This document shows positions 1-64,000 of a stretch of 64,000 bases of DNA, piece after piece (position 1 is the first letter of the stretch; each line of letters begins with the position of its first letter). A model generated the notes under the pieces. It was not told where the DNA came from, ran no database searches, and saw nothing but the letters and a program-made list of their open reading frames with translations. This DNA is from Romboutsia sp. CE17 (GTDB lineage: Bacteria; Bacillota; Clostridia; Peptostreptococcales; Peptostreptococcaceae). The translations under genes were made by a program, and so were the position numbers. The DNA is taken from positions 2,852,001-2,916,000 of the forward strand of contig NZ_CP051144.1 of assembly GCF_012317385.1 (NCBI RefSeq). The letters are read 5' to 3'.

Positions 1-1
1 G

Positions 2-328
2 CATATACAATCTACTTTTAACAATACTATAATAACTTTAACAGATGTTCACGGAAATGCTATATCTTGGGCATCTTCTGGACAATTAGGATTCAAAGGA
101 TCAAGAAAATCTACTCCTTTCGCATCTCAAATGGCTGCAGAAACTGCTGCTAAAGCTGCAATGGAGCATGGTTTAAAAACTGTTGAAGTATTCGTAAAAG
201 GTCCTGGTTCAGGTAGAGAAGCTGCTATAAGAGCATTACAAGCTACTGGACTAGAAGTAACAATGATAAAAGACGTTACTCCAATCCCACACAACGGATG
301 TAGACCACCAAAAAGAAGAAGAGTGTAA
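2..328 (+). CDS. rpsK: 30S ribosomal protein S11 (5' end outside window)
   Basis: The reading frame is open from base 2 and ends at the TAA at 326-328, giving 108 visible residues, so only the first twenty or so residues are missing. Typical S11 segments are visible: [20 protein letters not shown], the run of alanines in [24 protein letters not shown], and the basic tail [11 protein letters not shown]11 binds 16S rRNA in the platform of the small subunit near the mRNA exit. It is followed after 33 bases by rpsD, the usual order rpsK-rpsD-rpoA-rplQ, so it belongs to the alpha operon. The internal ATG at 131 is not the start, because conserved S11 sequence continues upstream to the window edge. 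Confidence 0.97.
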
Positions 329-361
329 TTTTATACAGAATAATTTAGGAGGTGTAAAGAC

Positions 362-988
362 ATGGCAAGATATACAGGTGCATCTTGTAGACAATGCCGT
401 AGAGAAGGAATGAAGTTATTCCTTAAAGGCGAAAGATGTCATACAGATAAGTGTGCTATAGAAAAAAGAAACTATGCTCCTGGTCAACATGGACAAGGAA
501 GAAAGAAAGTTTCTAACTATGGTTTACAATTAAGAGAGAAACAAAAAGTTAAGAGAATATACGGAGTTTTAGAAACTCAATTCAGAAACTTATATGAACG
601 TGCAGATAAAATGCCTGGTATAACAGGGGAAAACTTATTAAGTTTATTAGAAAGAAGATTAGACAACGTAGTTTACAGAATGGGATTAGCATCTTCTAGA
701 AAAGAAGCTAGACAATTAGTAACTCACGGTCACTTCACTTTAAATGGAAATAAGGTAGATATACCTTCTATAACTGTTAAAGCTGACGATGTTATAGCAG
801 TTAAAGAAAACTCTAAAACTTCTGCTAAATTCAAAGCTTTAGTAGAAGCTAATGCATCAAAAGTAGCTCCTAAGTGGTTAGATGCAAACTTAGAAGGAAT
901 GACTGCTAAAGTTGTTGCTATGCCAACAAGAGAAGATATAGATCTTGAAATAGCTGAACACTTAATAGTAGAGCTTTACTCTAAGTAA
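362..988 (+). CDS. rpsD: 30S ribosomal protein S4
   Basis: 208 residues, the normal length for bacterial S4, a primary 16S rRNA-binding protein that nucleates assembly of the 30S body. The N-terminus carries four cysteines (C9, C12, C26, C31; spacing 2-13-4), the zinc-ribbon form of S4 rather than the cysteine-free form. The S4 RNA-binding domain lies around residues 98-160 ([20 protein letters not shown]). A strong ribosome binding site (AGGAGG) precedes the ATG. S4 is a known autoregulator of alpha operons in other bacteria; no specific leader structure was recognised here. Confidence 0.98.
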
Positions 989-1063
989 TAAGCAAGTTTT
1001 AAAATTAATTTTTAAAATTGTTTACCCTCAGTGGATTAATAAATTTAAAGGAGGGTTTTATCC

Positions 1064-2011
1064 ATGATAGAAATAGAAAAACCTAAAGTAGATATAATAG
1101 AACTTAGCGAAGACTATAGATATGGTAAATTCGTTATAGAGCCTCTAGAAAGAGGTTATGGTATAACTATAGGAAATGCTTTAAGAAGAGTATTATTATC
1201 ATCTTTACCAGGGGTTGCTGTAAATTCTATAAAAATAGATGGAGTTCTTCATGAATTCTCAACAGTACCAGGTGTTAAAGAAGATGTAACTGAAATAATA
1301 TTATCTTTAAAAGAGCTTTCAGCTACTATTGATGGAGAAGGAAGTAGAACTCTTAAAATAGAAGCACAAGGACCATGCTCTATCAAAGGATCAGATATAA
1401 TATGTCCTCCTGATGTTGAAATATTAAGTAAAGACTTATTAATAGCTACGCTAGATGATAATGCGAAGTTTAATATGGAAATATCTATAGATAAAGGTAG
1501 AGGATATGTTTCTGCTGAAGAAAATAAAACAGAGAATATGCCTATAGGTGTTTTACCTGTAGACTCAATATATACTCCTGTTGAAAAAGTGAGCTACCAT
1601 GTAGAAAATACAAGAGTAGGTCAAAAAACAGATTATGACAAGTTAGTACTTGAAGTTCAAACTAACGGTAGCATAAATCCTCAAGAAGGAATATCTTTAG
1701 CTGCTAAAGTACTAGTTGAGCATTTAAATCTATTCATTGATTTAACAGAGCACGTAAGCAATGTTGAAATAATGGTAGAAAAAGAAGAAGACCAAAAAGA
1801 AAAAGTTCTTGAAATGACTATAGAAGAATTAGATTTATCAGTTAGATCTTACAACTGTTTAAAGAGAGCGGGAATAAATACAGTTGAAGAGTTAGCTAAT
1901 AAGTCTGAGGACGATATGATGAAGGTTAGAAACCTTGGTAAAAAGTCACTTGAGGAAGTTATCCAAAAGTTAGAAGAACTAGGATTAGGTCTTAAACCAA
2001 GCGAAGAATAG
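1064..2011 (+). CDS. rpoA: DNA-directed RNA polymerase alpha subunit
   Basis: 315 residues, standard for RpoA. The N-terminal domain (about 1-230), which dimerises and scaffolds beta and beta-prime, includes the diagnostic segment [20 protein letters not shown]. After a charged linker ([13 protein letters not shown]) comes the C-terminal domain (about 245-315) with [18 protein letters not shown] and [13 protein letters not shown], the helix-hairpin-helix region that contacts UP elements and activators. This is relevant here because the rRNA promoters in this window have A-tracts upstream. An AAGGAGGG site precedes the ATG. The stop codon is followed directly by the ribosome binding site of rplQ. 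Confidence 0.98.
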
Positions 2012-2031
2012 TGAGCAAAGGAGGGATTGGC

Positions 2032-2373
2032 ATGGCTAATTACCGTAAATTAGGACGTGTGACTTCACACAGAAACCTTATGTTAAGAAACTTAGTAACT
2101 GACTTACTAAGATGTGGTAGAATAGAAACTACAGTAACAAGAGCAAAAGAAACTCGTAGAATGGCTGAAAAGATGATAACTCTTGCTAAAAGAGGAGATC
2201 TTCACGCTAGAAGACAAGTTTTAGCTTACGTTATGGATGAAACTGTAGTTAACAACTTATTCACTGATATAGCTCCAAAGTATGCTGAGAGAAATGGTGG
2301 ATACACTAGAATAATCAAAAAAGGACCAAGAAGAGGCGACGCTGCTGAAATGGCTTTTATAGAATTAGTATAG
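2032..2373 (+). CDS. rplQ: 50S ribosomal protein L17
   Basis: 113 residues from ATG 2032 ([20 protein letters not shown]), matching the usual L17 N-terminus. An upstream in-frame GTG at 2011 exists, but it would put the AAAGGAGGG ribosome binding site (2017-2025) inside the coding region, so ATG 2032 is preferred. L17 is a large-subunit protein near the exit tunnel. It is the last gene of the alpha operon: a strong hairpin with a T-run follows immediately after the stop. Confidence 0.97.
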
Positions 2374-2376
2374 TAT

Positions 2377-2411
2377 AAAAAAAGATTAAGCTTTTGCTTA
2401 ATCTTTTTTTA
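2377..2411 (+). terminator. Rho-independent terminator of the rplQ operon
   Basis: An inverted repeat AAAGATTAAG / CTTAATCTTT with a short loop, followed by a T-run, starts a few bases after the rplQ stop. It closes the ribosomal operon before the ECF transporter genes. Confidence 0.9.
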
Positions 2412-2560
2412 TACATTTTTTTAATAAATATGAAAATTATATGCTATACTAATAAAGCGAATTTTGTATATTAAGAATTATCTTTTTTTTTATGGTTATG
2501 ATATAATACTACTAAATTTGATTTTTTATATTACTGCTTAATGAAAAAGGAGTAGATTTG

Positions 2561-3394
2561 ATGAATAATATAATAGAAGTAAATAATATTTCATTCGAAT
2601 ATATAACAGAAGAAGATAGCTTTAAAGCTATAGATGATTTAAGTTTAAACATAAAAGAAGGTGAATTTCTTGCAATTATAGGACATAATGGTTCGGGAAA
2701 ATCAACTCTATCTAAAAATTTAAATGCTATTTTAATGCCAACCAAAGGGAATATCCTTATAGATGGTATGGATACTAGAGAAGAAGATAAGTTATGGGAT
2801 ATAAGACAAACAGCTGGAATGGTATTTCAAAATCCTGATAACCAAATTGTGGCTACTGTAGTAGAAGAAGATGTAGCTTTTGGACCAGAAAATTTAGGTA
2901 TAAAACCTGAAGAAATAAGAAAAAGGGTAGATGAATCTCTTAAAAGTGTTGGTATCTATGATCTAAGAGATAGACAACCTCACTTATTATCTGGTGGTCA
3001 AAAGCAAAGAGTCGCTATTGCGGGAATAATAGCTATGAAACCTAAGTGTGTAATTTTTGATGAAGCAACAGCGATGTTAGATCCTTCTGGAAGAAAAGAG
3101 GTTATGAGTACTATAAAAAGGCTAAATAAAGAAGAGAATATAAGTGTAATACATATAACTCACTTTATGGAAGAAGCAGTTGATGCAGATAGAGTCATAG
3201 TTATGGAAAAAGGGAAAAAGGTACTAGAGGGGACACCAAAACAAGTTTTCTCTAAAATAGATATGTTAAAAAAAATAGGTCTAGATGTACCTTATATGAC
3301 AGAGTTATCTAAGGAATTAAATAAAGAAGGTCTTAAGATTGAATCTGATATATTAACAGTAGATGAGATGGTGATGCAATTATGTCAATTATAG
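2561..3394 (+). CDS. ecfA1: ECF transporter ATPase EcfA1
   Basis: 277 residues from ATG 2561; a TTG one codon upstream is less likely because the AAAAAGGAG site is best spaced for the ATG. ABC ATPase signatures in order: Walker [10 protein letters not shown] (41-49), Q-loop Q90 in VFQNPDNQ, signature LSGGQ (143-147), Walker B CVIFDEAT (163-170). Together with EcfA2 and the membrane protein EcfT it forms the energising module shared by vitamin-uptake S components encoded elsewhere. ecfA2 starts inside the last codons of this gene (13-base overlap), so the two are translationally coupled. The order rplQ-ecfA1-ecfA2-ecfT-truA-rplM-rpsI is widespread in Firmicutes. Confidence 0.95.
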
Positions 3395-4248
3395 TAAAAA
3401 ATTTAACTTATATATATAACGAAGATATGCCTTTTTCGAGTAAGGCATTAGATAATGTTAGCTTTGAAATAGAAGATAGAGATTTTGTTGGTATTATAGG
3501 TCATACAGGATCTGGGAAATCTACACTTATTCAACATTTAAATGGACTTCTAAGGCCCTCATCTGGAGAGATTTATATAAATAATTTTAATATAACTAAT
3601 CCAGAATTAAACTTAACAGAAATTAGAAAAAGAGTAGGGGTAGTATTTCAATATCCAGAATATCAGCTTTTTGAGGAAACAGTTGAAAAAGATATAGCGT
3701 TTGGACCTGGTAATTTAGGTTTGAGTGAAGAAGAAATTGAATTACGTGTAAAATCATCTATGGAAGCTGTAGGATTAAATTATGAAGAGTATAAAGATAA
3801 ATCTCCGTTTGAATTATCTGGAGGACAAAAACGTAGGGTTGCAATAGCTGGAGTTATAGCTATGAATCCTGAAGTTTTAATTTTAGATGAACCAACAGCT
3901 GGTCTTGACCCTGGGGGAAGGGATGAAATATTTGATCTTATAAGAACTCTTCATAAGGAACATAATATGACTATAATATTGTCATCTCATAGTATGGATG
4001 ATATGGCTAAGCTAGCGAATACAATAATAGTTATGAATCATGGTAAAGTTGAGTTTATGGGAACTCCTAGAGAAGTATTTAATAATAATGCTACAAGATT
4101 AAAGGAAATAGGGTTAGATATACCCCAAACCATAGAATTAGCTATAAAACTAAGAGAGAAAGGCTTTAATGTTCGTCAAGATATATTGACTATACAAGAA
4201 GCTAAAGATGAAATAATAAGAGTTATGAGAGGAAGAGGAAAATGTTAA
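3382..4248 (+). CDS. ecfA2: ECF transporter ATPase EcfA2
   Basis: 288 residues. Walker [10 protein letters not shown] (40-48), Q-loop in [17 protein letters not shown] (typical of the EcfA2 subgroup), signature ELSGGQKRR, Walker [13 protein letters not shown] and the switch histidine in SSHSMDD are all present, so an active ATPase is expected. It overlaps ecfA1 by 13 bases and ecfT by 7 bases. Its role is ATP hydrolysis for uptake of vitamins and similar substrates as an EcfA1-EcfA2 heterodimer at the membrane. Confidence 0.95.
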
Positions 4249-5042
4249 AAGATATAACTATTGGTCAGCATTACCCTACACAGTCCCTTATACATAAGTT
4301 AGATTCAAGAGTAAAGCTTGTAGCTACATTTATATTTATGGTGTCATTATTTATAATTAATAAATTTTGGCCATACTCATTAGTGATAATATCTTTATTA
4401 GGAATAATAAAGTTATCTAAAATACCGTTTAGATATATTTTAAAGGGGCTAAAACCTCTTAGATGGATTATACTGTTTACATTTGTTATAAATATATTTT
4501 TCTTGCCAGGAGAGAATCCTGTATTGTCATTTGGTTTCTTAAAGGTAACTCAAGAGGGTATAAGCCAAGCTATATTTATGGCTATAAGGCTTACATTACT
4601 TGTACTAGGGACTTCTATGCTTACCTTAACAACTTCACCAATGGATCTTACAGATGGTATAGAAAGGCTTCTAAGCCCTTTTAATAAGGTTGGATTACCT
4701 GTACATGAATTAGCAATGATGATGACTATAGCGTTAAGGTTTATACCTACATTACTAGATGAAACTGATAAAATTATGAAAGCTCAAATGTCTAGAGGTG
4801 CAGATTTTGAAAGCAAAAATTTGATTGATAGGGCGAAAAATTTAGTGCCTTTATTAGTACCTTTATTCGTAAGTGCATTTAGAAGAGCAGATGAACTTGG
4901 TACAGCTATGGAAGCAAGATGCTATAGAGGTGGATATAATAGAACTAAAATGAAGCAGTCTATTTTAACAAAGGCTGATTATATATCTTATGTATTACAA
5001 TTTATATATTTAGGGAGTATAATAGTTACTAGATTTATATAA
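4242..5042 (+). CDS. ecfT: ECF transporter transmembrane protein EcfT
   Basis: 266 residues with several hydrophobic segments. The coupling-helix motif MSRGADFES near residue 185 and the related ARCYRGG near 228 correspond to the two A-R-G type motifs by which EcfT contacts the ATPases. The start at 4242 overlaps the end of ecfA2 (ATGTTAA arrangement). It acts as scaffold and transducer for substrate-specific S components; no S component is encoded in this window. truA follows after 11 bases. Confidence 0.94.
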
Positions 5043-5053
5043 AGAGGTAGAGC

Positions 5054-5785
5054 ATGAGAAATTTAAAGATAAAAATACAGTATAATGGAGCCAATTATTG
5101 TGGATGGCAAAAGCAGCCTGATTCTTTAGGTATACAAGGAACAATCGAAAAGGCTATTTATGAAATAACAAATGAAGAAGTAAAAATTACTGGATCTGGG
5201 AGAACTGATGCAGGAGTTCATGCTTTAGGACAAGTAGCAAACTTTAAATTAAACTCTAAAATACCTGCTGATAGAATACCAAATGCATTAAATGCTAAAC
5301 TGCCTAAAGATATAGCTGTAATAGAATGTGAAGAAGTTAAAGATTCGTTCCATGCTAGATATAGCGCAAAAGGTAAGAGGTATAGATATTTAATTTACAA
5401 TAGTCCTTATAGAAATCCTATTTATAAAGACACATCTTATCATGTAAAATATGATCTTGATTTTAATAAAATGTGCGAAGAAGCTAAATCATTAATAGGA
5501 ACACACGACTTTAAAGGTTTTATGAGTTCAGGATCGTCTGTAGTAGATACAGTTAGAACTATATATGATGTAGAAATAACTAGAGAAGAAAATTTAATTA
5601 CTATAGAAGTAGAAGGTAATGGTTTTTTATATAATATGGTAAGAATAATAGTAGGGACATTAGTAGATATAGGTAGAGGTAGAATAGAAGATAATTTAGC
5701 TGAAATAATTAATTCTAAGAGTAGATCTAAAACTGGTCACACTGCTCCAGCACATGGATTATTTCTTAAAAAAGTTGATTATTAG
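5054..5785 (+). CDS. truA: tRNA pseudouridine(38-40) synthase TruA
   Basis: 243 residues, typical for TruA. The catalytic aspartate is D52 in GSGRTDAGVHALGQVANF. Other family segments are YNGANYCGWQKQP near the start and GNGFLYNMVRIIVGTL near the C-terminus. It isomerises uridines 38, 39 and 40 in the anticodon arm of many tRNAs. It is probably cotranscribed with the ECF genes (11-base gap, GAGGTAG ribosome binding site). A promoter for the next genes lies directly after its stop. Confidence 0.96.
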   Translation: MRNLKIKIQYNGANYCGWQKQPDSLGIQGTIEKAIYEITNEEVKITGSGRTDAGVHALGQVANFKLNSKIPADRIPNALNAKLPKDIAVIECEEVKDSFHARYSAKGKRYRYLIYNSPYRNPIYKDTSYHVKYDLDFNKMCEEAKSLIGTHDFKGFMSSGSSVVDTVRTIYDVEITREENLITIEVEGNGFLYNMVRIIVGTLVDIGRGRIEDNLAEIINSKSRSKTGHTAPAHGLFLKKVDY

Positions 5786-5786
5786 C

Positions 5787-5815
5787 TTGACACACATCTA
5801 TGCATATATTAAAAT
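5787..5815 (+). promoter_or_regulatory. SigA-type promoter of rplM-rpsI
   Basis: TTGACA (5787-5792), a 17-base spacer and TAAAAT (5810-5815) immediately follow the truA stop codon. Transcription would begin near 5822, leaving a leader of about 80 bases before rplM. Confidence 0.8.
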
Positions 5816-5821
5816 TAGTAG

Positions 5822-5890
5822 GAGTGTGTTAATAAGTCCACTTGCCCCGGACTTGACATAAACGGTAAAATTTTAAAGGAAAAAAAGTTA
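5822..5890 (+). promoter_or_regulatory. Candidate ribosomal protein L13 leader
   Basis: A short 5' UTR between the rplM promoter and its ribosome binding site contains a small GC-containing hairpin (GTCC / GGAC around 5837-5853, loop ACTTGCCCC) in an otherwise AT-rich region. A structured L13 leader is known from low-GC Gram-positives at this position. I infer the same element here from position and hairpin only; I could not match a covariance model. Confidence 0.45.
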
Positions 5891-5903
5891 AGGAGGGACA
5901 ACT

Positions 5904-6335
5904 ATGAAAAGTTATATAGCTAAGCCAGCTGATGTACAAAGAAAATGGTACATCGTTGATGCTGAAGGAAAAACATTAGGTCGTTTAGCAACTGAAATAG
6001 CGACTGTATTAAGAGGAAAGCACAAGGTTACTTTCACACCACATGTTGACGGAGGAGACTTTGTTGTTGTTGTTAACGCTGATAAAGTAGTTTTAACAGG
6101 AAAGAAATTAGATCAAAAAATGTACAGATACCACACTGGTTATGTAGGTGGTTTAAAAGAAATATCATACAAAGAAATGATGGCTAAGAAGCCAGAAGAA
6201 GTTGTAGCTCACGCTGTAAGCGGAATGTTACCAAAGAACAAATTAAGAAGCAGAATGATGACTAGATTAAGAGTATTCGCAGGACCAAACCATGATCATG
6301 CAGCTCAAAATCCAGAAGTTTTAAACTTTAAATAA
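5904..6335 (+). CDS. rplM: 50S ribosomal protein L13
   Basis: 143 residues, the usual L13 length, with [16 protein letters not shown] near the N-terminus, TLRGKH-like [24 protein letters not shown]-like [13 protein letters not shown], and [18 protein letters not shown]. It is an early-binding large-subunit protein. A strong AAGGAGGG ribosome binding site precedes the ATG. rpsI follows closely, as in almost all bacteria. Confidence 0.97.
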
Positions 6336-6363
6336 TAATTAACGGGTGAAAGGAGGAGTTATC

Positions 6364-6756
6364 ATGGCAAACGTTCAATACTACGGAACTGGAAGAAGAA
6401 AAAGCTCTGTTGCTAGAGTTAGATTAGTAGCAGGTGAAGGAAACATAATAATAAATGGAAGAAATGTTGAAGAATACTTCAACTATGAAACATTAATAAG
6501 AGATGTTAAGCAACCATTAGTATTAACTAATAATGAAGCTAAATACGATGTAATAGTAAAAGTTGAAGGTGGAGGATTCACTGGACAAGCTGGTGCTATA
6601 AGACATGGTATATCTAGAGCTTTATTAAAAGCTGATGCTGAATTAAGACCTGCTTTAAAGAAAGAAGGATTCTTAACTAGAGATGCTAGAATGAAAGAAA
6701 GAAAGAAATATGGATTAAAGGCAGCAAGAAGAGCTCCACAATTCTCAAAGAGATAA
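6364..6756 (+). CDS. rpsI: 30S ribosomal protein S9
   Basis: 130 residues from ATG 6364 ([20 protein letters not shown]). The upstream in-frame codon at 6346 is rejected because AGGAGG lies between it and ATG 6364 at normal spacing. The C-terminal tail ends in QFSKR, the family-typical basic end that reaches the P-site tRNA. Cotranscribed with rplM and closed by a hairpin terminator at 6777. Confidence 0.97.
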
Positions 6757-6776
6757 TTTTATTCATATACTTGTAC

Positions 6777-6810
6777 AAAAGACTTTGGAATATTCCAAAG
6801 TCTTTTTTAA
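6777..6810 (+). terminator. Terminator of rplM-rpsI
   Basis: A perfect 14-bp inverted repeat (AAAAGACTTTGGAA / TTCCAAAGTCTTTT) with a two-base centre, followed by Ts, sits between rpsI and cwlD. Confidence 0.92.
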
Positions 6811-6832
6811 TATAAATGTACAGGGTGATATT

Positions 6833-7558
6833 GTGAGAAAGTACATAAAATACATAGTTTTTGGGATGATAGCTACAATATTAACAATATGGTGTATCTT
6901 AAAAATAAGAGAAGTATCTGAAGAAACTATTGGTTATATGCCTATAACTAATAAAACTATTGTTTTGGATGCAGGTCATGGAGGTATAGACTCTGGAGCT
7001 TCTAATAATGATAAGACTATATTTGAGAAAAATATCAACTTATCAATAACTCTTAAGTTAAAAGAGCTTATAGAGTCTAGTGGTGGTTTAGTTATATTAA
7101 CTAGAGATGATGACAGTAGTTTGTACGAAGAGTCTGGAAATAAAACAATTAGACAGAAATATAATGAAAATTTAAGAAATCGAAAGAATATAGTCGATGA
7201 ATCAGATGCGGATATGTTTATATCTATACACTTAAATTCATTTCAACAATCTAAGTACTATGGAGCTCAAACTTTTTATCCTGAAGGTCAAGAAGATGGA
7301 AAGATCTTGGCATCATATGTTCAAAATGAATTAAAAAGGGTAGTTGATGAAAGTAATAATAGAGTCATAAAACCAAGAGGTGACTTATATTTATTAAAAA
7401 ACTGTAAGATGCCATCTATATTGATTGAGTGTGGATTTCTATCAAATGAAAAAGAAGCTAAATTATTAAATGATGAAAAATATCAAGAAAAAATAGCTTG
7501 GGCTATATATGCAGGGATTCAAAAATATTTTGGTGAAAATGGGTATAAAAATGAGTAA
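6833..7558 (+). CDS. cwlD: Germination/cortex N-acetylmuramoyl-L-alanine amidase CwlD
   Basis: 241 residues if started at GTG 6833. The frame is open further upstream (TTG 6785), but that start lies in the rpsI terminator hairpin and has no ribosome binding site, whereas AGGGTGAT precedes GTG 6833. A single N-terminal membrane segment (about 6-24) is followed by an Amidase_3 domain with zinc ligands H49 (LDAGHGG), E65 (FEKNINL) and H133 (SIHLNSF), and catalytic E199 (LIECGFLSN). CwlD removes peptide side chains from muramic acid as a step to muramic-delta-lactam in spore cortex, so it marks this organism as a spore former. The location next to rpsI is the same as in B. subtilis and C. difficile. 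Confidence 0.92.
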   Translation: MRKYIKYIVFGMIATILTIWCILKIREVSEETIGYMPITNKTIVLDAGHGGIDSGASNNDKTIFEKNINLSITLKLKELIESSGGLVILTRDDDSSLYEESGNKTIRQKYNENLRNRKNIVDESDADMFISIHLNSFQQSKYYGAQTFYPEGQEDGKILASYVQNELKRVVDESNNRVIKPRGDLYLLKNCKMPSILIECGFLSNEKEAKLLNDEKYQEKIAWAIYAGIQKYFGENGYKNE

Positions 7559-7563
7559 AAAGA

Positions 7564-7612
7564 AAATAATAGCTTATGTCAGGAATAAATACTGATATAA
7601 GCTATTATTTAA
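7564..7612 (+). terminator. Candidate terminator after cwlD
   Basis: A 14-bp perfect inverted repeat (AAATAATAGCTTAT at 7564 and its complement ending 7610) with a 19-base loop follows the cwlD stop. The T-run is interrupted, so termination strength is uncertain. Confidence 0.6.
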
Positions 7613-7659
7613 TTATTTACTAAGAAGTTTAAAAATAATAAAAAAGTTTAAAAAAAGTG

Positions 7660-7688
7660 TTGACGATAATAAATATAAATGTTATTAT
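7660..7688 (+). promoter_or_regulatory. rrn1 16S promoter
   Basis: TTGACG (7660-7665), a 17-base spacer and TATTAT (7683-7688), preceded by A-tracts from about 7630 that resemble an UP element. The region 7559-7882, which has no protein gene, holds the cwlD terminator, this promoter and the 16S leader. Confidence 0.85.
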
Positions 7689-7882
7689 TAATGAGTGCTC
7701 AACAATAGCACAAATTAAGAACTTTGAAAATTAAACAGTAGGTTAATTTATATAACTAAATTCTTTATTTGAGCAACGGGATATTCTCCTAGAGAATAGA
7801 CGTTGGCGAATGATTTTAAGAATTAAACACAAACAACCAAGCCAGATATTCAGATAATGATTAGCTGAGCGATGGACAACTT
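7689..7882 (+). other. rrn1 16S leader with boxA-like element and pre-16S stem
   Basis: Bases 7715-7742 (beginning TTAAGAAC, ending AACAGTAGG) are complementary to 9397-9424 just downstream of the 16S gene, with a single 4-base mismatch block. This forms the long pre-16S stem where RNase III would cut. The same segment contains ACTTTGAAAA, which resembles the Gram-positive boxA antitermination element. Further on lies a hairpin around 7773-7805 (GCAACG / CGTTG). A 70-90 residue minus-strand frame across this leader and the 16S start is not a gene. Confidence 0.75.
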
Positions 7883-9393
<1,511 letters not shown>

Positions 9394-9442
9394 TTGCCTA
9401 CTGTTTAATTTTGAGGGTTCTTAAAAATCCTTAAAAAAAATA

Positions 9443-9471
9443 TTGACAAGAATCGACAAAGTTATTATAAT
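9443..9471 (+). promoter_or_regulatory. Internal promoter in rrn1 16S-23S spacer
   Basis: A perfect consensus SigA promoter, TTGACA (9443-9448), 17 bases, TATAAT (9466-9471), lies between the pre-16S stem and tRNA-Ala. It could drive tRNA-Ala, 23S and 5S independently of 16S. Confidence 0.8.
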
Positions 9472-9494
9472 ATAACCTGTTGAAAAAATAATAT

Positions 9495-9570
9495 GGGGGT
9501 GTAGCTCAGCTGGGAGAGCACTTGCCTTGCACGCAAGGGGTCAGGAGTTCGATCCTCCTCATCTCCACCA
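9495..9570 (+). tRNA. tRNA-Ala(TGC), rrn1 spacer
   Basis: 76 bases including an encoded CCA. Acceptor GGGGGTG pairs with CATCTCC (two G-U pairs). The D-arm is GCTC..GAGC. The anticodon stem CTTGC/GCAAG encloses loop CTTGCAC with anticodon TGC. The T-loop is TTCGATC. Spacer tRNA-Ala is common in Firmicute rRNA operons. Confidence 0.97.
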
Positions 9571-9661
9571 TTAGTACTTTGAAAACTGCATAACATTTAG
9601 TGATATGACATCATTTAATTATAAATAGACAGAGAAGTCTTTAAAATCAACTTTAATAACT

Positions 9662-12562
<2,901 letters not shown>

Positions 12563-12647
12563 CAATTTAAATGATAAATTCTAAATGATATGCAGTTTTC
12601 AGAGTATTAACTCTAAATAACTTAATAATAAGTTAATCGAAAGATTA

Positions 12648-12763
<116 letters not shown>

Positions 12764-12815
12764 TAATCTTTTTTATTATATACATTTAAATAATGTAATA
12801 TGGCTTAAAGCTAGA

Positions 12816-12871
12816 TAATCAAAATAAAAAAGTAGATACTATCGATAGTATCTACTTTTTTATTTTGATTA
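12816..12871. terminator. 56-bp perfect palindrome, bidirectional terminator
   Basis: Bases 12816-12843 and 12844-12871 are exact reverse complements. The outer part is T/A-rich (runs of A and T flanking GTAGATACTATC), so both strands give a hairpin with a T-run. It sits between rrn1 (+ strand) and the convergent aminotransferase (- strand, ending 12879), and most likely terminates both. Confidence 0.88.
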
Positions 12872-12878
12872 AGATTAA

Positions 12879-14066
12879 TTAAGAATTCATTATTTGTGAT
12901 AAGAATAGATCAAGTCTATTTAAGCCTTCTAAAAAATCATTTTCTTCACACGCATATGATATACGAATGTAGTAATCTATTCCGAAGGCTAATCCAGGTA
13001 CTATAGCCACATTAAATTTATCTAAAAAAGCTTCACAAAACTCTACGGATAAGCTTTTATCATATTTAAATTTATTTTTTATCTTAGATATATCTATAAA
13101 TACGTAGAAGGCTCCATTAGGATAAATGTAACTTATATTATTAATAGAATCTAACTTTTTAGTTAATAAGTTTCTTCGATGTTTATAAGTTTTTACCATT
13201 TCTTTGATGTCTTCACTACAAGATTTTAATGCTCCGTATCCTATGTACTGAGATGTTAGAGATGGATGTGAAACAAGATGACCTTGAATAGCACAAATTC
13301 CTTTTGCAATTTCTTTATTAGAAGCAGAATAACCTAATCTAACACCTGTCATAGCTGCTGATTTAGCAAATCCGTTTATTGTAATTGTAATATTTTTAAT
13401 ATCTTCATTTAGAGATGCAACAGAAACAAAATTATCTATGTAGCATATTTTTTCATAAATTTCATCAGCTAATATATATATATTATTTTCTAAGCAAACA
13501 TTGGCTATATCTAGTAGTTCATCTCTTGTATAAACAGCTCCTGTAGGATTTGAAGGATTATTTAATATAAGTAGTTTGGTCTTCGGTGTTATATATTTTT
13601 TTAATAAATCTCCTGTTAGTTTGAAATCATTATTTTTACTAGTTTCTATAGCTACAGGAACAGTATTTACTATTTTAGTCATTTCAGAATAGCTAACCCA
13701 ATATGGTTTCGGAAGTAATACTTCATCACCAGGATTAGTTATTGCTAATAATGTATTTGTAATGGCATGTTTAGCACCACTTGTAACTACGATTTCATCT
13801 ATAGAATATTTGCAATTATTTTCTTCTAAAAGTTTTTTACATATTTCTTCTCTTAAAATCTTTAAACCTGGAACTAAGTTATATTTAGTTTCATTATTAT
13901 TTAAAGATTCTACTCCATATAATTTAGCTTTTTCAGGAACATTAAAATCGGGTTCTCCGATGCTCAAATTAATTATATCTTTACCAGAGCTTTTTAATTC
14001 ACTAACTTTTGAGCTTATTCCGACTGTGACAGATGGAGTGATGTCTAATAGTCTATTTGATAACAT
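12879..14066 (-). CDS. PLP-dependent class I aminotransferase (AspC-like)
   Basis: 395 residues, fold type I. Visible active-site features: NNPSNPTG (about 170-176), pyridine-binding D201 in ADEIYEK, Schiff-base lysine K235 in NGFAKSAAMTGVRLGY, and substrate-carboxylate arginine R368 in YIRISYA. The closest subgroup is the bacterial aspartate aminotransferase / aromatic aminotransferase Ig type; substrate specificity cannot be settled from the motifs. An AAAGGGGGAG site precedes the start. It is the only minus-strand gene among the rRNA units and is convergent with rrn1 and divergent from nrdD. It probably works in nitrogen transfer between amino acids and 2-oxoacids. Confidence 0.88.
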   Translation of the reverse strand: MLSNRLLDITPSVTVGISSKVSELKSSGKDIINLSIGEPDFNVPEKAKLYGVESLNNNETKYNLVPGLKILREEICKKLLEENNCKYSIDEIVVTSGAKHAITNTLLAITNPGDEVLLPKPYWVSYSEMTKIVNTVPVAIETSKNNDFKLTGDLLKKYITPKTKLLILNNPSNPTGAVYTRDELLDIANVCLENNIYILADEIYEKICYIDNFVSVASLNEDIKNITITINGFAKSAAMTGVRLGYSASNKEIAKGICAIQGHLVSHPSLTSQYIGYGALKSCSEDIKEMVKTYKHRRNLLTKKLDSINNISYIYPNGAFYVFIDISKIKNKFKYDKSLSVEFCEAFLDKFNVAIVPGLAFGIDYYIRISYACEENDFLEGLNRLDLFLSQIMNS

Positions 14067-14356
14067 AATATTTCTCCCCCTTTGAATTTTATATCTTATA
14101 TGTTATACGAAAATTTAGAAAAATAATACCTAAAACTATAAAATAAATAAATTCCTGCTTATATTAAAATATTTATTAAATTTGGTTAAAAAAATTAATA
14201 ATAGAATTCATTTTACTAAATGATTTAACAAAGACATAAGAATCGACTAATTATTATAGGAAAAAATGTATTTGTAATTTAGTAGGGGATATAGGTTTTG
14301 TATTAGGGTTAACTTTAAAAGTAAATTTAAAAAATGAATATATTTTCATTAAATAT

Positions 14357-14403
14357 ACACAATATATAGTGGTTATAATAAAGTTGTGCTACAATATATA
14401 GAG
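14357..14403 (+). promoter_or_regulatory. Tandem NrdR boxes upstream of nrdD
   Basis: Two 16-base NrdR-box-like sites, 14357-14372 (ACACAATATATAGTGG) and 14388-14403 (GCTACAATATATAGAG), share the core ACAATATATAG. They start 31 bases apart, about three helical turns, the usual arrangement of NrdR boxes. A TATAAT lies between them at 14374-14379. The rest of the 356-base intergenic region (14067-14422) is AT-rich with no other recognised element. NrdR itself is not encoded in this window. Confidence 0.78.
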
Positions 14404-14422
14404 ATAGGAAGGGGGCATTTAT

Positions 14423-16774
14423 ATGATAAAAAATGTTAAAAAAAGGGATGGAAGGGTTATACCTTTCAATGAAGATAGAATAACAAGGGCAATATTTTTA
14501 GCAGCAGATAAGGTAGCTAGAAAAGAAAATAAAGCTGCAGACTATACATTATCAGAGCAATTAACTCAAGATGTTGTAAAAGTATTAAATTCTAGATATA
14601 CAGAGTCAGTTCCTGGAGTAGAAGATATTCAAGATGTAGTTGTAAAAGTACTAATAGAAACTGGACATGCAAAAACTAGTGAAGAATATATAACATATAG
14701 AACAGAGAGAAGTAGAATAAGAAATTCAAAAACTAGATTAATGAAGGCTATAGAAGAAATTACATTTGAGGAGGCTAATGAAGCAGACATAAAACGAGAA
14801 AATGCAAATATTGACGGGGATACAGCTATGGGAACTATGCTTCAATATGGTAGTGCTGTATCAAAGGAATTCTGCAAAACACATATATTAAAACCAGAAC
14901 ATTCATATGCTCATGACAAAGGAGATATACATATACATGATATGGACTTTTTAAATATGGGCACACTAACATGTTGCCAAATAGATATCGAAAAGTTATT
15001 TGAAGGAGGTTTTTCTACAGGTCATGGTTTTTTAAGAGAACCAAATGATATTATGAGTTATGGTGCTTTAGCGGCTATAGCAATTCAAAGTAATCAAAAT
15101 GATCAACATGGAGGTCAAAGTATACCTTTCTTTGATTATGGCTTAGCTAAAGGTGTATATAAAACATTTAGAAAGCTTTATATATCGAATATGTTAAAAG
15201 CATTAAAGTTATTTTGTGGTGTAGATGATATAGATAAAGTAAAAGATACAATTTCAAATATAGAAAAAAGATATAATTTAAAGTTAAGTATGAAACAAAA
15301 TAAAGATTACATAGATAAAGAAAAAGAAGAATTAAAAGTAGCATTTAATATAGATGAAGAGATAGCTGCAACTATACAACATTTTGCTTATGAAGAAGCC
15401 TATAAAGAAACGGATAGACAAACATATCAATCTATGGAAGGATTTATACATAATTTGAATACTATGCACTCTAGAGCTGGAGCACAAGTTCCTTTTTCGA
15501 GTATTAATTTTGGAACTGATGTATCTGAAGAAGGAAGGATGGTAAGTAAAAACTTATTATTATCTCAAGAGAGAGGGCTAGGAAATGGAGAAACTCCGAT
15601 ATTTCCTATACTGATATTTAAAGTAAAAGAAGGTATTAATTTAAATCCAAATGACCCTAACTATGATTTGTTTAAATTATCCTGTAGAGTATCTGCTAAG
15701 AGATTATTCCCGAATTTTAGTTTTTTAGATGCACCATTTAATGCTAAATATTATAAAGAAGGACATCCAGAAACTGAAGTAACATATATGGGGTGTAGAA
15801 CTAGAGTTCTAGGAAATATTTGTGGAGAAGAAATTGTTAGTGGTAGAGGAAACTTATCATTCACTACCATTAATTTACCTAGACTAGGTATAAAATATGG
15901 GATGAGTAGTAATAAAGAAACTGATTTAGATGGATTTTTCAAAGATTTAGATAAAAAAATAGATTTAGTTATAGATCAATTATTAGAGAGAATGGAAATA
16001 CAAGGTAATAAGAAAGTGAAAAATTTCCCATTCTTAATGGGACAAGGTATATGGGTAGGTTCTGAAAATTTAGGACCTGAAGACAAGCTAGGCGAGGTTA
16101 TAAAACAGGGTACGTTAACTATTGGATTTATAGGATTAGCAGAATGTTTAATAGGCTTAATAGGAAAGCATCATGGAGAGAGTAAAGAAGCTCAAGAATT
16201 AGGGATAAGAATAATTTCACATATGAAAAATAGAATGGATGAGGCAAGTGAAAAGTATAAGTTGAACTTTTCTTTAATAGCTACTCCAGCAGAAGGTCTT
16301 TCTGGAAGGTTTACTAAGATAGATAAAAAGATATATGGAAAAATAAAAGGAATAACTGATAAAGAGTATTATACTAATTCATTCCATGTGCCTGTGGATT
16401 ATAAAATTAGTGCGTTTGAAAAAATAAGAATAGAAGCTCCTTATCATGAGTTTACTAATGCTGGTCATATAACATATGTAGAGTTAGACGGTGATCCATC
16501 AAATAATTTAGAAGCATTTGAAACAATAATAAGAGCGATGAAAGAGTCAGGAATCGGATATGGAAGTGTTAATCATCCTGTAGATAGAGATCCTATTTGC
16601 GGATATTCTGGTGTAATAGAAGGAAAAATATGTCCCGCTTGCGGAAGAAATGAAGATGAAAGTAGTGTTAAATTTGAAAAGATTAGAAGAATAACTGGAT
16701 ATCTTGTTGGTACTGTTGATAGATTTAATAATGCGAAAAGAGCTGAAGTGAGAGATAGAGTGAAGCATGTATGA
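14423..16774 (+). CDS. nrdD: Anaerobic ribonucleoside-triphosphate reductase (class III)
   Basis: 783 residues. An N-terminal ATP-cone domain (about 1-95, MIKNVKKRDGRVIPFNEDRI) for allosteric activity control precedes the glycyl-radical barrel. Cysteines C184/C185 in GTLTCCQID are the likely active-site region. The radical glycine is G759 in RRITGYLVG. The metal-binding tail shows C726, C737 and C740; where other NrdDs have the first cysteine of a CxxC pair there is D723. The enzyme makes deoxyribonucleotides without oxygen and is activated by NrdG, encoded next. Expression is probably NrdR-controlled (boxes at 14357). AGGAAGGGGG precedes the ATG. Confidence 0.96.
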   Translation: MIKNVKKRDGRVIPFNEDRITRAIFLAADKVARKENKAADYTLSEQLTQDVVKVLNSRYTESVPGVEDIQDVVVKVLIETGHAKTSEEYITYRTERSRIRNSKTRLMKAIEEITFEEANEADIKRENANIDGDTAMGTMLQYGSAVSKEFCKTHILKPEHSYAHDKGDIHIHDMDFLNMGTLTCCQIDIEKLFEGGFSTGHGFLREPNDIMSYGALAAIAIQSNQNDQHGGQSIPFFDYGLAKGVYKTFRKLYISNMLKALKLFCGVDDIDKVKDTISNIEKRYNLKLSMKQNKDYIDKEKEELKVAFNIDEEIAATIQHFAYEEAYKETDRQTYQSMEGFIHNLNTMHSRAGAQVPFSSINFGTDVSEEGRMVSKNLLLSQERGLGNGETPIFPILIFKVKEGINLNPNDPNYDLFKLSCRVSAKRLFPNFSFLDAPFNAKYYKEGHPETEVTYMGCRTRVLGNICGEEIVSGRGNLSFTTINLPRLGIKYGMSSNKETDLDGFFKDLDKKIDLVIDQLLERMEIQGNKKVKNFPFLMGQGIWVGSENLGPEDKLGEVIKQGTLTIGFIGLAECLIGLIGKHHGESKEAQELGIRIISHMKNRMDEASEKYKLNFSLIATPAEGLSGRFTKIDKKIYGKIKGITDKEYYTNSFHVPVDYKISAFEKIRIEAPYHEFTNAGHITYVELDGDPSNNLEAFETIIRAMKESGIGYGSVNHPVDRDPICGYSGVIEGKICPACGRNEDESSVKFEKIRRITGYLVGTVDRFNNAKRAEVRDRVKHV

Positions 16775-16793
16775 TATAAGTGGAGGTAATAAG

Positions 16794-17333
16794 ATGAAAC
16801 TTAGAGTAGCATCTCCTACTATATTTGATAGTATTGTAGATGGTCCAGGGTTGAGAATGGTTATATGGACACAAGGATGTATACATAATTGTGATGGATG
16901 TCATAACCCACAAACACATATATTAAATGGAGGATATGAAATAGATTATAGAGATATAGTTGATGAAATAAAACATTCAAACTTACAAAGAGGTATAACG
17001 CTATCAGGAGGAGAGCCATTTTTACAGCCAATACCTTTAGAATTAATAGCCAAAGAAGCTAAGAAAAAAGGATTGGATGTATGGGCGTATACAGGATTTA
17101 CATTTGAAGAACTTTTAGATAAAAGTAATAATGAATATGAGGATAGATTAAATTTACTTAAGCAAGTGGATGTTTTAGTAGATGGTAAGTTTGATCAGTA
17201 TAAGAAAAGTATAGAGTTAAAGTTTAGAGGGTCTTATAATCAAAGAATAATAGATGTACAAAGAAGCTTAAAAGAAAATAAGATATTTTTAAAATATGAA
17301 TATATGGAAGATACTTTATATAAAGTTAAGTAA
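16794..17333 (+). CDS. nrdG: NrdD-activating radical SAM protein
   Basis: 179 residues from ATG 16794, preceded by GGAGGT at 16782. An earlier in-frame ATG at 16767 overlaps the end of nrdD and would place the ribosome binding site inside the gene, so it is less likely. The radical-SAM cluster motif is C29-x3-C33-x2-C36 (QGCIHNCDGCHN), followed by the glycine-rich TLSGGEPFLQP-like segment ITLSGGEPF. It generates the glycyl radical on NrdD using SAM and a [4Fe-4S] cluster. A strong terminator follows. Confidence 0.95.
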   Translation: MKLRVASPTIFDSIVDGPGLRMVIWTQGCIHNCDGCHNPQTHILNGGYEIDYRDIVDEIKHSNLQRGITLSGGEPFLQPIPLELIAKEAKKKGLDVWAYTGFTFEELLDKSNNEYEDRLNLLKQVDVLVDGKFDQYKKSIELKFRGSYNQRIIDVQRSLKENKIFLKYEYMEDTLYKVK

Positions 17334-17380
17334 AAAGAAGGATAATATTAGTTTTATAAAATTAATATTATCCTTCTTTT
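17333..17380 (+). terminator. Terminator of nrdDG
   Basis: A perfect 18-bp stem (AAAAGAAGGATAATATTA and its complement) with a 12-base loop, ending in TTTT, overlaps the last base of nrdG. Confidence 0.92.
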
Positions 17381-17572
17381 ATAGTATTTAGTATTAATTA
17401 TATATTATGTGAGATATAATTTAAGATAAATATAATATAGAGTTTTAAATATCTGAAAGGAGTAAAGGAAGATTAAATAAAGAAGCTGAATTTACTACTC
17501 ATTTTATTTGTAAAAATGCTATAATTATATAATAAAATAAAAAGTATATAATGTTAATAAATATATTAATAA

Positions 17573-17635
17573 TGTGTATAAGTAAGGGTTAAAATATATA
17601 TAATATTGATAAATAGCTGTTAATAATGTGGATAA
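17573..17635 (-). other. Two DnaA-box-like sites upstream of rrn2
   Basis: On the minus strand, TTATCCACA (17635-17627, exact consensus) and TTATACACA (17581-17573, fits TTATNCACA) lie in the same orientation 54 bases apart in very AT-rich DNA. The rest of the intergenic stretch 17381-17690 shows no gene or other recognised element. Two sites are too few to call a replication origin. Confidence 0.5.
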
Positions 17636-17690
17636 TATTATTATTAATAAATTCAAATAAAAATAATTATAAAAAATATTAAAAAAAGTG

Positions 17691-17719
17691 TTGACGATAT
17701 TAGTTAAAGTTGGTATAGT
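17691..17719 (+). promoter_or_regulatory. rrn2 16S promoter
   Basis: TTGACG (17691-17696), a 17-base spacer and TATAGT (17714-17719), with A-tracts upstream. It shares the sequence AAAAAAAGTGTTGACGATA with the rrn1 promoter region. Confidence 0.83.
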
Positions 17720-17919
17720 ATTACTTGTCCGAGAGATAAGGACAAAAAATTAAGAACTTTGAAAATTAAACAGTAGGTTAATTTATATAACTTAAATTCT
17801 TTTTTTTGAGCAACGGGATATTCTCATAGAGAATAGACGTTGGCGAATAATTTTAAGAATTAAACACAAACAACCAAGCCAGATATTCAGGTAATGATTA
17901 GCTGAGCGATGGACAACTT
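17720..17919 (+). other. rrn2 16S leader with pre-16S stem
   Basis: It begins with a small hairpin, TTGTCC / GGACAA near 17725-17745, not present in rrn1. It then carries the same boxA-like and pre-16S stem sequence as rrn1 (from TTAAGAAC near 17750), pairing with the segment after the 16S gene. Confidence 0.7.
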
Positions 17920-19430
<1,511 letters not shown>

Positions 19431-19479
19431 TTGCCTACTGTTTAATTTTGAGGGTTCTTAAAAATCCTTAAAAAAAATA

Positions 19480-19508
19480 TTGACAAGAATCGACAAAGTT
19501 ATTATAAT
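19480..19508 (+). promoter_or_regulatory. Internal promoter in rrn2 16S-23S spacer
   Basis: TTGACA (19480-19485), 17 bases, TATAAT (19503-19508), identical to the rrn1 spacer promoter. Confidence 0.8.
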
Positions 19509-19531
19509 ATAACCTGTTGAAAAAATAATAT

Positions 19532-19607
19532 GGGGGTGTAGCTCAGCTGGGAGAGCACTTGCCTTGCACGCAAGGGGTCAGGAGTTCGATCCTCCTCATC
19601 TCCACCA
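19532..19607 (+). tRNA. tRNA-Ala(TGC), rrn2 spacer
   Basis: Identical to the rrn1 spacer tRNA: 76 bases, anticodon TGC, CCA encoded. Confidence 0.97.
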
Positions 19608-19698
19608 TTAGTACTTTGAAAACTGCATAACATTTAGTGATATGACATCATTTAATTATAAATAGACAGAGAAGTCTTTAAAATCAACTTTAATAACT

Positions 19699-22599
<2,901 letters not shown>

Positions 22600-22685
22600 C
22601 AATTTAAATGATAAATTCTAAATGATATGCAGTTTTCAGAGTATTAACTTTAAGATTTTTTTATAGAAAAGATTTAATAAAGGTG

Positions 22686-22717
22686 TTGACATTTTAAAAT
22701 AAAGATGTTAATATAAT
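22686..22717 (+). promoter_or_regulatory. Promoter in rrn2 between 23S and 5S
   Basis: TTGACA at 22686-22691 is followed after 17 bases by TAATAT, or after 20 bases by TATAAT (22712-22717). The segment 22650-22740 replaces the spacer seen in rrn1 and rrn3. The -35 is perfect but the -10 choice is ambiguous. It would transcribe 5S, tRNA-Leu, the CAT tRNA, and onward into rrn3. Confidence 0.65.
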
Positions 22718-22744
22718 ACTTGTCTTAAAAACAAAGCAATTTAA

Positions 22745-22860
<116 letters not shown>

Positions 22861-22866
22861 TTAAGT

Positions 22867-22955
22867 GCCGAAGTGGCGGAACTGGCAGACGCACAGGACT
22901 TAAAATCCTGCGGGACTTACCTCTCGTACCGGTTCGATTCCGGTCTTCGGCACCA
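22867..22955 (+). tRNA. tRNA-Leu(TAA)
   Basis: 89 bases with a long variable arm, as expected for tRNA-Leu. Acceptor GCCGAAG pairs with CTTCGGC. The anticodon stem CAGGA/TCCTG encloses CTTAAAA with anticodon TAA. The T-arm is CCGGTTCGATTCCGG. CCA is encoded. Confidence 0.96.
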
Positions 22956-22964
22956 AATTAAAGT

Positions 22965-23041
22965 GGACCATTAGCTCAGTTGGTTAGAGCGCCCGGCTCA
23001 TAACCGGTAGGTCTGGGGTTCGAGTCCCTGATGGTCCACCA
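22965..23041 (+). tRNA. tRNA with CAT anticodon (tRNA-Ile2 or elongator tRNA-Met)
   Basis: 77 bases. Acceptor GGACCAT pairs with ATGGTCC, discriminator A, CCA encoded. The anticodon stem CCCGG/CCGGT (one G-T pair) encloses CTCATAA with anticodon CAT. It lacks the C1-A72 mismatch of initiator tRNA. The GGACC acceptor and D-arm resemble remembered Firmicute tRNA-Ile2 sequences, in which C34 is converted to lysidine by TilS, so automatic labelling as Met may be wrong. It ends three bases before the pre-16S stem of rrn3. Confidence 0.85.
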
Positions 23042-23212
23042 CTTTAAGAACTTTGAAAATTAAACAGTAGGTTAATTTATATAACTTAAATTCTTTTTTT
23101 GAGCAACGGGATATTCTCATAGAGAATAGACGTTGGCGAATAATTTTAAGAATTAAACACAAACAACCAAGCCAGATATTCAGATAATGATTAGCTGAGC
23201 GATGGACAACTT
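23042..23212 (+). other. rrn3 16S leader lacking its own promoter
   Basis: Identity to the rrn1/rrn2 leaders starts exactly at the pre-16S stem (TTAAGAAC at 23044). The promoter region found upstream in rrn1 and rrn2 is absent and replaced by the tRNA pair. The remaining leader is almost the same as in rrn2. Confidence 0.8.
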
Positions 23213-24723
<1,511 letters not shown>

Positions 24724-24772
24724 TTGCCTACTGTTTAATTTTGAGGGTTCTTAAAAATCCTTAAAAAAAATA

Positions 24773-24801
24773 TTGACAAGAATCGACAAAGTTATTATAA
24801 T
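24773..24801 (+). promoter_or_regulatory. Internal promoter in rrn3 16S-23S spacer
   Basis: TTGACA, 17 bases, TATAAT, the same as in the other two spacers. It gives rrn3 23S and 5S a local promoter although its 16S has none. Confidence 0.8.
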
Positions 24802-24824
24802 ATAACCTGTTGAAAAAATAATAT

Positions 24825-24900
24825 GGGGGTGTAGCTCAGCTGGGAGAGCACTTGCCTTGCACGCAAGGGGTCAGGAGTTCGATCCTCCTCATCTCCACCA
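24825..24900 (+). tRNA. tRNA-Ala(TGC), rrn3 spacer
   Basis: Third identical copy of the 76-base spacer tRNA with anticodon TGC and encoded CCA. Confidence 0.97.
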
Positions 24901-24991
24901 TTAGTACTTTGAAAACTGCATAACATTTAGTGATATGACATCATTTAATTATAAATAGACAGAGAAGTCTTTAAAATCAACTTTAATAACT

Positions 24992-27892
<2,901 letters not shown>

Positions 27893-27977
27893 CAATTTAA
27901 ATGATAAATTCTAAATGATATGCAGTTTTCAGAGTATTAACTCTAAATAACTTAATAATAAGTTAATCGAAAGATTA

Positions 27978-28092
27978 TGTGGTTACTATAGCAAAGAGGA
28001 TACACCTGTTCCCATTTCGAACACAGAAGTTAAGCTCTTTAGCGCTGATGGTACTTGGGGGCAACCTCCTGGGAGAGTAAGACGTAGCCACG
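27978..28092 (+). rRNA. rrf: 5S ribosomal RNA, copy 3 (variant)
   Basis: 115 bases. Compared with copy 1 it has one G fewer in the G-run (TTGGGGGCAACC) and T for C in loop C (CCATTTCGAAC). The flanks AAGATTA / TAATCTT and a seven-T run (28097-28103) make an extended stem that probably terminates the rrn2-rrn3 transcript. Confidence 0.95.
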
Positions 28093-28194
28093 TAATCTTT
28101 TTTTATTATAATTTTATATTTTAAAAATGGTTAACTTTTAAAAACATGTAGATACTATTAAAAAAGCTAAAATAAAATAATAGGAGTGATACAT

Positions 28195-28389
28195 GTGAAA
28201 AGACTCGCAATGATTTTAGTGATAGTGGGAGCTATAAATTGGGGACTAATAGGAGCCTTTGGAGTTGACTTATTAGGTAATGTATTTGGAGGAACATATG
28301 AAGTAGTAAGTAGAATATTATATTTTATTGTGGGATTGTCAGCAATATATTTAATTATGACCGGAGTTTTTGAAAATAAAAATATATAA
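28195..28389 (+). CDS. Small DUF378-like membrane protein
   Basis: 64 residues from GTG 28195 (MKRLAMILVIVGAINWGLIG), chosen because GGAG at 28183 is well placed; a GTG nine bases upstream overlaps that site. Two hydrophobic segments (about 3-24 and 38-58) are separated by a short loop. INWGLIGAFGVDLLGNVFG is the hallmark of the small DUF378 / YuzA family, of unknown function. It stands alone between rrn3 and a terminator-like hairpin. The family call rests on the N-terminal motif. Confidence 0.8.
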   Translation: MKRLAMILVIVGAINWGLIGAFGVDLLGNVFGGTYEVVSRILYFIVGLSAIYLIMTGVFENKNI

Positions 28390-28471
28390 AATTATAAATA
28401 TATAAAATTATAAATATATATTTAAAGTATAAATAGAAGTACATAACTAATAACTTATAATAAAAATAAAA

Positions 28472-28510
28472 AAAGACCGTGACTATATTTAGTCAACGGT
28501 CTTTAACTTT
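28472..28510 (+). terminator. Candidate terminator after the DUF378 gene
   Basis: AAAGACCGT ... ACGGTCTTT with an inner GACT/AGTC pairing (28472-28504) is followed by a short T-rich stretch. The preceding 28382-28420 is a low-complexity AT repeat (two and a half copies of a 16-base unit). Nothing else is seen up to the next gene at 28652. Confidence 0.65.
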
Positions 28511-28651
28511 TTATAAATTTATAATAATATATGAAGGTGATATAAAAGATATTAATAAGATAATTATAGTTATTATAAATAATGTATAATTAAAATCACA
28601 AATAATAAAATATATTTTTAATAAACTAATAAATAGTATTAAGGAGATTAA

Positions 28652-30061
28652 ATGAATAATTTGATAATAGATGAACTGAATAAAAACTTAGAAGAAAATT
28701 TAATTTCATTTCATGTGCCAGGTCACAAGCTAGGTAAAATATATGAAAAATTAAATTATAAAAGTATATTAGAAAAAATATATAAAATGGATACTACAGA
28801 AATTCCAGGAACAGATAATTTACATTCACCAGAAGGTATAATAAAAAGGTCTCAAAATAATGCTTCAGAAGCCTTTAAAAGCGATGAAACATATTATTTG
28901 ATAAATGGTAGCACTTGTGGTATACAAGCTTCTATAATGGCTTTATGTTCACCAAAAAGTAAAATAATAGTTAATAGAGATTGCCATCAATCTGTAATTA
29001 ATGCATGTATATTAGGGGATGTAGATCCAGTATATATACAGTCAGAAATTGATAAAGAGACTACTATATTAAAGGGTGTAAATGAAGATGATGCAATTCG
29101 TGTTATAGATAATAATAAAGATGCAAAGGCTATAATACTTACATATCCAACTTATTATGGAATGACATATGATTTAAAAAAGATATGTGATTATGCTCAT
29201 AGTAAAAGTATGGTTGTGATTGTAGATGAAGCTCATGGAGCACATTTAGGTTTAAGTGATAAATTACCTAAAACAGCTTTAGAACAAGGAGCAGATATAG
29301 TTATTCAAAGTACTCATAAAACTTTACCTTCATTTACACAATCATCGATGATTCATACTCAAGGGAATAGAGTAGATAAAAATAAATTAAAATCCATTTT
29401 AAAAATAATAGAATCATCAAGCCCATCATATTTATTAATGTCTTCTTTAGAAATAGCCGTAGATATTTATAAAAGATATGGAAAAAATTTGATGGAAGAT
29501 CTTTTAAATAATATAGATAATTTTAAAAATAAATTTATACACAATAAAAATATAGAATTTTATGAAACTAATGATGCTACAAAATTATTTATATCAACTA
29601 CTAAAATAGGATTAATAGGCTATGAGCTAGAAACTATACTTAGAGAAGAGTATAATATACAAGTAGAGTTATCTAATTATTACGGTTCTCTTTTAGTGTG
29701 TACAATAGGTAATGATAAAGAGGATTTCATAAGTCTAGAAACAGCTTTAAACGATATAATAAAAAAATATAAGTCAAATAAAAAAATAAATCCAATAGAT
29801 TATCCTAATAATATACCAGTAAAAAAACTAACACCAAGAGAAGCATTCTATAAAGATAAGAAAAGTGTTAAAATATATGAAAGTATAGGGAAAATATGTG
29901 GTGAATATATAATTCCTTATCCTCCAGGAATAAGTTTAACATCACCTGGAGAAATAATAACAAAAGAAATTATTGATTATATACTATTCTGTAACAAAAA
30001 AGGAATGAGTGTAAGTGGATTAAAAGATTCAACTTTAGGGAAAATTCAAATTATAGAATAA
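28652..30061 (+). CDS. Orn/Lys/Arg decarboxylase-like PLP protein (YaaO/SpeA family)
   Basis: 469 residues, shorter than classical ornithine or lysine decarboxylases (about 700) and like B. subtilis YaaO. Family motifs: FHVPGHKLG near the start, TEIPGTDNLHSPEG, GSTCGIQA, VDEAHGAHLG, the Schiff-base lysine K223 in STHKTLPSFTQSS, and the C-terminal PYPPGISLTSPGE. It probably decarboxylates a basic amino acid, but the substrate is not established for this short subgroup. tmk begins immediately after it, matching the yaaO-tmk order of B. subtilis. AAGGAG precedes the ATG. Confidence 0.87.
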   Translation: MNNLIIDELNKNLEENLISFHVPGHKLGKIYEKLNYKSILEKIYKMDTTEIPGTDNLHSPEGIIKRSQNNASEAFKSDETYYLINGSTCGIQASIMALCSPKSKIIVNRDCHQSVINACILGDVDPVYIQSEIDKETTILKGVNEDDAIRVIDNNKDAKAIILTYPTYYGMTYDLKKICDYAHSKSMVVIVDEAHGAHLGLSDKLPKTALEQGADIVIQSTHKTLPSFTQSSMIHTQGNRVDKNKLKSILKIIESSSPSYLLMSSLEIAVDIYKRYGKNLMEDLLNNIDNFKNKFIHNKNIEFYETNDATKLFISTTKIGLIGYELETILREEYNIQVELSNYYGSLLVCTIGNDKEDFISLETALNDIIKKYKSNKKINPIDYPNNIPVKKLTPREAFYKDKKSVKIYESIGKICGEYIIPYPPGISLTSPGEIITKEIIDYILFCNKKGMSVSGLKDSTLGKIQIIE

Positions 30062-30087
30062 TGTATAATTCTATGGAGGAACGAAAT

Positions 30088-30762
30088 ATGAAAGGCAAAT
30101 TAATAATTATAGAGAGTGGATCTGATGCTAGTGGTAAAGCAACTCAAACTAAAAAACTAGTGGATAGATTATCAAGTGAGTACAGCAATATTAGAAAAGT
30201 AGAATATCCTAATTATGATGGAGAATCATCAGCATTAGTAAAAATGTATTTAAGAGGTGATTTTGGTAAAAATCCTTCGGATGTAGATCCATATGTAGCA
30301 TCTACTTTTTATGCAGCTGATAGATATGCATCATTTAAAACTGAATGGGAAGAGTTCTATAACAATGGTGGGATAGTTATAGCTGATAGATATACAACTT
30401 CTAATATGGTCCATCAAGCCTCTAAAATGGATGAGTTAAATAGAGATAAGTATTTGGACTGGTTAGTAGATTTTGAGTTTAATATGTATAAGATACCAGA
30501 GCCAGATTGTGTAATATTTTTAGACATGCCAATAGAATTTAGCCAAAAATTAATGGCTAATAGAAAAAATAAAATAACTGGTGAAGATGAAAAAGATATA
30601 CATGAACGTGATATTGATTACTTAACAAAGTCATATAAAAATTCATTATATATAGCAGATAAATACAATTGGAAAAAGATAGACTGTGTTAGAGATGGAC
30701 AACTAAGAACTATAGATGATATCCATGAAGAAATTTATAAGATAGTAAAACAAAGTATATAG
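30088..30762 (+). CDS. tmk: Thymidylate kinase (divergent P-loop)
   Basis: 224 residues from ATG 30088, with GGAGG at 30074; an ATG at 30061 overlaps the previous stop and is less likely. The P-loop reads SGSDASGKATQ rather than the usual GxDGxGKST. The DRY motif (ADRYTTSN) and a lid-like segment ANRKNKITGEDEKDIHERD are present. The neighbours (yaaO-like upstream, holB and ricT downstream) support the Tmk assignment. It phosphorylates dTMP to dTDP, functionally close to ribonucleotide reductase. The altered P-loop and HQ in place of YQ after DRY place it in a divergent clostridial-type group. Confidence 0.87.
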   Translation: MKGKLIIIESGSDASGKATQTKKLVDRLSSEYSNIRKVEYPNYDGESSALVKMYLRGDFGKNPSDVDPYVASTFYAADRYASFKTEWEEFYNNGGIVIADRYTTSNMVHQASKMDELNRDKYLDWLVDFEFNMYKIPEPDCVIFLDMPIEFSQKLMANRKNKITGEDEKDIHERDIDYLTKSYKNSLYIADKYNWKKIDCVRDGQLRTIDDIHEEIYKIVKQSI

Positions 30763-30780
30763 TCCAATGGAGATATAAAT

Positions 30781-31716
30781 ATGTATTTTAATAATATTAT
30801 AGGTCAAGAGTTTGCCAAGAAGTATATTGGAAACTCTATTAAAAATGACAAAGTTAATCATGCATATATGTTTGAGGGAATTGATGGTATAGGAAAGAAT
30901 TTATTTGCAAAAGAATTTGGTAAAATATTAATTGAAGTCGAAAATGCAGAAAATAGTCCTGATTATATAAAAATAGAGCCTACAGGTAGTAGTATAAAAA
31001 TAGCTCAAATTAGAGAATTGCAATCAGATATAATAATTAAACCACATAGTAAATATAAAATATATGTAATCAATCATGCAGAAAAAATGACGGTTGAGTC
31101 TCAGAATGCTTTATTAAAAACCTTAGAGGAGCCACCAGATTATGCTATAATAATTTTGATTACAAATAATAAAGAGTCTTTATTACCAACAATAAAATCA
31201 AGATGTGAAATAATAAAGTTTTTGCCTATATCTATTATAGATTTAAAAAGATACTTAATGGGTAGAGGTATAGAAGAGAAAAGAGCTACACTATTAGCTA
31301 ATTTCTCTAGAGGAAGTATCGAAAAAGCTTTAGAATTATCCGAATCTAACGATTTTTCTATAATGAGGGATGATATACAAAAATATATACAATACATATT
31401 AGATAAAAATATGGTTGAAATTTTAAATATATCATCTGATATGGAAAAATATAAGGATAAAATTATTGTAATTTTAGATATGATGATTAACTATTTTAGA
31501 GATATGATGCTTAGTAAAGGTAAAGTTGATAAAGATATGATTATAAACGGGGATAGAATTACCTTCATACAAAATATGAGTAGTAAAATTACTTATTCTC
31601 AAGTATCTAAGATTATTGATATAATAGAAGAAACTAAAAGAAAGATGAGAAGCAATTGTAACTTTAGTGTAAGTATACAGGTTATGGCTTTGAACATATA
31701 TGAGGTGATAAAATGA
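30781..31716 (+). CDS. holB: DNA polymerase III delta-prime subunit
   Basis: 311 residues. An AAA+ fold with a degenerate Walker A, EGIDGIGKNLFAKEF, the sensor segment NALLKTLEEPPDYAIIIL, and the SRC motif (LPTIKSRCE) typical of clamp-loader subunits. The cysteine zinc module usually found after the first strand of delta-prime is missing: there is no cysteine in the first 80 residues and the region is short. It is a structural part of the clamp loader. ricT overlaps its stop (ATGA), indicating coupling, as in the B. subtilis holB-yaaT pair. Confidence 0.9.
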   Translation: MYFNNIIGQEFAKKYIGNSIKNDKVNHAYMFEGIDGIGKNLFAKEFGKILIEVENAENSPDYIKIEPTGSSIKIAQIRELQSDIIIKPHSKYKIYVINHAEKMTVESQNALLKTLEEPPDYAIIILITNNKESLLPTIKSRCEIIKFLPISIIDLKRYLMGRGIEEKRATLLANFSRGSIEKALELSESNDFSIMRDDIQKYIQYILDKNMVEILNISSDMEKYKDKIIVILDMMINYFRDMMLSKGKVDKDMIINGDRITFIQNMSSKITYSQVSKIIDIIEETKRKMRSNCNFSVSIQVMALNIYEVIK

Positions 31717-32600
31717 TAAAAATAGTGGGTGTTAGGTTCAAAAACGCAGGTAAAATATACTACTTTGACCCTGTAGATTTTGAAATAGAGCAAAATACAG
31801 ATGTAGTTGTTGAAACTGCAAGAGGTTTAGAATACGGTACAGTTATTGTTGGACCAAAAGAAATAGATGAAAATAAACTAGTATCACCATTAAAACCTAT
31901 AATAAGAATAGCTACTCCTGAAGATACTAAGATATATCAGGAAAATAAAGAAAAGGCTAAAGAAACATTTGAATTATGCCAACAAAAAATAAAAGAGCAT
32001 GAACTTACTATGTTTTTAATAGATTGTGAGTATACTTTTGATAGAAATAAATTAATATTCTATTTTACAGCAGAAGGAAGAATAGACTTTAGAGAACTTG
32101 TAAAAGACTTAGCAGCTATTTTTAAAACAAGAATAGAGCTAAGACAAATTGGGGTTAGAGATGAAGCAAAATCAATAGGTGGTCTAGGACCATGTGGAAG
32201 AAGCTTATGCTGTTCTTCATGGCTAGGAGATTTCCAACCAGTTTCTATAAAAATGGCTAAAGACCAAAGTTTATCATTAAATCCAACTAAAATATCAGGA
32301 ATTTGTGGTAGATTGTTCTGTTGCTTAAAGTATGAGCATGATGTTTATGTTGAGGCAATAGAAAAAATGCCTTCAGTTGGAGACTTAGTTAAAGTGGGTT
32401 CAAATAAAGGTAAGGTAATAGAAGTGAATCCTTTATTAGAACAAGCTAAGATTGAGTTTAATGATAAAACTATAAAAACTTGTATGAGAGAAGAAATAAA
32501 GGTATTACAAGAAGCTAAGAAGTGTGGAGGTTGTTGTAAAAATAAAGATGATCAAATTGATGCAGCAACACTTAGAGAGTTAAAGAAACTAGAGGACTAA
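31713..32600 (+). CDS. ricT: PSP1-domain protein RicT (YaaT)
   Basis: 295 residues. The PSP1 core includes ARGLEYGTVIVGPKEI and IRELRQIGVRDEAK-like IELRQIGVRDEAKSIGGLG. The cysteine-rich block GPCGRSLCCSSW and GICGRLFCCLKYE, plus a C-terminal KKCGGCCKN, are the positions that ligate iron-sulfur clusters in the B. subtilis RicA-RicF-RicT complex. That complex stimulates mRNA maturation by RNase Y and affects sporulation and competence. Start overlaps the holB stop. A small hairpin follows the gene. Confidence 0.92.
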   Translation: MIKIVGVRFKNAGKIYYFDPVDFEIEQNTDVVVETARGLEYGTVIVGPKEIDENKLVSPLKPIIRIATPEDTKIYQENKEKAKETFELCQQKIKEHELTMFLIDCEYTFDRNKLIFYFTAEGRIDFRELVKDLAAIFKTRIELRQIGVRDEAKSIGGLGPCGRSLCCSSWLGDFQPVSIKMAKDQSLSLNPTKISGICGRLFCCLKYEHDVYVEAIEKMPSVGDLVKVGSNKGKVIEVNPLLEQAKIEFNDKTIKTCMREEIKVLQEAKKCGGCCKNKDDQIDAATLRELKKLED

Positions 32601-32625
32601 AATAAACTTATTAATATAAAAACTA

Positions 32626-32650
32626 GGGGTAGGAATTTCCTACCCTTTAA
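32626..32650 (+). terminator. Hairpin between ricT and the methyltransferase gene
   Basis: GGGTAGG (32627-32633) and CCTACCC (32639-32645) enclose a five-base loop, with only a short T stretch after it. It may be a weak terminator or a processing site inside the operon. Confidence 0.45.
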
Positions 32651-32666
32651 AAATAAGGAGATATAT

Positions 32667-33416
32667 ATGGACATAAAATTAAAAGACACAGAGAGAATAG
32701 ATGATTTACAGTTAAAAGGATTAAAGTTGATACAAGATACTAATGGGTTCTGTTTTGGAATAGATGCAGTACTTTTAGCAAACTTTGCTAAAGTAAAGAA
32801 AGATGCAAATGTAGCTGATTTAGGAACCGGAACTGGTATAATACCAATACTTATTGCAGGAAAAAGTAAGGCAAAGAAAATAGTAGGAGTAGAAATACAA
32901 GAAGAAGTATATGAAATGGCAACTCGCTCTGTGAAATTAAATAATTTAGAGGATAGAGTAGAGATTATAAATGCCGATATAAAAACGATAGATAAAGAGT
33001 TAGAAGTACATGGATACCATGTAGTTACTTCAAATCCTCCTTATATGCATATGGACGGAATAAAAAATCCTAATGATAAAAAAGCTATTTCAAGACATGA
33101 GGTAAAATGTAATTTAGAAGATGTAATAAGATCAGCTTCAAGGTTAGTAATGCCTAGAGGTAAATTCTATATGATACATAGACCTACGAGATTAGTAGAT
33201 ATAATAGAGCTTGGAAGAAAATACAGATTAGAGCCAAAGGTAGTACAATTTGTTCATCCAAGAGCAAATAAAGCACCTAATTTACTTTTAGTAGAGTTTA
33301 TAAAAGATGGAAAACCAGAATTAAAAATATTAGATCCATTATATGTTTATGGAGAAGATGGAAAATATACACAAGAAATAAATGATATATATGCAAATGA
33401 AGATATAGGAGAGTAA
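32667..33416 (+). CDS. tRNA1(Val) A37 N6-methyltransferase-like protein (YabB/TrmN6)
   Basis: 249 residues. A Rossmann SAM-binding motif VADLGTGTGIIPILIA, an acidic ribose-binding position in KIVGVEIQEE, and the N6-adenine catalytic motif NPPY (VVTSNPPYMHM). Location next to rsmI matches yabB in B. subtilis. The family includes E. coli TrmN6, which methylates A37 of tRNA-Val; the exact substrate in Firmicutes is inferred. Five bases separate it from rsmI. Confidence 0.87.
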   Translation: MDIKLKDTERIDDLQLKGLKLIQDTNGFCFGIDAVLLANFAKVKKDANVADLGTGTGIIPILIAGKSKAKKIVGVEIQEEVYEMATRSVKLNNLEDRVEIINADIKTIDKELEVHGYHVVTSNPPYMHMDGIKNPNDKKAISRHEVKCNLEDVIRSASRLVMPRGKFYMIHRPTRLVDIIELGRKYRLEPKVVQFVHPRANKAPNLLLVEFIKDGKPELKILDPLYVYGEDGKYTQEINDIYANEDIGE

Positions 33417-33421
33417 AATAT

Positions 33422-34255
33422 ATGAGAGGTAAATTATATATATGTCCAACACCCATAGGAAATTTAGAAGATATAACTTATAGGACATTAAGAATATTAA
33501 ATGAAGTTGACTTAATTGCAGCAGAGGATACTAGACATAGTATAAAGCTTTTAAATCATTTTGAAATTTCAAAGCCGTTAACAAGTTACCATGAACATAA
33601 TAAAGATTCAAAAGGTGGGTATTTAATCAACAAATTACTTGATGGAGAGAATATAGCATTAATAAGTGATGCAGGAATGCCAGGAATTTCTGACCCTGGA
33701 GAAGATATAATAAGAGAAGCTATAGACAATAATATAGAAGTAGAAGTTTTACCAGGTGCAACAGCATTTGTAACAGCTTTAGTAGGTTCTGGTTTAAATA
33801 CTAAAAAATTTGCTTTTGAAGGCTTTTTAGATAGGGATAAGAAAAATAGAAGAGAACAACTAGAAAGTATAAAAGAAGAGAGTAGAACAATGATATTCTA
33901 TGAATCTCCACATAGATTAAAAGATACTTTAAAAGATATGAGTAAGGTATTAGGTAATAGAAAAATATCTATAAATAGAGAACTTACAAAAAAATATCAA
34001 GAGGTAATAAGAGAAGATATAGATAAAGCAATAGAAATTTTTAATGAGAAAGAAATTAAAGGAGAATTTGTTTTAATTGTAGATGGCTTTAAAGGAGAAA
34101 AAACTCAAAAAAGTAACTATGACAATCTTACAGAAAGAGAGTTTGTAATTGAGCTAATAAATAATGGAATGGATAAGAAAGATGCTATTAAAACAGTTTG
34201 TAAAGAAAGAAAACTAAAAAAAGATGTAGTATATAAGCAAGTGTTAGATTTATAA
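33422..34255 (+). CDS. rsmI: 16S rRNA C1402 2'-O-methyltransferase RsmI
   Basis: 277 residues, a tetrapyrrole-methylase-fold (SPOUT-unrelated) methyltransferase. Signature segments: LYICPTPIGNLEDITYR, AAEDTRHS, SDAGMPGISDPG, VEVLPGATAFVTALVGSG, and FYESPHRL. It 2'-O-methylates C1402 in the decoding centre of 16S rRNA. It probably shares an operon with the upstream methyltransferase. Confidence 0.95.
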   Translation: MRGKLYICPTPIGNLEDITYRTLRILNEVDLIAAEDTRHSIKLLNHFEISKPLTSYHEHNKDSKGGYLINKLLDGENIALISDAGMPGISDPGEDIIREAIDNNIEVEVLPGATAFVTALVGSGLNTKKFAFEGFLDRDKKNRREQLESIKEESRTMIFYESPHRLKDTLKDMSKVLGNRKISINRELTKKYQEVIREDIDKAIEIFNEKEIKGEFVLIVDGFKGEKTQKSNYDNLTEREFVIELINNGMDKKDAIKTVCKERKLKKDVVYKQVLDL

Positions 34256-34281
34256 ACATAAACATTTGGGGTGATATATAT

Positions 34282-34983
34282 ATGAATTTAGAAAGAAGTA
34301 TAATAAAAAGTTTAAAACTTGAAAGTACTAGCCAAGAGTTAAAAAAATTAGATAAAGATAAAGATTTAGAAAAAATAATACCTAAAATAAATGAAATGAA
34401 AGAAGTTGGAGAGTGCAAATATCATGTAGTAAACTGTTTTGATCACTCTATTAATGCATTGAAAGAATTTGAGGATACTATAAATGATGAAAATTTCTTT
34501 CCAGCTCATTTAAAAGATTTAATTTGGGATTATTTAAATACAGAGTTAGAAGAGAGTATAAGCAGACTTGAAATACTGAAGTTAGGGATATTTATACATG
34601 ATATTGGAAAGCCTGATGCAAAAACTGTAGATGAATCAGGAAGAGTTCATTTTAAAGGTCATGAAAAAATTGGTGGAGATATAGCTATAAAATTAGGTAA
34701 TAAATTAAAATTAAGCGAAAAGTCAATAGATACTTTATTTAATTATGTAAGATACCATATGTATTTGCTAATATTTTATAAAGACAATAACTTAACTCAA
34801 GAAAAACTATTTGATATGTTTAATAAAATAGGAGATGATACAATTGGTATTATACTTCTAGGATATGCAGATATAGTTGCTACTAGAAAGTTACTGAATC
34901 CTGATGAACAAGTAGGAACAATAAAAACATATATGGAGTTTATATTAACTAATTATGAATATAGATATAAACGTTTAAAGTAA
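34282..34983 (+). CDS. HD-domain phosphohydrolase of unknown substrate
   Basis: 233 residues. The HD metal-binding pattern is visible: H in VVNCFDHSINAL, HD in GIFIHDIGKPDAKT, H in GHEKIGGDIA and YHMYL, and D in LGYADIVATR. The layout resembles the HD domain attached to CCA-adding enzymes, but no nucleotidyltransferase domain is present. A nucleotide or RNA phosphate-ester substrate is possible; none can be named. It is 26 bases after rsmI, probably the last gene of the operon, and ends just before a bidirectional hairpin. Confidence 0.8.
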   Translation: MNLERSIIKSLKLESTSQELKKLDKDKDLEKIIPKINEMKEVGECKYHVVNCFDHSINALKEFEDTINDENFFPAHLKDLIWDYLNTELEESISRLEILKLGIFIHDIGKPDAKTVDESGRVHFKGHEKIGGDIAIKLGNKLKLSEKSIDTLFNYVRYHMYLLIFYKDNNLTQEKLFDMFNKIGDDTIGIILLGYADIVATRKLLNPDEQVGTIKTYMEFILTNYEYRYKRLK

Positions 34984-35003
34984 TATTTTAAATTAAAAAG
35001 CAC

Positions 35004-35047
35004 TGTCTCAAAATACAAATTTTATTTGAAAATTGTATTTTGAGACA
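35004..35047. terminator. Bidirectional terminator between HD gene and lrp-like gene
   Basis: TGTCTCAAAATACAA (from 35004) is perfectly repeated in inverse orientation up to 35047, with further A/T pairing inside. It lies between convergent genes ending at 34983 and 35055. Flanking AAAAAG and CTTTT support termination on both strands. Confidence 0.82.
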
Positions 35048-35054
35048 AGTCCTT

Positions 35055-35486
35055 TTATAGTATAGATTTAGACTGTATCGGAGTAGATAATATTACCGAA
35101 GTCTTAGTAGAACCTATTGTTTTTATTGTGTCAATTACATGCTCTAATTCATACATATCTTTTACTATTACTTTTAGAAGTGAACAGTCATCTCCAGTTA
35201 TATGATGGCATTCAACTATTCTATCATCTTTTCTAGCAACTTCTAAAAATTGATCATAAGCACTTCCACTTGGAAGAGATATATGTATAAAGGCTTTTAT
35301 AACTCTACCTAAAGCATCTGGATTAACTATAGCTTTATATCCTTCTATAACACCTGCTTCTTCTAATCTTTTAACTCTTTCAGAAACAGCAGGAGATGTT
35401 AATCCAACTATTTTTCCTAGATCTTTCATTGAAATTCTACCGTCATTTTGAAGTATTTCTATAATTCTGTAATCAGTAATATCCAT
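35055..35486 (-). CDS. Lrp/AsnC family transcriptional regulator
   Basis: 143 residues from ATG 35486 (MDITDYRIIEILQNDGRISM). The frame is open further upstream into pncB, but AAGGGGA at good spacing supports this start. A winged helix-turn-helix (about 1-60, KDLGKIVGLTSPAVSERVKR) is followed by a RAM ligand-binding domain (about 65-140). It is 22 bases downstream of pncB on the same strand, so the two are probably cotranscribed. The effector is unknown; an amino acid is typical for the family. The adjacency to NAD salvage may or may not be functional. Confidence 0.9.
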   Translation of the reverse strand: MDITDYRIIEILQNDGRISMKDLGKIVGLTSPAVSERVKRLEEAGVIEGYKAIVNPDALGRVIKAFIHISLPSGSAYDQFLEVARKDDRIVECHHITGDDCSLLKVIVKDMYELEHVIDTIKTIGSTKTSVILSTPIQSKSIL

Positions 35487-35508
35487 ATATAATCCCCTTC
35501 TGTTTGTT

Positions 35509-36945
35509 TTATTGTATTTGAAGAACTTTTTCACCTAATAAACTAGTTTTTAGATTCCAAAGTTCTTTAGATAAGTCAACCTTATAAGTTTTTGGGCAAT
35601 TAAGTCTTTTATAACTATCCCATAAAGTATTTAACTCTTCTTGAACATGCTTTTGTATTTCTTGTATTGATTTAGGTTCAAATTTACATTCACCATTTAT
35701 GTACAGTGGCTTAAGAAGGTCTTTTATAGTATAGTCCTCGAATGTAGTCTCTTTCCATGTATATGTTGGGTGGAATACTGTTAGAGGTTTAGTAGTATCA
35801 ATATCTTCATCATGAAGCATAATTAAATCAGCTTCAGCCTTATGTTCGTTATTATATATTCTAACAACTTTTTTATATCCTGGATTATTGATTTTCTCTG
35901 CATCTTCAGAAACTTTAATTTTTGGAATAATCTCACCGTCTTCAAATGAAGCAGCTAATTTGTAAACACCACCAAGAGAAGGTGAATCAGCCGATGTGAT
36001 TAATTTAGTTCCGACTCCCCAAGAATTAATAGCACACTTTCCAGATTTTAAAGAAGATATAGTATGCTCATCTAAATCGTTTGAAGCTGTAATAGATAAA
36101 TCTGTAAATCCAGCTTCATCTAGCATTCTTTTTGCCTCTACAGATAGATATTCTAAATCACCTGAATCAATACGTATCCCTAATGGTTTGTATCCTTTTT
36201 CACGTAAATTCTCAAAAACTTTTATGGCATTAGGAACACCACTATTTAATACATCATATGTATCAACTAATAGTAAGCATTTATCAGGATATACATCGGC
36301 ATAAGCCTGGAATGCTTCTAACTCTGAATCAAATTTTTGAACCCAACTATGAGCTTGAGTTCCTACAACAGGAATATCAAACATTTTGCCGGCTAGAACG
36401 TTTGCTGTAGCATTACATCCCCCTATTACTGCAGCTCTTGCACCATAGATACCTGCATCAGGTCCTTGTGCACGACGAAGTCCAAATTCTAAAACAGAAT
36501 CTCCTTGTGCTGCATAACAAACCCTAGATGCTTTTGTAGCTATAAGTGATTGGAAATTAACTATAGTAAGTAAAGCTGTTTCAATCAGTTGAGCTTGATA
36601 TAGAGGTGCTTTTACTGTGATGATTGGTTCATTTGGAAACATTATAGTTCCTTCTTCAACAGAATAAATGTCACCTGTAAATTTAAAATTCCTTAAAAAA
36701 TCTAAGAATTTATCAGAAAATAAGTTTAAACTTTTTAAGTACTTTAAATCTTCCTCTGAAAAATGAAGGTTGTTTATATATTCAACTAGCTGCTCAATTC
36801 CACATACTATTGTATATCCACTCTTGCATGCATTTTTCCTAAAGAACATATCAAACACAACTACGTTTTCATGTATATTTTTTTCAAAATATCCATTCAG
36901 CATAGTAAGTTGATATAAATCTGTAAGAAGTGTTAAATTTCTCAT
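35509..36945 (-). CDS. pncB: Nicotinate phosphoribosyltransferase
   Basis: 478 residues. N-terminal LLTDLYQLTMLNGYF is the family hallmark. Others are EFGLRRAQGPDAGI with the phosphate-binding arginines, GTQAHSWVQ, IRIDSGDLEYLS, and SWGVGTKLITS. The C-terminal LNCPKTYKVDLSKELW matches the longer Gram-positive form. It makes nicotinate mononucleotide from nicotinate and PRPP in NAD salvage. It is divergent from spmA with a 134-base gap. A TATAAT-like -10 on the minus strand (36979-36974) is possible, but its -35 is weak. Confidence 0.95.
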   Translation of the reverse strand: MRNLTLLTDLYQLTMLNGYFEKNIHENVVVFDMFFRKNACKSGYTIVCGIEQLVEYINNLHFSEEDLKYLKSLNLFSDKFLDFLRNFKFTGDIYSVEEGTIMFPNEPIITVKAPLYQAQLIETALLTIVNFQSLIATKASRVCYAAQGDSVLEFGLRRAQGPDAGIYGARAAVIGGCNATANVLAGKMFDIPVVGTQAHSWVQKFDSELEAFQAYADVYPDKCLLLVDTYDVLNSGVPNAIKVFENLREKGYKPLGIRIDSGDLEYLSVEAKRMLDEAGFTDLSITASNDLDEHTISSLKSGKCAINSWGVGTKLITSADSPSLGGVYKLAASFEDGEIIPKIKVSEDAEKINNPGYKKVVRIYNNEHKAEADLIMLHDEDIDTTKPLTVFHPTYTWKETTFEDYTIKDLLKPLYINGECKFEPKSIQEIQKHVQEELNTLWDSYKRLNCPKTYKVDLSKELWNLKTSLLGEKVLQIQ

Positions 36946-37079
36946 TATTTTTCTCCTTATAATAGTACTAAAAATTATAAAAAAACCCTATAACTATACT
37001 AAAACACAATACACTTCAACTTTCAAGTATAAACTAGTCCCCAATCAACATAAAATTATTTAGAGGGGAGGAGATTGGA

Positions 37080-37658
37080 ATGGGAAAAATATGGTTTTAT
37101 ATGATTGTAATCGGAATACTTGGAAGCGTGTGCTTTCAAAATTTAGGTGAGTTAAATACAGTTATTTTAAATGAATCTTCTAAGGCAATAGAGTTTGCAA
37201 TAGGTTTAGCAGGTATAATGGCTTTTTGGATGGGAATAATGAATGTTGCAAAGGACTCAGGTCTTATAGAAAAAATAGGAAATAAATTGAGTCCTATAAT
37301 GAAGAAATTATTTCCTTCAGTTCCCAAAGGACATAAAGCCATGTCTTATATAGTTATGAATATGGCTTTAAATATGCTTGGAGCAGGAAATGGAGCAACA
37401 GCCTTTGGTTTAAAAGCGATGGCTGAATTACAAACACTAAATAAAAATAAAGATACTGCAAGCAACGATATGATTATGTTTCTAGTAATAAATATATCTT
37501 CTGTTCAAATAATACCATTTACAATGTTAAAAATAAGAGCAGATGCAGGATCACAATTTCCTAATGAAATAATAGTTACAACACTATTTGCAACTATAGT
37601 TTCAACCTTTGTAGGAATAGTAACCTGTAAGCTTCTTCAAGGGAGGGATAAGAGATAA
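37080..37658 (+). CDS. spmA: Spore maturation protein A
   Basis: 192 residues with several membrane segments and the nucleoside-recognition (Gate) domain signature GAGNGATAFGLKAM. B. subtilis spmA/spmB mutants make spores with poorly dehydrated cores. It overlaps spmB by one base (TAATG), so translation is coupled. A GGGAGGAG ribosome binding site precedes the ATG. A SigE promoter would be expected during sporulation; I could not identify one with confidence. Confidence 0.93.
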   Translation: MGKIWFYMIVIGILGSVCFQNLGELNTVILNESSKAIEFAIGLAGIMAFWMGIMNVAKDSGLIEKIGNKLSPIMKKLFPSVPKGHKAMSYIVMNMALNMLGAGNGATAFGLKAMAELQTLNKNKDTASNDMIMFLVINISSVQIIPFTMLKIRADAGSQFPNEIIVTTLFATIVSTFVGIVTCKLLQGRDKR

Positions 37659-38182
37659 TGTTAGATATATTTTCTAATATGATTATACCAATTGTAATAC
37701 TTTATATAGTTATCTATGGAAAAAGACAGAAGATAGATATATATGAAAGCTTTGTAAAAGGAGCTATTGATGGTCTAAAAACAGCATGGTCAATACTTCC
37801 ATATATAATAGGAATATTTTTAGCAATAGGTATATTTAAATCTGGAAAAGGAATAGATATTTTAGAATGGATGTTTTCTCCGATAGCAAAACTTATGAGT
37901 ATACCTAAAGAATTAATAGGCTTGATAATAATAAAACCTTTATCAGGGAGTGGGGCATTAGGAATGTATAATGAATTAGTACAAAGGGTAGGAATAGATT
38001 CTTTAGTAGAAAAAATGGGATCGACTATGGTAGGAGCTTCAGAGACTATATTTTATACAATGGCTATATATTATGGAAGTTTAAAAATAAAGAATACAAG
38101 ACATACATTAACTTGTTCTATATTAAGCCATATAGCAGGTGTAATAGCATCAGTATTTATATGTTACTTGGTATTTACATAA
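37658..38182 (+). CDS. spmB: Spore maturation protein B
   Basis: 174 residues, integral membrane. IKPLSGSGALGMYNE is the conserved Gate-domain motif of SpmB. It pairs with SpmA in spore core dehydration. No convincing terminator was seen after its stop; the metG promoter begins 75 bases downstream. Confidence 0.93.
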   Translation: MLDIFSNMIIPIVILYIVIYGKRQKIDIYESFVKGAIDGLKTAWSILPYIIGIFLAIGIFKSGKGIDILEWMFSPIAKLMSIPKELIGLIIIKPLSGSGALGMYNELVQRVGIDSLVEKMGSTMVGASETIFYTMAIYYGSLKIKNTRHTLTCSILSHIAGVIASVFICYLVFT

Positions 38183-38257
38183 ATAATCTAATTATATTTT
38201 AAAGATCAATAATAAAATTTTGTTAAATAGGATATTATTAGGAGTAAAAAAGTATGG

Positions 38258-38286
38258 TTGACAATAATACATTATTTTAATAGAAT
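38258..38286 (+). promoter_or_regulatory. Promoter of the metG T-box transcript
   Basis: TTGACA (38258-38263), a 17-base spacer and TAGAAT (38281-38286) lie about 90 bases before the T-box structure. Confidence 0.75.
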
Positions 38287-38374
38287 AAAAAATGAATGAT
38301 AAATTAAAATTCTTTACATAATAATCACATGTATAAGTATTATTACATAAGTTAATAATACAGTTATCAATATA

Positions 38375-38630
38375 AAAAAGCTATGAAAAGAAGAGTAAAT
38401 AATGATTTTTTCTACAGAGAGCTAGATCAGGTGAAAGCTAGTGTTAAAAGAATTATTGAAGATGGCCTTTGAGCTTTTTATCTGAAGTTTGAGTAAGATA
38501 AAACGTTTGGACACGTTATAGTCCACTAAGATATCTATAACTGAAATCTATTTAAGTTTATAGGTAAATTAGGGTGGTACCGCGTATATAATCTCGCCCC
38601 TATGTAACAATCATAGGAGGCGAGTTTTTT
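38375..38630 (+). promoter_or_regulatory. T-box riboswitch controlling metG
   Basis: The 476-base gap between spmB and metG is a T-box leader. Stem I contains AGAGAGCTAG near 38417, and the likely specifier ATG is at 38462-38464 (GAAGATGGCC), matching methionine. The T-box core AGGGTGGTACCGCG is at 38571-38584. The terminator stem CTCGCC (38593-38598) / GGCGAG (38619-38624) is followed by six Ts. Uncharged tRNA-Met would favour the antiterminator and raise MetG synthesis. Confidence 0.92.
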
Positions 38631-38658
38631 AATATCTAAAAAATAGGAGGAAATAAAT

Positions 38659-40608
38659 ATGAGCAAGCCAACTTTTTACGTTACAACGCCTATATATTAT
38701 CCAAGTGGAAATTTACATATAGGACATACTTATACGACTGTTGCAGCAGATGCAATAGCTAGATTTAAGCGTTTTTCTGGATTTGATGTAAAATTCCTTA
38801 CAGGTACAGATGAGCACGGAGAAAAAATACAAAAAACTGCTAGAGAAAAAGGTATGACAGAAATGGAATACTTAGATGGAATGATAGCAGGTATAAAAGA
38901 TTTATGGAATACAATGGATATATCTTATGATGACTTTATAAGAACAACTCAAGATAGACACCAGGATATAATACAAAAAATATTTACTAAATTATATGAA
39001 CAAGGAGATATATATAAAGGTTCATATGAAGGTAGATACTGTACTCCATGTGAAAGTTTCTGGACTGATTCTCAATTAGTAGATGGAGATAAGTGCCCAG
39101 ACTGTGGTAGAGAAACTTATTTAGCTAAGGAAGAAGCTTACTTCTTTAAATTATCTAAGTATGAAGATAGATTAAAAGAATTATTCAAAAATGATAAATT
39201 CTGTTTCCCAACAGCTAGAAAGAATGAAATGGTTGCAAACTTCTTAGACAAAGGATTAGAAGATTTATGTGTAACTAGAACTACTTTCGACTGGGGTATA
39301 AAAGTTCCATTTGATGAGAAACACGTAATTTATGTTTGGGTAGATGCTTTATGTAACTATATAACTGCATTAGGATACATGAGCGAAAATGAAGAAGAAT
39401 TTAAAAAATATTGGCCAGCAAATGTTCAAATAGTAGGTAAAGAAATCGTAAGATTCCATACTATAATATGGCCAGCATTATTAATGGCGTTAGATTTACC
39501 AGTTCCAGAGCAAGTTTATGGACATGGATGGATATTATTTGCTAATGATAAAATGAGTAAATCAAAAGGAAATATAGTTTACCCAGAGCCAATGATAGAA
39601 AGATACGGAATAGATGCTCTTAAATACTTCTTATTAAGAGAATTTGCTTTTGGTCAAGATGGAAGTTATACTCACAGAAACTTCGTAACTAGAATAAATT
39701 CTGACCTTGCAAATGACTTAGGAAACTTAGTAAGTAGAACAGTAGCAATGGTTGAAAAATACAATGGTGGAATAATACCAATGGCAAAAGCTCAAACTGC
39801 TTTTGATGAGGACTTAAAAGCACAAGCTAAGTCATCTAGAGAAAACTTTGAAGTAGAAATGGATAAAATGCAATTCCATGAAGCATTAGAAAATGTATGG
39901 AAGTTAATAAGAAGAACTAACAAATACATAGATGAGACTATGCCATGGGCTTTAGCTAAAGATGAAGCTAAAAAAGATGAATTAGATACTGTATTATATA
40001 ACTTATGCGAATCTATAAGAATAATATCAACTTTAATAAGACCTATGATGGAAACAACTGCTAATAAGATATATGACCAATTAGGAATAGCAGGACAAGA
40101 AGAGTTAACAAACTGGGAAAGTACAAATACTTTTGGGCTTATAGGAGAAAATACTAAAGTACACAAAGGTGAAGCATTATTCCCAAGATTAGATATAGAG
40201 AAAGAGGTAGCAGAATTGGAACAATTATTCAACGGTAATGTAGAAACTAAAGAAGAAGTTAAAGAAGAAACTTTAACTCATAAAGAAGAAATAACAATAG
40301 ACGATTTAGATAAAGTAGAATTAAGAGTTGGTAAAATAATAAGCTGTGAAAAGCATCCTAAGGCTGATAGATTATTAGTATCTCAAGTTAAATTAGGGCC
40401 AGAAACTAGACAAATAGTATCAGGAATAGCTAAATGGTACAAGCCAGAAGAAATGGTTGGAAAAGAAGTTATAGTTGTATGTAACTTAAAGCCAGTTAAG
40501 TTAAGAGGAGTAGAATCTCAAGGTATGATATTAGCTGCTGGTGATGATGGAGATGATTTATTAATACCAACAACTACTGGTGCTAAAGACGGATGCGAAG
40601 TTAGATAA
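38659..40608 (+). CDS. metG: Methionyl-tRNA synthetase
   Basis: 649 residues. HIGH motif at 20-23 ([10 protein letters not shown]). A zinc-knuckle region with CTPCESF and CPDCG. KMSKS ([10 protein letters not shown]). A C-terminal EMAP/OB-fold tRNA-binding domain (about 545-649, [20 protein letters not shown]) preceded by an acidic, E-rich linker. It charges tRNA-Met and is controlled by the T-box directly upstream. tatD follows after 14 bases, as in B. subtilis (metS-yabD). Confidence 0.97.
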
Positions 40609-40622
40609 GGAGAAGAATAATT

Positions 40623-41393
40623 ATGTTATTCGATTCACATGCACATTTAAACGATGATAGATTTGATGAGGATAGAGAAGAATTAATAGCTTCTCTTAGA
40701 GAAAAGCAAGTCGATTTAGTTGTAAATCCAGGAGCCGATATAAAATCTTCTATAAATAGTATAAATCTTGCTAATAAGTATGATTTTATATATGCAGCTG
40801 TAGGTGTTCATCCACATGATGTTGGAGAGCTAGATGATACAGCAATAGATACTTTAAGAAAGTTAGCTACTGAAAATGAAAAAGTAGTTGCTATAGGAGA
40901 AATAGGATTAGATTATTATTATGATAATTCTCCAAGAGAGGTTCAAAAAGAATGGTTTAAAAAGCAAATAGAGCTTGCTAATGAATTAAAATTGCCAATA
41001 ATAATACATGATAGAGATGCACATGGTGATACTTTTGAAATAATAAAGAACACTAAAAATCCTGAAATAGGATGTGTACTTCATTGCTATAGTGGTAACG
41101 TAGAATTAGCAAGAGAATATGTAAAGATGGGATGTTATATTTCTATTCCAGGAACAGTTACTTTTAAAAATAATAAAAAGACTAGAGAAGTTGCAAAAGA
41201 AATTCCTTTAGAATATTTATTAATAGAAACTGATTCACCTTATATGGCTCCAGAGCCACATAGAGGAAAGAGAAATGACCCGTCGCTAGTAGCATTTGTA
41301 GCTGATAAGATAGCTCAAGAAAAAGGTATATCTTATGAAGCTGTTTGTAAAGCTACTAAAGAAAATGCTAAGAGATTATTTAATATAAAATAG
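40623..41393 (+). CDS. tatD: TatD-family metal-dependent DNase
   Basis: 256 residues, TIM-barrel hydrolase. Metal ligands: HAHLND at the N-terminus (FDSHAHL), E in AIGEIGLDYYYD, H in IIIHDRDAHGD, H in VLHCYSGN, and D in LIETDSPYMAPEPHRGKRN. Probably cotranscribed with metG and closed by a terminator. The B. subtilis equivalent is yabD. Confidence 0.95.
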   Translation: MLFDSHAHLNDDRFDEDREELIASLREKQVDLVVNPGADIKSSINSINLANKYDFIYAAVGVHPHDVGELDDTAIDTLRKLATENEKVVAIGEIGLDYYYDNSPREVQKEWFKKQIELANELKLPIIIHDRDAHGDTFEIIKNTKNPEIGCVLHCYSGNVELAREYVKMGCYISIPGTVTFKNNKKTREVAKEIPLEYLLIETDSPYMAPEPHRGKRNDPSLVAFVADKIAQEKGISYEAVCKATKENAKRLFNIK

Positions 41394-41400
41394 TACAAGA

Positions 41401-41437
41401 AACCCAAGATGCAGCTAATAGTAATCTTGGGTTTTTT
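41401..41437 (+). terminator. Terminator of metG-tatD
   Basis: AACCCAAGAT / ATCTTGGGTT stem with a 12-13 base loop followed by TTTTTT. Confidence 0.9.
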
Positions 41438-41555
41438 ATTTAAATACTGTAATTACAATAATTGAAAAATGGATAAATTATATACTAATACAAATATTTA
41501 TGCTAAAATTTAATTTATGAATTCAAGCGACAAGATAGAAAAAGGTGATTTTATT

Positions 41556-42095
41556 ATGATAAAAGAGGTAATAGTAGTAGAAGGTAGAGACGACGTTACT
41601 GCTGTAAAAAGAGCAATAGATGCCGAACTTATAACTACGGGAGGATTTGGATTTCCAAAAGGAGTTATGGAACGTATAAAAGCTGCTCAAAAAAGACGTG
41701 GAGTGATAATATTTACTGATCCTGATTTTGCTGGTGAAAAAATAAGAAAGAAAATAGCTGCTGAGGTTCCAGGATGTAAGCATGCATTTCTACCAAGAGA
41801 AGAGGCTAAAAAAGACGGAGATATAGGTATAGAAAATGCATCTCCAGAAAGCATAATAGCTGCCTTAAACAAGGTTAGAACTGAAAGCGTAGAAAAAAGA
41901 AATGAATTTACTCAAGTTGACTTAATAAGAAATCAACTTATAGGAAATGAAGATGCATCTTATAGAAGAGATGAAATCGGAAAGATACTTGGAATTGGAT
42001 ACGGAAATGCAAAGCAATTTTTAAGTAGATTAAATAACTATGGAGTAAGCAGAGAAGAATTTATAAAGGCAGTTGAAACTGTCGATAATAAATAA
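41556..42095 (+). CDS. rnmV: Ribonuclease M5
   Basis: 179 residues from ATG 41556 (MIKEVIVVEGRDDVTAVKRA). An in-frame ATG at 41517 would bury the AAAAGGTGAT ribosome binding site, so it is rejected. The Toprim domain shows catalytic E9 and the later DPDFAGEKIR. RNase M5 matures the ends of 5S rRNA in Firmicutes; three 5S genes are in this window. rsmA follows 26 bases later, the standard rnmV-ksgA pair. Confidence 0.94.
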   Translation: MIKEVIVVEGRDDVTAVKRAIDAELITTGGFGFPKGVMERIKAAQKRRGVIIFTDPDFAGEKIRKKIAAEVPGCKHAFLPREEAKKDGDIGIENASPESIIAALNKVRTESVEKRNEFTQVDLIRNQLIGNEDASYRRDEIGKILGIGYGNAKQFLSRLNNYGVSREEFIKAVETVDNK

Positions 42096-42121
42096 TAAAA
42101 ATACATAAAAGGAGAAATAGT

Positions 42122-42991
42122 ATGGATAGACTTTCATCTCATAGAGCTACCAAAGAAGTAGTTCAAAAACATAATTTTAAATTTTCAAAGTCATTAGGCC
42201 AAAACTTTTTAATAGATGATAATGTTATAGATAGGATACTAGCAGGAGCTAGATTATCTGAAGGAGATAAGATAATAGAAGTAGGACCAGGGATTGGTAC
42301 ACTTACTCGTGAAATGGGTAAGGTAGCAGATAAAGTTGTAGCTATAGAAATAGATAAAACTTTAATACCAATATTAGAAGAAACATTAGCTGATTTAGAT
42401 AATGTTGAAGTAGTTAATCAAGATATATTAAAAGTTAATGTTGAAGAATTAGTAAAAGAGAAATTAAGTGGAGGACCAGTTAAATTAGTAGCAAATCTTC
42501 CATACTACATAACTACACCAATAGTTATGAAATTTTTAGAAGAAAACATACCAGTAACTGATATAGTGGTTATGGTTCAAAAGGAAGTTGCGGATAGAAT
42601 GAATGCGGGTCCCGGAACAAAAGATTATGGTGCATTATCAGTAGCGGTTCAATATTATTGTGATACAGAAATTGTAGCAAAAGCACCTAGACACATGTTT
42701 GTTCCTCAGCCAAATGTAGACTCTACAGTTATAGGGCTTCATGTAAGAGAAGAGAGAAAGTACCCTGTTGATAATGAGGAAATTTTCTTTAAAACAGTTA
42801 AAGCTTCATTTGGACAAAGAAGAAAAACTCTTCTTAATTCTTTAGGAACATTAGGGTTTTTAACTAAAGATCAAGTAAAAGAAGCCTTATCTAATGCTAA
42901 TATAGATGAAAAAAGAAGAGGAGAAACTCTTACAATAGAAGAATTTGCAACACTTTCAAATGTTATAAATTCAATGGTACCTTCAAAATAG
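42122..42991 (+). CDS. rsmA: 16S rRNA A1518/A1519 N6-dimethyltransferase
   Basis: 289 residues (KsgA). SAM motif EVGPGIGTLTREM, acidic motif AIEIDKTL, catalytic NLPYYIT, and the C-terminal FGQRRKTLLNSL. It dimethylates two adjacent adenines near the 3' end of 16S rRNA late in 30S assembly. The last codons and the stop lie inside a terminator hairpin (42977-42998). Confidence 0.96.
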   Translation: MDRLSSHRATKEVVQKHNFKFSKSLGQNFLIDDNVIDRILAGARLSEGDKIIEVGPGIGTLTREMGKVADKVVAIEIDKTLIPILEETLADLDNVEVVNQDILKVNVEELVKEKLSGGPVKLVANLPYYITTPIVMKFLEENIPVTDIVVMVQKEVADRMNAGPGTKDYGALSVAVQYYCDTEIVAKAPRHMFVPQPNVDSTVIGLHVREERKYPVDNEEIFFKTVKASFGQRRKTLLNSLGTLGFLTKDQVKEALSNANIDEKRRGETLTIEEFATLSNVINSMVPSK

Positions 42992-43008
42992 AAGGTACTT
43001 TTTTTTTA
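42977..43008 (+). terminator. Terminator overlapping the end of rsmA
   Basis: GTACCTTC (42977) and GAAGGTAC (ending 42998) form an 8-bp stem whose loop contains the rsmA stop codon, followed by at least seven Ts. Confidence 0.9.
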
Positions 43009-43057
43009 CCCATATACATATACTATCTAGAGAACTTATGTAAAGGGGGGAAATGAA

Positions 43058-44278
43058 GTGGGCTCTAATAGAAAGTTTAAAAGAGAATATATAATTTTAG
43101 AAGCTAAAGATATGAATTTTAGATATAAAGAGCGCATCTTACCTAAAGCTTTTGCAAAGATAGAAATAAATGATGAAAAATCAGTTATAGCATTGTATGT
43201 AGAAAACCTTAAATATATGAAGGACGGATATAGGGTTGTAGCTATAAGAAGTGACTATGAAACTATAGATTTAGGCAAAATAACTTTAAATGAGCAAGGG
43301 AAAGGAGAGTTTGTACTAGATTTAGAAGACAGAAATGCAGAAATAAAAGGAATAGCTTTATTATATGAAAAGACTGTACCACTTATAGGATTTAAAGGAA
43401 GTAAAATAGAAAATTACGAAGAAATACTATTTATGGCGGATGAAGAAGAATATACAAACATGGAAGATGAAGGTGAATATGAAGAAATAGAGTATATAGA
43501 GGTTGATGAAGAGGATGATGATGAGTACGAAGAGTATGAAGAAATAGAGTATATAGAAATTGATGAAGAAGATGATGATGAATATATGGAGATTGAAGAA
43601 GATAATCAAGAATATGATCTAAATAACTATAGTGATAATAATAAATATGAAGTAAATTATAATAATCAATATAAACAGTATGAAAATATAACTAACAAAG
43701 AATCTCTAGTATATAATAGAACTAATAAAATTCTTAACAAAAATAAAGTTAATAAAGAAAAAATTAAGCAACGAACATATTCAAATGTAAATCATAATCC
43801 ATTTACAGATACAGAGCGAAGTGATGAATACCAAGATATACCATATACTAATAATAAAACACCGGGTACATTATTAATGCCAAGACAAATTAAAAAAGGT
43901 TTAAAATATTTTAAAGAAACAAAACCATTTGTAAATGATTATATAGAAAATACTAGATGGTGGAAAATAGATATTACACCAACAACTTTATGTGGATATA
44001 CAATGCCTTATTTAGGATATGTAAATTCACTTAACTTCACAATGTATAGCGATGCAATAATGCAGTCATATAAATATAGACACTACTTATTTGGAGTACA
44101 ATATGATGAATATAATAAGAGACAAAATTATATTTATGCAGTACCAGGTAAAAAGGATGAGCAACCTGATCAAGGTCATACAGGATTTAGCGTATATCAA
44201 CCTTGTGATTATAGAAATAATAACTTAGGTTATTGGTTGTGCTATATAGATTCAAGAAGTAGACAAATTTTGAAATAG
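43058..44278 (+). CDS. Unrecognised protein with acidic tandem repeat
   Basis: 406 residues from GTG 43058, preceded by AAAGGGGGG. I do not recognise the family. Four parts are visible: a compact N-terminal region (about 1-128) rich in alternating hydrophobic residues; a very acidic segment (about 128-185) with two 19-residue repeats, EYEEIEYIEVDEEDDDEYE (140-158) and a near copy at 159-177; an Asn/Lys-rich basic linker (about 186-275); and an aromatic-rich C-terminal domain (about 280-406, with RWWKIDITPTTLCGYTMPY and HYLFGVQYDEYNKRQNYIYA). There is no signal peptide or membrane helix. It occupies the place where B. subtilis has yabG, after ksgA, so a role in the spore or envelope is possible but unproven. 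Confidence 0.75.
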   Translation: MGSNRKFKREYIILEAKDMNFRYKERILPKAFAKIEINDEKSVIALYVENLKYMKDGYRVVAIRSDYETIDLGKITLNEQGKGEFVLDLEDRNAEIKGIALLYEKTVPLIGFKGSKIENYEEILFMADEEEYTNMEDEGEYEEIEYIEVDEEDDDEYEEYEEIEYIEIDEEDDDEYMEIEEDNQEYDLNNYSDNNKYEVNYNNQYKQYENITNKESLVYNRTNKILNKNKVNKEKIKQRTYSNVNHNPFTDTERSDEYQDIPYTNNKTPGTLLMPRQIKKGLKYFKETKPFVNDYIENTRWWKIDITPTTLCGYTMPYLGYVNSLNFTMYSDAIMQSYKYRHYLFGVQYDEYNKRQNYIYAVPGKKDEQPDQGHTGFSVYQPCDYRNNNLGYWLCYIDSRSRQILK

Positions 44279-44360
44279 TTAATAAAATTAGAATATATTG
44301 ATAATAATTAAATAATAATCTAAAATATGACTTAAGATTATTTAATTTGGAGGAGCATAT

Positions 44361-45476
44361 ATGACAAATAATAAAAGACTTATAGATGAATTTCTTGAAT
44401 TAGTTCAAATAGATAGCCCAACTTCTAAAGAAGGAACTATAGCTAAAGTATTAGTTAAGAAATTAGAAGAAATAGGATTATCTGTAGAGATAGATGATGC
44501 AGGGGAAAAAACTGGCGGTGAAACAGGAAATGTTATAGCTAAAATGAAGGGGACTAAAAAAGGAAAAAAATTATTATTCAGTTCACATATGGATACAGTT
44601 AGCCCAGGTGTAGGAGTAAAACCTATAGTAGATGAAGAAGCTGGAATAATAAAAAGTGATGGAACTACGGTATTAGGTTCAGATGATAAGGCAGGAATAG
44701 CAGCTATTTTAGAAGGATTAAGATATATAAAAGAAAATAATATAGAACACTCAGATATAACAGTAGTATTCTCAATATGGGAAGAAGGCGGATTATTTGG
44801 AGCCAAATCTTTAGATTACTCGAAGTTAGATGTAGACTATGGATTTGTACTAGATAGTGGAGGTTCTCCAGGAGAAATAATAGTAAAAGCGCCAGGTCAA
44901 GATAGAATAGAAGTAAAGATAATGGGAAGACCAGCTCATGCAGGGCTTCAGCCTGAAGAAGGAATAAGTTCAATAATGGTAGCTTCAAGAGCTATAGAAA
45001 ATATGAAGCTATTAAGAATAGATGAAGAAACTACAGCTAATATAGGTATAGTAAAAGGTGGAGTTGCTACAAATATAGTTATGCCAGAAATAGAGGTAAT
45101 AGCGGAAGCTAGAAGCTTGGATGAGGCAAAACTAGATGCACAAACTAATCATATGATAGAAACTTTTGAAAAAGCAGCGAAGGAATTTGGAGCACAAATA
45201 GAAGTAAAAGTTGAAAGAATGTACTCTCCTCTTAACATAGATGACAATGATGATATTGTTGTATTTACTAAAAAAGCATTTGCTAATCTAAATATAGAAG
45301 GAAAAACGGCTTCTACAGGTGGAGGAAGTGACACAAATGTGTTAAATAAAAATGGTATAAAAGCTGTAAATCTTGGTATAGGAATGAAGAAGGCTCATAC
45401 CTTAGAAGAATATATAGCAATAGAGGATATAATAAATTCTGCAAAAACAGTTATAGAAATAATTAAAGAAGCATAA
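44361..45476 (+). CDS. M20-family peptidase (PepT-like)
   Basis: 371 residues. Di-zinc aminopeptidase pattern: H in FSSHMDTVSPG, D in LGSDDKAGIAAIL, catalytic E and ligand in VFSIWEEGGLFGAK, D in FVLDSGGSPGE, and a C-terminal H in GMKKAHTLEEYI. A dimerisation domain occupies the middle (about 180-290). It is close to the clostridial PepT-like tripeptidase group (B. subtilis YqjE type). The substrate is probably a small peptide. It has its own GGAGG ribosome binding site and terminator, so it is probably monocistronic. Confidence 0.88.
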   Translation: MTNNKRLIDEFLELVQIDSPTSKEGTIAKVLVKKLEEIGLSVEIDDAGEKTGGETGNVIAKMKGTKKGKKLLFSSHMDTVSPGVGVKPIVDEEAGIIKSDGTTVLGSDDKAGIAAILEGLRYIKENNIEHSDITVVFSIWEEGGLFGAKSLDYSKLDVDYGFVLDSGGSPGEIIVKAPGQDRIEVKIMGRPAHAGLQPEEGISSIMVASRAIENMKLLRIDEETTANIGIVKGGVATNIVMPEIEVIAEARSLDEAKLDAQTNHMIETFEKAAKEFGAQIEVKVERMYSPLNIDDNDDIVVFTKKAFANLNIEGKTASTGGGSDTNVLNKNGIKAVNLGIGMKKAHTLEEYIAIEDIINSAKTVIEIIKEA

Positions 45477-45499
45477 TAAAATAGATAAGATATATATAC

Positions 45500-45540
45500 T
45501 GGGCTATCGCTAATATAATTAGTGATAAGCCCATTTTTAC
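45500..45540 (+). terminator. Terminator after the M20 peptidase
   Basis: GGGCTATCGCTAAT pairs with ATTAGTGATAAGCCC (one bulge, one G-U) and is followed by ATTTTTA. The rest of 45541-45797 is AT-rich. It contains a 19-base inverted repeat TTAGGAAATATATTCCTAA near 45635-45655, whose role is unknown. Confidence 0.75.
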
Positions 45541-45733
45541 ATTTTTATAGAATTAGAATTTATATTGAATTAAAAATAATAACTATAATTATAATCATAA
45601 AAAACAACATCTATAGAAGTAGTTAAATGATTAGGAAATATATTCCTAATTAAAATACCGACAATATTATTCTTAGTACATGTAAAATTATGAAATTATT
45701 GCCGAGGAAATACTTCTTTTAAATAATTATATA

Positions 45734-45762
45734 TTAAAAAATATCGAAAAAAGGTATATAAT
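45734..45762 (+). promoter_or_regulatory. Possible promoter of the membrane-anchored protein gene
   Basis: TTAAAA (45734-45739), 17 bases, TATAAT (45757-45762), 35 bases before the start codon. The -10 is perfect and the -35 weak. Confidence 0.5.
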
Positions 45763-45797
45763 ATGTTTATAAATAGTAAACTGTAGGGGGTGAAAAT

Positions 45798-46598
45798 GTG
45801 TCTAAAAATAGTAGGAAAAAAAGAAAGTTAAAGAAGAATGCGATATTACCACTTAGTATATTTGTATTCTTTGTTTTATATTTCTTTTCATTCTGGTGGT
45901 TTAGCAAAGATCAAGAAAAGCTGCAAAATGTAGAAGTTAATCTTCAAGATCAAAAAGAAGATACTAGAACTCTACTAACTCAGCTAAGATATAAACAAAA
46001 GATATATCTTTCAGATGGAACAGTAAGTAATATAAGGGTTGAAGAAGAATACTGGGATGAACTAGACTATATACTTGCAGAATTAAAAGAAGTAAGAGCT
46101 CCGGAGTCATTTACTGAAGTATATAGTGGAAACTCAGATGATGGACTTAAATTTTCAACAGATTTAAATTATTTAAGGATTTATACAGTAAATAAAGAGA
46201 CATACTATAAAATACCAGTAGATTCAAAAGAAGAATTTTCAAATGTTTTAAAGAAGAGTATATATACATCGTTTGGATTTGTAAGTCAGTATAAATCTTG
46301 GGATCGTGTGAGCATAACTTACAAAGATAAAACTAAGAAAATTAACAAGTGGAAGTTTGATGACTTATCATACAAAATGGCATCAAAACGGATTGTAGGA
46401 AAAGTACAGCCAGAAAAAAGTAAAGAAAGAAGTGAGTATAACTTCACCATATCAATAAATATAAAAGGTGAAGATATAGTAGTAGAAACAATGGGAGAAG
46501 ACTATATAAAAATAACTTCTCATAATTTACAATCATATTATGAAGTTCATAATGCTTTATATGAATACATAAAAAATGATATATTCAAAATTAAATAA
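45798..46598 (+). CDS. Membrane-anchored protein of unknown function
   Basis: 266 residues from GTG 45798, preceded by AGGGGGTG. A lysine/arginine-rich N-terminus (MSKNSRKKRKLKKN) precedes one strongly hydrophobic segment (about 16-35, ending in FFSFWWF), so the protein is predicted to be anchored with a small cytoplasmic tail and a large outer domain. The outer part has a short heptad-like stretch (about 38-65) and mixed alpha/beta sequence. No catalytic motif is visible and I do not recognise the family with confidence. It is monocistronic, ending in a hairpin before the convergent murC. Confidence 0.72.
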   Translation: MSKNSRKKRKLKKNAILPLSIFVFFVLYFFSFWWFSKDQEKLQNVEVNLQDQKEDTRTLLTQLRYKQKIYLSDGTVSNIRVEEEYWDELDYILAELKEVRAPESFTEVYSGNSDDGLKFSTDLNYLRIYTVNKETYYKIPVDSKEEFSNVLKKSIYTSFGFVSQYKSWDRVSITYKDKTKKINKWKFDDLSYKMASKRIVGKVQPEKSKERSEYNFTISINIKGEDIVVETMGEDYIKITSHNLQSYYEVHNALYEYIKNDIFKIK

Positions 46599-46604
46599 AA
46601 TAAT

Positions 46605-46656
46605 AAAAATCCCTTATATTTATACTATAATTTTAGTTAAACATAAGGGATTTTTA
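46605..46656. terminator. Terminator between the unknown gene and murC
   Basis: AAAAATCCCTTAT (46605-46617) and ATAAGGGATTTTT (46643-46655) form a perfect 13-bp stem with A- and T-runs at the outer ends. It can therefore act on both converging transcripts. Confidence 0.85.
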
Positions 46657-46709
46657 TTATAACTTACATAATATTAGAATTATTATTCGAAAAATGCAGT
46701 TAATTAAAT

Positions 46710-48062
46710 TTATTTTTCAACAAGCATTTCTGCTACTTGGAATATAGGTCCAGCACCAGCAGTAATTACTAAATCATTAGATTCTGTATTTTCGCGAAGA
46801 TACTGAGCTATATCTTCAAATTTGCTTATATAGGTAACATCTACATTATTTTGATAAAGTTTTTCAACTAAATCTTTAGCATGTATATCACCTGGATCAT
46901 CTTCTCTAGCTGCATATATATCAGTTATTATCACCTTATCAGCAGAATAGAAAGCTTCAGCAAAACTATCTAATAATGATTTTGTTCGAGTGTAAGTGTG
47001 AGGTTGGAATACACACCATAATTTAGATTTCTTTAATTTATTAGCAGCAGATAATGTAGCTTTTAACTCAGTTGGATGATGAGCATAATCATCTATTACT
47101 AAAACATCTTTATAATAACCTTTAGTTTCAAATCTTCTACCGACACCTTTATAAAGAGAGATGTTTTTTCTTATTACTTCTAATTCAAGATTAGAAACAT
47201 AAGCAGTCATTATAGCTGCTGTAGCATTGTAAATGTTGTGAAGACCAGGAACAGATAATTCAAATCTGCCTAAATCATTGCCTTTGTATTCTAATTCGAA
47301 TATACCATATCCATTATCATTAAAGCTTATATTTTTTATAACTGCATCATTTGATGTATTTGTACCATATTTTATAGTAGTTGCTTTAACTTCATGTAAA
47401 ATGTCAATAGTATTATTGTCATCACCGTTTATTATAAAATAACCATCAGCTGGTAAAAGTTTACCAAATTTGTTAAAAGAAGCTTTTATTTCATTTAAAC
47501 CAGAGAAGTAGTCAAGATGATCTTCTTCTATGTTTAATACTATAGAAATTTTAGGATTGAAGTTAAGAAAACTATCAACATACTCACAAGCTTCTGTTAT
47601 AAAATGGTCTGATGAACCTATTTTAACGTTACCGCCAATCACACTTAGATTTCCGCCAACTAAAATAGTAGGATCTAATTTAGCATATTCAAAAATTGTA
47701 GATAGCATAGATGTTGTAGATGTTTTACCATGAGTACCAGAAACTGCAATCGAGTTTTTATACTCTCTCATTACCTGTCCTAGAAAAGCAGCTCTATCCA
47801 TAGTAAGTATATTCTTTTCTTTAGCAGCTACTAACTCTTGATTATCAGGATGTATAGCTGCAGTATAAACAACCATGTCTATGTTATCAGATATATTTTC
47901 TCTTTTTTGGCCAATATATATGTTAGCTCCTTGACTTCTAAGGTTATCTAGAAGATAAGAGTCATTCATATCAGACCCTGATACTGTATATCCTTTGTTA
48001 AGGCATATTTCTGCTAAAGCACTCATACTTATGCCACCGATTCCAATAAAGTGTATATTCAT
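46710..48062 (-). CDS. murC: UDP-N-acetylmuramate--L-alanine ligase
   Basis: 450 residues. N-terminal nucleotide-binding [18 protein letters not shown] loop [23 protein letters not shown] in the central domain, and [14 protein letters not shown] in the C-terminal domain. It adds the first amino acid to UDP-MurNAc in the cytoplasmic stage of peptidoglycan synthesis. It is divergent from purR across a 222-base gap in which I see no confident promoter or PurBox. Confidence 0.96.
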
Positions 48063-48284
48063 AATAAAACCACCTTCCTCTCTAAATTAAGTTCTACAAT
48101 ATGAACTATTTATGTGGTATAATAATACAATGTTCAATATTTTATTAATAATATACATATAATATATCTATGTATAAGTATATTAACAAACGCCATAAAA
48201 CATAACTATTATTATATCATATTAAGTAATCTTGTGCATTATTTAGTTTACATATAGAAAAGTAATAATACAGGAGGTAGTTTC

Positions 48285-49175
48285 ATGAAGTTTAAGAGAA
48301 CGGAAAGAATTGGAGCTATAGTTAAAATACTATCAGACAATCCAAATAAAATATATACATTAAGTTATTTTACAGAAAAATTTAATGCTGCAAAATCAAC
48401 AATAAGTGAAGATTTATTAGTTGTTAAAAATGTTTTTGAAAAGTTAGAGTTAGGAAAGGTTTTAACTATTTCTGGGGCTGCAGGAGGAGTTAAGTATATA
48501 CCTAAGACTTCTAAATCAGAAAATGAAGAATTTTTAATGGATTTATGTAAAAAAATAAGTGATCCATCTAGATTACTTTCTGGAGGTTTTTTATACTTAA
48601 TAGATTTAATATACGATCCAAATATAGCATCAAAAATAGGGAAAATATTTGCATCTAATATAGATTACTCAGAAGCTGATTATGTAGTAACAATGGAAAC
48701 AAAGGGTATACCTATGGCTCTTATGACAGCTAAAGCAATGAATTTACCACTAGTTATAATAAGAAAGGACATAAAAGTATCAGAAGGTCCTACTTTAAGT
48801 ATGACATATGTAAGTGGAAAGTCTAAAGTTGAAAGTATGAGTTTACCAAGAAAAGCTCTTAAGCAAGGAAGTAAGGTTATTTTAATAGATGACTTTATGA
48901 GAGGTGGAGGAACTATAAAAGGTATGATGAACCTTATGAATGAATTTGGGGCAGAAGTCATAGGGTCTGGAGTATTTATCTCAACAACTACACCAGAAGA
49001 AAAAATGGTATCAGATTATATATCATTAATACAACTAGATGTAGATGGTGAGAACATAATTGTAGAGCCAAATTTAAAGACTTTCAAAGATGAATATAGA
49101 AATATTAATATAGAAGAAATTGAGGAATTAGAAGATACTGTTGAAGAAAGTGAAAATTTATTTGAGGAAGAATAA
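48285..49175 (+). CDS. purR: Purine operon repressor PurR (B. subtilis type)
   Basis: 296 residues. An N-terminal winged-helix domain (about 1-75, RTERIGAIVKILSDNPNKIY) is fused to a phosphoribosyltransferase-like domain with the PRPP-binding loop VILIDDFMRGGGTIKGM. PRPP is the effector in B. subtilis PurR, linking purine gene repression to PRPP supply; prs, the PRPP synthetase gene, lies 3 kb downstream. AGGAGGTAG precedes the ATG. The acidic C-terminal extension (EELEDTVEESENLFEEE) is longer than in B. subtilis. The order purR-spoVG-glmU-prs is as in B. subtilis, without yabJ. Confidence 0.94.
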   Translation: MKFKRTERIGAIVKILSDNPNKIYTLSYFTEKFNAAKSTISEDLLVVKNVFEKLELGKVLTISGAAGGVKYIPKTSKSENEEFLMDLCKKISDPSRLLSGGFLYLIDLIYDPNIASKIGKIFASNIDYSEADYVVTMETKGIPMALMTAKAMNLPLVIIRKDIKVSEGPTLSMTYVSGKSKVESMSLPRKALKQGSKVILIDDFMRGGGTIKGMMNLMNEFGAEVIGSGVFISTTTPEEKMVSDYISLIQLDVDGENIIVEPNLKTFKDEYRNINIEEIEELEDTVEESENLFEEE

Positions 49176-49205
49176 TAAAAAAATAAATATTTTACAAAAA
49201 TAAAG

Positions 49206-49230
49206 AGGAAATTTTCAGGCAATATAGAAT
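49206..49230 (+). promoter_or_regulatory. SigH-type promoter of spoVG
   Basis: AGGAAAT (49206-49212), 11 bases, then ATAGAAT (49224-49230) fits the SigH consensus AGGAWWW-N11/12-RnnGAAT. spoVG is a classical SigH-dependent gene in B. subtilis. Transcription would begin near 49237, about 60 bases before the start codon. Confidence 0.72.
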
Positions 49231-49299
49231 TATTAAATATAAAGAATTTATAATTAATACAAATTAATTCTGTCAAAATTAAAAGGGGGATATTGAGGT

Positions 49300-49578
49300 A
49301 TGAACATTACTGACGTAAGAGTAAGAAAAATAACAGATGAAGGGAAAATGAAATGTATAGTTTCTATTACTTTCGATAATCTATTTGTTGTTCATGATAT
49401 AAAGGTTATCGAAGGACATAATGGGCTATTCATAGCAATGCCAAGTAGAAAAGTAGGGGAAGGAAACTTCAGAGATATAGCTCATCCAATAAATGCTGAG
49501 ATGAGACAAGTTTTAGAAGATGCAGTATTAAAAGCTTACCACGAAGCAGTTGCTCAATTAGAAGTAGCAGCAGAATAA
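49300..49578 (+). CDS. spoVG: Septation/stage V regulator SpoVG
   Basis: 92 residues, the usual length. N-terminus [11 protein letters not shown] and [20 protein letters not shown] are diagnostic. SpoVG is a small nucleic-acid-binding regulator that affects septation and sporulation in bacilli and gene expression in other Firmicutes. AAAGGGGG precedes the ATG. It is flanked by a SigH-type promoter and its own terminator, so it can be expressed separately from purR and glmU. Confidence 0.96.
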
Positions 49579-49616
49579 GTAAATAAATAACTTAATGTAG
49601 TATTAATTAGTATGTA

Positions 49617-49645
49617 AGAGCCGAACTATTCGGCTCTTTTTTATT
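49617..49645 (+). terminator. Terminator of spoVG
   Basis: AGAGCCGAA / TTCGGCTCT with a short loop followed by TTTTT, 38 bases after the stop. No feature was recognised between here and glmU. Confidence 0.92.
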
Positions 49646-49830
49646 ATAAAAAGACTTTAATGGCTATACTTTTAGTATAAAAAGTGATATATTAGTTAGA
49701 GAAATAGATATATTGTATACAGAATAACGAATAAAAATATGATTTTAAATAAGAACATAATTTAAAATGAAAACATAAATTATAAAATATATAGATTTAT
49801 TAAAATAGATAATAAAAAGGAGTAGAGCTT

Positions 49831-51204
49831 ATGAATTTTAAAGCTATAATTCTTGCAGCAGGTAAAGGGACTAGAATGAAGTCTCAATATCCAAAAGTAA
49901 TACATAAAGTATGTGGAAAAGAAATGGTAAACCACGTAATAAATGTCTCTAAAAAATCAGGTGTAAATGATATAGTGGCAATACTAGGACATGGAAGTGA
50001 AGTTGTAAAAGAAAGATTACCAGAAGATACAATGATAGCAATGCAGACAGAGCAATTGGGAACTGGTCATGCTGTCAAGATGGCAAAAGAATACATAAAC
50101 GATGAAGACACAATAGTAGTTTTATGTGGAGATACTCCATTAATAAAAGAAGATACATTAAAAAGATTATTTTCATATCACTTAGAAAATGGGTATCATG
50201 CAACAGTTTTAACAACTAAAGTAGATAATCCAACAGGATATGGAAGAATAATAAGAGATAATAATGAAGACTTATTAAAGATAGTAGAGCAAAAAGATGC
50301 AAACGAAGAAGAAAAAGCTGTAAATGAAATAAACTCTGGAATCTACTGTTTTAATGGAAAATCTTTAAGGGAAGCCTTAGACTTAATAGATAATAACAAC
50401 GCTCAAGGAGAATACTACTTAACAGACACAATATATATAATGAGAGATAAGGGTCAAAAGGTAGGAGCATATAATGGTTCTACAATAGAAGAACTTATGG
50501 GAGTGAACTCTAGAGTAGAATTATCAAAAGCAGAAGAAATTATGAGAAAAAGAATAAATGAATCTCATATGGTAAATGGTGTAACTATAATAGATACTAA
50601 TTCTACATATATAGAATCAGATGTCGAAATAGGGAATGATACTATAATATATCCTGGAGTAATGCTAAAAGGAAGCGCAAAAATAGGATGTAATTGTGTA
50701 ATAGATATGAATTCATCTATAGAAAATTCAACTATTGGAGATAATACAGAAGTAAAAAACTCAACAATTATAGATAGTAAAGTTGGAGAAAATACAACAG
50801 TTGGACCATATGCTTATCTTAGACCAAAGAGCAACATAGGTAATAATGTAAAAATAGGGGACTTCGTAGAGGTTAAGAATGCTACAATTGAAGATAATTC
50901 AAAAGCATCTCATTTATCTTATATTGGAGATGCTCATGTAGGAAAAAATGTAAATATAGGTTGTGGAGTTGTATTTGTTAACTACGATGGAAAAAATAAA
51001 TTTAAATCAGTAGTAAAAGATGGTGCATTTATAGGATCAAATTCTAATTTAGTAGCACCAGTAGTAGTAGAAGAGGATGGATATATAGCAACAGGATCAA
51101 CAATAACAAAGGATGTACCTAAAGCAGCTTTAGCAATAGCAAGAGAAAGACAGGTTGTTAAGGAAGGCTGGGTAGAGAAGAAAAGAGAAAGAGACAACAA
51201 ATAA
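49831..51204 (+). CDS. glmU: Bifunctional GlmU (UDP-GlcNAc pyrophosphorylase / GlcN-1-P acetyltransferase)
   Basis: 457 residues. The N-terminal pyrophosphorylase domain (about 1-228) has LAAGKGTRMKSQYPKVIHK, LGTGHAVKMA, and VLCGDTPL. The C-terminal left-handed beta-helix (about 250-450) contains repeated hexapeptides such as IGNDTI, IGDNTE, and acetyl-transfer residues in HLSYIGDAHVG and NYDGKNKFKS. It makes UDP-GlcNAc for peptidoglycan. AAAAAGGAG precedes the ATG. prs follows after 92 bases. Confidence 0.96.
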   Translation: MNFKAIILAAGKGTRMKSQYPKVIHKVCGKEMVNHVINVSKKSGVNDIVAILGHGSEVVKERLPEDTMIAMQTEQLGTGHAVKMAKEYINDEDTIVVLCGDTPLIKEDTLKRLFSYHLENGYHATVLTTKVDNPTGYGRIIRDNNEDLLKIVEQKDANEEEKAVNEINSGIYCFNGKSLREALDLIDNNNAQGEYYLTDTIYIMRDKGQKVGAYNGSTIEELMGVNSRVELSKAEEIMRKRINESHMVNGVTIIDTNSTYIESDVEIGNDTIIYPGVMLKGSAKIGCNCVIDMNSSIENSTIGDNTEVKNSTIIDSKVGENTTVGPYAYLRPKSNIGNNVKIGDFVEVKNATIEDNSKASHLSYIGDAHVGKNVNIGCGVVFVNYDGKNKFKSVVKDGAFIGSNSNLVAPVVVEEDGYIATGSTITKDVPKAALAIARERQVVKEGWVEKKRERDNK

Positions 51205-51296
51205 GTAAGATTATTATTTTTAGAACTAGTCTAAAAATTATAAAATATAAATTACAAAATATATATCAATAGTTTAAATTTTCGGGAGGATAAGCA

Positions 51297-52247
51297 ATGA
51301 ATACTAGCGGAAGTGAAATCAAAATCATTTCAGGTAACTCGTCAAAAGTGTTAGCGCAAAAAATAGCTGACTATATAGGAGTACCTGTATCAGACTGTAC
51401 AGTAGGGAAGTTCAGTGACGGAGAAATATCTGTAAACATGAACGAAACAGTAAGGGGATGCGATGTTTTCGTAGTTCAATCAACTAACAGTCCAGTAAAT
51501 GATAACTTAATGGAATTATTAATAATGATAGATGCTTTAAAAAGAGCATCTGCAGGTAGAATAACAGCAGTAATTCCTTACTATGGATATGCAAGACAAG
51601 ATAGAAAGGCAAAATCAAGAGATCCTATTACGGCTAAATTAGTTGCAAACTTAATAACAGCTGCAGGGGCAGATAGAGTTTTAACTATGGACTTACATGC
51701 GGCACAGATACAAGGATACTTTGATATACCATTAGACCACTTATTAGGGGGAAGTATATTATCTAGCTATTTCAATGAAAAGAAAATAGAAGATCTAGTA
51801 GTAGTTTCACCTGACCTTGGAAGCGTTACAAGATCTAGAAAATTTGCAACTACATTAGATGGAGATGTTCCACTAGCTATAATTGATAAGAGAAGACCAA
51901 AAGCTAACGTATGCGAAGTTATGAATATAATAGGAGATGTTAAAGGGAAGAATGTTATCTTATTAGACGATATGATAGATACTGCAGGAACAATAACTAA
52001 TGCAGCTAATGCTCTTAAAGAATTTGGAGCGAAAGATATATATGCTTGTTGTACTCACGGAGTATTATCAGGACCAGCTATAGAAAGAATAGAAAATTCT
52101 GCTATAAGTGAACTAATAGTATTAGATACTATACAACTTCCTGAAGAAAAGAAAATAGATAAAATAAAAGAGCTTTCAGTGGCACCTTTATTTGGAGATG
52201 CTATAAAGAAAATATTCTCTAACGAATCTATAAGTGTTTTATTCTAA
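51297..52247 (+). CDS. prs: Ribose-phosphate pyrophosphokinase (PRPP synthetase)
   Basis: 316 residues. ATP-binding and flexible-loop regions [50 protein letters not shown] with the catalytic loop; and the PRPP-binding loop [18 protein letters not shown]. It supplies PRPP for purine, pyrimidine, NAD (pncB above) and amino acid synthesis. GGGAGG precedes the ATG, and a hairpin terminator follows. Confidence 0.97.
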
Positions 52248-52257
52248 TATATTATAT

Positions 52258-52297
52258 AGACTTGTATTTTGAGTAATCAAAGTACAAGTCTTTTTTA
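52258..52297 (+). terminator. Terminator of prs
   Basis: AGACTTGTA (52258-52266) / TACAAGTCT (52283-52291) with additional internal pairing, then a T-run. Confidence 0.9.
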
Positions 52298-52941
52298 TGT
52301 GTAATAGTTCTTAAAATATCATAATTATAATTTACTTTTGATATGAATATTATAGAATATAAAGTATTTATGATAGAAATGTATCAGTGTTATCATTATT
52401 TTAGTACATATTATCGGACCGATAGACTTATGAATAAGATTTACTACTTACTTAATATTTAAGATTATGAATATAGAAGTTATACATGAAACTATTGATT
52501 AAGCAATACAGGAGTGAAGTGGTGAGATTTATCCATTGCAATATATAAAAATATACATACAGAATAAATTTAACTAATTTATCTATGATACATGAGGATA
52601 TCACAAATAATTCTGAATATGTAAGTCAGTTTATTTGATGATTACTAAATGAGGAAATATTTATTAGGTAGGTAGAGTACGGTATTGTTAAACTGAATAA
52701 ATTAAATAATAAAGATATTTAGGTACTTCTTTTGGCTATAATACTAATAATCGATATTTTTAATAGTAAGTATATAAAATTTTGACCATATAAATAGTAA
52801 TATGAGAGTAATTTATAGATCATATAGGCAAGATTAATATCATTCTTTAATAGAAGCTGATAGTTTACCAGGTTCATATTATTAGAAAGCATCTAGTCTT
52901 TAGCTAAATATAGTGAATATAAAAGAAATTTATATAAAACT
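52298..52941. other. About 640 bp without a recognisable gene, upstream of pilT
   Basis: No frame longer than about 25 codons is sustained and no tRNA or known riboswitch was recognised. I looked specifically for c-di-GMP riboswitch hallmarks because of pilT and did not see them. One 13-base odd-centred palindrome, TATCGGACCGATA, lies at 52412-52424. Some frames give protein-like pieces separated by many stops, which could be a decayed gene or chance. Confidence 0.5.
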
Positions 52942-52959
52942 AAGGAGTAAATATTAAAT

Positions 52960-54021
52960 ATGAATATATTTGATTTATTAGAAATTGCAATAGAGATAGG
53001 AGCTTCAGATATACATATAACAGTAGGCAGTGCGCCTATTGCTAGAATAAATGGTAAGTTTATAAAATTAAATGATAGGATATTAACTAGTGAAGATACT
53101 GAAGATATGACAAAGGATATAGCGAAGGAAAATAAATTTAAAAGGATAGAGATGTATGGTGAATGTGATTTCTCAGTAGCTTTAGAGACTGGAGAACGAT
53201 TTAGAGTAAATGCATATAAGCAAAAAGGAAATTATGCTCTAGCAATAAGAACGATAATGTCTACTATACCATCATTTGAATCTTTAGGGCTTCCAGAAGT
53301 ACTAAAGACATTTACAGAAAGAAATAAAGGGCTAGTCTTAGTTACTGGACCGACAGGTAGTGGAAAATCAACAACACTTGCAAGTCTTATAGATATAATT
53401 AATGAAAATCAGCAAAAACATATAATAACTATTGAAGATCCAATAGAATACGTACATAAGCATAAAATGGGATTAGTAAATCAAAGAGAAATAGGACAAG
53501 ATACAAAAAGTTTTAATTCTGCACTAAGATCCATACTTCGTCAAGATCCAGATGTAATATTGGTAGGGGAGATGAGAGATGCAGAAACTATATCAATTGC
53601 ATTAACTGCAGCAGAAACAGGACATTTGGTATTTTCTACATTACATACAGTTGGTGCAGCAAAGACGATAGATAGAATAGTAGATATGTTTCCATCTGAA
53701 CAGCAGAAACAAATAAGAAGTCAATTATCAACTGTTTGTGAGGGAATAGTTTCACAACAACTAATACAAACTATAGATGGAAGGCGAAGAGTTGCAGCGC
53801 TTGAGGTTATGATTGCAAATTCAGCAATTAGAAATCTAATAAGAGAAAATAAAACATATCAAATACAAAATCAAATACAGACAGGTAGCAAATTTGGAAT
53901 GCAGTCTATGGATCAAGAATTAGTCAATTTATATATACAAGGAATAATTTCTAGAAATAGTGTTTTAAGTAGATGTACGGACTATGAATATACAATTAGA
54001 TTGATAGAAGATAAATATTAA
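52960..54021 (+). CDS. pilT: Type IV pilus retraction ATPase PilT
   Basis: 353 residues. Walker A GPTGSGKST (130-138), Asp-box IITIEDPIEYVH, Walker B ILVGEMRDAETI, and His-box GHLVFSTLHT. The N-terminal DIHITVGSAPIARING is the PilT-type PAS-like start. AGSRFRV-like ERFRVNAYKQ is also seen. It powers pilus retraction for twitching or adhesion. The AAGGAG site is about 12 bases from the ATG, a little far, but the codon two before the start (TAA) is an in-frame stop, so no earlier start is possible. It is separated from the usual pilus structural genes, which are not in this window. Confidence 0.93.
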   Translation: MNIFDLLEIAIEIGASDIHITVGSAPIARINGKFIKLNDRILTSEDTEDMTKDIAKENKFKRIEMYGECDFSVALETGERFRVNAYKQKGNYALAIRTIMSTIPSFESLGLPEVLKTFTERNKGLVLVTGPTGSGKSTTLASLIDIINENQQKHIITIEDPIEYVHKHKMGLVNQREIGQDTKSFNSALRSILRQDPDVILVGEMRDAETISIALTAAETGHLVFSTLHTVGAAKTIDRIVDMFPSEQQKQIRSQLSTVCEGIVSQQLIQTIDGRRRVAALEVMIANSAIRNLIRENKTYQIQNQIQTGSKFGMQSMDQELVNLYIQGIISRNSVLSRCTDYEYTIRLIEDKY

Positions 54022-54059
54022 TATGGATTTTATACTATTTTTAAGGCATTAAATTTAAA

Positions 54060-54170
54060 GGAAAGAAAAAACTTATAGGATTAGAAATATTTATTTTATA
54101 TTATCAAATGATAATGTACCTAATATATATGTACAAGAACAAAAGTATCATGAAATAAAAGAATCTCTGT
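54060..54170 (+). pseudogene. Possible remnant of a short gene between pilT and the peptidase
   Basis: A 36-codon open stretch without a start codon ends at TAA 54168-54170 and reads as plausible protein (for example NDNVPNIYVQEQKYHEIKES). Its stop lies in the loop of the following terminator. It may be the 3' end of a lost gene, or chance. The rest of 54022-54303 contains nothing else recognised. Confidence 0.25.
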
Positions 54171-54188
54171 AAAAGAGATTCTTTTTTA
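54157..54188 (+). terminator. Terminator between pilT and the prepilin peptidase gene
   Basis: AAAAGAATCTCT / AGAGATTCTTTT with a 5-base loop and a T-run. Confidence 0.9.
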
Positions 54189-54303
54189 TCAAGTGGCAAA
54201 TCCAATGAGAGTATTGGGAAATATAATTTTTTATTAAAAATAAGTATAAAAAAATTATATCAATCAAAAATCAAAGTATAAGGATTAATCCTACTACTGA
54301 TAC

Positions 54304-54954
54304 ATGATTGAAATAATGATTTACATTATAATAACATCTACAATTTTAACTTATTTTACAGATAAGTATTTAAAAAATAAAAGCAGAGAAATAAACCAAA
54401 TTACATATAATACTTCTATACTATATATATTAATAATAATTTTAAATCTTTGTATATATAAAAAATATGGACTAACAATAGATTTTATAAAATATATCTT
54501 TTTAATTCCGTTTTTATTAGGAATATCAATAATTGATTATCGAACTACTTACATATATGATATAACAATAGTTAGTGGTATAATTATTCAAGGTGTAATT
54601 TTAATAAGTTCAATAACTATAGAAAAAGATTTTACAAATCATATAGGTGGACTATTTATAGGTATAATAGTATCATATCTTTTAGCAAAATTAACTAAAG
54701 GGTTAGGAGATGGAGATATTGGTCTATTTGCATTATGTTGTTTTACATTAGGATATAATTATAGCTTATATTTAATGTTCTTATCATATATAATAGCATT
54801 TATATACTGTATCTACATAATTTTAAAAAAAAATAAATCTATAAAAGAAAGTATAGCATTTGCACCATTCATATCATTAGCAACAATTTTGATAATGCTA
54901 ACTGAAAATAGTTTGATGAATAGCTATTTTGAGATAATTAATAAAGTGTTATAA
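54304..54954 (+). CDS. Short prepilin peptidase (A24 family)
   Basis: 216 residues with about six or seven membrane helices. The two catalytic aspartates are visible: D78 in [11 protein letters not shown] and D136 in the GxGD motif [20 protein letters not shown] matches the conserved late segment of the family. The N-terminal cysteine-rich cytoplasmic methyltransferase domain of full-length PilD is missing; the protein starts directly with a membrane helix. There is no good ribosome binding site before ATG 54304 or the in-frame ATG at 54316. It probably cleaves prepilin leader peptides, in keeping with pilT just upstream. pth follows after 13 bases. Confidence 0.85.
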
Positions 54955-54967
54955 AGGAGGAATAAAT

Positions 54968-55528
54968 ATGTATGTAGTAGTAGGATTAGGTAATCCAGGT
55001 AAGCAATACGAAAAAACAAGACATAATGTTGGATTTGATGTTATAGATATTTTATCAAAGGAATATGATATAAACGTATCGAAAATAAAACATAAGGCTT
55101 TAATAGGAGAAGGTAGAGTTGGAAATGAAAAAGTTCTTTTAGTAAAGCCTCAAACATATATGAATTTAAGTGGAGAAACTTTAATTGATATTTATAACTA
55201 TTATAATATTGATATGGAAAATATAATAGTAGTTTATGACGATATTGACTTAGATGTTGGAAAGATAAGAATAAGAAAAAAAGGAAGTGGTGGAACTCAT
55301 AATGGCATGAGATCTATTACTAAGTGTTTAGGTTCTAATGACTTTCCGAGGGTTAGAGTTGGTGTATCTAAGCCTAGACCAGGACAAGATTTAGCAGATT
55401 TTGTTTTATCTAGATTTGGAAAAGAAGAAAGTGATAATATAGAATTAGGATTAGAAAAGGCTGCTAAAGCAGTAGATACTATGATAAGAGAAAATATTGA
55501 CCTAGCTATGAATAAATACAATGGGTAA
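54968..55528 (+). CDS. pth: Peptidyl-tRNA hydrolase
   Basis: 186 residues. N-terminal [20 protein letters not shown] contains the catalytic histidine region; also [26 protein letters not shown], and [12 protein letters not shown]. It releases peptides from dropped-off peptidyl-tRNA. AAAGGAGG precedes the ATG. mfd follows 18 bases later; in B. subtilis a small gene (fin) lies between them, which is absent here. Confidence 0.96.
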
Positions 55529-55546
55529 GGAAAGGGAGAATTTCAT

Positions 55547-58500
55547 ATGAATGATGTATTTATATACCCTTTGCAAAACTCCAAAGAATATAAAGATGTA
55601 ATAAATTGCATAAATAGTAATAAAGGCTCATTATTAATTAATGGCCTTTTATCAGTTCAAAAACCTCATATAACTTATTCTATATTTAAAGAATTAAATA
55701 GACCTATAGTCTTTGTAGCGAGCACTGATTTAGAAGCTAAAAAAGCTTATGAGGATTTAAGTTTTTATATGAAAGATAAAGTAGTGTATCTTGGATATCA
55801 AGATATATACTTTTATCATTTAGATGCAAAGGATAGAAATGAAGAAGCTAAAAAGCTTAAAGTTCTTTTAAGATTAGCTAAAGGAGAGAAGATTGTTTTA
55901 GTAACTTCCACTGAAGCTATTCTTAAAAAATATATGCCAAAAGAAGTACTACTTAATAATACTTATAATTATAAGATAGGGGATAAGATAAACCTAGAAG
56001 AGTTAAGTGAGAGACTTGTTTCTCTAGGTTATGAAAGAGTGTCTAAAATAGAAGGCTTTGGACAGTTTAGTATAAGAGGTGGAATTGTTGATATTTTTTC
56101 GTTAGAATATACAAATCCAATTCGTATGGAATTATTTGATGATGAGATAGATTCTATACGAACTTTTGACGTTTTTTCACAAAAATCAATTGACAAGATT
56201 AAGAAGTTTACAATAACACCTTCAAGAGAATTTATTTATCCTGAAAAAGTTAATGATGCTGTTGAAAAATTAAAAAAGGAAACAGGAAAATTAACTAATG
56301 AAGATGTTTTTGCGAATATAGAGAATATAGAAAGTAAAACATATTTTGAAGGGATAGAAAATTATATAGACTACATTTATCCAGAAGAAAATAAAAGTAT
56401 TTTTACATACTTAAATGATAATGCCATTATTTTTGTAAATGATATTTCTAGACTTAAGGAAAGATGCGAAAATTACATTAATGAGTTCAATGAAAACTAT
56501 AAGTTAAACTTAGAGAGAGGACTAGCTTTAAAAAGTCAAGGTAGATTACTATACCATTTCAATGAATTAGATTTAATTAAAGGTGAAAAGAAGCTAATAT
56601 TAAATACTCTTTTACCTAAGCCTGTAAATGACTTTAGAATTAGTAGTGTAGTTAACTTTGAGTCAAGAGAAGTTCCAACCTTCAATGGTAAGCTAGATGT
56701 TTTATGCGAAGAATTAAATAGATTAAAATACAATGGATTTAAAATAATACTAGCTACTAATACATTAGAAAGAGCTAAAAAATTAAATAAAGAGTTATTA
56801 GATTTAGGATTAGAAACAACAGTATCAAGAAAAAGAAATATTGAAATAAAATCATCTCAAATAATTATTGTACCTGCACAAATTAGTAGTGGATTTGAAT
56901 ATAAATCAATAAAATTTGTAGTGGTTACAGATAATGAAATGATAGGAGTACATAAAAGAGCCTCTAATACAAAAAGTAAAAAGAAGAAAAAAGGACAAAA
57001 AATAGAATCTTTCTTAGATTTAAATGTTGGAGATTATGTAGTTCATGAAAATAGTGGTATAGGAAGATATACAGGGATAGAACAAATTTCTGTAAATGGA
57101 ATAAAGAAAGACTACATGAAGATAATCTATCAAGGTGGAGATAACTTATATGTTCCTATAGACCAAATGGATAAGGTACAAAAATATATAGGTTCTGATG
57201 TTGAAAAAGTTAAGCTAAATAAGCTTGGTTCAAGTGAGTGGACTAGAGCTAAGGCTAAGGTTAAAAAAGAAATAGAAGATATGACTAAAGACCTTATAGA
57301 GCTTTATGCTAAAAGAGAAAAAGTAAAAGGCTATAAATACTCTAAAGATACTCCATGGCAAAATGAATTTGAATCTCTATTCCCACATGAGGAAACAGAG
57401 GATCAATTAAAGGCTATAAAAGAAACTAAAAAAGATATGGAATCAGATAAGGTTATGGATAGACTTATATGTGGTGATGTTGGATATGGAAAAACGGAGG
57501 TAGCTATAAGAGCTGTATTTAAAGCTTGTATGGATCAAAAACAAGTTGCAGTACTAGTTCCTACTACTATACTTGCACAGCAACATTACAACACATTTAG
57601 AGAAAGATTTGAAAACTATCCAATAAGAGTAGAGGTATTAAGTAGATTTAAATCACCTAAGCAACAGAAAGAAATAATAAATGATGCAAAAAAAGGTCTA
57701 GTAGATGTTCTTATAGGAACTCATAGAATTATATCTAAAGATATAAATTTACCGAACTTAGGTTTAGTTGTTATTGATGAAGAGCAAAGATTTGGTGTTA
57801 AGCATAAAGAATCACTTAAGCAAATCAAGTCTACAGTTGATGTTCTTACATTATCAGCAACACCTATACCAAGAACATTGCATATGTCTCTAAGTGGAAT
57901 AAGAGATATGAGTGTTATAGAAGAACCTCCACAAGAAAGACACCCTATTATAACTTATGTAACAGAAGCAAAAGAGAGTGTAATTCAAGATGAAATAGAA
58001 AGAGAAATCTCAAGAGGAGGTCAAGTATTCTTTGTATATAATAGAGTTGAGCATATAGAAGAAATGGCAAGTAAAATAAAAAGATTAGTACCAGATGCTA
58101 AAGTTGCTGTAGCTCATGGAAGAATGACTTCTAAAATGTTAGAGGATATAATTTTAGGATTTTTGAATAAAGAATACGACGTTTTAGTTTGTACCACAAT
58201 TATTGAAACAGGAATGGATATATCTAATGCAAATACAATGATAGTATATGATGCAGACAAAATGGGACTAGCTCAGCTTTATCAGTTAAGAGGTAGGGTT
58301 GGAAGAAGTTCTAGACAAGGATATGCATATCTAATGTATGAAAAAGATAAAGTATTAAGTGAAATAGCTGAAAAAAGATTAAAAGCTATAAGGGAGTTTA
58401 CAGAATTTGGATCAGGGTTTAAAATAGCAATGAGAGACCTTGAAATCAGAGGTGCTGGAAACATACTAGGTTCACAACAACATGGACATATGGCAGTAAT

Positions 58501-58939
58501 AGGATATGATTTATATGTAAAGATGCTAAATGATGCCATAAAAAAGGTAAAAGGAGAACCTATATTAGAAGAGATAGATGTAGAGATAGATTTAAGTGTT
58601 AATGCATATATACCAGATACTTATATATCTGATGAGCTGACTAAGATAGAGATGTATAAAAAAATTGCATCTATTGAAAGTAAAGAGGATATGCTAGAAG
58701 TACAAGAAGAATTAGAAGATAGATTCTCTGATTTGCCAAAATCTGTACAAACATTATTAAAAATATCTTATATAAAATCTCTATGTAAAATAATGAAAGT
58801 AGAAAAGGTCAGACAAGTTAAAGATGAAATATGGCTACTTCCTTTAACTAAGTATAAGACAAAAGAAAAAGTTGGTTATAAGATTGTTAAAGAGCTAGAG
58901 GAACTACTAGAAACAATGTGCAGTATGAAAGAACAATAG
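55547..58939 (+). CDS. mfd: Transcription-repair coupling factor Mfd
   Basis: 1130 residues. UvrB-homology region at the N-terminus (about 1-350, including SIRGGIVDIFSLEYTNPIRM). RNA polymerase interaction domain (about 480-550, LNVGDYVVHENSGIGRYTGI). RecG-like translocase with Walker A GDVGYGKTEVAIRA, DEEQ box VIDEEQRFGVKHKE, and ATPIPRTLHMS. TRG region and C-terminal TRCF domain. It removes stalled RNA polymerase and recruits UvrA to lesions. AAAGGGAG precedes the ATG. Confidence 0.97.
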   Translation: MNDVFIYPLQNSKEYKDVINCINSNKGSLLINGLLSVQKPHITYSIFKELNRPIVFVASTDLEAKKAYEDLSFYMKDKVVYLGYQDIYFYHLDAKDRNEEAKKLKVLLRLAKGEKIVLVTSTEAILKKYMPKEVLLNNTYNYKIGDKINLEELSERLVSLGYERVSKIEGFGQFSIRGGIVDIFSLEYTNPIRMELFDDEIDSIRTFDVFSQKSIDKIKKFTITPSREFIYPEKVNDAVEKLKKETGKLTNEDVFANIENIESKTYFEGIENYIDYIYPEENKSIFTYLNDNAIIFVNDISRLKERCENYINEFNENYKLNLERGLALKSQGRLLYHFNELDLIKGEKKLILNTLLPKPVNDFRISSVVNFESREVPTFNGKLDVLCEELNRLKYNGFKIILATNTLERAKKLNKELLDLGLETTVSRKRNIEIKSSQIIIVPAQISSGFEYKSIKFVVVTDNEMIGVHKRASNTKSKKKKKGQKIESFLDLNVGDYVVHENSGIGRYTGIEQISVNGIKKDYMKIIYQGGDNLYVPIDQMDKVQKYIGSDVEKVKLNKLGSSEWTRAKAKVKKEIEDMTKDLIELYAKREKVKGYKYSKDTPWQNEFESLFPHEETEDQLKAIKETKKDMESDKVMDRLICGDVGYGKTEVAIRAVFKACMDQKQVAVLVPTTILAQQHYNTFRERFENYPIRVEVLSRFKSPKQQKEIINDAKKGLVDVLIGTHRIISKDINLPNLGLVVIDEEQRFGVKHKESLKQIKSTVDVLTLSATPIPRTLHMSLSGIRDMSVIEEPPQERHPIITYVTEAKESVIQDEIEREISRGGQVFFVYNRVEHIEEMASKIKRLVPDAKVAVAHGRMTSKMLEDIILGFLNKEYDVLVCTTIIETGMDISNANTMIVYDADKMGLAQLYQLRGRVGRSSRQGYAYLMYEKDKVLSEIAEKRLKAIREFTEFGSGFKIAMRDLEIRGAGNILGSQQHGHMAVIGYDLYVKMLNDAIKKVKGEPILEEIDVEIDLSVNAYIPDTYISDELTKIEMYKKIASIESKEDMLEVQEELEDRFSDLPKSVQTLLKISYIKSLCKIMKVEKVRQVKDEIWLLPLTKYKTKEKVGYKIVKELEELLETMCSMKEQ

Positions 58940-58956
58940 AGAAAGGGTGTAGTGAT

Positions 58957-59961
58957 TTGAAAAAAATAGGAACTTTACTCCTGTCTGTTATTTTAGGGAT
59001 AGGAATGATTGGGTGTAGTAGCACGGATAAAAATGAAAATATAGCTACTGTAAATGGAAATGGAATAACACTAGGAAACTATGAAAAGGTACTTGAACTT
59101 AATAAACAATCAATAGAAATGTACTATGGAGAAAGTATCTGGGATCAAGAAGTTGAAGAAGGTGTAAAATACAAAGATACATTCAAAGAAATGGTTCTAG
59201 ACCAAATGGTATATACAGAAGCTATTTATGAAGCTGCTAAGAAGGAAAACCTGCTTCCAACGGAAGAAGAAGTTAATAATGAAATAAAAGATTTTAAAGC
59301 TCAGTTAGAAGAAAATGAAGATTATAAAAAACAGTTAGATAAAATAGGTATTGATGATAATTTCTTAAAATATCAATTTGAAAGAGATTTAGCTAGTGAA
59401 AAATATAAAGAAAACTTTAATAAAAATAATTCAATAAGTGAAAAAGAGATGAAAACATACTACGATGAACATAAAGATGAGTTTTACGTAGATGAGGTAG
59501 AAGCATCTCATATATTAATAAAGACAACTGATGATAATGGAAATGAATTAAGTGACAAAAAGAAAGAAGAAGCTAAGAAAAAAGCTGAAGAAATATTAGA
59601 AAAGGCTAAGTCAGGAGAAGAGTTTTCTAAGTTAGCAAAAGAATATTCTGAAGATACAGTATCAGCTGAAAATGGTGGAGACTTAGGATTCTTTGGAAAG
59701 GGAGAAATGGTAGAACCATTTGAAGAAGCCGCATTTTCAATGAAAGTAGGAGAAATATCAGATTTAGTAGAAAGTGATTATGGATACCATATAATAAAAG
59801 TAACTGACAAAGTAGATGAACAAAAACCATTTGATGAAGTGAAAGATACAATAAAAACAACATTAGAAGATGAAAAATATAACTCTCAAGTTGAAAAGTT
59901 AAAAGAAGAATCTAAAGTAGAAACGAATAAAGAGTTATTAGAAAAAGTAACTGTGAAATAA
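58957..59961 (+). CDS. PrsA-like lipoprotein foldase (parvulin PPIase)
   Basis: 334 residues from TTG 58957, chosen because AAAGGGTG lies just upstream and it gives a proper lipoprotein signal peptide (LKKIGTLLLSVILGIGMIGC). An earlier ATG at 58918 would overlap mfd and add a charged stretch before the signal. The lipidated cysteine would be C20. An N-terminal SurA/PrsA-like helical region is followed by a parvulin domain (about 185-280) with EASHILIKT and GGDLGFFGKGEMVEPFEEA, then VESDYGYHIIKV. It folds secreted proteins on the outer membrane face. The position between mfd and spoVT differs from B. subtilis. Confidence 0.9.
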   Translation: MKKIGTLLLSVILGIGMIGCSSTDKNENIATVNGNGITLGNYEKVLELNKQSIEMYYGESIWDQEVEEGVKYKDTFKEMVLDQMVYTEAIYEAAKKENLLPTEEEVNNEIKDFKAQLEENEDYKKQLDKIGIDDNFLKYQFERDLASEKYKENFNKNNSISEKEMKTYYDEHKDEFYVDEVEASHILIKTTDDNGNELSDKKKEEAKKKAEEILEKAKSGEEFSKLAKEYSEDTVSAENGGDLGFFGKGEMVEPFEEAAFSMKVGEISDLVESDYGYHIIKVTDKVDEQKPFDEVKDTIKTTLEDEKYNSQVEKLKEESKVETNKELLEKVTVK

Positions 59962-60002
59962 TGTTGTTTCAGTAAAAAAATTAAAAATTAATTAGAACAA
60001 AT

Positions 60003-60068
60003 AAAAAAGGATGTATGTGAAGTTGATTTGCAAAAGAAATCAAAAAAATATTCACTACATCTTTTTTT
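60003..60068 (+). terminator. Terminator after the prsA-like gene
   Basis: AAAAAGGATGTATGTGAA pairs with TTCACTACATCTTTTTTT (one bulge), with a smaller GATTT/AAATC hairpin inside. Confidence 0.8.
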
Positions 60069-60130
60069 GCATATTTTTCTTATGAATGGTAAAAATAAAC
60101 TTAAAGTTAGTAATGGAGGGATAAAATTAA

Positions 60131-60670
60131 ATGAGAGCAACAGGAATAGTTAGAAGAATAGATGATCTTGGAAGAGTTGTTATTCCAAAAGAAATAAGAA
60201 AAACTTTAAGAATAAGAGAAGGAGATCCTCTTGAGATATTTACAGCAAAAGATGGAGAGGTAATATTAAAAAAATACTCTCCAATAGGAGAATTAACAGA
60301 ATTTTCTCAAGAGTATGCCGAAACGTTAGGAGAAGTTCTTGGGTGCGGAATTGCAGTAACAGATTTAGATTCAATAATAGCCGTGTGCAAGCTACCTAAA
60401 AAAGAATATAAAGAAAAAAGTATAAGTAAAGAGTTAGAACAATTAATAGAAAATAGAGAAACTAAATTACTTAAAGATAATAAAATTTTACCTCTATATA
60501 AAGATGATTCGGGAGAGTATACTGGACAAATTATCATGCCTATAGTTAGTTCTTCAGGAGATTGTATCGGATCTATAACAGTAGTTTCTAAAGAAAATGA
60601 AACACTTCCAGAGGGAATAGAAAAAATGCTTAAAGTAGCTTCTAATTTTTTAGGAAAACAAGTTCAATAA
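60131..60670 (+). CDS. spoVT: Stage V sporulation protein T
   Basis: 179 residues. The N-terminal AbrB-type swapped-hairpin DNA-binding domain (MRATGIVRRIDDLGRVVIPK) is followed by a GAF-like domain (about 55-178). In B. subtilis, SpoVT is a forespore regulator that tunes SigG-dependent genes. AATGGAGGG precedes the ATG. A SigG-type promoter would be expected; only weak matches are seen upstream. The adjacency mfd/spoVT/flippase/mazG is conserved among spore formers. Confidence 0.95.
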   Translation: MRATGIVRRIDDLGRVVIPKEIRKTLRIREGDPLEIFTAKDGEVILKKYSPIGELTEFSQEYAETLGEVLGCGIAVTDLDSIIAVCKLPKKEYKEKSISKELEQLIENRETKLLKDNKILPLYKDDSGEYTGQIIMPIVSSSGDCIGSITVVSKENETLPEGIEKMLKVASNFLGKQVQ

Positions 60671-60680
60671 AGTAATAAGT

Positions 60681-60706
60681 AAGACCCTGAAAAAGGGTCT
60701 TTTATA
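60681..60706 (+). terminator. Terminator of spoVT
   Basis: AAGACCC / GGGTCTT stem with a 7-base loop and TTTAT after it. Confidence 0.82.
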
Positions 60707-60800
60707 CTTTAAAGTAAAACTTAAATACTAAAATGTTGAATATACTAATAAATATATGATATATTAAAATTTGTTATATAAATAGTATGGAGGTTTAGTT

Positions 60801-62414
60801 ATGGATAATAACAAAAACAAGGACTCTTTCCTTAAGGGAGCAATTATACTTGGAGTAGCAGGTATAATTGTTAAAATAATGGGTGCATTCTTTAGAATAC
60901 CTCTTGGAAGATTAATAGGGTCAGAAGGTATGGGCTATTACCAAGCTGCATATCCTGTGTATACTTTATTTCTGACTCTAGCAACAGCAGGATTTCCAAC
61001 AGCTCTAGCTAAGCTAGTATCGGAAAAGACTGCGATAGGTGACCATAAAGGTGCCAACAAAATATTTAAAGTTGCATATATAGTTTTACTAATAACTGGT
61101 TTAGTATCATTTGCAATATTATTCTTTGGAGCAGATTATATAGTTACGGATTTAATGAATAATCCAGGCGCACATTACGCAATGTTAGCAATAGCACCTG
61201 CACTTTTATTCGTACCAGCAATGTCTTCGTATAGAGGATATTTCCAAGGTAAAAGGGATATGAGCAAAATAGCTGTTTCACAAATAACAGAACAGTTTTT
61301 TAGAGTTATATTAGGAATAGGTCTTGCGTATTATTTTATGCAAAAAAATGGACCTGAAATGGGTGCAGCAGGAGCTATAGCAGGAGCAACAATAGGTGCT
61401 ATAGGATCAATTACATATTTAATAATTGCTTATCTTAGAGAAGCTAAGCAACGTAAAGCAGATATAAAAGCAAGTAAGAGATTTAAAGATGAAAGTGTTT
61501 CTAGAATACTAAAGAAAATATTACTAGTTGCGATACCAATAACAATAGGTGCTTCAGTAATGCCTTTAGTTAACATGATGGATAATGTGATTGTTATAAG
61601 AAGACTTGTTGAAGGTGGATTTACATCAGAACAAGCAGTGTCTTTATTTGGTCAGTTAACAGGTATGGCGATGGCTATAGTTAATTTACCTTCAGTAATA
61701 ACTTCTGCTATAGGTATGAGCTTAGTTCCATCTATATCAGAATCATTTGCTTTAGGTAAAGTAGGTAAGGCTAGAAAAGAAACTAGAAGTGCAATAAAAG
61801 TAACTTTATTAGTTGTTTTACCTTGTGCATTTGGTATAGCATCTCTAGCGGGACCAATAATGAAATTACTATATCCTGATGAACCTGCATTTTTAGGTAC
61901 AATATTATTTACAATATCTCCTGCTATAATATTTTTAGGATTGATATTTAGTTTAAATGGTATACTTCAAGGTATGGGTAAACCGATGATACCTGTTATG
62001 GCCTTAAGTATAGGTATGCTGTTTAAAATAATAATAAGTTACTCATTAACTGTAATACCTGAAATTAATGTATTAGGATCAGGTTTAGGTACAGTAACGG
62101 CATATGCTGTAGCATCATTAATTGAGCTACACTTTGTCAAGAAATATATGGGTGTTAAATTTGGTAAAAAAGAATTTATTATAAAACCACTAATAACAGT
62201 TTTAACTATGTTCGTAGCTGTTAAGTTATCTTATGGATTTATGAGTGGGGCTATTGGAAATACATTATCGACATTAGTTTCAATATGTATTGGTGCAGTA
62301 GTTTATGTTTTAGTTTTATTAGGAATAGGCGGAATTAGAAAAGAAGAACTTTTAATTATGCCAAAAGGTGAAAAAATTTATAAGCTTTTAAGAAAGTTAA
62401 ATCTTATGAAATAA
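60801..62414 (+). CDS. MOP-superfamily flippase (SpoVB / MurJ-like, YabM type)
   Basis: 537 residues with about 14 hydrophobic segments, the size of polysaccharide or lipid II flippases. N-terminal FLKGAIILGVAGIIVKIMGAFFRIPLGRLIG is split here into its two helices. Later come GPEMGAAGAIAGATIGAIG and NGILQGMGKPMIPV. Members include SpoVB (cortex peptidoglycan in sporulation), YabM and MurJ. The neighbours spoVT and mazG/yabN match the yabM locus. Export of a lipid-linked cell-wall precursor is likely; which one is not determined. AUG is preceded by ATGGAGG. Confidence 0.88.
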   Translation: MDNNKNKDSFLKGAIILGVAGIIVKIMGAFFRIPLGRLIGSEGMGYYQAAYPVYTLFLTLATAGFPTALAKLVSEKTAIGDHKGANKIFKVAYIVLLITGLVSFAILFFGADYIVTDLMNNPGAHYAMLAIAPALLFVPAMSSYRGYFQGKRDMSKIAVSQITEQFFRVILGIGLAYYFMQKNGPEMGAAGAIAGATIGAIGSITYLIIAYLREAKQRKADIKASKRFKDESVSRILKKILLVAIPITIGASVMPLVNMMDNVIVIRRLVEGGFTSEQAVSLFGQLTGMAMAIVNLPSVITSAIGMSLVPSISESFALGKVGKARKETRSAIKVTLLVVLPCAFGIASLAGPIMKLLYPDEPAFLGTILFTISPAIIFLGLIFSLNGILQGMGKPMIPVMALSIGMLFKIIISYSLTVIPEINVLGSGLGTVTAYAVASLIELHFVKKYMGVKFGKKEFIIKPLITVLTMFVAVKLSYGFMSGAIGNTLSTLVSICIGAVVYVLVLLGIGGIRKEELLIMPKGEKIYKLLRKLNLMK

Positions 62415-62508
62415 TCAAAGTATATATATGAAAATACAAGGATATACTTAAAAATAAGCATATAATTGGTTTAGTAGATTCATATAAAGGTACTATAGGA
62501 GTGATATT

Positions 62509-63957
62509 ATGGGAAAGATAAATATCGTAGGACTTGGACCAGGGGATGAAACTCTTATTAGCCAAGGTGCATTAGATATTTTAAAATCAAGTTCTAGAAT
62601 TTATCTAAGAACTGAAAAGCATCCAACTGTAGATAAACTAAAGGATAGCATTACATATACTAATTTAGATTATTTTTATGATAATGAAGAAAACTTTGAA
62701 AATGTATATAGAGAAATTGCTGAGTTTATAATAGAAAAATCATATGAAGGTGATTTAGTATATGCTGTTCCAGGGCATCCAAGGGTAGCAGAAAGAACTG
62801 TAAGCCAAATAGAAGCTATTGCTAAGCTAAAAGGTATCGAAGTTGAAGTTATAGCTTCTATGAGCTTTGTAGACGCAATGTTTAACTATTTGGCTATTGA
62901 CCCAGCTAATGGATTTAAGTTAGTAGATGCTTTTGAAATAGAAAATTCATATATAGATACAAATACAAGTATGATAATTACTCAAGTATATGATCATTTT
63001 ATAGCTTCAAATGTTAAATTAAGATTAATGGAATGCTATGATTATGACCAAGAAGTATGTATAGTAAATGGTGCAGGTGTCAAAGCTTTAGAAAGTAAGA
63101 AATATGTTCCATTACATGAATTAGATAGAGCGGAAAACTTATTTAATTATTTAACTAGTGTTTATATACCAAAGAGCTCTAAAAAAATGTATAATAATAT
63201 ACATGACTTAGAGGAAATAATGGAAACACTTAGAGGTCCAGAAGGTTGTGATTGGGACAAAAAGCAAGATCATGAAAGTTTAAAAAAATATATAATAGAA
63301 GAAGCATACGAGCTTTGCCAAGCAATTGATAATGATGATATCGATGAAATGATAGAAGAGTTAGGAGATGTGCTTTTACAAGTTATTTTCCACTGTCAAA
63401 TAGGTAAAGAAACAGGTTTCTTTGATCTATCAGAAGTATTAAATAGTATATGTAATAAGCTTATATATAGACATCCACATGTTTTTAAAAATATTAATAT
63501 AGACATGAATAATTTTGATAAAACTTGGGAAGATTTGAAAAGGAAAGAAAAAGGCGAATCTACAGTAACTGAAGGGTTAACTAGAATTCCAAATCATTTA
63601 CCAGCTCTAATAAAAGCAGAAAAAATACAAAAAAAAGCAGCATTAGTAGGTTTTGACTGGGATGATATAAGTGATGTATATAAAAAAATTGAAGAAGAAT
63701 ACAAAGAATTACTTGACGAATGTAAAGAAGGAAATATAAAATACATAAAGGAAGAACTAGGAGATTTGCTGTTCTCTATTGTAAATTTAGCTAGATTTTT
63801 AAAGTTAGATCCAGAAGAAGCTTTAAATATGACTAATGATAAATTTATAAAAAGATTTAAATTTATTGAAGATAGTGCAATAAATTCTGATAAGAAATTA
63901 GAAGATATGACACTTGAGGAAATGGATAAACTTTGGGAAAAAGCGAAATTTAAATAA
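62509..63957 (+). CDS. Tetrapyrrole methylase-MazG fusion protein (YabN)
   Basis: 482 residues. The N-terminal tetrapyrrole-methylase-like domain (about 1-215) includes IVGLGPGDETLISQGAL and VPGHPRVAERT. The C-terminal MazG nucleotide pyrophosphohydrolase region (about 230-480) has two all-alpha halves, with metal-binding EEAYELCQAID and EELGDVLLQV in the first, and EEEYKELLDE and EELGDLLFSI in the second. CDWDKKQDHESLKKYIIEE is the hallmark of MazG. It hydrolyses nucleoside triphosphates, probably house-cleaning of non-canonical NTPs. The same fusion is found as yabN in B. subtilis, also after yabM. The last 43 bases of the window after this gene contain nothing recognisable. Confidence 0.94.
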   Translation: MGKINIVGLGPGDETLISQGALDILKSSSRIYLRTEKHPTVDKLKDSITYTNLDYFYDNEENFENVYREIAEFIIEKSYEGDLVYAVPGHPRVAERTVSQIEAIAKLKGIEVEVIASMSFVDAMFNYLAIDPANGFKLVDAFEIENSYIDTNTSMIITQVYDHFIASNVKLRLMECYDYDQEVCIVNGAGVKALESKKYVPLHELDRAENLFNYLTSVYIPKSSKKMYNNIHDLEEIMETLRGPEGCDWDKKQDHESLKKYIIEEAYELCQAIDNDDIDEMIEELGDVLLQVIFHCQIGKETGFFDLSEVLNSICNKLIYRHPHVFKNINIDMNNFDKTWEDLKRKEKGESTVTEGLTRIPNHLPALIKAEKIQKKAALVGFDWDDISDVYKKIEEEYKELLDECKEGNIKYIKEELGDLLFSIVNLARFLKLDPEEALNMTNDKFIKRFKFIEDSAINSDKKLEDMTLEEMDKLWEKAKFK

Positions 63958-64000
63958 TATAAAGAAGGAAAATCACTAAAGATATAGAATAGTAAAAACA

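Follow-up and report, generated by a model that had tools for sequence, protein, structure and literature searches.

The gene and its place after ksgA

The locus that follows ksgA in Romboutsia sp. CE17 raises the question of what kind of protein stands there and which process it serves. The first-pass annotation saw in it an unrecognised acidic-repeat protein that has taken the place of yabG. We analysed the gene within a window, the whole stretch of 64,000 nucleotides from contig NZ_CP051144.1. The features around it are as follows.

42122-42991, + strand: ksgA (rsmA), conserved neighbour on the upstream side, C. difficile CD3523 (synteny)
42977-43007, + strand: intrinsic terminator of ksgA, a GTACCTTC/GAAGGTAC stem with a T run (read directly from the sequence)
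43017-43024, + strand: promoter-like -10 box CATATACT of the mother-cell type, sigma-E/K (motif count, published boxes)
43058-44278, + strand: the gene, 406 aa, CD3522 orthologue (open frame, relatives, synteny, papers)
44361-45476, + strand: M20-family peptidase gene, positional orthologue of CD3521 (Pfam, synteny)

The 406-codon frame is open throughout and starts with GTG, as first annotated; the start codon sits 7 nt past AAGGGGGG (43043-43050, read directly from the sequence). The ksgA terminator, a hairpin judged by eye and not by a program score, separates the gene from ksgA. The gene is real beyond doubt, with relatives in 41 of 61 genomes, its own included, and a profile search returns the same 41. 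Its own genome holds no paralogue with either the N- or the C-terminal domain, up to E 1.

A same-strand ksgA lies upstream in 29 of the 30 loci of the relatives set; the one miss (L025) is a cut locus, a longer version of which (L044) shows ksgA. The same arrangement holds for 8 of 11 loci at order level (L031-L041), for 45 of the 49 named ones (L049-L097) and for 16 of 23 from the class (L105-L127), the four sets sharing species. At a further three of the 23 class loci ksgA is present and the family gene was detected by profile only. Among the misses, two loci (L054, L092) are cut short, and six (L040, L097, L105, L107, L112, L126) have no ksgA within the stretch examined. At L037, L038 and L089, which belong to distant members, ksgA still adjoins the family gene but on the opposite strand and convergent with it, so that the arrangement is inverted. 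Downstream, the M20 peptidase gene is found in 20 of the 30 relatives loci (flanks of about 1.5 kb). Among the clostridia examined, genes of the CD3522 family usually sit after ksgA.

This position bears on the claim that the gene replaces yabG, which follows ksgA in Bacillus subtilis. The claim fails: YabG is encoded elsewhere in the same genome, at G000:C1:2667182-2668021, so that the window gene has replaced nothing, and the place after ksgA is where its family usually lies. A Pfam scan finds no Peptidase_U57 domain (YabG, PF05582) in the window protein.

Other parts of the window may be noted in passing. A 266-aa protein with a hydrophobic N-terminal stretch (45798-46598) is encoded near the locus in many close relatives and has no Pfam match over the cut-off. 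Two adjacent membrane-protein genes at 37080-38182 resemble spmA/spmB (spore maturation). The stretches 7559-12878 and 17334-28651 have no listed frames of at least 150 codons, and three tRNA-Ala(TGC) genes, plus Leu and Met tRNAs, lie in or near them; these frame-poor, tRNA-bearing stretches suggest several rRNA operons.

Identity with CD3522 of C. difficile

By sequence and locus order, the window gene is the orthologue of CD3522 of C. difficile 630, a conserved hypothetical protein. In that strain ksgA is CD3523 (PMC9674922). CD3521 codes for an M20B peptidase, belongs to the sigma-E regulon and carries a spore-associated mark (PMC3789822); the gene between the two is therefore CD3522. The C. 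difficile sequences compared come from four strains other than 630 (L073, L076, L077, L080), all with the order ksgA-gene-M20 peptidase, as in the window. Identity between the window protein and that of L073 is 77% in the N domain and 74% in the C domain. Besides locus order and both end domains, the orthologues share an acidic linker, and the C. difficile loci and the window share a -10 box of the CATATA-T type and the GTG start. They differ, however, in the sequence of the linker and in its length (168 residues in the C. difficile strain compared vs 145 in the window protein), and the core motif of the window repeat is absent from the C. difficile sequence.

Published work ties CD3522 to the mother cell. 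By qRT-PCR, loss of sigE lowers its transcript more than 100-fold, a drop that sigG and sigK mutants do not show, and the protein is sigma-E dependent by Western blot (PMC3738446). It is listed with a sigma-E promoter, marked as detected in the spore proteome on the basis of earlier work, and placed among the "probably new spore coat components" (PMC3789822). CD3522 is also reported among the sigma-E genes changed in a faecal-water medium (PMC6232153), and its C. perfringens homologue, CPR_2525, is tabulated among putative sporulation genes (PMC4433262). A full-text search of one literature collection on the locus tag found no functional study of CD3522, and neither DUF7922 nor DUF6128 is named anywhere in the collection searched. 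The YabG paper (PMC10681294) does not mention CD3522, nor does the tag occur in a marker paper (PMC13339974). CsA and CsB of C. sordellii were considered as the same protein and rejected: they are described as Cys-rich outer spore proteins, CsA being a CdeC homologue (PMC5927469), and the window protein has 3 Cys in total.

The window protein has no match of its own in Pfam, NCBIfam, PHROG or PDB sequences at E<=0.001. The best PHROG E is 0.054; a PDB sequence search returned nothing and a second one gave no E below 0.15, its alignments mostly spanning the linker; NCBIfam against 28 family members gave only scattered single weak matches. However, the protein is not unrecognised, because CD3522 has been published as a sigma-E-dependent spore protein and distant members of the family match DUF7922.

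The promoter-like box, CATATACT at 43017-43024, lies beyond the ksgA terminator. The pattern CATATWNT was sought in the 110 nt preceding the domain start and occurs in 37 of 44 homologue upstream regions and in the window, 38 of 45 altogether, the regions being related and not independent; chance expectation from first-order simulation is a mean of 2.2 and a maximum of 6 (200 runs). Save for one extra match in L060, the matches sit 40-62 nt before the domain start. Seven of the 45 regions are without the pattern, and near forms such as CATATAAG or CATATATG are found instead in L055, L081, L082, L083 and L084. Mother-cell -10 boxes are given as CATATTAT and CATATAAT, with a -35 of ATA for sigma-E and AC for sigma-K, in PMC3789822. 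The -35 in the window is weak (TTT at about 16 bp) and alone does not tell sigma-E from sigma-K; a TTT-like -35 resembles one alternative given for sigK P1 (PMC3789822).

Distribution of the family

SpoIVA (TIGR02836) was used as the marker of sporulation. It is present in 41 of the 61 genomes, and its set matches that of the family exactly: 41 genomes have both and 20 neither (Fisher 1.6e-16, uncorrected for ancestry). Among 393 genomes of the class, a first family profile gave 145 matches and a broader one 154; G230, a weak match of the first profile, dropped out with the broader. SpoIVA is found in 288 of the 393, with 286 of the 288 over the family cut-off. By the broader profile, both are present in 149 class genomes, the family alone in 5, SpoIVA alone in 139 and neither in 100 (odds ratio 21, p 4e-20, uncorrected for phylogeny). 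The completeness of the five genomes with the family and without SpoIVA is given as 92-94%. Since 139 of the 288 SpoIVA-positive class genomes have no family match, the family is not part of a universal core. In the phylum set 17 of 199 genomes match, the own genome and one class genome included, and several of these matches are in frames of only 285-321 codons. The family, then, tracks sporulation yet is missing from some spore-formers. The link to sporulation that the first-pass annotation had raised is borne out both by the co-occurrence with SpoIVA and by the sigma-E dependence of CD3522. In two assemblies (L013, L018) in-frame stops interrupt the family gene, through either assembly error or decay.

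Two folded ends and a changing linker

The protein divides into the following parts.

43058-43435, + strand: N-terminal domain, residues 1-126, predicted Cu,Zn-SOD-like beta sandwich, DUF7922-related (AlphaFold2, structure alignment)
43436-43873, + strand: linker, acidic then Asn/Lys-rich, residues 127-272 (composition, orthologue comparison)
43475-43531, + strand: 57-nt repeat copy 1, residues 140-158 (TRF, DNA and protein comparison)
43532-43588, + strand: 57-nt repeat copy 2, residues 159-177 (TRF, DNA and protein comparison)
43874-44275, + strand: C-terminal aromatic/Gly-rich domain, residues 273-406 (AlphaFold2, fold searches)

This is the modular layout first described, an ordered N domain, an acidic and then Asn/Lys-rich linker and an aromatic C domain, and the structure prediction proposed at that stage returns both ends as folded.

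For residues 3-126, AlphaFold2 gives a confident all-beta model (pLDDT 93.4). Foldseek finds nothing significant for it, the best E being 0.096, to a NEAT domain, with SODs from E 0.1. When the Foldseek list was realigned, every one of the matches listed (50 rows) was a Cu,Zn SOD or a SOD copper chaperone, the best being a loop-deleted apo SOD1 (4bd4_A; Z 10.9, rmsd 1.9, 93 residues aligned). This Z is above the 7-8 that the structure-alignment tool typically gives as best for unmatched models. The model thus predicts a Greek-key beta sandwich of the SOD type, without histidines. The metal ligands of Cu,Zn superoxide dismutase are histidines, and residues 1-126 of the window protein have none (other family members have 0 to 5), so that metal binding of the SOD type is not expected. 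An active Cu,Zn SOD was rejected on the same count. The likeness to Cu,Zn SOD, or to the SOD1-like domain of its copper chaperone, is confined to the predicted fold; the window domain differs in its absent histidines, in a sequence identity of 9-16% to the SOD-type matches listed, and in a Foldseek E of at least 0.1.

A second relationship of the N domain runs through more distant members. Pfam DUF7922 (PF25538) passes the cut-off in the N domain of 6 of 10 distant members scanned and matches 9 of 28 family members at E<=0.1. The members above 25 bits (L032, L034, L033, L035, L037, L040) are rows of the same alignment and profile as the window protein, and their N domain aligns with that of the window. 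The window protein, in contrast, has no direct match up to E 1, and so lies below the DUF7922 curated cut-off. On these alignments, its N domain is related to DUF7922 via intermediate family members.

The C domain is modelled fairly well (residues 268-406, pLDDT 87.5). Foldseek against the PDB and viral models returns nothing at E<=0.001, and the fold may still be a known one; structure alignment reaches a best Z of 4.7, with no convincing match to a solved fold. DUF6128 gives E 0.065 against the C end of a single distant member, which is not claimed as an assignment.

In comparison with 13 orthologues, identity is 65-84% in the N domain and 74-85% in the C domain, and only 26-40% in the linker; the end domains are conserved and the linker is free to change. 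The linker carries the two 19-residue repeats already annotated at 43475-43588. The two 57-nt copies are 84% identical in DNA (TRF period 57, score 174) and agree in 17 of 19 residues. The first-pass annotation suggested that copy number may vary between strains, and it does differ between species: the core motif occurs 0, 1 or 2 times in 14 sequences, the window protein and its 13 orthologues. It was not found in the C. difficile sequences nor in the more distant relatives compared, so that the cation or basic-partner binding first proposed for the repeat cannot be the core function; a function carried by the repeat was rejected on this ground. Because the linker changes fast and the motif has 0-2 copies, the repeat is seen as a local elaboration of the spacer. 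The disorder or flexibility of the linker is judged from its composition and divergence.

One family member stands apart in this region. Encoded on the minus strand of G030, L044 has 777 aa and a hugely expanded linker, with a Ser/Gly stretch and a repeat of the HNK/CHDK type, rich in Cys, His and Lys and resembling a metal-binding tract.

Proposed role and alternatives

On balance, we favour the reading that the CD3522 orthologue is a sigma-E mother-cell product built into the spore, most likely into the coat, with a structural or assembly role. The gene, its conservation, its synteny, the promoter-like box and the co-occurrence with SpoIVA are observed here; sigma-E expression and spore location in Romboutsia sp. 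CE17 would carry over by analogy from C. difficile. The gene would be transcribed in the mother cell by sigma-E and the protein kept in the spore. Its two folded ends, a predicted beta sandwich of the SOD type that lacks metal ligands and the aromatic C-terminal domain, would be kept at a distance by a long, flexible spacer of negative charge. So spaced, they could connect two partners, or two layers, on the surface of the forespore, and the process served would be assembly of the coat or exosporium. The general plan is similar to that of the coat scaffolds SpoVID/SipL, which have a beta-rich N domain, an acidic spacer and a small C-terminal domain and are made under sigma-E. The hallmark of SpoVID/SipL, however, is a LysM and/or SPOCS domain. 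A Pfam scan of the window protein finds neither, and membership is therefore not claimed.

An unlikely alternative is a spore-associated enzyme or binding protein, in which the C domain would act on or bind a ligand, for instance a glycan or peptidoglycan, and the N domain would serve as anchor. The conservation of the C domain lends it some weight. W301, G346 and P370 are invariant in 39 diverse members, with H342 and a GYW motif nearly so, and a closer set of 47 adds E368, Q369, T375 and D398 in at least 90%; aromatic residues and one histidine are thus strongly kept over very divergent members, and there is no solved-fold match to argue otherwise. However, H342 is the sole near-invariant polar residue in the 39 rows, the others being Trp, Tyr, Gly and Pro, and a structural role or a binding surface fits this pattern equally well.

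More doubtful still is a metal buffer, an idea of the first-pass annotation, the acidic repeat and linker binding Ca2+ or Mn2+ during spore maturation. A linker net charge of -35 in the window protein, and of -30 to -60 in the 13 orthologues, is what such a buffer might have. Judged by sequence comparison, however, the linker evolves fast; it is acidic in close relatives, and in some distant members the acidity is lost (-4 to +2 in L031, L035, L036 and L040). Neither its sequence nor its charge is conserved there; it is the two folded domains that are conserved. That the gene is unrelated to sporulation and lies near ksgA, itself a housekeeping gene, by chance is hardly credible in view of the exact SpoIVA co-occurrence in 61 genomes, the mother-cell -10 box upstream, and the sigma-E dependence and spore location reported for the orthologue.

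The reading as a coat structural or assembly protein can be taken further. It is conceivable, if rather doubtful, that the CD3522 family is an overlooked hub of coat assembly in a large part of the sporulating clostridia, a scaffold that joins a repurposed metal-free SOD-like domain to a C domain of a new type. In the relatives examined it would be linked to sporulation as tightly as SpoIVA, and it would be required for assembly of the coat or exosporium.

CD3522 served as a sigma-E marker in a 2013 study (PMC3738446), with no functional study found in the literature searched. The exact match with SpoIVA in 61 genomes, the adjacency to ksgA at most loci examined and the two structured domains make the protein a good candidate for a conserved, unstudied spore-assembly protein. 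The gene is a real, ancient and under-studied sporulation gene, not a new system; once its C. difficile orthologue is known, the interest that is left lies in how closely the gene is tied to sporulation and in its unusual build of two domains.
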